This document shows positions 1 through 41,624 of a stretch of 41,624 nt of DNA, piece by piece. Position 1 is the stretch's first letter. Each line of letters begins with the position of its first letter. Source of the stretch: Phycisphaerales bacterium (GTDB lineage Bacteria > Planctomycetota > Phycisphaerae > UBA1845 > PWPN01); NCBI GenBank assembly GCA_012729595.1, contig JAAYCU010000250.1:1-41624 (forward strand), in the 5' to 3' direction. The notes below the pieces were generated by a model, which saw nothing but the letters and a program-made list of their open reading frames with translations, had not been told where the DNA came from and searched no databases. A program made the position numbers and the translations under genes.

Positions 1-173
1 CAAGGAGCGAACAGGGGCAGGGAAAGCAGATAGGTCAGAGCGGACAGGGCCATGATCGGCCAGCGGCCGACGATTTCATATTGCCCCCCTATCAGACGCA
101 GCGGAGGCGGCTGGGCAACCGTCTGGTCATCACGATCGGTATGTCTTGCCCGTTTCCGTTTCACGCATACCAT
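1..173 (-). CDS. N-terminal part of an unrecognised membrane protein (runs off the window)
   Basis: An open frame enters from the left edge on the minus strand and can start at the ATG at 173. The visible 57 residues begin with a basic stretch (KRKRARHTDRDD), then a proline-rich segment, then a hydrophobic helix (PIMALSALTYLLSLPLF) typical of a first transmembrane segment. The upstream frame is closed by a stop near 224 and holds no better ATG. The ribosome binding site is weak (GGGGCAGG just upstream). No family can be named from so short a piece. The call rests on the open frame and the cytoplasmic-basic then hydrophobic pattern. Confidence 0.45.
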   Translation of the reverse strand, partial: MVCVKRKRARHTDRDDQTVAQPPPLRLIGGQYEIVGRWPIMALSALTYLLSLPLFAP

Positions 174-344
174 CCATACCTGCCCCGTCTCTCGGCCGGC
201 AGGGGACTCACACTTACATCCTCATCCCATACCCGCGATCCGCTGCTCGACATCTCCAAGGGACCGGGGGACCAGAGTCGATCGGCACGCATTCTGCCCG
301 ATGCCCCAACATGCGTCAATCCAGTAAAATAAGAGATTTCCTGC

Positions 345-650
345 TCAGTCGGTTACCACTTCTCCAAGCACGGAGATACTGATCACCGCGTGCCGAAAAA
401 CGTGGATTCTACGACGATTGACGTGGATGCCGTCGCGGGCGGACTCGGAAATATACTGCTCGCGGGTAGCGTGGCCTTCGCTGCAATTATGCAGGTCCGC
501 ATCGACCAACCAGAACCCGCCGACGTTACACTCGACCAGACGCCCCATATAGACTACCGGCCCGGCCGTATCCAGCACTACCTCATGCCCCACCAATTTG
601 TCCAATTCATCGGCCACAACGTCTTCCTTACACTTCGCCCCCGCTTGCAT
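345..650 (-). CDS. small conserved-looking protein, possible Sm-like fold
   Basis: This encodes 101 residues of soluble protein with no signal peptide or membrane helix. The centre (DKLVGHEVVLDTAGPVVYMGRLVECNVG...) reads as strongly alternating beta strands around a GR-x-V-E element, which resembles a small barrel of the Sm/LSM type; this is an impression of fold, not a family match. The C-terminal third (NRRRIHVFRHAVISISVLGEVV) continues the strand pattern. It starts at ATG 650, 80 bases from and divergent to the gene at 731, so the two share a short promoter region. The Shine-Dalgarno signal is poor. Codon use and the protein-like hydrophobic pattern favour a real gene over its antisense shadow. 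Confidence 0.6.
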   Translation of the reverse strand: MQAGAKCKEDVVADELDKLVGHEVVLDTAGPVVYMGRLVECNVGGFWLVDADLHNCSEGHATREQYISESARDGIHVNRRRIHVFRHAVISISVLGEVVTD

Positions 651-730
651 GGTCGCAAATATTACCCTATTTTGAATGTATCGGCGGTTTTGCCTCGTAA
701 TCCCCCGAATTACCGCCTGGCCAAAGTTTT

Positions 731-1402
731 ATGCAAACTGTCTGGTCGATTTTCGGATTGGGTCTGCTGGCCGCCCTGGCCGGCCGAATCGTCATGGTCC
801 GCCGTCGGGAACGTCGCACCCTCCAGCCACTGGCGGCGGAACATCATATGCATTATACCCACGAAGACCTGATCTGTATCCAGGAAAGATACCATAATCT
901 GCTCATGATCCGCCGAGGGCACAACCGGCATGTCAGCCATCTGCTATATGGATCAAGTTCGGGCAGACCGATTACCCTCTTCTGTTACACATACGAACTC
1001 GGTTTCGGGACCAGCAGCGAGAGCCGGCAATGGTGGATGGCCATTGTGGAAACCCCGCGCACTCATCTCGCCTGGCGAGCCGCCCCGATGTCCGATTTTC
1101 AGGCTAATGACCCGGGGACTGCGACTCAAACCATTGACGGTTATCGGCTTGTGGCATCCTCCCGAGACATATGTTCGCGGCTTGTGGAAACCGGCATAAG
1201 CCACCTGTTTGCGTATGCCCCGGGAAACTACCGTTGGGAAGTGCAAGGCTCATTGGCGGCCGTCGCCGCGCCATTCGACCTTGACCCCACAACTCCTGGG
1301 CGACTCTACGAGACCGTTTGCCGCCTGACTCGCTACCTCGAAGATAAACAATTGGAATGGCCAAAGGTCACGGGACATGCGTCCCGCGGGGAATATAGAT
1401 AA
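731..1402 (+). CDS. membrane-anchored protein of unknown function
   Basis: The 223 residues open with one hydrophobic helix (about residues 4-20, WSIFGLGLLAALAGRIVMV) followed by RRRERR, which predicts an N-terminal membrane anchor with the rest in the cytoplasm. The soluble part contains a histidine-rich stretch (AAEHHMHYTHEDL, about 35-47) and a beta-rich middle (GRPITLFCYTYELGFG...WWMAIVETP). This is reminiscent of DUF3137-like proteins of planctomycetes, but I cannot confirm the family. The stop at 1400-1402 lies 22 bases before the next gene, which is on the same strand, so co-transcription is likely. No catalytic motif is visible. Confidence 0.6.
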   Translation: MQTVWSIFGLGLLAALAGRIVMVRRRERRTLQPLAAEHHMHYTHEDLICIQERYHNLLMIRRGHNRHVSHLLYGSSSGRPITLFCYTYELGFGTSSESRQWWMAIVETPRTHLAWRAAPMSDFQANDPGTATQTIDGYRLVASSRDICSRLVETGISHLFAYAPGNYRWEVQGSLAAVAAPFDLDPTTPGRLYETVCRLTRYLEDKQLEWPKVTGHASRGEYR

Positions 1403-1424
1403 CCACGAATGGGAGGAACGATTG

Positions 1425-3521
1425 ATGAAAAGATCATGCGAAACGTTGAGGGGGATATTCCTGTTCGCCCTGCTGCTCCCCTGCAGTACGAGCCTGGGGC
1501 TCGATTTACATGTTGCCATCGACGGAAACGACGCATGGACCGGCCGCCCTGCGCAAAGCAATGCAGATAAGTCTGACGGCCCATTCGCTACCATCGAACG
1601 GGCTCGCGACGAAATCCGTCGGCTCAAGCGGCAGGGGCCACTGCCGGCCGGCGGCGTTACCGTGCATATTCACGAGGGGGATTACGTCCTGGAGCGGACC
1701 TTCGAGCTTACGGCCAAGGATACGGGCACCGCCGAAACACCGATCACATACCGCGCTCATGGGGACGCAAAGGTCCGCCTTCTCGGCGGACGGCCGATCA
1801 CGAACTTCAAACCGGTCACGGACCCGGCTATTCTCAAACGACTTGATGAAGCCGCCCGAACAAAGGTTTGGGCCGCTGATCTCAAGGAAGTCGGAATCAC
1901 GGATTACGGAGATCCGGTAACACCCGGGAAACGCCCGGAACTATTCTTTCAGGATCGACCTATGACCCTGGCCCGCTGGCCGAACGAGGGTTTCACGACC
2001 ATCGGCAAGGTGGTCGGCGGCGATGTGTTCACCGTACATGGCCTTACAGGTGACCGGGTGGGCAAGTTCACCTACGAAGGGGACCGACCCGTGCGATGGG
2101 TGGACGAGCCGGACCTTCGCATGCATGGGTTCTGGTTCTGGGACTGGTCGGATGGCTACGACCAAGTGGAAGCAATCGACCTTCAAGAAAAGATCATCCG
2201 CACCGTACCCCCTTATCATCCCTACGGCTATCGCAATGGTCAGCGTTATTATGTATTGAACGCCCTGTCCGAATTGGATTCGCCCGGAGAATGGTATCTC
2301 GATCGTCAAAGCGGGATTCTGTATTTCTGGCCACCGGCGGACAGCCACTCCGCGCAAGCCTTTGTTTCCGTACTCAATACAATCGTATCCATGCGGAAGG
2401 TCTCCTTCGTAACCCTGCGCGGCCTGGGGCTGGAGTTCAGTCGCGGATCGACGCTTACCGTTCACGATGGAACGGATAACAAGATTGCCGGATGCACTCT
2501 GCGCAATATCGGCGGCAGTGCCGTCATGATCAAGGGCGGGCTACGCCACCAAGTGACCGGTTGCGATATTGACCAGATCGGCGACAGCGGAATTACGCTC
2601 GAGGGCGGCGACCGGAACACCCTCACGCCCTGCGGTCATACCGCGGTCAATAACCATATCCACAACTACAGTCGAATCCGACGTACTTATCGATCAGCGG
2701 TCAGCGTAGTCGGAGTCGGCTGCCGGGTTGCCCATAACCTGATTCACGACGCACCGCACATGGCTTTGGGACTAATAGGCAATGACCATGTGTTCGAATA
2801 CAACGAGGTTTACAACGTATGCTTGGAAACCGATGACGCGGGGGCGTTCTACATGGGTCGGGACTGGACCGCGCGAGGAAACGTGATTCGCTACAACTAT
2901 TTCCATCATCTTGGTCCGCCATCAACACTCCTGCATGGTACGCAAGGCATATATCTGGACGACTGGTCCAGCGGTACGACGGTGTACGGAAACGTATGCT
3001 ACAAGATGTACATGGGCGTCCTGGTCGGCGGTGGGCGCAACAACACGGTCGAGAATAACATCTTCGTAGATTGCAAATACGCCGTGCAGGTCGATTCCCG
3101 CGGCCTGGGTTGGGCGAAATATTACTTTGACGGAACGAATAACACCCTAGTCGAACGGCTGGAGGCCGTCCCCTATAAAGAGCCGCCTTGGAGCACCCGC
3201 TATCCGGAATTACTCACTCTATACGAGGACGAACCGGCCCTGGCCAAGTACAACCAGGTCGTCCGCAATATCGCGGTGGACAACCAGCAATGGCTTCGTC
3301 TGCTCGATAACCTTGCGGACCCGATTGTGACGATTGAAAACAATCTGGTCGATGTGGATCCGCTATTCATTGACGCCGCCAAACAGGATTTCCGTCTACG
3401 GCCGGAGTCGCCCGCATGGGCGAAGGGCTTCAAGCCGATCCCCTTCGAGCGGATCGGGCTGTATACCGACGAGGTCCGCAAGAGCATACCACCGCGACGC
3501 GTCGGGATGGAGGAGCAATGA
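1425..3521 (+). CDS. secreted right-handed parallel beta-helix protein
   Basis: The product is 698 residues. I place the start at ATG 1425, behind a good GGGAGGA ribosome binding site (1411-1417), rather than at an in-frame ATG at 1377 that overlaps the previous gene. Residues 1-25 form a signal peptide (MKRSCETLRGIFLFALLLP). The segment FATIERARDEIRRLK followed by GGVTVHIHEGDYVLERTFEL is the usual entry of pectate-lyase-like beta-helix proteins. From about residue 310 come repeated short strands with asparagines at the turns (for example GNVIRYNYFHHL, NNTVENNIFVDC), typical of beta-helix coils. Such proteins are often polysaccharide lyases, glycosidases or surface proteins. Substrate and enzymatic activity cannot be read from the sequence. 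The ogt gene follows after 17 bases. Confidence 0.85.
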   Translation: MKRSCETLRGIFLFALLLPCSTSLGLDLHVAIDGNDAWTGRPAQSNADKSDGPFATIERARDEIRRLKRQGPLPAGGVTVHIHEGDYVLERTFELTAKDTGTAETPITYRAHGDAKVRLLGGRPITNFKPVTDPAILKRLDEAARTKVWAADLKEVGITDYGDPVTPGKRPELFFQDRPMTLARWPNEGFTTIGKVVGGDVFTVHGLTGDRVGKFTYEGDRPVRWVDEPDLRMHGFWFWDWSDGYDQVEAIDLQEKIIRTVPPYHPYGYRNGQRYYVLNALSELDSPGEWYLDRQSGILYFWPPADSHSAQAFVSVLNTIVSMRKVSFVTLRGLGLEFSRGSTLTVHDGTDNKIAGCTLRNIGGSAVMIKGGLRHQVTGCDIDQIGDSGITLEGGDRNTLTPCGHTAVNNHIHNYSRIRRTYRSAVSVVGVGCRVAHNLIHDAPHMALGLIGNDHVFEYNEVYNVCLETDDAGAFYMGRDWTARGNVIRYNYFHHLGPPSTLLHGTQGIYLDDWSSGTTVYGNVCYKMYMGVLVGGGRNNTVENNIFVDCKYAVQVDSRGLGWAKYYFDGTNNTLVERLEAVPYKEPPWSTRYPELLTLYEDEPALAKYNQVVRNIAVDNQQWLRLLDNLADPIVTIENNLVDVDPLFIDAAKQDFRLRPESPAWAKGFKPIPFERIGLYTDEVRKSIPPRRVGMEEQ

Positions 3522-3538
3522 TTGGATAAGGAATCTGC

Positions 3539-4036
3539 ATGTACCGATTCACCGTGATCATAGCTCCGTTCGGCTCCGTGGGTTTCGTAGGAACACCACG
3601 CGGACTGGCTCATCTTCTCCTGATGAAATCGCCGCCGGCCCGAGCGCGTGCCATTCTGTCTCGTCGGTTTGCCGATGCCGGATATGATCGGGATTTATAC
3701 CCCGAGCTCAGGAACCAACTGGCGGATTATTTCGCCGGGCGGCGAGTTTCATTTCGCGTGAAGACCGACCTTTCCGGCTTGAGCCCGTTCCAGAAGACGG
3801 TACTTAAAGCCTGCGTCCGGATCGCGTCCGGGCACACCCTGACCTACGGCCAACTGGCCCGGCAAATCGGCCATCCCCGTGCCGCCCGGGCGGTGGGCGG
3901 CGCATTGGCCCGCAACCCGATCCCCCTGGTGATTCCCTGTCATCGGGTCATCGCCGGTAACGGCTCGCTCGGCGGGTTCTCGGCCGAACACGGCATTGCC
4001 CTCAAACGCTGGTTGCTAAAACTTGAGGAACCCTAA
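3539..4036 (+). CDS. ogt: methylated-DNA--protein-cysteine methyltransferase
   Basis: The product is 165 residues of the Ogt/MGMT suicide repair family, which moves the alkyl group from O6-alkylguanine in DNA onto its own cysteine. The hallmark PCHRVI is present, with the acceptor cysteine at residue 134. The preceding DNA-binding region (GHTLTYGQLARQIGHPRAARAVGGALARNP) holds the arginine-finger and helix-turn-helix elements of the family. The N-terminal domain (1-75) is short and degenerate, as is usual. The start at 3539 has an AAGGA about 8 bases upstream and lies 17 bases behind the beta-helix gene, suggesting a shared transcript without an obvious functional link. Whether the protein is Ogt or Ada-C is not separable by sequence alone. 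Confidence 0.93.
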   Translation: MYRFTVIIAPFGSVGFVGTPRGLAHLLLMKSPPARARAILSRRFADAGYDRDLYPELRNQLADYFAGRRVSFRVKTDLSGLSPFQKTVLKACVRIASGHTLTYGQLARQIGHPRAARAVGGALARNPIPLVIPCHRVIAGNGSLGGFSAEHGIALKRWLLKLEEP

Positions 4037-4067
4037 ACGGTGCAACCATAGAATCCGATTCGGTCTC

Positions 4068-5498
4068 TTACCCCGCACGCTTACCCATCCGACAGGAAAC
4101 TGCACGGTAGATCAAGGCTAAGCCAAAGGCCATCACCAACAGCAGCACGCCCCGCCAGGTGAGTTGATTGCTCAAATGCCGGGCCTGCTCGGCGGTGTGG
4201 TCCACCGTTTCCTTCAAGCGGGTATCCACGTCCTCGATCTGCCGGGCAATTTGTTCCTCGGCCAGCAGTTCGCGAATTTCCGTGGTCAAGGTGCGCAGTT
4301 CAACCGCCGTCTGGGTCAGCGCCTCGGCGGTCGAGCGGTAATCGTTGATATCAAACGGACGGGTGGCCGGGGCGGTGCCGGGCTCCTTTTGGAACTCCTT
4401 GACCGTCTGGCCGATGGTATGGGCGGCCGACTCCCAGGCCCGGGCCGTCTCGGTGACGCTATGGCTGGTCGTATCGAGGGTGGTGGCGGCCTCGTTCACG
4501 CGCTGCATGGCTTTTTCGATGGCCGTCGCCGCCGTTTCGGTATGCTTCAGCGAGGCTTGCAGATTCGCCTGTCGAGCGTCGATTTCCTCGATCAGCTTGC
4601 CGGTCTGTTCGCGCAACTGCTCAGGAAGGCGATCGGCCGTCGCTACCAGATCCTTGGTGCTTGCCGTAAATTCCTCCATGCTGGCCAGGAAGCGGAGGAT
4701 AAGTTCGCTCTCCTCCAATTCGTAGATCAACAGCTCCAGTTGCCAGCGGGTGGTTTCGGGTAAGCCGTCAACGATATCGGTAAAACGGTCGGCCACCACG
4801 GTAAAGCCCTTGATGGCCTCGGCCCCGCGGTCGATCCCCTCGAAGGTGCGGAACGGAGCCAGGGGCATGGTGATGATCGACACGAAAGGATTCGCCACGT
4901 CTTTTTCCGGCGGAGGCGTACGCACCACGTTACGCGAGAAGACGCCGGTCATGGGGTTTTCCGCGGCGAACCGTTCGACCTCCTTGCGGGTCGAGGCCAA
5001 CTTGTCCGGGGTGAGGAAGGCCGATCCGATCCGCGCGATATCCGCCTCCAATTTTTGGGCAGCCTCCACCGCGATGTGCTGACTCTCGCCGAACAGGGCC
5101 TGTCCCTCGCCCTCGGTGAAGTACAGCCGCAGGCGAGTGCAGAGTACCCAGGCGTCCAGGAACGCCTTGATCGGGTCGTCCTGTTCCAGGACGGTGCGGC
5201 AGGCGGAGACCATGCGCACTTTCCATTGCAGGGTGATCTTGCGGACGGCCTTGCGGTTGTCCGCCGATTCGTCCACGTCAACGGCCGCCTGCTTGATCGT
5301 GCTCACGAAATAGTCCGCGAAATCACCCAGGGCCTCGCGCAGCTCTTCCTTGGAATAATGGCCGCCGGCCATCGAAGGCCCTTTGCGCAACGCGTTGATC
5401 GGTTGCATGCACCCGGCAGACAGTACCACCACCGTCATCCAGACGCCGTACAAGGTCAATCGTCTTGCAATAGTGTTTCGACGTTGCCATTTCCTCAT
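4068..5498 (-). CDS. coiled-coil lipoprotein with a C-terminal membrane helix
   Basis: The product is 476 residues. I choose ATG 5498 because GGAG stands 9 bases upstream; the frame is open to 5585 but that extension has no signal features. Residues 1-30 form a basic N-terminus, a hydrophobic helix and a lipobox (VVVLSAGC), so cysteine 30 should be acylated. Residues 60-250 are mostly helical. About 280-430 is a heptad-rich, threonine- and glutamate-rich coiled coil (LVATADRLPEQLREQTGKL and similar). Residues about 447-465 (GVLLLVMAFGLALIYRAV) form a second membrane helix, giving anchors at both ends. No enzymatic motif is seen. A structural or envelope-spanning role is inference. It lies downstream of aat after 217 bases and converges with ogt. 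Confidence 0.75.
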   Translation of the reverse strand: MRKWQRRNTIARRLTLYGVWMTVVVLSAGCMQPINALRKGPSMAGGHYSKEELREALGDFADYFVSTIKQAAVDVDESADNRKAVRKITLQWKVRMVSACRTVLEQDDPIKAFLDAWVLCTRLRLYFTEGEGQALFGESQHIAVEAAQKLEADIARIGSAFLTPDKLASTRKEVERFAAENPMTGVFSRNVVRTPPPEKDVANPFVSIITMPLAPFRTFEGIDRGAEAIKGFTVVADRFTDIVDGLPETTRWQLELLIYELEESELILRFLASMEEFTASTKDLVATADRLPEQLREQTGKLIEEIDARQANLQASLKHTETAATAIEKAMQRVNEAATTLDTTSHSVTETARAWESAAHTIGQTVKEFQKEPGTAPATRPFDINDYRSTAEALTQTAVELRTLTTEIRELLAEEQIARQIEDVDTRLKETVDHTAEQARHLSNQLTWRGVLLLVMAFGLALIYRAVSCRMGKRAG

Positions 5499-5715
5499 GG
5501 TCGCGTACTCCGGTAGAGAGTCGCCGGTTCGCTCCGGCTCCCGGTAATATCGACAAGTCGGTGGCCGATTCATGCACCATTCCATGAGCTTTTGCGGAAT
5601 CCGAATCTAGTTCAGGCAGCAGGCAACGCGGCGGCACCACCAACAGCAACACCCTCTGCCAGGCGATACAGGTGCTAAGCGTATTCGTATTGGCCGTGAT
5701 TATCAGGGCACCCGT

Positions 5716-6318
5716 TCAACAAATAGAACACTTAAATACCTTCAGCGCAGCTTGCAGCCGAATCAGATACTGGCGGCGGGGTATTTCCACCGCGCCAAAC
5801 CGCGTCAAGTGCGGGGTAAGAAACTGGATATCCAGGAGAGTAAATCCACGCTCTTTCATCCGCTCGACCAAGGCCAGCAGAGCGATTTTTGATGCGTCGG
5901 TTTTACGGTGAAACATGGATTCTCCGAAAAACGCTCCGCCCAGAGCCACGCCATAGAGTCCGCCGGCGAGCTCTCCGCCATGCCAGCATTCCACCGAATG
6001 GGCGAAACCGAGTTCGTACAGGGCCGTATACGCATCGACAATTTCCTTCGAGATCCAGGTGCCTTCCTGGCGGCGGGCACATTGCCGGATAACGTCCTCA
6101 AAGCAGGTGTCGAAGCGAACCTCGAACCGCCCGCTCCGATACGTCTGCCGCAGATTGCGTGATGCATGGAAACCGTCCAAGGGAATGATCGCCCGTGGAT
6201 CGGGACTGAACCACTGGATTTGGCCCTCGACATCCATGGGAAAGATGCCCTGGGCATAGGCAGCGATCAGTAATTCGGGGGTTAGCGGAGGCGTATCCAT
6301 AACAGGGATCGAACACAT
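5716..6318 (-). CDS. aat: leucyl/phenylalanyl-tRNA--protein transferase
   Basis: This 200-residue protein transfers Leu or Phe from charged tRNA to proteins with N-terminal Lys or Arg, marking them for ClpS/ClpAP degradation. Family signatures appear in order: the N-terminal LLIAAYAQGIFPMD, the WFSPDPRAIIPL motif, the TWIS...AYTALYELGFAHSVE block, and GGLYGVALGGAFFGESMFH followed by LLDIQFLTPHLTRFGAVEIPR. Length is slightly below the E. coli enzyme (234). The start may be ATG 6318 or ATG 6300; neither has a clear ribosome binding site. It follows gatB by 46 bases on the same strand, so both are probably on one transcript. Confidence 0.95.
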   Translation of the reverse strand: MCSIPVMDTPPLTPELLIAAYAQGIFPMDVEGQIQWFSPDPRAIIPLDGFHASRNLRQTYRSGRFEVRFDTCFEDVIRQCARRQEGTWISKEIVDAYTALYELGFAHSVECWHGGELAGGLYGVALGGAFFGESMFHRKTDASKIALLALVERMKERGFTLLDIQFLTPHLTRFGAVEIPRRQYLIRLQAALKVFKCSIC

Positions 6319-6364
6319 CCATGGGTTGCGGAACCACGGTTTCGCCCGTGCGGATGTCGTAGTA

Positions 6365-7849
6365 TCAGCCGGCCATGTTCGCGAGCTTCTCCGTGATCAT
6401 CTTGCCAACGATTTTCGGGTCGGCCTGGCCGCCGGAAATCTTCATGACCTGTCCGGTCAAGAAGCCGCGAGCCTGTTGCATTTTTTTCGGGTTGGCCAGG
6501 GCGTCACGGACGGCTTGCTCGTTAGCGGCGAAGGCCTGGTCAACCCACGCGTTCATTTGTCCCTCGTCACGGACCTGGAGCAACCCTTCGGTTTCGGCGA
6601 TAGTTCGCGGCGGATCGGTGCAGGCGAGCATTTTTTCGGCGATGGTCGCCGTGGCCGTGGCGTTTATTATGCCGTCGGCGGTCATAAGCGACAGTTGCCC
6701 CAGGCGCTCGGCATCGATCCCCAAGGCGGCGATGGCGACCTTGCGTTCGTTGGCCTTGGCCGACCAGAAACTGATGAACTGTTTGCCCAAGGTCGGCGGA
6801 TGTCCAGCGGAGGCGGCCTGCTCGAACAGGTCGGCGGTGGCCTTGTCGCTCAGGATGGTGGCCGCGTCCGACTCGGTCAGGCCGTAGGACCGAGCCATCC
6901 GGGATTGTCGTTCGCGCGGCAATTCGCCCACGGACGCGCGAATCCGTTCCAGCCAGGTATCGTCGATTTCCACGGGGACCAGGTCCGGGTCTGGAAAATA
7001 GCGGTAATCGTGGGCTTCCTCCTTACCCCGTTGAAACTCGGTAACCCCGCGATTGTCGTCCCAACCGCGGTTTTCCTTGGACCGCTTGTCGATCACGTAG
7101 TCGCGGTCGGCGAGCCAGTCGTTGATCTGTCGTTCGATTTCATAGGCAATAGCGTTTCGCACGGATCGGAAGCTGTTAAGGTTCTTGACCTCGCTTATCG
7201 GGGTTCGATATTCCCGATCTCCGTCGGCGATGACCACGTTGATGTTCGGCTCGAAACGCATCTGTCCCTTCTGCATACTGGCCTCGCTAACCCCCAGATA
7301 AGTGACCAGTTTTTGCAACTCGACGCAGAAGCTATAAGCCTCGTCCGCCGAGGCCAGGTCCGGCTCGGTGACGATCTCCAACAAGGGGGTGCCCGTACGA
7401 TTGAGGTCTACCTGAGTAATCCCCGGGGTTTCGTGCAGGTTCTTACCCGCATCTTCTTCAAGATGGGCTCTTCGGATGCGTACGCGGCGCGACTCACCAC
7501 CCCCGTCCACGGGTACGTCGAAAGCGCCGTCGAAGCCGAGAGGCAGGTCGTATTGGCTGATCTGATAGTTTTTGGGCAGATCGGGATAGTAATAGCTCTT
7601 GCGGTCCCATTTGGTGAACGGGGCGATCTGGCAGTTAAGAGCGATGGCCGTGCGGACGCTAAATTCGTAAGCCTGCCGGTTCATCACCGGCAGGACGCCG
7701 GGCATGCCCAGGCAGACCGGACATACGCAACTATTCGGCTCGGCCCCGAAGACCACCGGGCAGGAACAGAAAAGCTTGGTACGGGTGGCCAACTGTACGT
7801 GGATTTCCAACCCGATGATCGGCCGATACTTGAACTGGCTGCGTTGCAT
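6365..7849 (-). CDS. gatB: aspartyl/glutamyl-tRNA amidotransferase subunit B
   Basis: GatB (494 residues) is the tRNA-binding kinase subunit of GatCAB, which converts Glu-tRNA(Gln) and Asp-tRNA(Asn) to the amide forms. The start is placed at ATG 7849, directly before the conserved RPIIGLEIHVQL; an upstream in-frame GTG at 7894 would add 15 residues of no family character. Zinc-ligand cysteines are seen at residues about 28, 30, 43 and 46 (FCSC...CVCPVC). The signature KSYYYPDLPKNYQISQYDLP is intact, and the C-terminal YqeY-like tail domain is present to residue 494. gatA and gatC are not in the window. gatB heads a minus-strand unit with aat. Confidence 0.97.
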   Translation of the reverse strand: MQRSQFKYRPIIGLEIHVQLATRTKLFCSCPVVFGAEPNSCVCPVCLGMPGVLPVMNRQAYEFSVRTAIALNCQIAPFTKWDRKSYYYPDLPKNYQISQYDLPLGFDGAFDVPVDGGGESRRVRIRRAHLEEDAGKNLHETPGITQVDLNRTGTPLLEIVTEPDLASADEAYSFCVELQKLVTYLGVSEASMQKGQMRFEPNINVVIADGDREYRTPISEVKNLNSFRSVRNAIAYEIERQINDWLADRDYVIDKRSKENRGWDDNRGVTEFQRGKEEAHDYRYFPDPDLVPVEIDDTWLERIRASVGELPRERQSRMARSYGLTESDAATILSDKATADLFEQAASAGHPPTLGKQFISFWSAKANERKVAIAALGIDAERLGQLSLMTADGIINATATATIAEKMLACTDPPRTIAETEGLLQVRDEGQMNAWVDQAFAANEQAVRDALANPKKMQQARGFLTGQVMKISGGQADPKIVGKMITEKLANMAG

Positions 7850-8537
7850 ACAAATATTTCCAAAAAACGTCTTGGTCTTTTTACAGAAAGCCACCCCGCC
7901 ACAACCATTTTTACCCGATTAGAGCATCGCTGCCAAACGGTTTCGCGGCATATACAGGCAAGCCGGGTCCGTCGGGGCCTCGCCGCACCGATTGGAATGC
8001 CGCGACACAGAACCCCAGAGAACCGGTCAAGACCCGACAAGGACAGGCCGCTGCAACACCGTAGGGAAGCACCGCCGGAGGCTGCTCATGCCGGGGCCCA
8101 TTAATAACATATGTTCTTGTCATACAACCACTTGCCGCATATTGGCAAAATGGGTTCGTTTGGCGCATTTTTTGTTTTGCACTGTTATACCCGGGGCAAC
8201 GGCCAGCTTTATAACGGCAGTCGCGGAGTACCGGGATAGTACAACCCGAAAATGCAATCGTAAACCATGTGAATATCCCTGGCGGATCACGGAGAATGGT
8301 AATCTGAACTCGTGGAATGCCTGTTGGCAACTTTTTATTCCTCCGCTTTGGAAGGGCCAGGGCAGGGCATCAGTGATATAACACGTTTAGGCGAACCGGC
8401 GGGCGGGGAAGGAACGAACCAAGCCCGAACAATACCCTGTCGCAGGGCATCAACGGGCCGCTGCGAATATCAAAAAGGCGTACGAGACAACCCCGAGCAA
8501 GGACAACACTATCCTGTCAAGATAGAATAGACTCACC
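7850..8537 (+). promoter_or_regulatory. divergent intergenic region between gatB and yidD
   Basis: About 690 bases carry no convincing gene; small open frames here lack ribosome binding sites and protein character. It must hold the promoters of gatB (leftward) and yidD (rightward). A possible leftward promoter is TTGCCA (minus strand, near 8148) with TATGAC 18 bases on. The inverted repeat TTGCC-N7-GGCAA (8132-8148) overlaps it and could be an operator. A 10-base palindrome AACATATGTT sits at 8106-8115. All of these are weak, single-site observations. Confidence 0.35.
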
Positions 8538-8798
8538 ATGAAAGCACTTCACGTCATCCATCGCGTACTGGTTCTGTATGTGGTGATGATGATCCGCGCA
8601 TACCAGGTGATTCTATCTCCGTTGTTGGTTGGCTCCTGCAAGTTTTACCCGTCGTGCAGCGAATACTTCATCCAAGCCGTGCGTGAATGGGGGATCCTGC
8701 GGGGAAGCTGGCTGGGCGTCCGCCGCCTGCTGCGCTGCCTGCCCTTCGGCCTCGGCGGCCTCGATCCGGTACCGCCGAGGGCCGCGAAAACCGAATGA
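8538..8798 (+). CDS. yidD: membrane protein insertion efficiency factor
   Basis: This 86-residue protein has the full YidD signature: an amphipathic N-terminal helix, the YQVILSPLL segment, then CKFYPSCSEY (residues 34-43) and a C-terminal GGLDPVPP. YidD assists YidC-dependent insertion of inner-membrane proteins. In many bacteria it lies with rpmH-rnpA-yidC; here it is alone, with no such neighbours in the window. The start at 8538 has only a weak purine stretch upstream. Its TGA (8796-8798) abuts the stop codon of the convergent gene at 8799, so the six bases TGATCA serve both strands and no terminator lies between. Confidence 0.95.
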   Translation: MKALHVIHRVLVLYVVMMIRAYQVILSPLLVGSCKFYPSCSEYFIQAVREWGILRGSWLGVRRLLRCLPFGLGGLDPVPPRAAKTE

Positions 8799-9658
8799 TC
8801 AAAAAACGACAGAGCACAGCAACATCAGCGGTATGAATACAACCAGCCCTCCGGCCGCCGCGATCAGGGGAATGAGTAGGATCACGACATAACGGATCGA
8901 TGACGGCCCGCCCCGGATGGCCACGGCTATACCTAAGTTAATCCACCACCACAATACAGATGCGACACATAAGACGCCGATCAGCGTGTTCACGGTATGG
9001 TCGTTTACCGGCATCACTCTGTGTCGGGATACAACGATGCCCCACAAGCCGATTATCAAACAGGTGATGATCAGATGGCCTGAGTAACATTGACACACGG
9101 TGCGCCAGAAACGATAACGGTGTTGCGAGGGAACCATATAAGGTTTGAGGTTTCTTGACATAATGCGGGCAAGGTATACTTCGCAACCGACCGATACCCC
9201 ACAAACGATTAATGGCATGATAAAGACCGCGATGCGATTGTCTCCAGGTCCGGGGCTTTCGGCCAGGGAACTACATAACAACAGTATCGCGCCGGCTACC
9301 ACCCGTGTTGCAACACTATATTCCAGTACACAATCCTTTCCCGCCGCGGGTGATATCTGGCGAGCCAACCGGACGGGGTGGAACAGACTGTCCCGGAAGA
9401 TCCGGAGAATGGCGAGTGGTCCCGTTGTCCCGTCGATCAGCAAAGGCGCATCCGATCGCTGCCGCAACCTGCTCCAGTGAATCAGCTCTTCCCGGTCGAA
9501 CGGTTCCCCGCACTCCGGGCAACGCGGCTCGGTCAGGCCGGTCAGATCGTACTCGCAGTTCGGGCAGAACAGGCCCTCGGATTGGGGCGGGGCGGCGGGT
9601 CGTCGTTCGGACTGATGGTCACGCCTGAATCCGCCGTCCCTATGTCGCCCCGTCTCAT
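8799..9658 (-). CDS. zinc-ribbon multi-pass membrane protein with an apparent frameshift
   Basis: The best reading starts at ATG 9658, ten bases after the nuclease stop, and gives about 286 residues once one base is restored in the four-base G run at 9583-9586 (plus strand). Before the run the frame reads ...GVTISPNDDPPPRP; after it, one frame over, come CPNCEYDLTGL and RCPEC, a four-cysteine zinc ribbon characteristic of planctomycete membrane proteins. The unbroken downstream frame (to 8799) has no ATG near the ribbon; its first standard start, TTG 9467, would discard the ribbon. Behind the ribbon come about five hydrophobic helices (for example VATRVVAGAILLLC, LIITCLIIGLWGIVV, YVVILLIPLIAAAGGLVVF). 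Function is unknown. The break may be a sequencing or assembly error or a true mutation. Confidence 0.7.
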
Positions 9659-9667
9659 TGTCGCCCG

Positions 9668-10330
9668 CTACCCTTCTTCCCGGTCAGCGGGCGGCGATGG
9701 GACAGATCGCTTTTCCTCGTATCGCTTCCGCCATTCGGGATACTGGTCGGGGGTTACGTTTTCCCAGAGACCGAGCTTCTTGCTTCGAGCGGTTTTTTCG
9801 AGGTCCGCGAAATGCTGTTTCCAGGGATGATCGAAACGGTGGTCCGCGTAGGCGTAACCCTGGGCGAGAAGCTCCTCGTTAAGCATGGTCTTACTGTCCG
9901 CCAGATATACGTAGGCCAGCAGCCGTTCGTATCGGTCCCGCGGGCGGGCGGGGACCAGCACGATCCGCACGGGCTTGCCCTCGACCATCCGGCGGGCGAA
10001 TTCCGAAGCCTCGGCTCCGAAATAGCCTGCGCCACGCGGACTTTTGTCCGTCTCGGGGGTGTCCACGCCCCACAGGCGGACCCGCGTATGGTCTTTGTTG
10101 CCGTCGGGCACGTCGATGATGAGAGTGTCGCCGTCAACCACGCGAACGCAAGTGACGGTCTTATTGTGATAGCGATCGTGATCGGTGCCGGCCGGTGCAT
10201 CCACGCGCCGCCAGAGGACCATAACGGCGAGAAGCAGCACGATGGCGGCCGTAATCGGATGACGCCGATACGCCCGCGGCCAGATGTCCGCCCGGCGGGG
10301 AATACGTTTTCTACCGGATCGAAGAGTCAC
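9668..10330 (-). CDS. membrane-anchored staphylococcal-type nuclease (TNase domain)
   Basis: From GTG 10330 (GGAG about 7-8 bases upstream) the product is 220 residues; a TTG at 10360 is an alternative with no ribosome binding site. Residues 25-40 (PITAAIVLLLAVMVLW) form one membrane helix, so the nuclease domain should face the periplasm. The SNase domain (about 58-200) has the DGDT motif (66-69), R85 and E93 in VRLWGVDTPET, and R136 in RYERLLAYV, matching the catalytic Arg-Glu-Arg set of micrococcal nuclease. It should cleave DNA and RNA with calcium. The C-terminal 20 residues are charged and disordered. The zinc-ribbon membrane protein follows after a 9-base gap, so they are probably co-transcribed. 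Confidence 0.9.
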   Translation of the reverse strand: MTLRSGRKRIPRRADIWPRAYRRHPITAAIVLLLAVMVLWRRVDAPAGTDHDRYHNKTVTCVRVVDGDTLIIDVPDGNKDHTRVRLWGVDTPETDKSPRGAGYFGAEASEFARRMVEGKPVRIVLVPARPRDRYERLLAYVYLADSKTMLNEELLAQGYAYADHRFDHPWKQHFADLEKTARSKKLGLWENVTPDQYPEWRKRYEEKRSVPSPPADREEG

Positions 10331-10489
10331 CCGCTTGCTCCACTCAACATACCATGGCAATCAATACGGTTAGCGAAGTAGCTTTTCGAAGAAGGGCTTG
10401 CCGGCCCAATCTGTTGTCTCGATCACGCTGTCCCGCCGCCCCTCCATGACTATCCAAGTCGCAACCAGCGGCCGATCAGATAACAAGGT

Positions 10490-11479
10490 TCAACTCAAGG
10501 CCGGATCGGCCTGATACGTCGGCTCCCGGCCTTCGAGGACCGCGATCACATCTTCCACCACGTCATGCATGGCGGCCACGCCTTCCTTCGACCGCGAGGC
10601 GATGTGCGGGGTAAGGATACAGTTGGGCGCGGAGCGGAGCGGGTGGTCCGGCGGCGGCGGTTCGGGGGAGAACACGTCGATGGCCGCCCCGGCAAGTCGG
10701 CCTTCGTTCAAGGCGTCGGCCAGCGGCTGGGCCTCGACCACCGGGCCACGCGAGGTATTAAACAAAAACGAACCCTTCTTGAAATGCCCCAGGGCTTTCG
10801 CGTCGATCATACCGCGGGTCGAGGCCGTCAGCGGAACGTGCATGGTCACCACGTCGGCCTCGGCGTAGACGGCCTCGTGATTGGGTTTCGACTCGGCCGC
10901 GAAAGGCAACCAGCCGACCTCGCGAATATCATGATAGATAATCCGCATACCAAAACCGTGATGCAGGCGAGTGCTCACCGCCCGGCCGATCCGCCCCATG
11001 CCGATCACGCCGAGGGTCTGATACTGCAACTCGCTGCGCAAGGGGATTTCGAGGCGCAATTGCTTGAATTCGCCGGCCCGCAGTCGGGCATCGGCCGGAA
11101 GTATTCCGCGCTGCAGGGCGATAATCAGCCCGACGACCAGGTCCGCCACGGCATAGGTACACGATGCCGGGGTATGCACGACGGGAATCCCCGCTTTGGC
11201 CGCGGCGGGCAGGTCGATGTTGTCCACGCCCACGCCCGCCCGGCCGATCACTTTCAGGGGCCCGCCGGCGGCCGCCTCGATCACCGCCGCGGTGACTTTG
11301 GCATAGGTCCGCACCACCAGGGCGTCGGCATCGGCAACGGCCGCAATCAGGGCGGGCTCGTCACATTCCTCCAGCACGACCACGGCCCCGGCGGCCTCCA
11401 GCCGAGCCATGGCCGACGCGCTCAACCGCTCCGCCACGACAATTTTCGGTTTGTTTGATTCATCGCTCATGCGGGGCAT
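10490..11479 (-). CDS. D-isomer-specific 2-hydroxyacid dehydrogenase (SerA-like)
   Basis: The product is 329 residues (ATG 11470 is a second possible start). The NAD-binding glycine motif GMGRIG is at 160-165 with the acidic D184 after the second strand. The catalytic trio of the family is intact: R244 (NTSRGP), E273 (FSPEP) and H292 (LTPHIA). The N-terminal VIGRAGVGVDNID is the usual substrate-domain motif of 3-phosphoglycerate dehydrogenases, but the protein lacks the C-terminal ACT or intervening domain of long SerA, so it may act on phosphoglycerate or another 2-hydroxyacid. It is transcribed away from cysC. No clear ribosome binding site is seen. Other serine-pathway genes are absent from the window. 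Confidence 0.9.
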   Translation of the reverse strand: MPRMSDESNKPKIVVAERLSASAMARLEAAGAVVVLEECDEPALIAAVADADALVVRTYAKVTAAVIEAAAGGPLKVIGRAGVGVDNIDLPAAAKAGIPVVHTPASCTYAVADLVVGLIIALQRGILPADARLRAGEFKQLRLEIPLRSELQYQTLGVIGMGRIGRAVSTRLHHGFGMRIIYHDIREVGWLPFAAESKPNHEAVYAEADVVTMHVPLTASTRGMIDAKALGHFKKGSFLFNTSRGPVVEAQPLADALNEGRLAGAAIDVFSPEPPPPDHPLRSAPNCILTPHIASRSKEGVAAMHDVVEDVIAVLEGREPTYQADPALS

Positions 11480-11519
11480 TATGCAACGGCTTGGTGGTTT
11501 TCACAAGGTTTTGCGGCTA

Positions 11520-11548
11520 TTGCCCGCTACAAGCTCGGATTCTATACT
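11520..11548 (+). promoter_or_regulatory. sigma70-type promoter of cysC
   Basis: TTGCCC (11520-11525) and TATACT (11543-11548) are separated by exactly 17 bases. The start of transcription should be near 11555, about 30 bases before the cysC ATG, and the AAGGAG ribosome binding site lies at 11571-11576. The -10 box is identical to that of the tRNA-Glu promoter at 12570. Confidence 0.65.
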
Positions 11549-11584
11549 GACCCCTCCTTAAACATTACCGAAGGAGATTTTTTG

Positions 11585-12217
11585 ATGACGGAAATCAAGG
11601 CCACCAACATCACCTGGCACGATGGGCACGTCGGTCGCGAGGATAGGGAGGGGTTGCTCAAGCAGAAAGGGGCGACCATCTGGTTCACCGGTTTGAGCGG
11701 GTGCGGCAAGAGCACCATCGCCTTTACCGTGGAACATGCCCTGGTACAGCGGGGGCATCTGGCCTACGTTTTGGACGGCGACAACATTCGCCACGGTCTG
11801 AACAAGAACCTGGGCTTCTCGGCCGCCGACCGCGAGGAAAATATCCGGCGGATCGGTGAGGTGACCAAACTTTTCGCCGACGCCGGTCTGTTCAGCCTGA
11901 CCAGCTTCATCAGCCCGTACCGCAAGGACCGCGACCAGGCCCGTAAAATCCACCAGGACGCGGGCCTGACGTTTATCGAGGTGTTCGTGGACGTGCCCAT
12001 CGAAATCTGCGAGCAGCGTGACCCGAAGGGCCTGTACCAGAAGGCCCGGGCTGCCCTGGCCGCGGGAAAGGGCATGGGCTTTACCGGCGTGGACGATCCT
12101 TACGAGCCGCCGCTGGACCCGGAAATCGTGCTGGCCAATGACAAGCTGACGGTGGAGCAGGCGGCCGCCGAGGTGTTGAACTACCTGCACACGCGGGGCC
12201 TGGCCCGCACCGAGTGA
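11585..12217 (+). CDS. cysC: adenylylsulfate (APS) kinase
   Basis: The product is 210 residues and phosphorylates APS to PAPS, the sulfate donor for sulfation and assimilatory reduction. The start is ATG 11585, with AAGGAG 8 bases upstream. The P-loop GLSGCGKST is at residues 36-44 (most relatives have GLSGSGKST). DGDNIRHGLN, GFSAADREENIRRIGEV, the FISPYRKDR segment containing the family's conserved serine, and the GFTGVDDPYEPP motif all match CysC. The C-terminus ends normally. No sulfate adenylyltransferase is in the window, so this stands alone behind its own promoter; a role in sulfated-polymer synthesis rather than cysteine synthesis is possible but not shown. Confidence 0.96.
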   Translation: MTEIKATNITWHDGHVGREDREGLLKQKGATIWFTGLSGCGKSTIAFTVEHALVQRGHLAYVLDGDNIRHGLNKNLGFSAADREENIRRIGEVTKLFADAGLFSLTSFISPYRKDRDQARKIHQDAGLTFIEVFVDVPIEICEQRDPKGLYQKARAALAAGKGMGFTGVDDPYEPPLDPEIVLANDKLTVEQAAAEVLNYLHTRGLARTE

Positions 12218-12416
12218 ACCGCCGGGCCGGCTTAGTATTTGTAGATGCATGGCGTGGATTATGTCCCATCGCCGTCGGGGTTTTTACGGATCATTCCGCT
12301 GATCTTCGCGGTAAGCCAGGCTTGGAATCGCGCCCGCTATCCGTACCGGTCGGCCAGGCGGGCTCTGCCTCGCGGGAGGGCCAAACCCTAAACCGGTGGC
12401 CGGCTATCGTCTATTC

Positions 12417-12478
12417 GCGGTAGTACCAGAGCCGAGTATGGGTCATTGAGGTATCTGCCCCATACCAAGCACTACCGC
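12417..12478. repeat. nested inverted repeat between cysC and tRNA-Glu
   Basis: The outer arms GCGGTAGT (12417-12424) and ACTACCGC (12471-12478) are perfectly complementary over 8 bases. Inside them GTATGGG (12436-12442) and CCCATAC (12459-12465) pair over 7 bases with a 16-base loop. The two stems are joined by an asymmetric internal loop of 11 and 5 bases. There is no T-run on either side, so it is not a standard terminator. The rest of 12218-12546 shows no gene. A structured RNA, a protein-binding site or a relic are all possible. Confidence 0.4.
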
Positions 12479-12546
12479 CCGATAATTCCGACCGGGCCCA
12501 GGGCGTCACAAAACTTGCTTGAATTTAACGGAGGCCAATTCCGCCG

Positions 12547-12575
12547 TTGCCAGGAAGAGCCGATTCGTCTATACT
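12547..12575 (+). promoter_or_regulatory. sigma70-type promoter of tRNA-Glu
   Basis: TTGCCA (12547-12552) and TATACT (12570-12575) are spaced by 17 bases, ending 14 bases before the first base of the tRNA. Position and quality fit a strong housekeeping promoter for the tRNA gene. Confidence 0.75.
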
Positions 12576-12589
12576 ACCTGGACTATAGC

Positions 12590-12662
12590 GGCCCCATCGT
12601 CTAGAGGCCTAGGACACCGGCTTTTCACGCCGGCAACGCGGGTTCGAATCCCGCTGGGGTCA
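12590..12662 (+). tRNA. tRNA-Glu (anticodon UUC)
   Basis: The 73 bases fold as a complete cloverleaf. Acceptor arm GGCCCCA pairs with TGGGGTC (one G-T pair). The anticodon stem CCGGC/GCCGG encloses TTTTCAC, giving anticodon TTC at 12624-12626. The T arm is GCGGG/CCCGC around TTCGAAT. The D arm (GTCTAGAGGCCTAGGAC) closely resembles E. coli tRNA-Glu. The discriminator base is A12662 and the CCA end is not encoded. Starting one base earlier than the obvious GCCCC gives the full 7-pair acceptor stem. Confidence 0.97.
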
Positions 12663-12871
12663 TTTCCGTTCATCTCATCGACTTGAATCAGTAACCATAT
12701 CGCACCCTCGGCTTGTTGAATATTTGCGGATTACCGCAGGTATCTCAGGCAGGAAAAGATGGTTCCGGACAGGGCCCTGGACGTGCGGGAATAAACCAGG
12801 GCAGCGAAATACGATCCAACACCGAGCAGTGCCATATAATTGGCGAGCGGGCAGGAGAATGCGGACTCGAT

Positions 12872-13099
12872 TTATTCTTTTTTTTGCGGGGAATCTGGGT
12901 TTACGTTGATCTGCACGAGAGTCGGGTCATGACGACCGTCGCAGCTACCCGACTCATCGAGATCCGACCGGCCGCAAATGCAGGAACGGCGGCCGCCCTT
13001 CTTCATCACCAGACCGACCCATAAGGCCCCCAGAGCCAGGCCGAAGAACACCACGGCCAAACCGAGGACGATCAGGATGGTGGATAGGTTCGCGATCAT
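12872..13099 (-). CDS. nqrM: NqrM-like maturation protein of Na+-NQR (DUF539-like)
   Basis: This 75-residue protein starts at ATG 13099, overlapping the apbE stop by the four bases ATGA. One membrane helix (about residues 8-32, ILIVLGLAVVFFGLALGALWVGLVM) is followed by a lysine/arginine patch and a cysteine-rich tail (SCICGRSDLDESGSCDGRHD). Size, topology and place at the end of an nqr-apbE operon match NqrM, which is needed to load iron into the NqrD/NqrE cluster. The tail departs from the usual NqrM cysteine spacing and looks like a CDGSH iron-sulfur motif (C-x-C, then CDG-x-H). The assignment leans on context; the motif itself is seen directly. Confidence 0.75.
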   Translation of the reverse strand: MIANLSTILIVLGLAVVFFGLALGALWVGLVMKKGGRRSCICGRSDLDESGSCDGRHDPTLVQINVNPDSPQKKE

Positions 13100-14220
13100 C
13101 GATGGTACGCCTCGAACGCGGATGTCGACCGCGCTTGTATTGTAGTATCGTCATGTCGAATAAGAAACAGGGCCGCCAGTTGCTCACGTTCCGCGACCTC
13201 AAAACCCTCCAGCGGGCCCAGGACCATCAGGGCAGTGGCCCAGGCGTCGGCCCACATGCACTGTTCGTGCAACACCGTGACGGATGCGAGAGTATGATCA
13301 ACCGGGCGAGCCGTACGCGGATCAATAGTGTGCGAGATCCGCCGGCCGTCTCGAACGAAATAATTCTGATAGTCGCCGGAAGTTGCAATAGAGACATCGG
13401 TCAGTTCCATAATGCGCTGTAGAGTACGGCCTTGACCGACAGGTTTTTCCACCGCGATCCGCCATAATCGACCATTCTCCCGCCGTCCTTTCAAACGGAT
13501 TTCGCCGCCGATTTCCACCATATAATTATCGATTCCGTGCTGTTCCAGGACGGCCGATACCCGGTCCACCCCGTACCCTTTTGCGATGGCGCTCAGATCG
13601 CAGTACATGCCGTCATGAGTACGGATCACGGTGCTTACGGCCGGTTCGATAAGCAGCTTCTGATAGCCTACGGCCTCGGCCAGATGCTCGAGAATCTCAG
13701 GGTCGGGCTCGGTGTAGTGATCGGGCCCGGGCCCAAAACCGTAAGCATTGACCACAGGTCCGACGGTGATATCAAACGCACCTCCGCTGCACTTACTGAC
13801 CTCAAGAGCGGCTTGAAACACCGCAAAGGTTTCGGCGGACAAGGCAAACGGCTCGCCCACCTGGCTCCGGTTGAGGCGGGAAAGCTCCGAATCCGGCAAC
13901 CAGGTAGACATCCTCCGATTCACTTCTTCGAGAGTATCAGCGATGTCCGTCTCGATCCTACTTTTCGCGGTCGCATTCCATGAATCCCGCGAGGCGAGGA
14001 ACTTAATATTATAGATGGTCCCCATTGTCTCGCCGGCAAGCTGCACCTCGCTTGAACCGCGCCCGGCCAAGCGGTTGGCCAGGAACGTCGCCAGGACGAC
14101 GAGCAACACGAGGACCGCACCGGCCGAACGACGATGCCGCGGGGATAACCGATTCGCGGGCGCGTTTTGATTACGCAAGGCGGGGGTGTTTTCAAACGCG
14201 GAGCTAGAACCCGAAGTCAT
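13096..14220 (-). CDS. apbE: FAD:protein FMN transferase
   Basis: ApbE (374 residues) attaches FMN from FAD to threonines of NqrB and NqrC. A membrane anchor lies at about residues 31-50 ([19 protein letters not shown]). The family entry [13 protein letters not shown] is at about 60-75. The flavin/metal-binding [24 protein letters not shown] and the [12 protein letters not shown] plus [12 protein letters not shown] blocks are intact. The start overlaps the nqrF stop by 17 bases, so translation is coupled. This is the expected maturase for the operon; it supplies the cofactors without which NqrB and NqrC are inactive. Confidence 0.95.
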
Positions 14221-15430
14221 CGAGCATGATATCCTTGCGCTCGACGCCCAGATCGAGCAGCATATTGATACAGGAATTGTTCATTACTCCCGGACCACAA
14301 AGGTAATACTCCACATCCTCCGGAGCAGGGTGGCGAGCCAGATAATGATCGCGGACCACCTGATGAATAAAACCAGTATGGCCGGGCCAATCATCCTCGG
14401 GCATAGGTTCTGACAGGGCCAGGTTCCAGGTGAAGTTTTCGTGGGCGGCGGCCAATTTGTTAAAATCTTCGACGTAGAACGCCTCGCGCACACTGCGGGC
14501 TCCGTACCAGAACGAAACCTTGCGTCGACTATTGAGCCGATAGAATTGGTCGAAAATATGGGAGCGCATGGGAGCCATTCCCGCCCCCCCGCCGATAAAG
14601 ACCATCTCGGCATCAGTGTCGCGGGCGAAGAACTCGCCGAAGGGCCCCTTGATGATGACCTCATCACCCGGCTTGAGGTTGAAGATAAAAGAGGACATCT
14701 GACCAGGCGGGGCCTTGGGGGCATCCGGCGGCGGCGTGGCGATCCGCACATTGAGCATGACAATATCATTTTCCATAGGGAAGTTGGCCATGGAATAGGC
14801 CCGCTCGACGGTCTCCTCCACCGTCGATTCCAGCTTCCAGAGATCATACTTGTCCCAGTCGCCGCGGTATTGCTCCTCGATATCAAAATCGCGGAACCGC
14901 ACATGATACGGCGGGGCCTGAATCTGGATATAGCCACCCGCCCGGAAATCCATCTTCTCCCCCGGCGGCAGCTCGAGTACCAATTCCTTGATAAAGGTAG
15001 CCACGTTACGATTCGAGCGAACCCGGCAAGCCCATTCCTTGGCGCTGAAAACCTCCGGCGGAATTTCGATCTTCAGATCGTTCTTGACCTTAACCTGGCA
15101 GGAAAGACGTACGCCTTCGCGGGCCTCCTGGCGGTTGATATGGGTCAGTTCCGTGGGCAGAATGGTCCCCCCACCTTCCTTGATCTTGACCGTGCAGACC
15201 CCGCAGGTTCCCTGACCGCCGCACGCTGATGGAATAAAAATCCGCTCGTTGCCCAGAATATTCAACAGGGTATCGCCAGCGGGGACTTTCAATGTGCTCT
15301 GCGGGTCTCCGTTGATCTCGATGCTCACCTCGCCGCTGGGCACCAACCTGGCCCGGGCAACCATGAGCAGAATGACCAGAGAAACAATCACTCCGGTGAA
15401 CATCAACACGCCTAACAACACGGTGAACAT
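14204..15430 (-). CDS. nqrF: Na+-translocating NADH:quinone reductase subunit F
   Basis: NqrF is the NADH-oxidising entry subunit. From ATG 15430 (GAGG about 9 bases upstream, 25 bases after the nqrE stop) it has 408 residues; an in-frame start at 15475 would overlap nqrE. Residues 1-25 form the membrane anchor. The plant-type [2Fe-2S] ligands are C70, C76, C79 and C111. The FAD-binding RAYSMANFP and the NADH-binding [13 protein letters not shown] are intact, and the C-terminus ends in the family-typical DDFGF. Everything needed for electron entry appears functional. Confidence 0.97.
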
Positions 15431-15455
15431 CGATGCAATCCTCGCCGGCCGAGCC

Positions 15456-16088
15456 TTAAAGCTGAATACCCGCAAACGCCATGAAGCCGATGGCCATCAG
15501 CCCGGTGATGATGAAAGTAATACCCAGACCGCGGAGCCCTACCGGTACATTGCTGTAACGCATCCGCTCGCGAATGGCGGCCAAAGCCACGATAGCCAAG
15601 GCAAAGCCCAAGCCGCTGCCGAACCCGAACACCGCGCTTTCGCCCACGCGATAATCGCGTTCGACCATGAACAAGGAGGCCCCCAGGATCGCGCAATTGA
15701 CCGCGATCAGAGGCAGAAAAACCCCCAACGCGCCATACAGGGCCGGGGCGTAACGGTCAATGACCATCTCCACGACCTGGACAGTCGCGGCGATGGTTCC
15801 GATGTAGCTGATGAACCCAAGGAAAGACAGATCGACCTCGGCCATCCTCGGGCCGACTACCGGCAACCAAGTCAGGGCTCCGCCCTTCAGCAAATAATTG
15901 TAGACCAGGCAGTTCAGCGGACAGGTGATGGTCAGGACGAAAACCACGGCCAGCCCCAACCCGACAGAGGTCTCCACTTTACGGGAGACGGCCAGAAACG
16001 AGCACATGCCCAGAAAGAAAGCCAGGGCCATGTTTTCCACGAAGACAGCCTTGACCGCCAGCGACAGATAATGTTCCAGCTCGGGCAT
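15456..16088 (-). CDS. nqrE: Na+-translocating NADH:quinone reductase subunit E
   Basis: This 210-residue protein has six hydrophobic helices and belongs to the NqrE/RnfA family. The two half-repeats around [19 protein letters not shown] and [15 protein letters not shown] carry the cysteines (CSF and NCA) that, in structures of the enzyme, share an iron centre with NqrD. It lies 3 bases after nqrD. Length and motifs are normal. Confidence 0.96.
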
Positions 16089-16091
16089 GGC

Positions 16092-16715
16092 TCACTCCTT
16101 CTCCTGCTGATCGGGCTTCCAGGTACGCAAGGCCCAGATGCATAAGCCGATGATAAAAAAGGCCCCGGGGGCGAGAACCATCAGTCCGTTCGGGTTGTAC
16201 CAGCCGCCGTCAGTAACGGTCCTGAGCACGGGGTACCCAAACAAGGTGCCACTGCCGAGCAACTCGCGAAAAAACGCGGTCACCAGCAACACCACGTCGT
16301 AGCCCAGAGCGTTGCCCACCCCATCGTAGAAGCTTTCCAGAGGCGGGTTCTTCATGGCGAAGCCCTCCGCCCGCCCCATGAGGATGCAGTTGGTGATAAT
16401 CAGCCCGACAAAAACGGACAACTGTTTACTGATATCGAACAGATAGGCCTTAAGAATCTGGTCGGTAATGATCACCAGGGAGGCGATGACCGCCAGTTGA
16501 AAAATGATCCGCACGCTGGGGGGCACGTAGTTACGCAAAAGGCTGACCGTCAAGCTGGAACAGGCCAAAACGCAGGTAAGCGCCACGGACATCACCAAAG
16601 CAGTCTTCATCTGGGTCGTCACGGCCAAAGCCGAGCAGATGCCCAATACCTGCAGGGCGATAGGATTGTTGTTCCACAGCGGATCGAGCAGAATCTGTCT
16701 CTGTTTACGAGTCAT
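16092..16715 (-). CDS. nqrD: Na+-translocating NADH:quinone reductase subunit D
   Basis: The 207-residue integral membrane subunit is paralogous to Nqr[22 protein letters not shown] and [16 protein letters not shown] carry the conserved cysteines (GIC and TNC) of the intramembrane iron site. The sequence [16 protein letters not shown] is the usual NqrD signature. Its ATG overlaps the nqrC stop by four bases (16712-16715). Confidence 0.96.
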
Positions 16716-17500
16716 GACGCAGCCCTCCGCGATTCGCGTAATTTCACTAGATACGGCCCGAAGCCATGCTCGCCGAACCAGAATTCCAAGGTGTGACTGA
16801 CACCCCGACTGGTAATAGTCGCCCCACTCAGGCCGTCCACCTCGTAAGGGGCCTCCTCGGGCGGACCGGCTCGACCTTTGACAACCTCGATCCTCACATT
16901 CCCGGCGGGGTCATAGATTCGGCGACCAGGCCAAAGGTCTTTCCATCTCGGATTATCCACTTCACCGCCCAGCCCAGGCGTCTCCCCGTGCTGGTAGAAG
17001 GTAAGCCCCCGTACCGTGCGGCCGTCGGCGTCCACCGCGATGTATCCGTACATCGTAGACCACAACCCCTTGCCCAGAATCGGAAGCACAACCTGATTAA
17101 GGTCGCCATCCTTATTAACCTTGAACACCAGGGCATGATTCGGGATCCGTTTGACCTGGGCCGGATTCGATGGCGCCGGGTTGCTTCGGGTCGGATCCTT
17201 CATCTCGGCATCAGGGTCAAAGGTCAGGGGATCAATGTCCGTTTCCTCGCCGGTGGCCAGATCGATAACCACCGGGTCTATTCGCTCCATGAAGATTTGC
17301 GTAATCTGTTCGCGACCGTATCGCTGGCCAGACTCCACCAAGCCGGCGGCCATAAGCACGTTAACCTGCCGGTCGAGCTGGGCGTTCTGCTCCTGGCGGG
17401 GCTTGAGGCTTACCGCCGCGCTCGAAACCAGCAGCGAACACACCACGCACACCACACATGAAAAACCGATAATATAGGGAACACTATATGATCGCTGCAT
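16712..17500 (-). CDS. nqrC: Na+-translocating NADH:quinone reductase subunit C
   Basis: From ATG 17500 the product has 262 residues; this start keeps the N-terminal membrane helix ([20 protein letters not shown]) at the front and overlaps the nqrB end by 17 bases. The periplasmic FMN-binding domain ends with EVDGLSGAT, in which T228 is the residue expected to carry covalent FMN added by ApbE. The [13 protein letters not shown] and [10 protein letters not shown] motifs are intact. An insert at about 85-115 ([21 protein letters not shown]) is proline-rich and may be a loop. Confidence 0.96.
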
Positions 17501-18704
17501 TCCTCGCCAACCTTCGCTTGATATTCGCCCGCACCACATAATGGTCGATGACGGGGGCAAACACATTCATGAATAAAATAGCCAGCATCATCCCTTCCGG
17601 ATAGGCGGGGTTAACCACTCGGATCAGAATAGCCATCACACCAATTAAAAACCCATAGATATATTTCCCGATTTCGGACTGGGCCGAGGAAACCGGATCG
17701 GTGGCCATGAATACCGCCCCGAAGGCCCAGCCTCCAATCACGAAATGCCACCAGAACGGTACGGCGAAGTAGGGATTGTTGACCTTGTCAGCCAGGGCGT
17801 TAAGCAGCAGAGTGGTCAGAAGAGAGCCTAACAGTAATGACAGCATGGTCCGCCATGAGCCAACCTGCGTCACAATCAGCAATACAGCCCCCAGGAGACA
17901 AAAAAGTGTGGACGTTTCGCCCATACTTCCCGGAACAAACCCCAGAAAAGCATCCCACCAAGACCAGTCGCTCTGGGCCAAGGCATTCTGGCCATCGACC
18001 ATCGCCTTGGCCATCAAGGTCGGCCCACTATAACCGTCAACCGCCACCCATACCGCATCCCCAGAAATCTCCGCCGGATACGCAAAAAACAGAAACACCC
18101 GAGTAACCAGGGCGGGATTGAAGATGTTCATTCCCGTACCGCCGAATACCTCCTTGCCCAGCAACACCCCAAAAGCCGTGCCCAGAGCAATCTGCCACAA
18201 TGGGATGGTCGGAGGGACGATCAGAGGGATCAAAAATCCGGTAACAAAAAAACCCTCGTTAATCTCGTGCCGACGGACAATAGCAAACAAGACCTCGATC
18301 GCGCCGCCGGCCGCGAACGTCACCACGAAAATCGGGAGGAAATAGAGCGTTCCGTGAACGAGGCAGGACAGAAAACTGTCCGCCGCGAAACCCAGCCCCA
18401 GCCAATTAACTACCTCCGCCCGCCAACCTTCCGGTGTCATCCCCGTCCGCATCAGGGCGGCGTTGGCCTGATATCCGGTGTTATACAAAGCCATGAACAC
18501 GCAGGGCATCAAGGCTACCACCACGACGCTCATCATGCGCTTCAGATCGAGTCCGTCGCGCACATATGGGGCGGTCCGGGTCACCTTGTCGGGCGAGTAA
18601 AAAAGGGTGTCCGCAGCCTCGAACAATGGATGCATCCGAGCCAGCGGCCGACCTTCCTGAAAATGTTTCTCCTGGCTATCCAGGAATTTACGTAAAAGCC
18701 TCAT
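17484..18704 (-). CDS. nqrB: Na+-translocating NADH:quinone reductase subunit B
   Basis: NqrB (406 residues, about ten membrane helices) carries covalent FMN and riboflavin and forms the main ion path. Family motifs include YNTGYQAN, HEINEGFFVTGFLIPL, GGTGMNIFNPAL and the C-terminal PVIDHYVVRANIKRR. The FMN-attachment region reads VDGYSGPT: the acceptor threonine (T229) is kept, but the usual alanine of SGAT is proline. The ATG overlaps the nqrA stop by one base. All other features are normal. Confidence 0.96.
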   Translation of the reverse strand: MRLLRKFLDSQEKHFQEGRPLARMHPLFEAADTLFYSPDKVTRTAPYVRDGLDLKRMMSVVVVALMPCVFMALYNTGYQANAALMRTGMTPEGWRAEVVNWLGLGFAADSFLSCLVHGTLYFLPIFVVTFAAGGAIEVLFAIVRRHEINEGFFVTGFLIPLIVPPTIPLWQIALGTAFGVLLGKEVFGGTGMNIFNPALVTRVFLFFAYPAEISGDAVWVAVDGYSGPTLMAKAMVDGQNALAQSDWSWWDAFLGFVPGSMGETSTLFCLLGAVLLIVTQVGSWRTMLSLLLGSLLTTLLLNALADKVNNPYFAVPFWWHFVIGGWAFGAVFMATDPVSSAQSEIGKYIYGFLIGVMAILIRVVNPAYPEGMMLAILFMNVFAPVIDHYVVRANIKRRLARNAAII

Positions 18705-20086
18705 TATCCTTCTCTCAGAATCGTATCCAGGTTCTCCCGCAGGATTGGGCCGTAGTCATTCTTGCCCGGACAAACAAACGAACACAAGGCGAGATCTTCT
18801 TCTTCGAGTTCCAGACACCCCAGTTGCTCGGCCCGCTCGATATCTCCAGCGACCAGACTCTTGAGCAAAAATACCGGCTCGATATCAAAAGGCATGACTC
18901 TTTCGTACATGCCAATGGGCACAATGGCCCGCTTGGAGCCGTTGGTCGTGGTCGTAAAAGCGAATTTCCGGCCCACCCGTACGAAACCGGCCGCAAAGGC
19001 CCTAATAATTGAGTATTTATTCAAACCCAATTGCAGCCAGGCCAGGAAACTGCGTTCGTGCCCCTCGCGAATGGCGGTAACCTGAAGATGATAACGGCCG
19101 AGATATCCAAGCACGTCGTCCTGAGCAGTTCGGCCGGACAGTACCGAACCGGATATTACCCGGTTGTCGCCCGGTTCAAGCTCGTCGGTCAGCATTTCAA
19201 CGAGCGACGCGCCTATCCGAGTGTGAAGCAGACGAGGTTTCTTGACCGTCGGGCCACCCAAAGCCACGATCCGTTGAACGTCCAGCCGACCAGTCGTAAA
19301 CAGTCGGCCGAAGGCACACGTATCCTGGTAATTCAAATGCCAGACGGTCTTATGAGCGTGTACCGGATCGAGCAGATGAATATGCAGCCCGACCGTGCCG
19401 TATGGATGTTTGCCTTCGAAGACCTCGGTCACGATCCGATCATGCGCGGGTGGCTTAATCGCCGAATCGGCATGGGTGCAAAGATATATCTTGCCGTCGG
19501 TCAGCTTAGTGAGCAAACGTAACCCGTTATCAAAATCTTCTTCCCGGCCACGATAAACCACGTCGACCGAGGCGGCCAAAGGATTGCTATCCACCGCGGT
19601 CACGAAGATCGAATGGGGCATCCCTTGGGGATCGGCCACCCGGCCAAACGGCCGGGCACGAAGAGCGGTCCACAGGCCCGATTCAATCAGCAAAGACCGG
19701 ATTTCCTCACCGCTCAATTCCGCGACAGGTTTGCCCGTAAAGGCTTTAAAGGTTTGAAAATCCTCGGCTTGTGGTGTACCGGCCACCTCGCTTTCCGTCA
19801 GCTCGATGACTACCGATTGCAAGGCCCGCCGCTCGCCGCGATTAATGGCCAACAGCTTGCCTGCCCCCGGCGCCGTGAAAAGGACGCCCGGCATTTTTTT
19901 GTCTTCAAAAAGAACCTGCCCACGTTTGATCTGGTCACCAACCGAGGCCACGAACCGCGGCTTGAGATTGCAATAATCACCCGCGACCAAGGCCACCCGT
20001 CGGACCGGGCAAGACACGTCCACCTCCTGACGGGGCTCACCGCTGATCGGCAACTCCAAGCCTTTTTTTATCCAATGGACGGCCAT
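18704..20086 (-). CDS. nqrA: Na+-translocating NADH:quinone reductase subunit A
   Basis: NqrA (460 residues) is the peripheral cytoplasmic quinone-site subunit and first gene of the operon. It starts at ATG 20086 with AAAGG 6 bases upstream. The N-terminal biotinyl-lipoyl-like hammerhead region (GDQIKRGQVLFEDKKMPGVLFTAPGAG, written here in part) and the C-terminal ELEEEDLALCSFVCPGKNDYGP motif are characteristic. The operon nqrA-F, apbE, nqrM has overlaps or gaps of 25 bases or less throughout, so it is one transcript. Confidence 0.97.
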   Translation of the reverse strand: MAVHWIKKGLELPISGEPRQEVDVSCPVRRVALVAGDYCNLKPRFVASVGDQIKRGQVLFEDKKMPGVLFTAPGAGKLLAINRGERRALQSVVIELTESEVAGTPQAEDFQTFKAFTGKPVAELSGEEIRSLLIESGLWTALRARPFGRVADPQGMPHSIFVTAVDSNPLAASVDVVYRGREEDFDNGLRLLTKLTDGKIYLCTHADSAIKPPAHDRIVTEVFEGKHPYGTVGLHIHLLDPVHAHKTVWHLNYQDTCAFGRLFTTGRLDVQRIVALGGPTVKKPRLLHTRIGASLVEMLTDELEPGDNRVISGSVLSGRTAQDDVLGYLGRYHLQVTAIREGHERSFLAWLQLGLNKYSIIRAFAAGFVRVGRKFAFTTTTNGSKRAIVPIGMYERVMPFDIEPVFLLKSLVAGDIERAEQLGCLELEEEDLALCSFVCPGKNDYGPILRENLDTILREG

Positions 20087-20382
20087 ACGGAACCTTTGTT
20101 AAATATTTCACATACTAAATCCCGGACTCCCTATCCGGGTTGCGAACACATTTTGCTATCGAACACGGAGCCACGTATACCACCCCTAGTTAGGGGCCCG
20201 GTTCCAAGACGGGTATTGTGGCAGCATCACGACGGATACGCAACTTCGGCAAGCAGAAATCAGGCACCTGGCCACAGGCGTATAAACTATGGCGGTACAT
20301 ATGAAACCAGATGCGCAATATGGGCGGATTATGGTGTCAGGCGAGGTGCCACCTGGGAAAAATAACAGGCGGGACGTATGAT
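20087..20382 (-). promoter_or_regulatory. leader region of the nqr operon
   Basis: There is no gene in these 296 bases. It should contain the nqr promoter, but I find no convincing -35/-10 pair. Two short palindromes stand out: CCCGGA-N7-TCCGGG (20121-20139) and CCCCTA-GT-TAGGGG (20183-20196). Either could be an operator or a leader hairpin; their placement 35-110 bases before the nqrA ATG would suit regulation of this operon. Confidence 0.3.
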
Positions 20383-20419
20383 AAAAAAACCGGTTCCATC
20401 TTCAAGGATGGAACCGGTT
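20383..20419 (-). terminator. intrinsic terminator of the flagellin gene at 20460
   Basis: A perfect 13-base-pair stem (AACCGGTTCCATC at 20388-20400 with GATGGAACCGGTT at 20407-20419) has a six-base loop. Read on the minus strand it is followed by a run of seven T (20389-20383, partly within the stem). It lies about 40 bases after the flagellin stop and separates the flagellar genes from the nqr operon. Confidence 0.92.
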
Positions 20420-20459
20420 CGGGAGCATACCTTTAATTTGAATCGTCAGGCCTACCGTC

Positions 20460-21884
20460 CTACTGCAGCAGTGATAACGCATACTGCGGCATGGAGTTGG
20501 CGATACCAAGAACCGAGGTTGTACTCTGCAACAATACCTGGGCCCTGGTCAGGGCGGCGGTTTCAACGGCGAAGTCGGCATCGCGAATGCTGGATTCAGC
20601 AGCGGTGACATTTTCCAGGGCTACCCGCTGGCTGTTCATATTGGTTTCGATCTGGTTCCGTTGGAGACCCCCGAGCCGGCCGCGAAGCACGGCCACTTGG
20701 GAAATGGACTCCTCCAGAATCTCTTCCGCCCGTTGATAATTCCCGGCAATAACCGCGTTGGACCCTGCACTCTTGATGGTATTGAGGTAGCCTACAACCG
20801 GGTTACCCAGATTACTGGTAGCCACGGAGGGGATACCGATAGAGACCTGACCGTTGGCGTTGACTGTCGGCCCGATCTGGAAGATCGCCCCACCACCGGT
20901 GATCTGGAACTCGGAGGAACCGAGGGTCGTACCGCGATCGGCGGTCAAATGTAACTGCAGATCCAGCCCGTTGGACCGTAACGAAGCGACCAATCCGCTA
21001 ACTGATGCGGTTTGCCCGTTGATCAGGACACCGGCATCTCTTCCGCTATCCTGGGAGGTCGAACCGGTACCGACGATAAACGTCCCGTCGATGGGTTTAA
21101 CCGAGACAAATGCGTCCGCACCGTAATCCTGGCTGTTGATGAGAATCGCGGTAGTCGAACCGGTACCACTAATCGTGGCCGATACACCGGTAGTCAACGA
21201 GTTTGCGTTGATCGCCTTGACAATCGAGGAGGCCCCGGTGCCGGCGGCAAAAGACAGAACCTCGATACCCTTTCGGCCGGACAATTCGATGGTAACATTG
21301 CTGGAGCCGATGGCGCTTCCGTTAAAGGCGACCTGAGCGGTCAGGGCCGACTGGACGACCTCGACGACAACCCCGGCAGCGCTGTTGGGCGGGACGCGGG
21401 CTCCGAAAATACGGGCGGCGGCAATCGAAGATGCCACCATCCCGCTGACGCTGTACTCGAAATTGCCGTTGATCAGCTTTTCGCCGCCAAACTGCGTAGT
21501 GTTGGCGATACGATCGATAGCCTCGAGAATCGAGTCGATCTGCAACTGATCGGCCTGCAGCTCTTCGCCACCGATGGCCCCTTGGTTCGCCGCATGATTG
21601 ATCAGCGAGCGCAAATCGAGCAGCAGCGAGGAGACTTCGTTCAAGGCCCCTTCCGCCGTCGAAATCACATTGATCGTGCGTTGCGAATTATCAATCGCCT
21701 GGCTAATACCCCGCATCTCGCTGCGCAGGGTTTCCGAGGCAATCAGGCCTGCCGGATCGTCGCGCCCGCGGTTGATCCGCAAACCGGTACTCAAGCGTTC
21801 GAGCCGGGTGTTTAAATCCAACTGATTGGTGACCAGTTTGTGAACGGTCTGAATAGCGGAGACGTTTGTATTGATACGACTCAT
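20460..21884 (-). CDS. flagellin (paralogue 1)
   Basis: The product is 474 residues. The start is ATG 21884 (GGGAGG 6 bases upstream); the frame is open further up but flagellins begin with this MSRINTNVSAIQ. Residues 1-140 form the conserved D0/D1 helices (LSTGLRINRGRDDPAGLIASE). The last about 95 residues (LRGRLGGLQRNQIETNMN...DADFAVETAALTRAQVL) form the matching C-terminal helices. The middle contains a flagellin-IN type module (GRKGIEVLSFAAGTGASSI, then TAILINSQDYGADAFVSV). It should polymerise into the filament outside the cell. It is the last of three tandem paralogues and the most diverged at its C-terminus, ending YALSLLQ. Confidence 0.95.
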   Translation of the reverse strand: MSRINTNVSAIQTVHKLVTNQLDLNTRLERLSTGLRINRGRDDPAGLIASETLRSEMRGISQAIDNSQRTINVISTAEGALNEVSSLLLDLRSLINHAANQGAIGGEELQADQLQIDSILEAIDRIANTTQFGGEKLINGNFEYSVSGMVASSIAAARIFGARVPPNSAAGVVVEVVQSALTAQVAFNGSAIGSSNVTIELSGRKGIEVLSFAAGTGASSIVKAINANSLTTGVSATISGTGSTTAILINSQDYGADAFVSVKPIDGTFIVGTGSTSQDSGRDAGVLINGQTASVSGLVASLRSNGLDLQLHLTADRGTTLGSSEFQITGGGAIFQIGPTVNANGQVSIGIPSVATSNLGNPVVGYLNTIKSAGSNAVIAGNYQRAEEILEESISQVAVLRGRLGGLQRNQIETNMNSQRVALENVTAAESSIRDADFAVETAALTRAQVLLQSTTSVLGIANSMPQYALSLLQ

Positions 21885-22336
21885 GGTATCCTCCCTGACT
21901 ATCGGGGCAAGTATTCCTGACTTGCACCCGCGGGAACGCGGCCTTGCATTCCCGTGCCGAGCCCAATAGAACCCGGCGCTTTCAACCCTACCCACCAGCG
22001 GCGAATCCACCGCCCCTTGCGGGATGTCCTCACAATCGCTACGGCGATCGCGAGGCCGATCGCTTCCCACCGATCTCTCCGAATCGGCGTTTTACCATTT
22101 CGGCACATTCATGGCGTCAGTTTTGCATATTCCAGACGCATGAGAAGTTATATATTTGTCAATCCCCGCCTCACCGTCTTCACTTATTCGGCATCCGGGA
22201 TTTCGTCATGTTTCCCGGGAGGTCTTTAGTTATAAATATCCAGGTCGAGCATTTTGCACATATCGGACCTTGAACAGCCGCGACACCCCGGCAAACACTG
22301 CATTATCCGCCTTTGTCGCCAGCCCACCAGGCTGTT
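21885..22336 (-). promoter_or_regulatory. upstream region of flagellin 1
   Basis: These 450 bases hold no gene. On the minus strand, GCCGAAAT (22104-22097) with AAAA 16 bases further upstream (22124-22121) is a loose match to a sigma28 (FliA) promoter. The leader also contains two GGA motifs, AGGAATAC and GGGAGGAT, the second overlapping the ribosome binding site, which is the arrangement CsrA recognises. Both are tentative. Confidence 0.3.
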
Positions 22337-22376
22337 AAAAAAGAGCCGGACTCCCGGGCTTATCCAGGAATCCGGC
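22337..22376 (-). terminator. intrinsic terminator of the flagellin gene at 22451
   Basis: GCCGGA (22345-22350) pairs with TCCGGC (22371-22376), extended inside by TCC/GGA with mismatches. On the minus strand the stem is followed by CTC and six T (22342-22337). It lies 75 bases past the flagellin stop. Confidence 0.75.
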
Positions 22377-22450
22377 CGCGAAAAGCGTTCAGGCTTCCGC
22401 GGCTCAACCTGCTTATATTTCGGTTGGCCGCGGCCCTTACTGAATATTCA

Positions 22451-23893
22451 TTATCCTAGCAAAGCCAGAACATTTTGCGGTGACCGGTTGGCCAATTGAA
22501 GACTGGCGGTACCGGCCTGGACCAGGATCTGGGCCCGGGTCAGATTGCTGGTTTCCTGGGCAAAGTCCGCGTCCCTGATAGCACTCTGGGCCGCGGTCGT
22601 ATTCTCGAAGGCCACCTGCAACGAACTGACGATCGGGGCCAGGGTATTCTTCTGGAAAGACCCCAGACGACCGCGCAGGCTGGAAACGTTTTTACTCGCC
22701 TCACGGATGATCCGCTGGGCGGTAGTGAAGTTCTGCGAGGACAGATCGTTGGCCGCCCCGCTGGCCAGCGAGGACAGATAGCCGACATCGCCCTTGCCGA
22801 GGCTGCCGGTGTTGACGCTCTTGATCCCAATACTGGCCATGCCGTTGATCCCGACCGTCGGGGCGATGCTGAAATTGGCTCCGCCGCCGGTGATCGTGAA
22901 CGACTTGGTGTTGGTCAATTGCGTGGCAAAATCCGAACTCAAGGTCATATCCACGCTCAAAGCCGCGGTCCGCAGGGAGACATCGAGCCCCTTGGTCACA
23001 GCGGAGGTGCCGTTGATCTGCACACCGGCATCCTGCCCGTAATCCTTGGTCGAGCTGCTTCCGCCGGTGACCGTAAAGGTTCCGGAAACCGCCTCGACGG
23101 ACACAAAGGCGTCGCTACCGTAATCCACGCTGTTGAATTTGATAGCGGCGGTGGAGCCAGCGCCACTGAGGGCGGCGGACACACCGGTCAGGGCCTTGGA
23201 TTGATTGACGGCGGCCACTACCGCCGAAGCGGCGGTCGCGGACGCAAAACTGAGCAACTCAGTGCCGTATTTTCCGCCGATCTGGAGGGTGGTAACCCCT
23301 GAACCGGTGGCCGCGCCCGAACGAACCAACTGCGCGGTCAGGGCGGACTGGGTCATCTGGATGGTCACCGACCGGCTGCCACCCTCGGGAATACGGGCGC
23401 TGTTAATCTGGAGATGGGTTACACTCGAACCGGTGGAACCTGTGGTCACCCCGGATGTCGTATAATCCAACTCGCCATTCAACAGTTTCTTGCCGTTGAA
23501 TTCGGAGGAATTGGCGATCCGGTTGATCGAATCCAGGACGGTGTCGATCTGGAGCTGATTGGCGGCCACTTCCTCGCTGCTGAGGCCGGCCGTGTTCGCG
23601 GCGCGGTCCACCAGGTCCTCCAGCTCGATCAACAGGGTGTTGATTTCCTGGAGGGAGCCTTCGGTGACCGCGACGATCTGGTCGGCCCGGTTGGCATTGT
23701 CCATGGCCGCCTTGATCGCGGTCAACTCGCTCCGAAGGTTCTCGGACGCGATCAAACCGGCGGGATCGTCCTTACCGCTGTTGATCCGCAAGCCTGTACT
23801 CAACCGGGTCAACGATTGGTTGAGCATTGTATTATTCTTTTCCAGAATACGAGCGGCAACAATCGACGGTACATTTGTGTTGATTCGACTCAT
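22451..23893 (-). CDS. flagellin (paralogue 2)
   Basis: The product is 480 residues starting at ATG 23893 with GAGGAGG upstream. N-terminal MSRINTNVPSIVAARIL and LSTGLRINSGKDDPAGLIASE, and C-terminal LRGRLGSFQKNTLAPIVSSL...DADFAQETSNLTRAQILVQ, form the D0/D1 core. The variable middle (about 150-390) has a flagellin-IN type module (GGKYGTELLSFASATAASAV, AAIKFNSVDYGSDAFVSVE) like paralogue 1, and the same order of segments, so the three genes arose by duplication. It has its own long upstream region and its own terminator, so it can be expressed separately. Confidence 0.95.
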   Translation of the reverse strand: MSRINTNVPSIVAARILEKNNTMLNQSLTRLSTGLRINSGKDDPAGLIASENLRSELTAIKAAMDNANRADQIVAVTEGSLQEINTLLIELEDLVDRAANTAGLSSEEVAANQLQIDTVLDSINRIANSSEFNGKKLLNGELDYTTSGVTTGSTGSSVTHLQINSARIPEGGSRSVTIQMTQSALTAQLVRSGAATGSGVTTLQIGGKYGTELLSFASATAASAVVAAVNQSKALTGVSAALSGAGSTAAIKFNSVDYGSDAFVSVEAVSGTFTVTGGSSSTKDYGQDAGVQINGTSAVTKGLDVSLRTAALSVDMTLSSDFATQLTNTKSFTITGGGANFSIAPTVGINGMASIGIKSVNTGSLGKGDVGYLSSLASGAANDLSSQNFTTAQRIIREASKNVSSLRGRLGSFQKNTLAPIVSSLQVAFENTTAAQSAIRDADFAQETSNLTRAQILVQAGTASLQLANRSPQNVLALLG

Positions 23894-24577
23894 CTGCGTG
23901 CCTCCTCATCACCGCGATCTCGCCGTCGGGGTTGCTACCCGCTTCTAGCGGATCGTCGGAGTGCGGCGTAGCCCTGCTCGGAACCATGCCGCGGGCTCGT
24001 CCGTATATTGCTTTTCCTCTGCCGGTTTTCGGTGATGCGGAACGCCCCGCATACCCCGCCGACACCAATAAACTGCACAACAATTGCTTCCCTATTCAAA
24101 GCCCTGCATCGTCGTGTCACGACCTCGTTCAGCTGCTACGCAGTCGCGATCCAACAACCACAGGGCCCACCGTTCCCTTGGTGACGTTGCTGGCATCGAC
24201 TTTGCGAACATGCCCCTTTAACTGTCTAGATCAACGTCCGTACTGGACAAATATATGGCTCGCGGGTTTCCGGACATTGGGCTGTCTGATAAATATTTAC
24301 TGGGGGATTCATGGAATACCGGATAGGCTTTTATTGGACAAGTCGGGCAAGGACCGATCATTCGGACAATAAATATTTTTTGGAATCAAGGCCATATTCT
24401 TAATCCCTGCCCGGCCATGTCAGGCTTTAGGTCTCTAAAGCGAAACCTGGGGATCAAGAAAAAGGCGGTTCTAACAATGTGACAGAGAGGATCATGTCAC
24501 CAATATCAACGGGAATGGCGCAACTTATCCCACCGGGCTTCCGAGTGGACGAGTCTGGTTATCGGCGCAAAACGAAC
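23894..24577 (-). promoter_or_regulatory. upstream region of flagellin 2
   Basis: About 680 bases carry no gene. Visible elements: on the minus strand TAAA (24220-24217) and GTCGATGC (24200-24193) spaced by 16 bases, a weak sigma28-like pair; a hairpin GCTTTAG-GTCT-CTAAAGC (24424-24441); an inverted repeat GTGACA-N10-TGTCAC (24479-24500); and two AT-rich AATAAATATTT-like stretches near 24290 and 24370. The length suggests more regulation than a simple promoter. Confidence 0.3.
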
Positions 24578-24611
24578 GGCCAGGGCCGATCCTTACGGGT
24601 CGGTCCTGGCC
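24578..24611 (-). terminator. probable hairpin terminator after flagellin 3
   Basis: GGCCAGGGCCGATCC and GGTCGGTCCTGGCC (24578-24611) form a long stem with a five-base loop and one bulge or mismatch, 27 bases past the stop of the gene at 24638. The bases that follow on the minus strand (GTTCGTTTTGC) give only a short, interrupted T-run, so termination may be partial. Confidence 0.55.
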
Positions 24612-24637
24612 GCACGAGGTGATCATAATCCAATCCG

Positions 24638-26086
24638 CTATCCACCCAGCAGGGCTAATACGCTCTGAGGAGTGGAGTTGGCCAAGGCCAGCACGCTGGT
24701 TCCGGCATTGACCAGGATCTGGTTTCGCGTCAGTTTCGATGTTTCCTCGGCGAAATCGGTATCTCGTATAGCCGACTCGCTGGCAGTGAGGTTTTCCAGA
24801 GTGATCGATAATGAATTTATATTGGTCTGGAGCGTGTTGCGTTCAAATGCCCCCAACCGCCCACGCAAAACGGCAACCTGGCGGATGGCCTCGGTGATAA
24901 TGTTCCCTGCATTTTCGCGATTGGCCATATCGCCGATAATCTCGTAATCGCCACCCTGAACGATTTGGCTGAGAAATCCAACGGCCGTGTTACCCAACCG
25001 GGAGGCGGCCACGGATTGCACGCCAATATTCACCTGCTGATTGGTATTGACATCCGGGCCAAGCTGGAACAGGGCGCCTCCTCCGGTAACCGCGAAGCTG
25101 GTCGAGTTCAATCCGAAGTCCTCGGTCAGGGTCAAGGTCAAATCGAGGGTCGAGGTGTTGAGGCTCACCTCGAGGCCCCGGCCCACGGCCCGGGCCCCAT
25201 TGATGGTGGCCACGGCGTCCTGTCCATAGTCGTTCGTGGCCGCGGCGCCTGCGGTGGTATAAAGAGGGAATGAAGAACCGCCGGCCAATTCGGTCACCTG
25301 CACGAGCTGGTCCGAACCGTAACCCGTGCTGCGGAAGCAGATTCCGCTAGTAGGAGTCGCACTGTTGATATAGTCGGCTTCCACACCACATGACTCGCTG
25401 ACGGAGTTGACCGCCGTGATCACATCCTCGAGCGAGGAACCCGCGACCAGAGTTACGGTAGTCGTACCCTTGCTGCCTCTCAGTTCAATGGAAATATTGC
25501 TGGTGATGGTGCTGGTACCGGCCCGGTACTGCAGCTCCGCCTTCTGGGCGGATTGGGTCACGACCATCTGGACCGGCACGTAGGGTCGATTGCCAAACTG
25601 CACACCATGCACCTGCAGGGTGGAAATGGCGCTCGCTTGTACACCGCTGGTGATATAGTCGAGCGAACCGTCCAGCAGTTTTCGACCGGCAAAACTGGTC
25701 GTATTGGCGATTCGGGTGATGGATTCGATCGCCGAATCGATCTGTAATTGGTTGGCCATGATTTCGTCCTTGGACATGGCCCCGTCGTTGGCCGCCTCGA
25801 CAATGAGGCCCTGGATATCGGTAAGCAACGAAGCCACCTCGTTCAGGGCGCCTTCCGTGGTGGCGACGATGTTGATCGCCCGCTCGGAATTGTCGATGGC
25901 CTTGGAAACTCCGGACATCTCCGCGCGAAGATGTTCCGAATTGATCAGGCCGGCGGGATCATCCGCCCCCCGGTTGATCCGCAAACCACTCGATAGCCGT
26001 TCCAATGAAACGGTCAGATCGCGTTGAGAAGCGCGTAGGGTGCGTTGGGCGATGAGCGCCGACACGTTTGTGTTAATTCTAGCCAT
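24638..26086 (-). CDS. flagellin (paralogue 3), linked to csrA
   Basis: The product is 482 residues. ATG 26086 has AAGGAGG 7 bases upstream; an in-frame TTG six bases earlier is less likely. The core is standard: MARINTNVSALIAQ, LSSGLRINRGADDPAGLINSE, and C-terminal LRGRLGAFERNTLQTNINSL...DTDFAEETSKLTRNQILVN. The middle carries a flagellin-IN-like module (LRGSKGTTTVTLVAGSSL, GICFRSTGYGSDQLVQV). Only about 100 bases separate it from csrA with no terminator, so it is probably read with fliW-csrA. The AAGGAGGATTG leader has GGA motifs suited to CsrA binding. Confidence 0.95.
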   Translation of the reverse strand: MARINTNVSALIAQRTLRASQRDLTVSLERLSSGLRINRGADDPAGLINSEHLRAEMSGVSKAIDNSERAINIVATTEGALNEVASLLTDIQGLIVEAANDGAMSKDEIMANQLQIDSAIESITRIANTTSFAGRKLLDGSLDYITSGVQASAISTLQVHGVQFGNRPYVPVQMVVTQSAQKAELQYRAGTSTITSNISIELRGSKGTTTVTLVAGSSLEDVITAVNSVSESCGVEADYINSATPTSGICFRSTGYGSDQLVQVTELAGGSSFPLYTTAGAAATNDYGQDAVATINGARAVGRGLEVSLNTSTLDLTLTLTEDFGLNSTSFAVTGGGALFQLGPDVNTNQQVNIGVQSVAASRLGNTAVGFLSQIVQGGDYEIIGDMANRENAGNIITEAIRQVAVLRGRLGAFERNTLQTNINSLSITLENLTASESAIRDTDFAEETSKLTRNQILVNAGTSVLALANSTPQSVLALLGG

Positions 26087-26187
26087 TTGCAATCCTCCTT
26101 GATTGAGTCTTGGCTACGAATCCGTCGTCTTGACGGAGTTACCCTCCGAACCGTCGGGCCGTCGGCCCCGGTCCGGAAAGTCCGAAC

Positions 26188-26439
26188 CTATCCTTTCTTC
26201 GGGGTCACCGCAGAGGCACCGGGTCCGCCCGCCACCTTGGCAATGTCCTCTGGTTTGATACCGGAAGCCTCGCGGTTCTCGCGTTTGATAGCTTCATACA
26301 CTTCTTTACGATGAACGGGCACCTCCGGGGGAGCATTGATCCCCAGGCGCACCTTATCACCGCGAATATCCACAACCGTGATCTCGATATCATCGCCGAT
26401 CATGATTGTCTGATCGCGTTGTCTGGATAGCACCAACAT
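26188..26439 (-). CDS. csrA: carbon storage regulator CsrA, translational repressor
   Basis: The product is 83 residues. The start is ATG 26439 with AAGGAG 6 bases upstream; the frame continues to 26559 but CsrA begins with this MLVLSRQ. The sequence follows the family closely: MLVLSRQRDQTIMIGDDIEI, the core VRLGINAPPEVPVHRKEVY with the RNA-binding GINAP/VHR residues, then a C-terminal tail of about 25 residues (KPEDIAKVAGGPGA...) longer than in E. coli (61). CsrA dimers bind GGA motifs near ribosome binding sites. Between fliW and a flagellin gene, its likely target is flagellin mRNA. Confidence 0.97.
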   Translation of the reverse strand: MLVLSRQRDQTIMIGDDIEITVVDIRGDKVRLGINAPPEVPVHRKEVYEAIKRENREASGIKPEDIAKVAGGPGASAVTPKKG

Positions 26440-26670
26440 CCTCGGCTCCTTCCTAGGCCATGCCGATGCTTGAATTAACCCTGCCTGACCACAACATCCA
26501 GGTGTCGTCCGTATCAACCGACGACGCGCGGGAACGACCGGCAGATCGCCTTCGCGCAACCCTGACGGTCAAGCAGCCGATAGAGACATTCGAGCCAGCC
26601 TGAAGACTTATGATACCGTTCGCGGCCAACCACGGACAAACCCAAGCGTCTTCAAGCGGGGCTTGAACAT

Positions 26671-27123
26671 CTAGGCTGTCTTGCTCACCACGGCGGACGA
26701 AGGCCGTAGATCCATGAGCGGGTGACGAGTCGAGAATCTCCGATCCGACAACACGAGTTGCTTGCCCTCGCGTGTCTGCACGTTGATCACCAACGGGCCC
26801 TGCAGGTTCCCGGTCAACACCTGGTCAACTTTGTTGACGATGGTGAACACCTGGGCGGCGGAGGGATCATCCAGCCCGATCTGAGCCAGATCATCAACCT
26901 TTACCGGAACTACATAGTCCGGCACAAACAGACGCGGATCGCATACCACAAAGGCCAGTTCCGGTCGGTCGACCGATTGTAGCCAGTAAAATCCGCTGTC
27001 CTCCGCCGTTTGAATCAGAGCGTACTCATTTTGATTCGGAAATCCCAAAATTCCTTTGGGAAACCGGATCAGTCGATGCTCATCGACCTCCAAAGGTCCA
27101 AACCGCGACGTTTCGATAATCAT
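26671..27123 (-). CDS. fliW: flagellar assembly factor FliW
   Basis: The product is 150 residues from ATG 27123 (AGGAG 7 bases upstream; an in-frame ATG at 27147 is less good). The family motif LIRFPKGILGFPNQNEYALI is present, followed by FYWLQSVDRPELAFVVCDP. FliW binds both CsrA and flagellin: when flagellin is exported, freed FliW sequesters CsrA and allows more flagellin synthesis. The order fliW-csrA-flagellin here is the same functional set as in Bacillus and Campylobacter. There are 230 bases between fliW and csrA with no obvious promoter. Confidence 0.96.
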   Translation of the reverse strand: MIIETSRFGPLEVDEHRLIRFPKGILGFPNQNEYALIQTAEDSGFYWLQSVDRPELAFVVCDPRLFVPDYVVPVKVDDLAQIGLDDPSAAQVFTIVNKVDQVLTGNLQGPLVINVQTREGKQLVLSDRRFSTRHPLMDLRPSSAVVSKTA

Positions 27124-27274
27124 CGCGACACTCCTGTTATGACCCATCCAAAGGTTGATTAGCCGCCGACGGGCATGTCGGTCGCCCGGTCGACGCCGTC
27201 CGTAGCGTCGAACCGCCGGGTGTTCCGACCACCTCCGTTTTGCCCGTCAACCACTTGCGTCATCCTCTTCGCGA

Positions 27275-27294
27275 CCCGGCAAACCCTTGCCGGG
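27275..27294. repeat. perfect hairpin between flgL and fliW
   Basis: CCCGGCAA (27275-27282) and TTGCCGGG (27287-27294) pair over 8 bases with loop ACCC. No T-run follows on either strand. The rest of 27124-27418 has no credible gene. It may attenuate transcription between the basal-body genes and the fliW-csrA-flagellin part, or act as an mRNA-processing site. Confidence 0.4.
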
Positions 27295-27418
27295 CAATCA
27301 TCGCTTCGCGACCGCCGCCGGGTCGAAAGACGGCAGTCGGATGCATTCTTCCCATTCCACAAAACAGCGTTTCCCATCCTCATTCGTATCGTTCCATCCC
27401 GCAGGCGGCCTTGGCGGC

Positions 27419-29383
27419 CTACCCGAGAAAGTCCAGCAAGGACAATGACAACATGCTCTCCGCGCTCATCAAATTCGCCTTGAGCGTTGTCTGTGCCAAT
27501 TGGAAGCGTGTGACCGCCTCGGTGTAATCCAAGTCCTTGGTTTCGCTGAGCAGGGCTTGGGTAGTCACCACCGCATCCTCGGTGAAATCCAGCCTGTTTT
27601 TCATGGCTTTCGCGCGTGCCCCGACAATCCCCTGCCATTGGCTAGTGGAATCGATGAACTGATTAATTTTCTCACCGGCCGCGGTAATCGCCTGTTCGAC
27701 GTTCCCCCCCCCCGTGGTCAAGGCTTCGTAAAGCGAAATCAAGGCGCTGAACACGCTGTCCGGGCGCACGCCGTTGGGGTCTTTGCCGACAAGCTCGGTA
27801 TCCGCCGGATCGGCCATGACGACGTTCAAGCCAAGATCATCCATGGCGTAAGAATAATTAAGACGTTCCACCGTAAGAGCGTCTCCCCCGCCCGTGCCGT
27901 CCATCAATCTGATGCCATTACCGGTCACGGCCAGGGATGCGTTGACCGCCACCCCGGCCCCGGCCGCAGCGGAATTGATTGCATCAAGCACATCCTGTAC
28001 CGTCGTCGCCCCATCCAAATTCACGTTGAACGACAATCCGTCCTTGGCCACGATCCGAAAATCGTCCACCCCTTCAGTAATGGACACACCCCGCCCCTCA
28101 TTCAACGAACTCAGCCGGGTCTGGCCATAAAGCGACCGGATCCCCAGCAGCTCGGCGGTATTTCCTCCGGCCTCTCCCAGGGACATGACCGATCCGGACA
28201 ACAGATTGACCACGTTGAATCCAGTACCTTCGGCGTTGATCTCCGCCTTGACCTGGACCCCGGCACCGTTGATCGTGTTGAGAATATCCTGGACCGTGGT
28301 GGCTCCACTAAAGTCAATCGTCTTGGTCGTGGCCTCGTTCTGAATCTGCAGCGTACCGAGGGCCGCTCCGGCACCCCCAAACAGCGTACTCACCGAAGTC
28401 ATGAGGGTGACTTGGGGATCCAGGTCGGAACCGACGATGGATGCCCCACTTCCGCGTATACCCAGATCGCGAGCCGCCGTACCTTGGCCCACGTCCAGAA
28501 TGGAGACCGTACCGGCCCCAGCGTCGATCTGCAGCCCGTTGCCCGCGGCGTTAAGCGTGGCATTGAATTGCCCGCCCGGCCCGACGGTAAGACCGGCCGT
28601 CTCCGCCGCGGCATTCAGTTGATCAATAACATTGCCGATCGTATCCGCCGTCGTCAGATCCACCTGAAAACTGGCGGCCGGGCTGCTCATCGTGATCAGC
28701 ACGGAACCCGTGCTGACCGAAACACCGGTTACCCCGTTCAAATCCACCAAACGGGTTTCCAACGTCAGGGCGGGATTCAAATCGACCGCGCCCTGTACCA
28801 CCCCGGCCAGCGACCCGAAAAGATCCGCGCCGTTCAGATTGATGTTCGCACTTTGTCCGAAATCGATCTGGGCGGTGAGGGAATCGGTATCCCCGCGATA
28901 AATCACGCCGCCAGACTCCTGGACAAATGGGGGCTGGGTGGTCTGTTGGCCACCAAACAGGTATCGCCCGGCGTACATGCGGTTCCCGATGGTCACCAGT
29001 TGATCGATAATGCCGGATACGAGCTGAGCCATCGACTCTCTCTGGGACTGGTCGGCAGTGGAGTTAACCATCTCCGAGGCGATCTCGTGGGCCTGAATAA
29101 GCAGATCGTTGACCTCCCCGATCGTCGAGTCCGTCATGCTCAAAAACGTATTGGCGCCGCGAATATTCTCGAGAATCTGCTGTTGCTGCTCGAGGGTCTG
29201 ACTCAGTTTCATCGCCCGGGCGGCCAGAACGGGATCCTCGCTCGGGGCGTTGAGTTTATTGCCGGTGGCCATCCGGTTCTGTTCGAGGAATAACTGCAAT
29301 GTGTTCCGCCGCAGGGTGTCCAGCAGCGAAATCGACTGCATGTTCGTGCTGACGCGAACAATATTGATGGGAGTTACCGCCAT
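27419..29383 (-). CDS. flgL: flagellar hook-associated protein 3 (hook-filament junction)
   Basis: FlgL joins hook and filament. The product is 654 residues, about twice the E. coli protein (317). The N-terminal 150 residues (RVSTNMQSISLLDTLRRNT, NKLNAPSEDPVLAARAMKL, MYAGRYLFGG) and the C-terminal 95 (WQGIVGARAKAMKNRLDF...LDYTEAVTRFQLAQTTLKA) are the conserved D0/D1 helices. The middle contains three copies of a flagellin-IN-like unit, at about 248-296, 361-400 and 459-505, each with T(I/V)x(N/D)(V/I)(I/L)xxxN followed by a strand pair. The extra units probably form an enlarged outer domain. It follows flgK by 69 bases. Confidence 0.93.
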   Translation of the reverse strand: MAVTPINIVRVSTNMQSISLLDTLRRNTLQLFLEQNRMATGNKLNAPSEDPVLAARAMKLSQTLEQQQQILENIRGANTFLSMTDSTIGEVNDLLIQAHEIASEMVNSTADQSQRESMAQLVSGIIDQLVTIGNRMYAGRYLFGGQQTTQPPFVQESGGVIYRGDTDSLTAQIDFGQSANINLNGADLFGSLAGVVQGAVDLNPALTLETRLVDLNGVTGVSVSTGSVLITMSSPAASFQVDLTTADTIGNVIDQLNAAAETAGLTVGPGGQFNATLNAAGNGLQIDAGAGTVSILDVGQGTAARDLGIRGSGASIVGSDLDPQVTLMTSVSTLFGGAGAALGTLQIQNEATTKTIDFSGATTVQDILNTINGAGVQVKAEINAEGTGFNVVNLLSGSVMSLGEAGGNTAELLGIRSLYGQTRLSSLNEGRGVSITEGVDDFRIVAKDGLSFNVNLDGATTVQDVLDAINSAAAGAGVAVNASLAVTGNGIRLMDGTGGGDALTVERLNYSYAMDDLGLNVVMADPADTELVGKDPNGVRPDSVFSALISLYEALTTGGGNVEQAITAAGEKINQFIDSTSQWQGIVGARAKAMKNRLDFTEDAVVTTQALLSETKDLDYTEAVTRFQLAQTTLKANLMSAESMLSLSLLDFLG

Positions 29384-29452
29384 AACGTTATCTCAGCTCT
29401 CGAACGACCGCGGGCCGTCGGGGCCTGGTCCGGTCAAAAATTCCCGCTTCGC

Positions 29453-31165
29453 CTATCCCAACAATCCCAACAACTCATTAATCAAGTCATCCACCGTCGT
29501 GGCATACCGGGCCGCGCCCTGAAACGAACGTTGCAGCCTCATCAATGAAATAGTCTCTTCATCCAGGTTGACCCCGCTGACGGATTCACGCTGCGAAGTC
29601 AGCCCCATGGTGATGGCGTCGGCGGCATCGACGGCGGCCATCGCCGCGGAACCTTTCACCGCGATCCGCGTCGCAATCGTGTTGTAAAAATCGTTTAGAC
29701 TCTGCCCACCGAGTCCGGACAGGGTGTCCGTCGCCAAATTGGCCATCGTCGCCGCATTGGAACCATCACCCGGACCGCCGCCCTGCCCGGCGGCCAGCAA
29801 CCGGGCTCCGCCCGTCGCCGTCAGCAAGGAGTTAATATCGATATCCGAACCGTCACGCCCGCTGAAAAAGGTGTTGATCCCCAGCGCGGCCAGAACATTC
29901 GATGTGTCCTCCGCGAAGTACACCTCGAAACCGTTGTCCGCGGTGATTTCCAATCGATTATCCGAAGTCGCGATGGCCGTCACGTTTCCCACCGCGTTGA
30001 GTTTGGCGGCCAGGGATTCCAGCGACTCGTCCGCCCCAATGCCGTCCAGATCGACCGTGATGGTCGTCACGATGCTCGCCCCGGTCGACGTATCCTGGAC
30101 CCGGATCAGAAACGATCCGTTGTTCGGAACCAGATCGAGGTTCGCATTCGTGCTGTTCAGGGCGGCGGCCGAATCCAGCACGTCGAACGTACCCGAAACC
30201 GTGCTATAACCCTTCAACCCGCTGCCGCCGGCATGAACCTTGTTCACTTCGCTGATTAACGCCTGGGCCAGACTATTCAAATCGTCGACGAAACCCAGCA
30301 CATGCTCTTCCCGGGCGGTGATCAAACCGGCGATTTTCCCGCCGGTCATGCTCACCATCCCGTTGTTGTCCGCGAACCGAACGACCACTTTCGGATCCTG
30401 GTCGGTCGTCTCCAGGGTGGTGGTTAATCCGCGATTCAGGCCGCCCTGGATGAGAGGTTCGTTGCCGATATAAACATTGACTCCCCCGTCGGGTTGTTCG
30501 CGAACCTGGATTTGCACCAATTCCGACAATTCGCGGAGCAGGGAATCCCGCTGATCGCGGAGCGCGTTGGCCCCGCCCACGCTCGAATTTTCCAGGGCCG
30601 TGATCTGTACATTCAAGGCGGCGATGGCCTCGGCCAGTTCGTTCGCTCGCTGGGTCGAGTCCTCGATCAGAGAGTTCAATTCGTCGCGCAACCCCAGGGC
30701 GTCTTGTCGCTGACGTTGAATTTCGTTCGCCAGCGTTTCGCCGGCCACCAGCACCATCTGCCGGGTGCTTTCCTCTTCCGGAGCGTTTTGCAGGTTGCTC
30801 CAGGCGTTAAAGAAATTTTGCAGCAGCGTGGACAAATCCGAATCGGACAATTCGTTCAGAATGGATTCGATGCGTCCCAGGCTCTGCTGCTCGGCCAGCA
30901 CGGCGGCCTGATCGCCCAACGCCATGCGTAAACGGTTTTCCAGGGTTTCGTCTACGTTGCGGCGCAAGCCGGTCAAAGCCACGCCTCCGCCGGGAGCGTA
31001 CCCTTCCGGAAGCGTGATCCCCGTGATCGGCGTCAGTACCGCCGTCTGACGCACGTACGAATCGCTGCCGGCATTCGAGATGTTATTGCCCACCACCTGC
31101 AATGCGCTTTGGTAGGCAAGCAACGCGCTTCGGCCGATTTGTAAGGCGCCTGTGACCAGACTCAT
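29453..31165 (-). CDS. flgK: flagellar hook-associated protein 1
   Basis: The product is 570 residues, close to the usual 550. The N-terminus (MSLVTGALQIGRSALLAYQSALQVVGNNISNAGSDSYVRQ, cited in part) holds the rod/hook motif of NNISNAxSxxY type. The C-terminus (SGVNLDEETISLMRLQRSFQGAARYATTVDDLINELL, in part) is the standard FlgK end. The central region is rich in beta structure. FlgK sits between hook and FlgL. It starts 2 bases after the FlgN-like stop, so its chaperone is translated just ahead of it. Confidence 0.95.
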   Translation of the reverse strand: MSLVTGALQIGRSALLAYQSALQVVGNNISNAGSDSYVRQTAVLTPITGITLPEGYAPGGGVALTGLRRNVDETLENRLRMALGDQAAVLAEQQSLGRIESILNELSDSDLSTLLQNFFNAWSNLQNAPEEESTRQMVLVAGETLANEIQRQRQDALGLRDELNSLIEDSTQRANELAEAIAALNVQITALENSSVGGANALRDQRDSLLRELSELVQIQVREQPDGGVNVYIGNEPLIQGGLNRGLTTTLETTDQDPKVVVRFADNNGMVSMTGGKIAGLITAREEHVLGFVDDLNSLAQALISEVNKVHAGGSGLKGYSTVSGTFDVLDSAAALNSTNANLDLVPNNGSFLIRVQDTSTGASIVTTITVDLDGIGADESLESLAAKLNAVGNVTAIATSDNRLEITADNGFEVYFAEDTSNVLAALGINTFFSGRDGSDIDINSLLTATGGARLLAAGQGGGPGDGSNAATMANLATDTLSGLGGQSLNDFYNTIATRIAVKGSAAMAAVDAADAITMGLTSQRESVSGVNLDEETISLMRLQRSFQGAARYATTVDDLINELLGLLG

Positions 31166-31167
31166 GA

Positions 31168-31707
31168 TTAACCCACCGCCTCAAAAACGCAGGAAGAGTT
31201 CGTCCCCTGCCGTCGACCATTACGCAAATAACCCTCACCGGAAGGCACTCCGGTGGTCATCACCGCCAGAACATGACCCAGATGTTCGAGCATGACCTGG
31301 GTCACCAACGTCATGGTGACCCGCATCCGTTCGATCTCCCTGACCGTCTTACGCAGGCCTACCGCGACGGTCAGCAATTGGCTGCGATGTGGTTCGGGGA
31401 GTCCGGCGGCCAGTTCGTCGAGCTTGATTTTTTCCTGCCGCTCCTCGGACCAGCCGAGTTGCCCGGCGATATGCCGACAGAGCTGGCGACGCAAGCCCTC
31501 TCGCTCGGTAAGCCGCTCAACCAGCAGCTTTTCGCGGGCATTGATCGACTGGATTTTCGCACTGTCCGCCTGGCGGGCTCCGGACAGCTTGTTTCGCAAA
31601 TGCATGGCCAACTCGCCATGCAGACTTAACAAGTCACCCATCAGCCGGGCCAGTTCACGGGCCAGTGTATCCAAATCCAGTTGCCGCATGTTCTGTTTAT
31701 TCTCCAT
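31168..31707 (-). CDS. flgN: FlgN-like export chaperone
   Basis: The product is 179 residues from ATG 31707 and almost entirely helical (LARELARLMGDLLSLHGEL, EKLLVERLTEREGLRRQLC), as in FlgN, the chaperone that delivers FlgK and FlgL to the export gate. Sequence similarity to FlgN is low by eye; the call depends on helix pattern, size and the place directly before flgK. The frame overlaps the end of the preceding rod-binding gene by 11 bases. A GTG at 31719 and an ATG at 31689 are alternative starts. Confidence 0.75.
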   Translation of the reverse strand: MENKQNMRQLDLDTLARELARLMGDLLSLHGELAMHLRNKLSGARQADSAKIQSINAREKLLVERLTEREGLRRQLCRHIAGQLGWSEERQEKIKLDELAAGLPEPHRSQLLTVAVGLRKTVREIERMRVTMTLVTQVMLEHLGHVLAVMTTGVPSGEGYLRNGRRQGTNSSCVFEAVG

Positions 31708-32020
31708 AACCGTTAGCACCGAGATACCGTGTGTAATAGTCCGTTATCTGGTCCGCGAGCCCGCCGCGCATGCCCTTGCCCGCCCGTCGGGCCAACTCCA
31801 TGTCCAGTTGGCCTCGAAACATTTCCTCGCCGCGGCCGCCCTGGGCAAAGTCCGCCTTGAACGAATTGCTCTGGGCGATCTTGAGCATCTGGCCGAAGAA
31901 CGTGACCCCGACCATCTCACCAACGACCTCGCGCAGCTTGTTGACCTGCTGGGACCGAGAAGCTTGAGCGGCCGTCGGCTTGGCTGCGTCCATGGATGTC
32001 ACATTCATTTCGCTCATCAT
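31697..32020 (-). CDS. flgJ: rod-binding protein (FlgJ N-terminal domain only)
   Basis: The product is 107 residues corresponding to the rod-binding domain of FlgJ: KLREVVGEMVGVTFFGQMLK, then the GGRGEEMFRGQLDMELA segment and MRGGLADQITDYYTR. The muramidase half found in E. coli FlgJ is absent, as in many other phyla, so a separate enzyme must open the peptidoglycan. Start ATG 32020 or ATG 32017, with GGAG just upstream. It lies 42 bases after flgI. Confidence 0.9.
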   Translation of the reverse strand: MMSEMNVTSMDAAKPTAAQASRSQQVNKLREVVGEMVGVTFFGQMLKIAQSNSFKADFAQGGRGEEMFRGQLDMELARRAGKGMRGGLADQITDYYTRYLGANGYGE

Positions 32021-32062
32021 TTCGGCTCCGCGCCCGACGACCGGGCGCTTTTCGAATCGCTC

Positions 32063-33235
32063 CTACTGCTCCACCACGAGATTCGCATGCAGCTTGCCCA
32101 TATCATGCAAGCGTTCGATGATCGTGATCTTTTCAGTCGCCGGCACCCGGAGTTGGCTCAGGGCCTCCAGCAGGTTCTGCAATCTCATGCCGCCCTTGCC
32201 GGCCGGATCGAGGGCGGCCCAGTCGCGTACCTCGACGCGCGGCACATCCTCGGTCGCCGGCGGTTGGGGCGTAACCGTCGTAATCGTCAGGCCCTTGTGC
32301 GTGATCACCGTAGGGGATATCTGGACATCTCCACTGACGATAATGGTCCCGCTCTTGCGATGAATACTCACCCGCGCCTCGGTATAGGGCATCTGCACGG
32401 GCAACGCCTCCAATCGGGCCACGAACTGGGCTGGATTGGCCCGCTCGGCAGCCGGGACGCGCACCATCACCGTTCGAGGATCGAAGGCTCTGGCAATCTG
32501 GGCCGAGATGCTTCCGGCCATGGTTTCCAGCAAGGTCTCGGATTCGTTAATGGCCTGGGCGATCATGTAGGCAACGCGAAACTCCGCATGGCCGGGGTTG
32601 ATAACAAAAGTGATATAGGGCTCGTCAGGCTGTATCCAGCTATTCAGGTATGGGTCCACGTCGGACTGCCCATCCAACAGGTCGCGGCCTCTGACGATGT
32701 AGCCATGAATCCAGTTGCGTTCCAGCGTAGCTCCTCTTACGATCCGCCCCTGGGTCGGGATATCCTCGTTTTCCAACGTGACGGGGCCGGCACCAAAGGC
32801 CCAGATCCGGTCGTCTTCGGGATTCGGACCGATCAGCGGGGTGGGCAGCAGTCGACCACCCTGTAGACTTTTGGCGGACCCGGTGCTACTGACCGTCAGA
32901 TCGACCGACTCTCCTTCGCGAGCCCCGTTCCGCGATAAAACCGCCTCGACATAGACGATGGCTACGTTTTTGGCGTTTTTCAGCTCGTCCTGAACCATCA
33001 CGGGGTTGGCAAAGTATTCATGTACCCTGGCCAGGGCGCGTACGGTCGGGGCATGCTTGCCTCCGTCGCCGGTACCGTTCAGACCCACCACCAGGCCCCA
33101 TCCTTCCAGACGGTTGATCCGGGTACCCTGCAGATGGGTAATGTCGCTGACCTTGACCTCCGCCCACGCCGTCCCCGACGCGAACAAGGCCGCCATCAGT
33201 GTCTTCCACCAGGATGTCCGTAACCGCTTATACAT
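32063..33235 (-). CDS. flgI: flagellar P-ring protein
   Basis: FlgI forms the ring around the rod in the peptidoglycan layer. From ATG 33235 (GAGGAAAG upstream) it has 390 residues with a signal peptide (KTLMAALFASGTAWA) cleaved before EVKVSDI. The family sequence is clear: RINRLEGWGLVVGLNGTGDG, NVAIVYVEAVLSRNGAREGESVDLTVSSTGSAKSL (in part), GGRLLPTPL, and the C-terminal LLEALSQLRVPATEKITII. Length is about 25 more than E. coli. It lies 32 bases after flgH. Confidence 0.96.
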   Translation of the reverse strand: MYKRLRTSWWKTLMAALFASGTAWAEVKVSDITHLQGTRINRLEGWGLVVGLNGTGDGGKHAPTVRALARVHEYFANPVMVQDELKNAKNVAIVYVEAVLSRNGAREGESVDLTVSSTGSAKSLQGGRLLPTPLIGPNPEDDRIWAFGAGPVTLENEDIPTQGRIVRGATLERNWIHGYIVRGRDLLDGQSDVDPYLNSWIQPDEPYITFVINPGHAEFRVAYMIAQAINESETLLETMAGSISAQIARAFDPRTVMVRVPAAERANPAQFVARLEALPVQMPYTEARVSIHRKSGTIIVSGDVQISPTVITHKGLTITTVTPQPPATEDVPRVEVRDWAALDPAGKGGMRLQNLLEALSQLRVPATEKITIIERLHDMGKLHANLVVEQ

Positions 33236-33267
33236 ATGACTTTCCTCGCTGCGTCCCATCCGACCCA

Positions 33268-34041
33268 TCACAGCGGCTTAATGAAATCCAATATCCGGGG
33301 GATCCAACCCCTAGTTGTCGCATCCCGTACCGCTCCCCGGTTCTGCACGTCGAGCACCATCTCGGCGATCTGAGTACTGAGGACCGTGTTGTCCGGGGTG
33401 ACATCCTCGCTCCGGCATACACCGGTCAAGGTAATGTTGGCACGCTCCTCATCGTGTATGCGGGTATGCGTAGCCTCCAGGACAAGGTTTCCGTTCGGCT
33501 TAACGTCGATGATCTTCGCGGTAATCCGCGTGGTGAATTTGTCCGAATAATCGCTCGACCCGTCGGTCTCGTACTTGTGTTTCAGGTCGAATTTCGAGCC
33601 CGGTAAACCGTTGGAAAGCTGGTCCTCGCCAAGCTTGCAACCGGGATATATCCGAAACCATCGGCTCAGAAGCTCGTCCCATTTCCACTTCTTTTCCGCC
33701 TCGTATTCGGCGGAGGCCTCGAACTTCTTCTGCTCGCGGACAATAATGGTAATCAGCATGTTCGGCATGAATTGCCGCGGCTGTGGCGGGGCAATGGCGA
33801 TCTTGCTCATGCGCTCGATGGCCCGGGTTCCCGGCCGACTGAGGTGTTTCGGTTGCACGGCGGAAAACTCGTCGGAACCCGAACGCACGGAATAATGCCT
33901 TACGTCCTGCCGTTCGTGCATGCCGACCTCATTCGTTTCCGGGCGGACCGGTCCCAAACGCAGCATGGAAGAACTCTGGGCGGCCAGGGACACGGGCAGT
34001 AACCCGCCAATCAGCAGACTGATCCGGAGCGAGATCCTCAT
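33268..34041 (-). CDS. flgH: flagellar L-ring protein, without a lipobox
   Basis: FlgH forms the outer-membrane ring. The product is 257 residues. Family landmarks: PNMLITIIVREQKKFEASAE, FTTRITAKIIDVKPNGNLVLEATH (in part), and LTGVCRSEDVTPDNTVLSTQIAEMVLD leading to GWIPRILDFIKPL. The N-terminus is an ordinary signal peptide (LRISLLIGGLLPVSLAAQSSS) with no cysteine after it, whereas proteobacterial FlgH is a lipoprotein. Start ATG 34041 overlaps the flgA stop by four bases. The presence of flgH implies an outer membrane. Confidence 0.93.
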   Translation of the reverse strand: MRISLRISLLIGGLLPVSLAAQSSSMLRLGPVRPETNEVGMHERQDVRHYSVRSGSDEFSAVQPKHLSRPGTRAIERMSKIAIAPPQPRQFMPNMLITIIVREQKKFEASAEYEAEKKWKWDELLSRWFRIYPGCKLGEDQLSNGLPGSKFDLKHKYETDGSSDYSDKFTTRITAKIIDVKPNGNLVLEATHTRIHDEERANITLTGVCRSEDVTPDNTVLSTQIAEMVLDVQNRGAVRDATTRGWIPRILDFIKPL

Positions 34042-35234
34042 GGCCGGCCTCCTTCCACCACTGCCCCTAACATTGAATCCGCCGTCTCTTCGACCAGTTC
34101 GACGGTCTTCGGACCGGTCACGGTGGCCAGAAACGTCTCGCGGCTCATCAGGCTGCGTAACTCAATAACACTGCCGTAAGTCCCGGCACCGCTGGCTCGG
34201 GCCGAGCTTTTAACCACCAAGGGACCGCGACGGACCCAGACGGTGACCAGATCGTTGCGTTCGACCAGAGGCAAGGGCTCCAAATGACGAGCCTGCACGA
34301 TCTCGGCGTTGTTGATGAAATTCCTCGCCCGCTGGCCGATCACCAAGGGCAGACTTTTCAGGCCGATATCCTCCATCCGTTCAAAATCCCGCTGGCGTAA
34401 TTCGACCATGTTCTCGGTAATCGTTTCCCCACGATTGATCGCTCGGGTCGCCTGGACCACCGGTACGCGCAGGGAAACATTTGCCAGAATCTGCAACACC
34501 TGGCGAACGAGTTGGCCCTCGAACACGGTGACTTCAACAGCTACGTCTCCCAGCTTGCGTTTGCCGACCTCGGCGATCTCGAAACGATAAGGCGGCGAAG
34601 TCAGGGCCATAACGCTGGCCAGTTGGGTACTTACGCTGAAACGAATGACGGGCGTCCCGGACTGTTTGGGTAATTGATTCGCCAACCATATCCGTAACGC
34701 AGCCTCGAGAGAGTCTGGATGGATGCCATCGGCTACAACCGAGACTTCCAAACTATCGCCTTGCACAGCGACGGTCTCGGAATCAACAGCAACACGGGAA
34801 CGAGAGGCCGCATTCATCGGCATTTCCGTAGACCGGGTCACCTTGCACCGGCTGGCCCCGCGAAATATCCACTGGGAAAGATTGATCCCCCGTCGGGCCA
34901 AAGCGGCGCGGATTTCGCCAAGCACGATTTCCTCGGTTCGGCCGGGCGCTGGTGCCTGGGCAATCGGCCAGCCACCGGCGAGGCGGGCGGCCGTCCCCTG
35001 AATCTCGGCGACATCGGCCAAAGTGACCTGCTCCCCGCTGACCACGGCCACCGGATAGAGGCGGACTATGGTTTCCATCGCCTCGGGCGTCTGGGCGGAA
35101 ACCGCTACGTTGCTCAATGTTTCCCCGGAAGCCTGGGCGCCCAGTACGTTAGTCAGCAGCCCAAACAAGAAAAGCGGGGCGACATGTACGCTTCGTAAAG
35201 CTGGTTTCAGGTTGTTTCGCATTGCATCCTGCAT
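34038..35234 (-). CDS. flgA: P-ring assembly chaperone FlgA, long form
   Basis: FlgA helps FlgI assemble in the periplasm. ATG 35234 has GGAGG 6 bases upstream. The 398 residues exceed E. coli FlgA (219). There is a signal peptide at about 12-36 (ALRSVHVAPLFLFGLLTNVLGAQA, in part). A first domain (55-250) has its own strand pattern, and the SAF domain follows at about 258-318 (VPVVQATRAINRGETITENMV). The C-terminal part (NDLVTVWVRRGPLVVKSSARA, in part) is the usual FlgA end. It is 156 bases downstream of flgG. Confidence 0.9.
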   Translation of the reverse strand: MQDAMRNNLKPALRSVHVAPLFLFGLLTNVLGAQASGETLSNVAVSAQTPEAMETIVRLYPVAVVSGEQVTLADVAEIQGTAARLAGGWPIAQAPAPGRTEEIVLGEIRAALARRGINLSQWIFRGASRCKVTRSTEMPMNAASRSRVAVDSETVAVQGDSLEVSVVADGIHPDSLEAALRIWLANQLPKQSGTPVIRFSVSTQLASVMALTSPPYRFEIAEVGKRKLGDVAVEVTVFEGQLVRQVLQILANVSLRVPVVQATRAINRGETITENMVELRQRDFERMEDIGLKSLPLVIGQRARNFINNAEIVQARHLEPLPLVERNDLVTVWVRRGPLVVKSSARASGAGTYGSVIELRSLMSRETFLATVTGPKTVELVEETADSMLGAVVEGGRP

Positions 35235-35390
35235 CGACGACCTCCGCGTCGTAACACCTTTCCGCGATCCATACTACTCCTGAGGACCGCGGCCTTCTCC
35301 CCCTCATCCAACACCCCCTGGTCCACCGGCCTTCCACCGGGGCATATCAACAATCAATGTCCGTATTCACCAAACTTCCCTCACCCGGCG

Positions 35391-36203
35391 TTATCTCCTC
35401 AGATTCGTGACCACCTGCAACAACTCATCCGCGCTCTTGATCGATTGCGAATTAAGTTCGTAACCACGTTGGGTGAAGATAAGGTCCACCAGTTCGCGGA
35501 CCGGCTCGACATTACTGGCCTCGAGCATGCCCTTCTGAATCGCACCCAGCCCGTCCTCCAACGGAGTACCCTCCAGCGGTGGTCCCGAGGCGTCGGTATC
35601 CAGGTACAGATTCTTCCCGATACACAGCAGACCTTCGGGATTGACGAACCGGGCCAGTTCGATCTGTCCTATCTGAGTCAACTCGTTCGAGCCCTGCTGC
35701 CGAACCATCACCTGCCCATCGCGGCCGATCTGAACCATTGAGCTGGCCACGTCTTCCGGAATATTTACGGGTGGATCCAGCAGCGAGCCTTCGCTGTTGG
35801 CCAGGACCAGGTCGCCGTTGGCGTTGCGGATAAAATTGCCCGCCCTGGTAAAGGCCGTAACCTCCTGCCCGTTATAAAAAGATCGCACCTGAAAGAAGCC
35901 CTCGCCCTCGATGGCCAGATCGAGCGGCTTGTCCGTCGGATCGAAAGTCCCATTGCGGAAATCCAACTGCGTCCCGGATACCATCACTCCCAACCCCACC
36001 TGGATACCGTGCGGGTTGGGGTTATCGTTGGCGTCGCGGACACCCGGCTCGCGGCGGATCTGATACATGAGATCCTCGAAGTTGGTGCGTGAGCGTTTAA
36101 ACCCCACGGTGCTGATGTTGGCCAGATTGTTGGCCACCACATTCAGCTTGGTGTCCTGGGCTTTCATGCCCGTCGCAGCCGCATACATTGCTGTGATCGC
36201 CAT
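35391..36203 (-). CDS. flgG: flagellar distal rod protein
   Basis: The product is 270 residues (family 260-262). N-terminal MAITAMYAAATGMKAQDTKLNVVANNLANISTVGFKRSR (in part) is the rod/hook signature. The middle has LDLAIEGEGFFQV, and the C-terminus LEASNVEPVRELVDLIFTQRGYELNSQSI is diagnostic for FlgG. It should form the distal rod crossing the periplasm. It lies 22 bases after flgF. Confidence 0.96.
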   Translation of the reverse strand: MAITAMYAAATGMKAQDTKLNVVANNLANISTVGFKRSRTNFEDLMYQIRREPGVRDANDNPNPHGIQVGLGVMVSGTQLDFRNGTFDPTDKPLDLAIEGEGFFQVRSFYNGQEVTAFTRAGNFIRNANGDLVLANSEGSLLDPPVNIPEDVASSMVQIGRDGQVMVRQQGSNELTQIGQIELARFVNPEGLLCIGKNLYLDTDASGPPLEGTPLEDGLGAIQKGMLEASNVEPVRELVDLIFTQRGYELNSQSIKSADELLQVVTNLRR

Positions 36204-36225
36204 GTCTCACCCACTCACTAACCGC

Positions 36226-36987
36226 TTAACGAAGCCTCGGAATATCATTGACCGCCCGCGACAACGTCGCGTCCGCCAATCCAATCATGGTGGCATTGAG
36301 CTGATAGGCCCGAGACGATTCAATCATGGCCACCATCGCCTGCATGGGGTCCACGGTGGACTGTTCCACCATGCCTACCCGCAACTCGGCCTGGGACACG
36401 GTCGGCCTTTGGCCCACGGCCTGAAACAGATTGCCGCCCTGCTTGCGTAAGTTGTTCTTCTCTTGAATATCCACGATGCGGAGTTGGCCTACGACTTGAT
36501 CGCCAATCCGCATGGATCCATCGGTATGCAGCCTGGCCGAGCCGGCCTCCGGCCCGGTTACCGTGATCGGCCCGCCGGATACATCCAGAACCCGATGTCC
36601 GCCGGCCACCGTGACCAATTCGCCGTTGGCATTGAGCGTAAACCTACCGTCACGGGTGTAACGCTCGCCCTGCCCATCGTGTACCGCGAAATAACCATCT
36701 CCCACGAGGGCGGCATCGAGCGGACGACCGGTCTCATCCAGCGTTCCCTGCTCGGATGAGGTATATGTCGGGGCCACCAGTGAACCGCCGGTCAATCCGT
36801 CCAGCAGCCGATCACCGGTAGTAAGACCGGCCAATCCCTCATGGGCCTGAATCCTCCGCTCACGGACGACGGCCAGGTCGTGCTTAAAGCCGACCGTGCC
36901 GACATTGGCCAGATTGTTGGCCAACACGTCCTGGCGATACTGATTGGTCATCAGCCCCGCCGCAGATTGGTAGATCCCATAGATCAT
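36226..36987 (-). CDS. flgF: flagellar proximal rod protein, FlgF type
   Basis: The product is 253 residues, paralogous to FlgG: MIYGIYQSAAGLMTNQYRQDVLANNLANVGTVGFK (in part), LDAALVGDGYFAVHD, and C-terminal VEQSTVDPMQAMVAMIESSRAYQLN. FlgF is preferred over FlgG because a better FlgG follows and this copy has the shorter centre. Its ATG begins directly after the stop of the upstream small gene, so translation is coupled. Confidence 0.85.
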   Translation of the reverse strand: MIYGIYQSAAGLMTNQYRQDVLANNLANVGTVGFKHDLAVVRERRIQAHEGLAGLTTGDRLLDGLTGGSLVAPTYTSSEQGTLDETGRPLDAALVGDGYFAVHDGQGERYTRDGRFTLNANGELVTVAGGHRVLDVSGGPITVTGPEAGSARLHTDGSMRIGDQVVGQLRIVDIQEKNNLRKQGGNLFQAVGQRPTVSQAELRVGMVEQSTVDPMQAMVAMIESSRAYQLNATMIGLADATLSRAVNDIPRLR

Positions 36988-37239
36988 TCAGTTCTCACTC
37001 CGAACGCCCCGTACCACACCGGCACATTTTCCGTCGCTCGACTCCAAGTCTTCCGACCCGGAAGTCTTCAACCCGACGGGATGTTGATCCAAGTCCGTCT
37101 CCATCGACCGATGCCCCGTCAGGCCCAGGCCATCGTGCAGTTCATGCAACCGGGCGGCCAGCTCGGCAGACTGCCGGACCCGCCGCCCGATCGTGGTCCA
37201 ATCCATGACCTTACATTGATCATCCATGATCCTATGCAT
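36988..37239 (-). CDS. small unknown protein, first gene of the flagellar operon
   Basis: The product is 83 residues from ATG 37239, which has AGGAG 6 bases upstream; the frame is open to 37365 but that part has no ribosome binding site. The N-terminal half is helical (TIGRRVRQSAELAARLHELHD), the C-terminal half polar and probably disordered. There is no signal peptide or membrane helix. The stop touches the flgF start. Position suggests a flagellar role, for example an export or regulatory partner, but no family is recognised. Confidence 0.6.
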   Translation of the reverse strand: MHRIMDDQCKVMDWTTIGRRVRQSAELAARLHELHDGLGLTGHRSMETDLDQHPVGLKTSGSEDLESSDGKCAGVVRGVRSEN

Positions 37240-37376
37240 GCCTGACTCCTGCTCTTCCTCAACATCGCTCTCGACCACAGGTCGGAACCATGTCTTCAAC
37301 TCCCTATGCCGAGGGACAACACTTACACAACCCGCACGCGGCAGGTGGCGCATTGCCCAAGACACGAGCGTTGTTA

Positions 37377-37392
37377 TTCAACCACCGTGCCA
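37377..37392 (-). promoter_or_regulatory. sigma54-like promoter of the flagellar operon
   Basis: On the minus strand TGGCACG (37392-37386), four bases, then TTGAA (37381-37377) match the sigma54 -24/-12 consensus TGGCACG-N4-TTGCA except for A in place of C in the -12 GC doublet. It lies about 140 bases upstream of the first gene of the operon and no better promoter is seen between murD and that gene. The mismatch at a key base lowers confidence. Confidence 0.5.
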
Positions 37393-37657
37393 AACCGCCG
37401 CGGCACGGAAATTGCTTGCGGACACCATGTTCCCGATATTGCTATAAATGATTGAAAGGCAAGGCTTTATGCGATTTGTGAATTTAGAGAATCCTTCATG
37501 GTGCTTCCCAACCCGACCCCATGCTCCAAGCGCAACTTCTGCGGGCACTCGGCAACTTGTGCCGACCGTCATCTCCGACGGCTTTCAGCTTTTTAATGAC
37601 TCTTATAACCTCTATCCCTCTGCCCCCCGGCCCCAGCACCTCTTCGGAGGGTGGCAT

Positions 37658-37697
37658 GGGCAGGCCCGAGTCCGGTACTCCGGAATCGGGTCTGCCC
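37658..37697. repeat. long inverted repeat downstream of murD
   Basis: The arms 37658-37675 and 37680-37697 pair over 18 positions with one G-T pair and one mismatch, loop TACT. It begins 11 bases after the murD stop on the minus strand. No T-run follows directly, so it may be a weak terminator, an mRNA-stabilising hairpin or a REP-like element. The remainder of 37393-37657 holds no convincing gene. Confidence 0.55.
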
Positions 37698-37707
37698 GTG
37701 CGGTGCC

Positions 37708-39060
37708 TTACTCCGCCAGCCCCAAGACCGCTTCGCGAAACGCGTCCCCCCGCTGCTCGTAGTTGATGAACATGTCGTAGCTCGTACACGCCGGCGAGAG
37801 TACGACCACGTCGCCGGGCCGGGCGAATTCGGCCGCCTTATGTACGGCCGCCGCGAAATCACCGGCCACCAGCGCGGCCCGGCCGGCACGCTCACCCGCA
37901 TCAAGATAACCGCACACCAGATCGTACAGCGCCGGCCCGGTCGCTCCATAACACACCGTAGCCTTGGCCCGCTCGGCCAGCAGACGGGCGAGGGTATCGA
38001 ACGGCATGCCTTTATCTCCCCCACCGACCATGACCACCGGCGGTTTCTCGAAGGCCTCGACCGCGATCTGGGTCGACTCGGGCGTGGTAGACTTGGAATC
38101 GTTGTAATATCGCACCCCGGCCCGCTCCGCGACGAACTCCAGACGATGAGGCAATCCAACAAAGCCGGCCAACCCTTGAGCGATACACGCGTCATCCACG
38201 CCAAGCTCACGGGCAACGGCCACGGCGGCGGCAGCATTGTTTTGATTATGCCGACCTGGAACCTGAATATATTGCCGAAAATACGGGTCAAATTCGTATC
38301 GTGCCAAGCGCGAGGCCGCCCCGACACGGACAACACGCTCGGCCAGTTCCTCATCGCAACCATGAACGAAAACCACATCCTCCGGCCGTTGAAAACGCAC
38401 GATGTTCATCTTCGCGTCCGCATACGCCTCGAAGGTACCGTGCCGATCGAGATGATTGGGCTTGATGTTGGTTATGACGGCGCGCGACGGGCTCCATTTC
38501 AGGCGGGCCAGATCGTCCAGTTGAAAGCTCGACAGTTCGAGCACGACGATATCGTCGGCCGCCAAGTTCTCCAACTCATCCAGCAGCGAACAGCCGATAT
38601 TCCCCCCCACCCAGATACGACGCAATGTGCCGGCCAACTCCGCCGCCGCCAGAATCGCTCCCAGCATGGCGGTTGTGGTGCTTTTTCCGGCCGACCCGGT
38701 AATCCCCACGATCCGCCGCGCCGGGCAGTGCTGAATAAACAGGTTCATCTCGCTGGACAAGGGAATATCGCGAGCAATCGCCTGTTGAACAAAATCCGAC
38801 TTGTCCTTGGGCACCGCCGGGCTGACCACCAGCAGGTCGCAGCCTTCCAGGTCGGCCGTATCATGCCCGCCCAGATGAAACGTCACCGGCAACCCGGCCA
38901 GTTGGGCCACGCTGTCGGCCAGCTTGTCGGCCGGGGCCATATCCGTGACCGTTACTCTCGCTCCCCGCCCTACCAGCCAGCGGGTTACCGCGATCCCCCC
39001 GCCGAACCGCCCGAGCCCCATGACCACCACGTTTGCATCCTTTATATCCAAGTTAATCAT
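37708..39060 (-). CDS. murD: UDP-N-acetylmuramoyl-L-alanine--D-glutamate ligase
   Basis: MurD (450 residues) adds D-Glu to UDP-MurNAc-L-Ala in peptidoglycan synthesis. The N-terminal Rossmann-like domain opens with VVVMGLGRFGGG. The ATP-binding loop GSAGKSTTT is at 122-130 (family usually GTNGKST). The C-terminal domain has HRLEFVAERAGVRYYNDSKSTTPEST (in part) and LSPACTSYDMFINYEQRGDAF, typical of MurD. Together with flgI and flgH this indicates a diderm with peptidoglycan. No other mur genes are in the window. The ribosome binding site is weak. The 5' end touches the divergent small gene at 39059. Confidence 0.95.
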   Translation of the reverse strand: MINLDIKDANVVVMGLGRFGGGIAVTRWLVGRGARVTVTDMAPADKLADSVAQLAGLPVTFHLGGHDTADLEGCDLLVVSPAVPKDKSDFVQQAIARDIPLSSEMNLFIQHCPARRIVGITGSAGKSTTTAMLGAILAAAELAGTLRRIWVGGNIGCSLLDELENLAADDIVVLELSSFQLDDLARLKWSPSRAVITNIKPNHLDRHGTFEAYADAKMNIVRFQRPEDVVFVHGCDEELAERVVRVGAASRLARYEFDPYFRQYIQVPGRHNQNNAAAAVAVARELGVDDACIAQGLAGFVGLPHRLEFVAERAGVRYYNDSKSTTPESTQIAVEAFEKPPVVMVGGGDKGMPFDTLARLLAERAKATVCYGATGPALYDLVCGYLDAGERAGRAALVAGDFAAAVHKAAEFARPGDVVVLSPACTSYDMFINYEQRGDAFREAVLGLAE

Positions 39061-39253
39061 GCTCGCGATTGTATCCGCAAAACAAATCCATCCGCCAGTG
39101 GGACATCGGAATGATCTTGGATATCATAAGGATTATGAGCCGGATCGCTGGGTAATCGAAACTCGACATAATGGAAGATCGTGGGAAATTATCGTCGAGC
39201 CGATCGCTCAGGAAAAGATACTCGTTGTGGTGACCGCTTATCCGGCAGAATAG
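39059..39253 (+). CDS. small DUF4258-like protein, start uncertain
   Basis: The frame gives at most 64 residues from ATG 39059, or 51 from GTG 39098; neither has a ribosome binding site, and ATG 39059 overlaps the murD start codon on the other strand. The C-terminal part (DRWVIETRHNGRSWEIIVEPI...ILVVVTAYPAE) resembles small proteins of the DUF4258 kind that often stand directly before DUF2283 genes. The N-terminus may be shortened. It ends 15 bases before the DUF2283 start, so the two are one unit. A toxin-antitoxin role has been suggested for such pairs but nothing in the sequence proves it. Confidence 0.55.
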   Translation: MLAIVSAKQIHPPVGHRNDLGYHKDYEPDRWVIETRHNGRSWEIIVEPIAQEKILVVVTAYPAE

Positions 39254-39268
39254 CCATGAGGTGTGACG

Positions 39269-39538
39269 ATGAGGCATCGATATCTTGAGGTAACCTTTCG
39301 CAATGGCAAGCTTATTGCCGCCTACCTCTATTTACCAAGAAGGCCGGGCGATGTCAGCGCCCATACCGAACGGCAGACCGACGGCTTGTTAGTCGATTAC
39401 ACCACGGACGGCCGGGCCATTGGTATCGAAATTACCGCCCCGAGCAGAGTTTCCTTGGAGGCCATCAATAGCGCCTTGAACGTCGTACATCAGGAACCCG
39501 CCACCCCGGAAGAATTAGCCCCGCTCGCTGCCGCATGA
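39269..39538 (+). CDS. DUF2283 family protein
   Basis: The product is 89 residues from ATG 39269 (GAGG 7 bases upstream; a GTG at 39263 is also in frame). LEVTFRNGKLIAAYLYLPRR, then ERQTDGLLVDYTTDGRAIGIEITAPSRVS, is the DUF2283 pattern: a beta-rich fold with the D-G-x-(x)-IGIEI motif. The C-terminus (TPEELAPLAAA) is as in relatives. Partner of the preceding small gene. Function unknown. Confidence 0.85.
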   Translation: MRHRYLEVTFRNGKLIAAYLYLPRRPGDVSAHTERQTDGLLVDYTTDGRAIGIEITAPSRVSLEAINSALNVVHQEPATPEELAPLAAA

Positions 39539-39690
39539 CGGCAGCCCGACAAACCAACCCAGCGCACGTCCCGGCACAACGTGATCCTAAACCTTTTCAA
39601 CCGGTGGATTGACGCGTGGTCGTATCTCAATCAAGATAGTCCATGTACGGGATGCGGGTATGGTCGTTCTTGTTGTCATTCGAGTCCACG

Positions 39691-39990
39691 ATGTTCAAGA
39701 ATGTTCTGGTATTGTCGGCCTCGGCGGGCGCCGGGCACCTGCGGGCGGCCCAGGCGATCGAGCGGGCCTTCACCGAGCTGGGCGCGACCCGCGAGTTCCG
39801 TCATATCGACGCTCTGGAATACACCAACAAGCTCTTCCGCAACCTCTACTCCAAAAGCCGCGCTCGGCGTGCTCAGCGCCGAATAACAACCACGCGTCAA
39901 GATATCACCCCCCAAAAACGCTTGACAGGCCCTCTTGCCGATAGTAACGTTATTCCAGAGGCCGATGCTGTCCGTAAATGGAGATTTGTG
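39691..39990 (+). pseudogene. 5' fragment of an MGDG-synthase/MurG-like glycosyltransferase gene
   Basis: Residues 1 to about 55 (MFKNVLVLSASAGAGHLRAA and the following HIDALEYTNKLFRNLYSK) match the N-terminal MGDG_synth domain of diacylglycerol glucosyl/galactosyltransferases, with the glycine-rich SAGAGH loop. After about 39855 the similarity stops and the frame runs on as arginine-rich nonsense to 39990. Family members are about 370-400 residues, so some 85 percent is missing. No ribosome binding site is obvious. The break coincides with the change to the cassette-like, more AT-rich DNA, so the gene was probably cut by recombination. Confidence 0.75.
39881..39955 (+). other. possible degenerate attC-like site
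   Basis: GAATAAC (39881-39887) and GTTATTC (39949-39955) are perfect 7-base complements. Inside, CGTCAAG (39895-39901) and CTTGCCG (39934-39940) pair with one mismatch, separated from the outer arms by 7 and 8 bases. This is the order of R''-L''-L'-R' boxes of integron attC sites, although the spacers are longer than the usual 5-6. In one frame a TAA (39884-39886) lies in the left arm, as a cassette gene end would. TTGACA (39922) within it with TAACGT 17 bases on could be the promoter of the next gene. Confidence 0.3.
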
Positions 39991-40039
39991 TAGAATAAGA
40001 AGTTATGCCCCTTCAGCCGCATCGCCCTCGGAGCGAACG

Positions 40040-40714
40040 ATGTCAAGCGCGCTCGCTGAACTTCTCGATCACCTCCGTTCAGCTGACTTGAACATGGCGG
40101 CCTTCGAGTTCGTCACAGAACTCAGGGACGGTGTTTACCCGAAGGAAATGCAACAGGCACTCCAACTGTTCACTACACTCCCTTGCGCAGAAACGGGTGT
40201 CATCCTCATTGCCGAATGCCCCGAAGCCGCCCAGATCATTGCCCTGTCGAATAGAGGGTTTGCCCAAAGTCTCCCCAAAGATCTGCGCGGACCGAAGTTC
40301 GACAAGCTGGACAAATGGATGGCGTCGTTTGATCAAAATCAAAAGGCGTGCAAAGCGATCCACGAATTCTTGCTGAATGGTGCCACCAACGGGACGATCT
40401 CAATTGGCTTCCATCGTATGCGCAATCAAAAAATACTTTTCGATCGATTATCCATGATTGGCATCCGCAAACGCTTCTTAAAAAACGGTCGCCAATTCCT
40501 GCGCGATAAGATTACTTGCGATGCATCGGCGTTTCGTTCCGTTGTCGATCTGATCTGCATTCACGGGGCTGACGGTCGTCGAGAACGCTTTTGGAACGCC
40601 CTCGGTGCCGAAGTTGGTCCGCAATTGCACGTACAATCCGAGGTTCAATACGATTTATCGATTAACGCGAACGGGTTCGCTCAATTGGTCGATCAGGTTA
40701 CCAACGGGGTATAA
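40040..40714 (+). CDS. unrecognised protein, possible cassette gene
   Basis: The product is 224 residues from ATG 40040, with GGAG 6 bases upstream; earlier in-frame starts (TTG 39935, ATG 39965) lack one. It is soluble, with helical segments (ALAELLDHLRSADLNMAAFEFV in part, FDKLDKWMASFDQNQKACKAI in part) and no signal peptide, membrane helix or known catalytic motif. The C-terminus (QYDLSINANGFAQLVDQVTNGV, in part) is unremarkable. Base use is more AT-rich than in the flagellar or nqr genes. The stop TAA (40712-40714) lies inside the left arm of an attC-like element, and GTTATGC occurs both 38 bases before the start (40002-40008) and just after that element, which fits a mobile gene cassette. 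Confidence 0.7.
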   Translation: MSSALAELLDHLRSADLNMAAFEFVTELRDGVYPKEMQQALQLFTTLPCAETGVILIAECPEAAQIIALSNRGFAQSLPKDLRGPKFDKLDKWMASFDQNQKACKAIHEFLLNGATNGTISIGFHRMRNQKILFDRLSMIGIRKRFLKNGRQFLRDKITCDASAFRSVVDLICIHGADGRRERFWNALGAEVGPQLHVQSEVQYDLSINANGFAQLVDQVTNGV

Positions 40715-40798
40715 CAATTGCTGGACCAGAGTTGCCGATCTGGTCGGAATTGGACGGTGCGCTAACTGGCGGCGACCTGGTTAGCTTGGTCGTTATGC
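40709..40798 (+). other. attC-like recombination site
   Basis: The outer box GTATAAC (40709-40715) pairs with GTTATGC (40792-40798) over 7 bases with one wobble. Next come unpaired spacers of 4-6 bases. Then GCTGGACCAG (40720-40729) pairs with CTGGTTAGC (40777-40785) except for one extra G on the left arm, like the extrahelical base of L''. The interior of about 47 bases is partly self-pairing (GCC/GGC). Total length 90. The preceding gene's stop codon is within the left box and the next gene starts 15 bases after the right box. These are the hallmarks of integron attC sites. The right box departs from GTTRRRY by one base. Confidence 0.6.
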
Positions 40799-40813
40799 GT
40801 CTGGAGGTTTCCG

Positions 40814-41624
40814 ATGAATCTATTCAAAAAGCTCTTCGGTAATTCGCAAAAGAAGGTCGAGCATGACAGGCTCGTGCCGTTACTGAACGGAATCGTGCGG
40901 CCCCTGCAGCACACTGCCGTTGAACAGATCAATTTGGCACTCCGGCACATCCCCGAAAGAGACGGCCAAGGACGCTTTATGCTATTGCTCAGGCACGTCT
41001 GCTTGGCCTCTGTTATCGACAGGCTGAACGGTATCAAGTGCCCACCAATGGGCATATCCAATGCATTCAAGGCATTCGCTATTTCTCAGTGGGATCGGCC
41101 GCCAGGCATGAACGTCGATTCCGTACACAAGATATTTGAAAGGAGAACCTCCATGGTTTCGGATGATGTGAAAACTGCCCCAAAACGGAACCTGATGTTC
41201 GAGCTTAGTACACCGGCAACCATTGCGCTATTCGTTGTGGTCGGTGTCTCCGGAATTATGCTGCTCCTGAAGGTCGGAGCCGGGATTGTCAAAGAAGCCC
41301 ACGAGTGGCTTGGATTAGCCTTTGTGCTTGTTGCATTCCTTCATGTGCTCCGTCATTGGCAGGCAATGACACGCCATTTTCGAACTCGTCTGTTCTGGGC
41401 TAGTTCTCTGATCGTGGCAATCATAACGATCGCTTTCATGGAACCGTCTGCTGGAACCGGACATGGCAATCCGATGTTCGCCGTTGTCGGAGCGGTAACC
41501 ACAGCCCCCATCGAGCAGGCTGCTCCGGTGCTGGGCAGCACGCCGCAAGAGTTAATCGCCCAACTTGAAGGAGCAGGCATAAAGGTGGAGAGCCCAAGGC
41601 AAAGCCTTCAAGAAATAGCCAACC
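40814..41624 (+). CDS. unknown N-terminal part in frame with a DUF4405-like membrane protein (runs off the window)
   Basis: One open frame runs from ATG 40814 (GGAGG 6 bases upstream) to the window end, at least 270 residues. Residues 1-113 (MNLFKKLFGNSQKKVEHDRL onward) are soluble, helical and unrecognised. From M114 (ATG 41153) it reads as a small membrane protein: helix PATIALFVVVGVSGIMLLLKV, then a histidine-bearing helix HEWLGLAFVLVAFLHVLRHW, then ASSLIVAIITIAFM, which looks like the DUF4405 haem-binding two-helix type, with an exported tail ending in a PQELIAQLEGAGI motif. A strong AAGGAG at 41140-41145 precedes ATG 41153, so the DUF4405 gene may be independent and the upstream part a truncated gene joined in frame. 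Confidence 0.6.
   Translation, partial: MNLFKKLFGNSQKKVEHDRLVPLLNGIVRPLQHTAVEQINLALRHIPERDGQGRFMLLLRHVCLASVIDRLNGIKCPPMGISNAFKAFAISQWDRPPGMNVDSVHKIFERRTSMVSDDVKTAPKRNLMFELSTPATIALFVVVGVSGIMLLLKVGAGIVKEAHEWLGLAFVLVAFLHVLRHWQAMTRHFRTRLFWASSLIVAIITIAFMEPSAGTGHGNPMFAVVGAVTTAPIEQAAPVLGSTPQELIAQLEGAGIKVESPRQSLQEIAN
41140..41155 (+). promoter_or_regulatory. internal ribosome binding site and start of the DUF4405-like gene
   Basis: AAGGAG at 41140-41145, seven bases, then ATG at 41153. This is stronger than most ribosome binding sites in the window and lies in the middle of the longer open frame at 40814. It favours a separate start for the membrane protein. Confidence 0.5.

Follow-up and report, generated by a model that had tools for sequence, protein, structure and literature searches.

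The contig analysed here ends, with a probability of about 0.9, within an integron gene-cassette array that holds one complete cassette and a next one running off the contig. The window, by which we mean the whole stretch of 41,624 nucleotides, is one entire contig (C235) of a 4.12-Mb genome that is 97% complete and assembled in 406 contigs. Its right end at 41624 is the contig end, so that no downstream sequence can be read. The preliminary description of this DNA had proposed an integron cassette bearing a true attC site and cargo of no known family. Three lines of evidence support this core reading: attC covariance models, the cassette setting of the sole relative found for the cassette gene, and another contig of the genome that also carries attC. 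The features are listed in Table 1.

Table 1. Features at the right end of the window, with the basis or a remark for each
Feature	Position	Strand	Basis or remark
MGDG-synthase-like glycosyltransferase, first 56 codons, truncated	39691..39858	+	last recognisable chromosomal gene before the array
Second element of the preliminary description	39881..39955	+	rejected as attC
Left core site GTTATGC, putative cassette start	40002..40008	+	sequence
Complete gene cassette (predicted), 790 bp	40003..40792	+	second base (T) of the left core through first base (G) of the right core
Cassette gene, 224 aa, no known family	40040..40714	+	TAA 40712-40714 in R''
attC (by sequence)	40709..40798	+	R'' 40709-40715, spacer 4, L'' 40720-40728 (extra G), centre, L' 40778-40785, spacer 6, R' 40792-40798
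First 113 codons of the post-attC ORF, putative start of the next cassette's cargo	40814..41152	+	ORF list
DUF4405 (cytochrome b561-like membrane protein) portion	41153..41624	+	PF14358, E 6.4e-8

The attC site behind the cassette gene

Integron integrases act on the folded bottom strand of attC, and the outer boxes of attC follow the consensus RYYYAAC..GTTRRRY, with complementary R'' and R' boxes and a GTT core. The 90-base element at 40709-40798 has this architecture, and the preliminary description of its boxes, spacers, extra base and stop-codon overlap holds. R'' (GTATAAC) and R' (GTTATGC) pair at six of seven positions and each departs once from the consensus, while the spacers read AATT and TTGGTC. 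L'' GCTGGACCA pairs with L' TGGTTAGC, one of the pairs being G.T, and has an extra G at its fourth base; the extrahelical base lies in L'' (GCT[G]GACCA against TGGTTAGC). Together, the R and L boxes form 13 of 15 pairs. The stop codon of the 40040 reading frame lies within R''. The 16 bases at the right end, AGCTTGGTCGTTATGC, are identical to the attC end at L046:4733-4799, which belongs to an IntI-bearing array.

A crude box-and-pairing scan was indecisive, since 40709-40798 was tied with another site in the window, and we therefore collected attC sites and built covariance models. For the first model, the sites were taken from loci of the phylum with an integron integrase (TIGR02249), which is present in 74 of 392 phylum genomes. 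Model R1 was built from 32 aligned attCs from these loci, and model R2 from 37 attCs of the same order, including the C262 site of the present genome; 40709-40798 was in neither training set. A covariance search of the kind suggested as a check, run here over the window, ranked 40709-40798 first with both models. With all filters off, R1 gave 19.5 bits (E 0.0056) against no more than 9.3 bits elsewhere in the 41.6-kb window, and R2 gave 29.7 bits (E 7.4e-6) against 11.6 bits for the runner-up. Outside likely attC sites, the best scores were 12.2 for R1 and 13.4 for R2 (93 kb of relatives' chromosomes). Most attCs of the order's list score about 28-61 bits, well above the 19.5 bits that R1 gave here. 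An Rfam search returned no relevant family.

Alternatively, the element could be an inverted repeat that arose by chance, or a terminator-like hairpin behind the 40040 gene. The tie in the crude scan, a free fold that is not attC-shaped and the E-value of R1 alone (near 0.5 if taken over the whole genome) would lend some weight to this reading. We consider it very improbable, given the E-value obtained with R2, the last 16 bases shared with the attC of an IntI-bearing array, and three further features that fit an attC: the position of the stop codon within R'', the additional base in L'' and the cassette setting of the sole relative. Judged by its sequence, 40709-40798 is a genuine attC site.

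For its bottom strand, whose folding had been suggested as a check, the attC fold is possible, with 13 of 15 pairs, but it is not the preferred one: folded alone, the strand favoured another structure, and the computed probability of the attC-shaped fold was ~4e-4 compared to ~0.5 for three comparison attCs. Given this low probability, recombination activity may be low, and integrases may encounter here a weak substrate or one in decay. Single-strand folding was of little use as a test for attC, as the attCs of C262 and of G418 folded no better than shuffles.

Boundaries, flank and cargo of the cassette

GTTATGC occurs at 40002-40008 and at 40792-40798, and these are the sole two copies on the forward strand of the window; both boxes that had been named as bounding the 40040 gene are therefore present. 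Recombination by IntI cuts between the G and the TT of the core site (G/TTATGC), and excision of the interval 40003-40792 is predicted from the two core sites. In the proposed mechanism, the bottom strand of attC would be extruded as an imperfect hairpin, whose R and L stems and bulged base an IntI-type tyrosine recombinase would recognise. A cut between G and TT of GTTATGC would then lead to excision as a 790-bp circle or to joining to another attI or attC. We infer that the attC at 40709-40798 would still be able to recombine and that this would depend on an integrase supplied in trans from elsewhere.

The left boundary of the cassette was recognisable as neither attI nor attC, and no match of R1 or R2 ended at the left core. 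The sequence upstream of this core may be an attI, a decayed attC or a secondary site. A second, looser attC had been placed at 39881-39955. Its outer boxes are indeed perfectly complementary, but seven such pairs at such distances occur in the window, and its scores (9.3 bits, E 1.8 with R1; 11.6 bits, E 0.49 with R2) are at the level of unrelated sites. The inner boxes of this element and of a longer version, 39881-40008, were unconvincing, with scores at noise level, and both were rejected as attC.

It is possible but less likely that the cassette is a decayed remnant, that is, a once mobile cassette now non-recombining and kept as a chromosomal gene. Both of its core sites are intact and have the same sequence, the pairing of R and L is nearly complete (13/15) and the 40040 reading frame is intact; these features stand against the below-typical model score, the low folding probability, the failure to find an integrase and the unrecognisable left boundary, all of which decay would fit.

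On the chromosomal side, five relatives share the gene order as far as murD (37708-39060), and the conservation ends at 39060. The product of 39691-39858 is 74% identical to residues 3-56 of a relative's intact gene, and the remainder of the gene was not found in the genome. The break, which lies right after RNLYSK, may be due to insertion of the array, to a deletion or to assembly. The copy in G403 (L070, G403:C162) has an internal deletion that begins after the same residue. The GC content falls at 39860, and the shift in base composition noted earlier holds: 39861-41624 has 52.5% GC compared to 58.2% in the rest, and none of 381 equal-sized windows was as low.

The 224-aa protein was described as belonging to no known family, and searches of Pfam, NCBIfam and PHROGs gave no match, while its PADLOC match was non-significant (E 0.02). 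Close relatives of the gene were absent from plasmids, genome_contigs and viral_contigs. A predicted structure had a mean pLDDT of 36 and was not used. Among 397 genomes of the class, a single relative was found, in G418, with 31% identity over 100 aa. It starts 11 bases past a 33.8-bit attC, which is the place expected for a cassette gene. Homologues in stable chromosomal contexts had been named as evidence that would speak against the cassette; the sole relative adjoins an attC instead. A gene for an FRG-domain protein precedes the attC upstream of this relative (L122:314-1129, G418:C87).

The next ORF starts 15 bases after the right box, at 40814, as had been stated. Both cargo proteins were thought to belong to no known family. 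This holds for the 40040 product and for 40814-41152, which had no Pfam or PADLOC match, and close relatives of 40814-41153 were absent from genome_contigs; it does not hold for 41153-41624, which matches DUF4405. The DUF4405 portion is in frame with the 40814 ORF and is cut off by the contig end. It may be a separate gene, with the ATG at 41153 as start codon and a Shine-Dalgarno site of its own. The DNA of 41141-41624 is 97% identical to G393:C323:142-625 (L069), from another genus of the family. The match starts 12 bases upstream of the DUF4405 start codon, off any attC core site; the DNA upstream of it is unrelated, and no attC was seen on C323. Recent transfer, a mosaic or chimeric contig ends may account for this match. 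In G644, a more distant DUF4405 homologue is flanked by two weak attC-like sites on the same strand, which were the two best-scoring ones of the search there; this context loosely suggests DUF4405 as cassette cargo.

Other attC sites in the genome and the search for an integrase

Contig C262 carries a canonical attC (41.4 bits with R1) 43 bases from the contig start and, 870 bp further downstream and equally oriented, a weaker one (15.0 bits with R1; 17.8 with R2). Between them (G000:C262:43-1059, L078) lie two short unknown genes of 142 and 95 codons, the second of which ends in R''. This pair of sites indicates that the genome holds cassette arrays; synteny gave no support for C262 as the continuation of the array in the window. 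A candidate on another contig, C63:151-202 (G000, L079; 18.7 bits with R1, 13.0 with R2), was rejected as it is without a proper R' box. It has attC-like R'' and L boxes near the contig start and is perhaps a decayed attC. For a 13-base attC-end pattern searched in the whole genome, one-mismatch matches were no commoner than in a reversed control, and a third exact match, on C388, was not an attC by either R1 or R2.

The window had been said to contain no integrase, and none over the cut-off was found in its genome: there was no TIGR02249 match at that level in the genome as assembled. This absence is not final, because the assembly is 97% complete. Partial matches to the integrase profile on C207 and C227 omit profile positions about 183-235, and below-cut-off matches of this kind occur in all 14 control genomes. 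For these two reasons, the recombinases on C207 and C227 are taken to be of XerC/D type.

A strict CALIN has two or more attC sites spaced by less than 4 kb and no integron integrase, and IntegronFinder by default asks for at least two attC sites. The preliminary description of the array as a CALIN stands as regards the missing integrase and would, in the strict sense, call for a second convincing site: the window contig has one convincing attC and ends within the array, in an assembly of 406 pieces, while C262 has two sites 870 bp apart, the second weak. A complete integron comprises intI and an adjacent attI, and no integron integrase was found in the assembled genome. A CALIN is compatible with these findings since an integron integrase is found neither in the genome nor in the rest of the family.

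A complete integron (integrase, attI and array) may instead have been split by the assembly, its integrase gene remaining unassembled or unbinned. We regard this as possible but unlikely. The 406 contigs, the breaks of both attC-bearing contigs (C235 and C262) within or beside an array, the occurrence of integron integrases in 74 of 392 genomes of the phylum and in 3 of 114 of the order, and the overstatement of CALINs in draft assemblies (PMC9024848) would all suit a split; against them stand the 97% completeness of a genome without an integron-integrase match over the cut-off, and the lack of an integron integrase in all 12 other genomes of the family, though three of these (G403, G396 and G394) carry attC sites.

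Comparison with known integrons and the pattern in the order

CALINs occur commonly in bacteria and in archaeal metagenome-assembled genomes (MAGs) (PMC9668308, PMC9024848). In bacteria they are reported to be more abundant than complete integrons, part of their frequency in MAGs stems from fragmentation, and mobilisation of their cassettes in trans is possible (PMC9668308, PMC9024848). Integrons in Planctomycetota have already been described (PMC9668308), and a Planctomycetes-specific attC model has been published (PMC8352920); the preliminary description took the chromosome studied here to be planctomycete-like. CALINs and Planctomycetota integrons are thus already known, and what is new here is a further instance, whose cargo has an unknown function. 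It records integron cassettes for a family in which none of the 13 genomes searched yielded an integron integrase, and it adds cassette genes for which hardly any relatives are known; general knowledge of integrons is unchanged.

Like a CALIN, the cassette in the window combines an attC with unknown cargo and no integrase on the contig or in the genome, but the contig carries one attC before its end compared to the default of at least two in IntegronFinder. The sedentary chromosomal integrons of Planctomycetota have the same attC plan (GCCTAAC..GCTGCAGC..GCTGAGC..GTTAGGC in the sites collected), whereas no integron integrase or attI was found here. Class 1 integron attCs of the aadA type also share the plan R''-spacer-L''-centre-L'-spacer-R', the additional fourth base of L'' and spacers of about 5 and 6. 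Unlike these, the attC in the window is chromosomal, has 90 rather than about 60 bases, is without known resistance cargo and has a centre without one dominant stem-extending hairpin.

Across the order, attC sites were found in 25 of 114 genomes and an integron integrase in three (G457, G474 and G489); 23 of the 25 genomes with attC are without an integron integrase. The true imbalance is perhaps smaller, as many of the assemblies are fragmented. Arrays without an integrase might be the rule in this order because integrases of other community members move the cassettes in trans, or because a recombinase missed by the integron-integrase model moves them, an explanation that we think improbable. 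The imbalance offers a small and checkable case for the origin and persistence of integrase-less arrays. The genomes G496 and G501 carry 14 and eight attC sites, respectively, both without an integron integrase.
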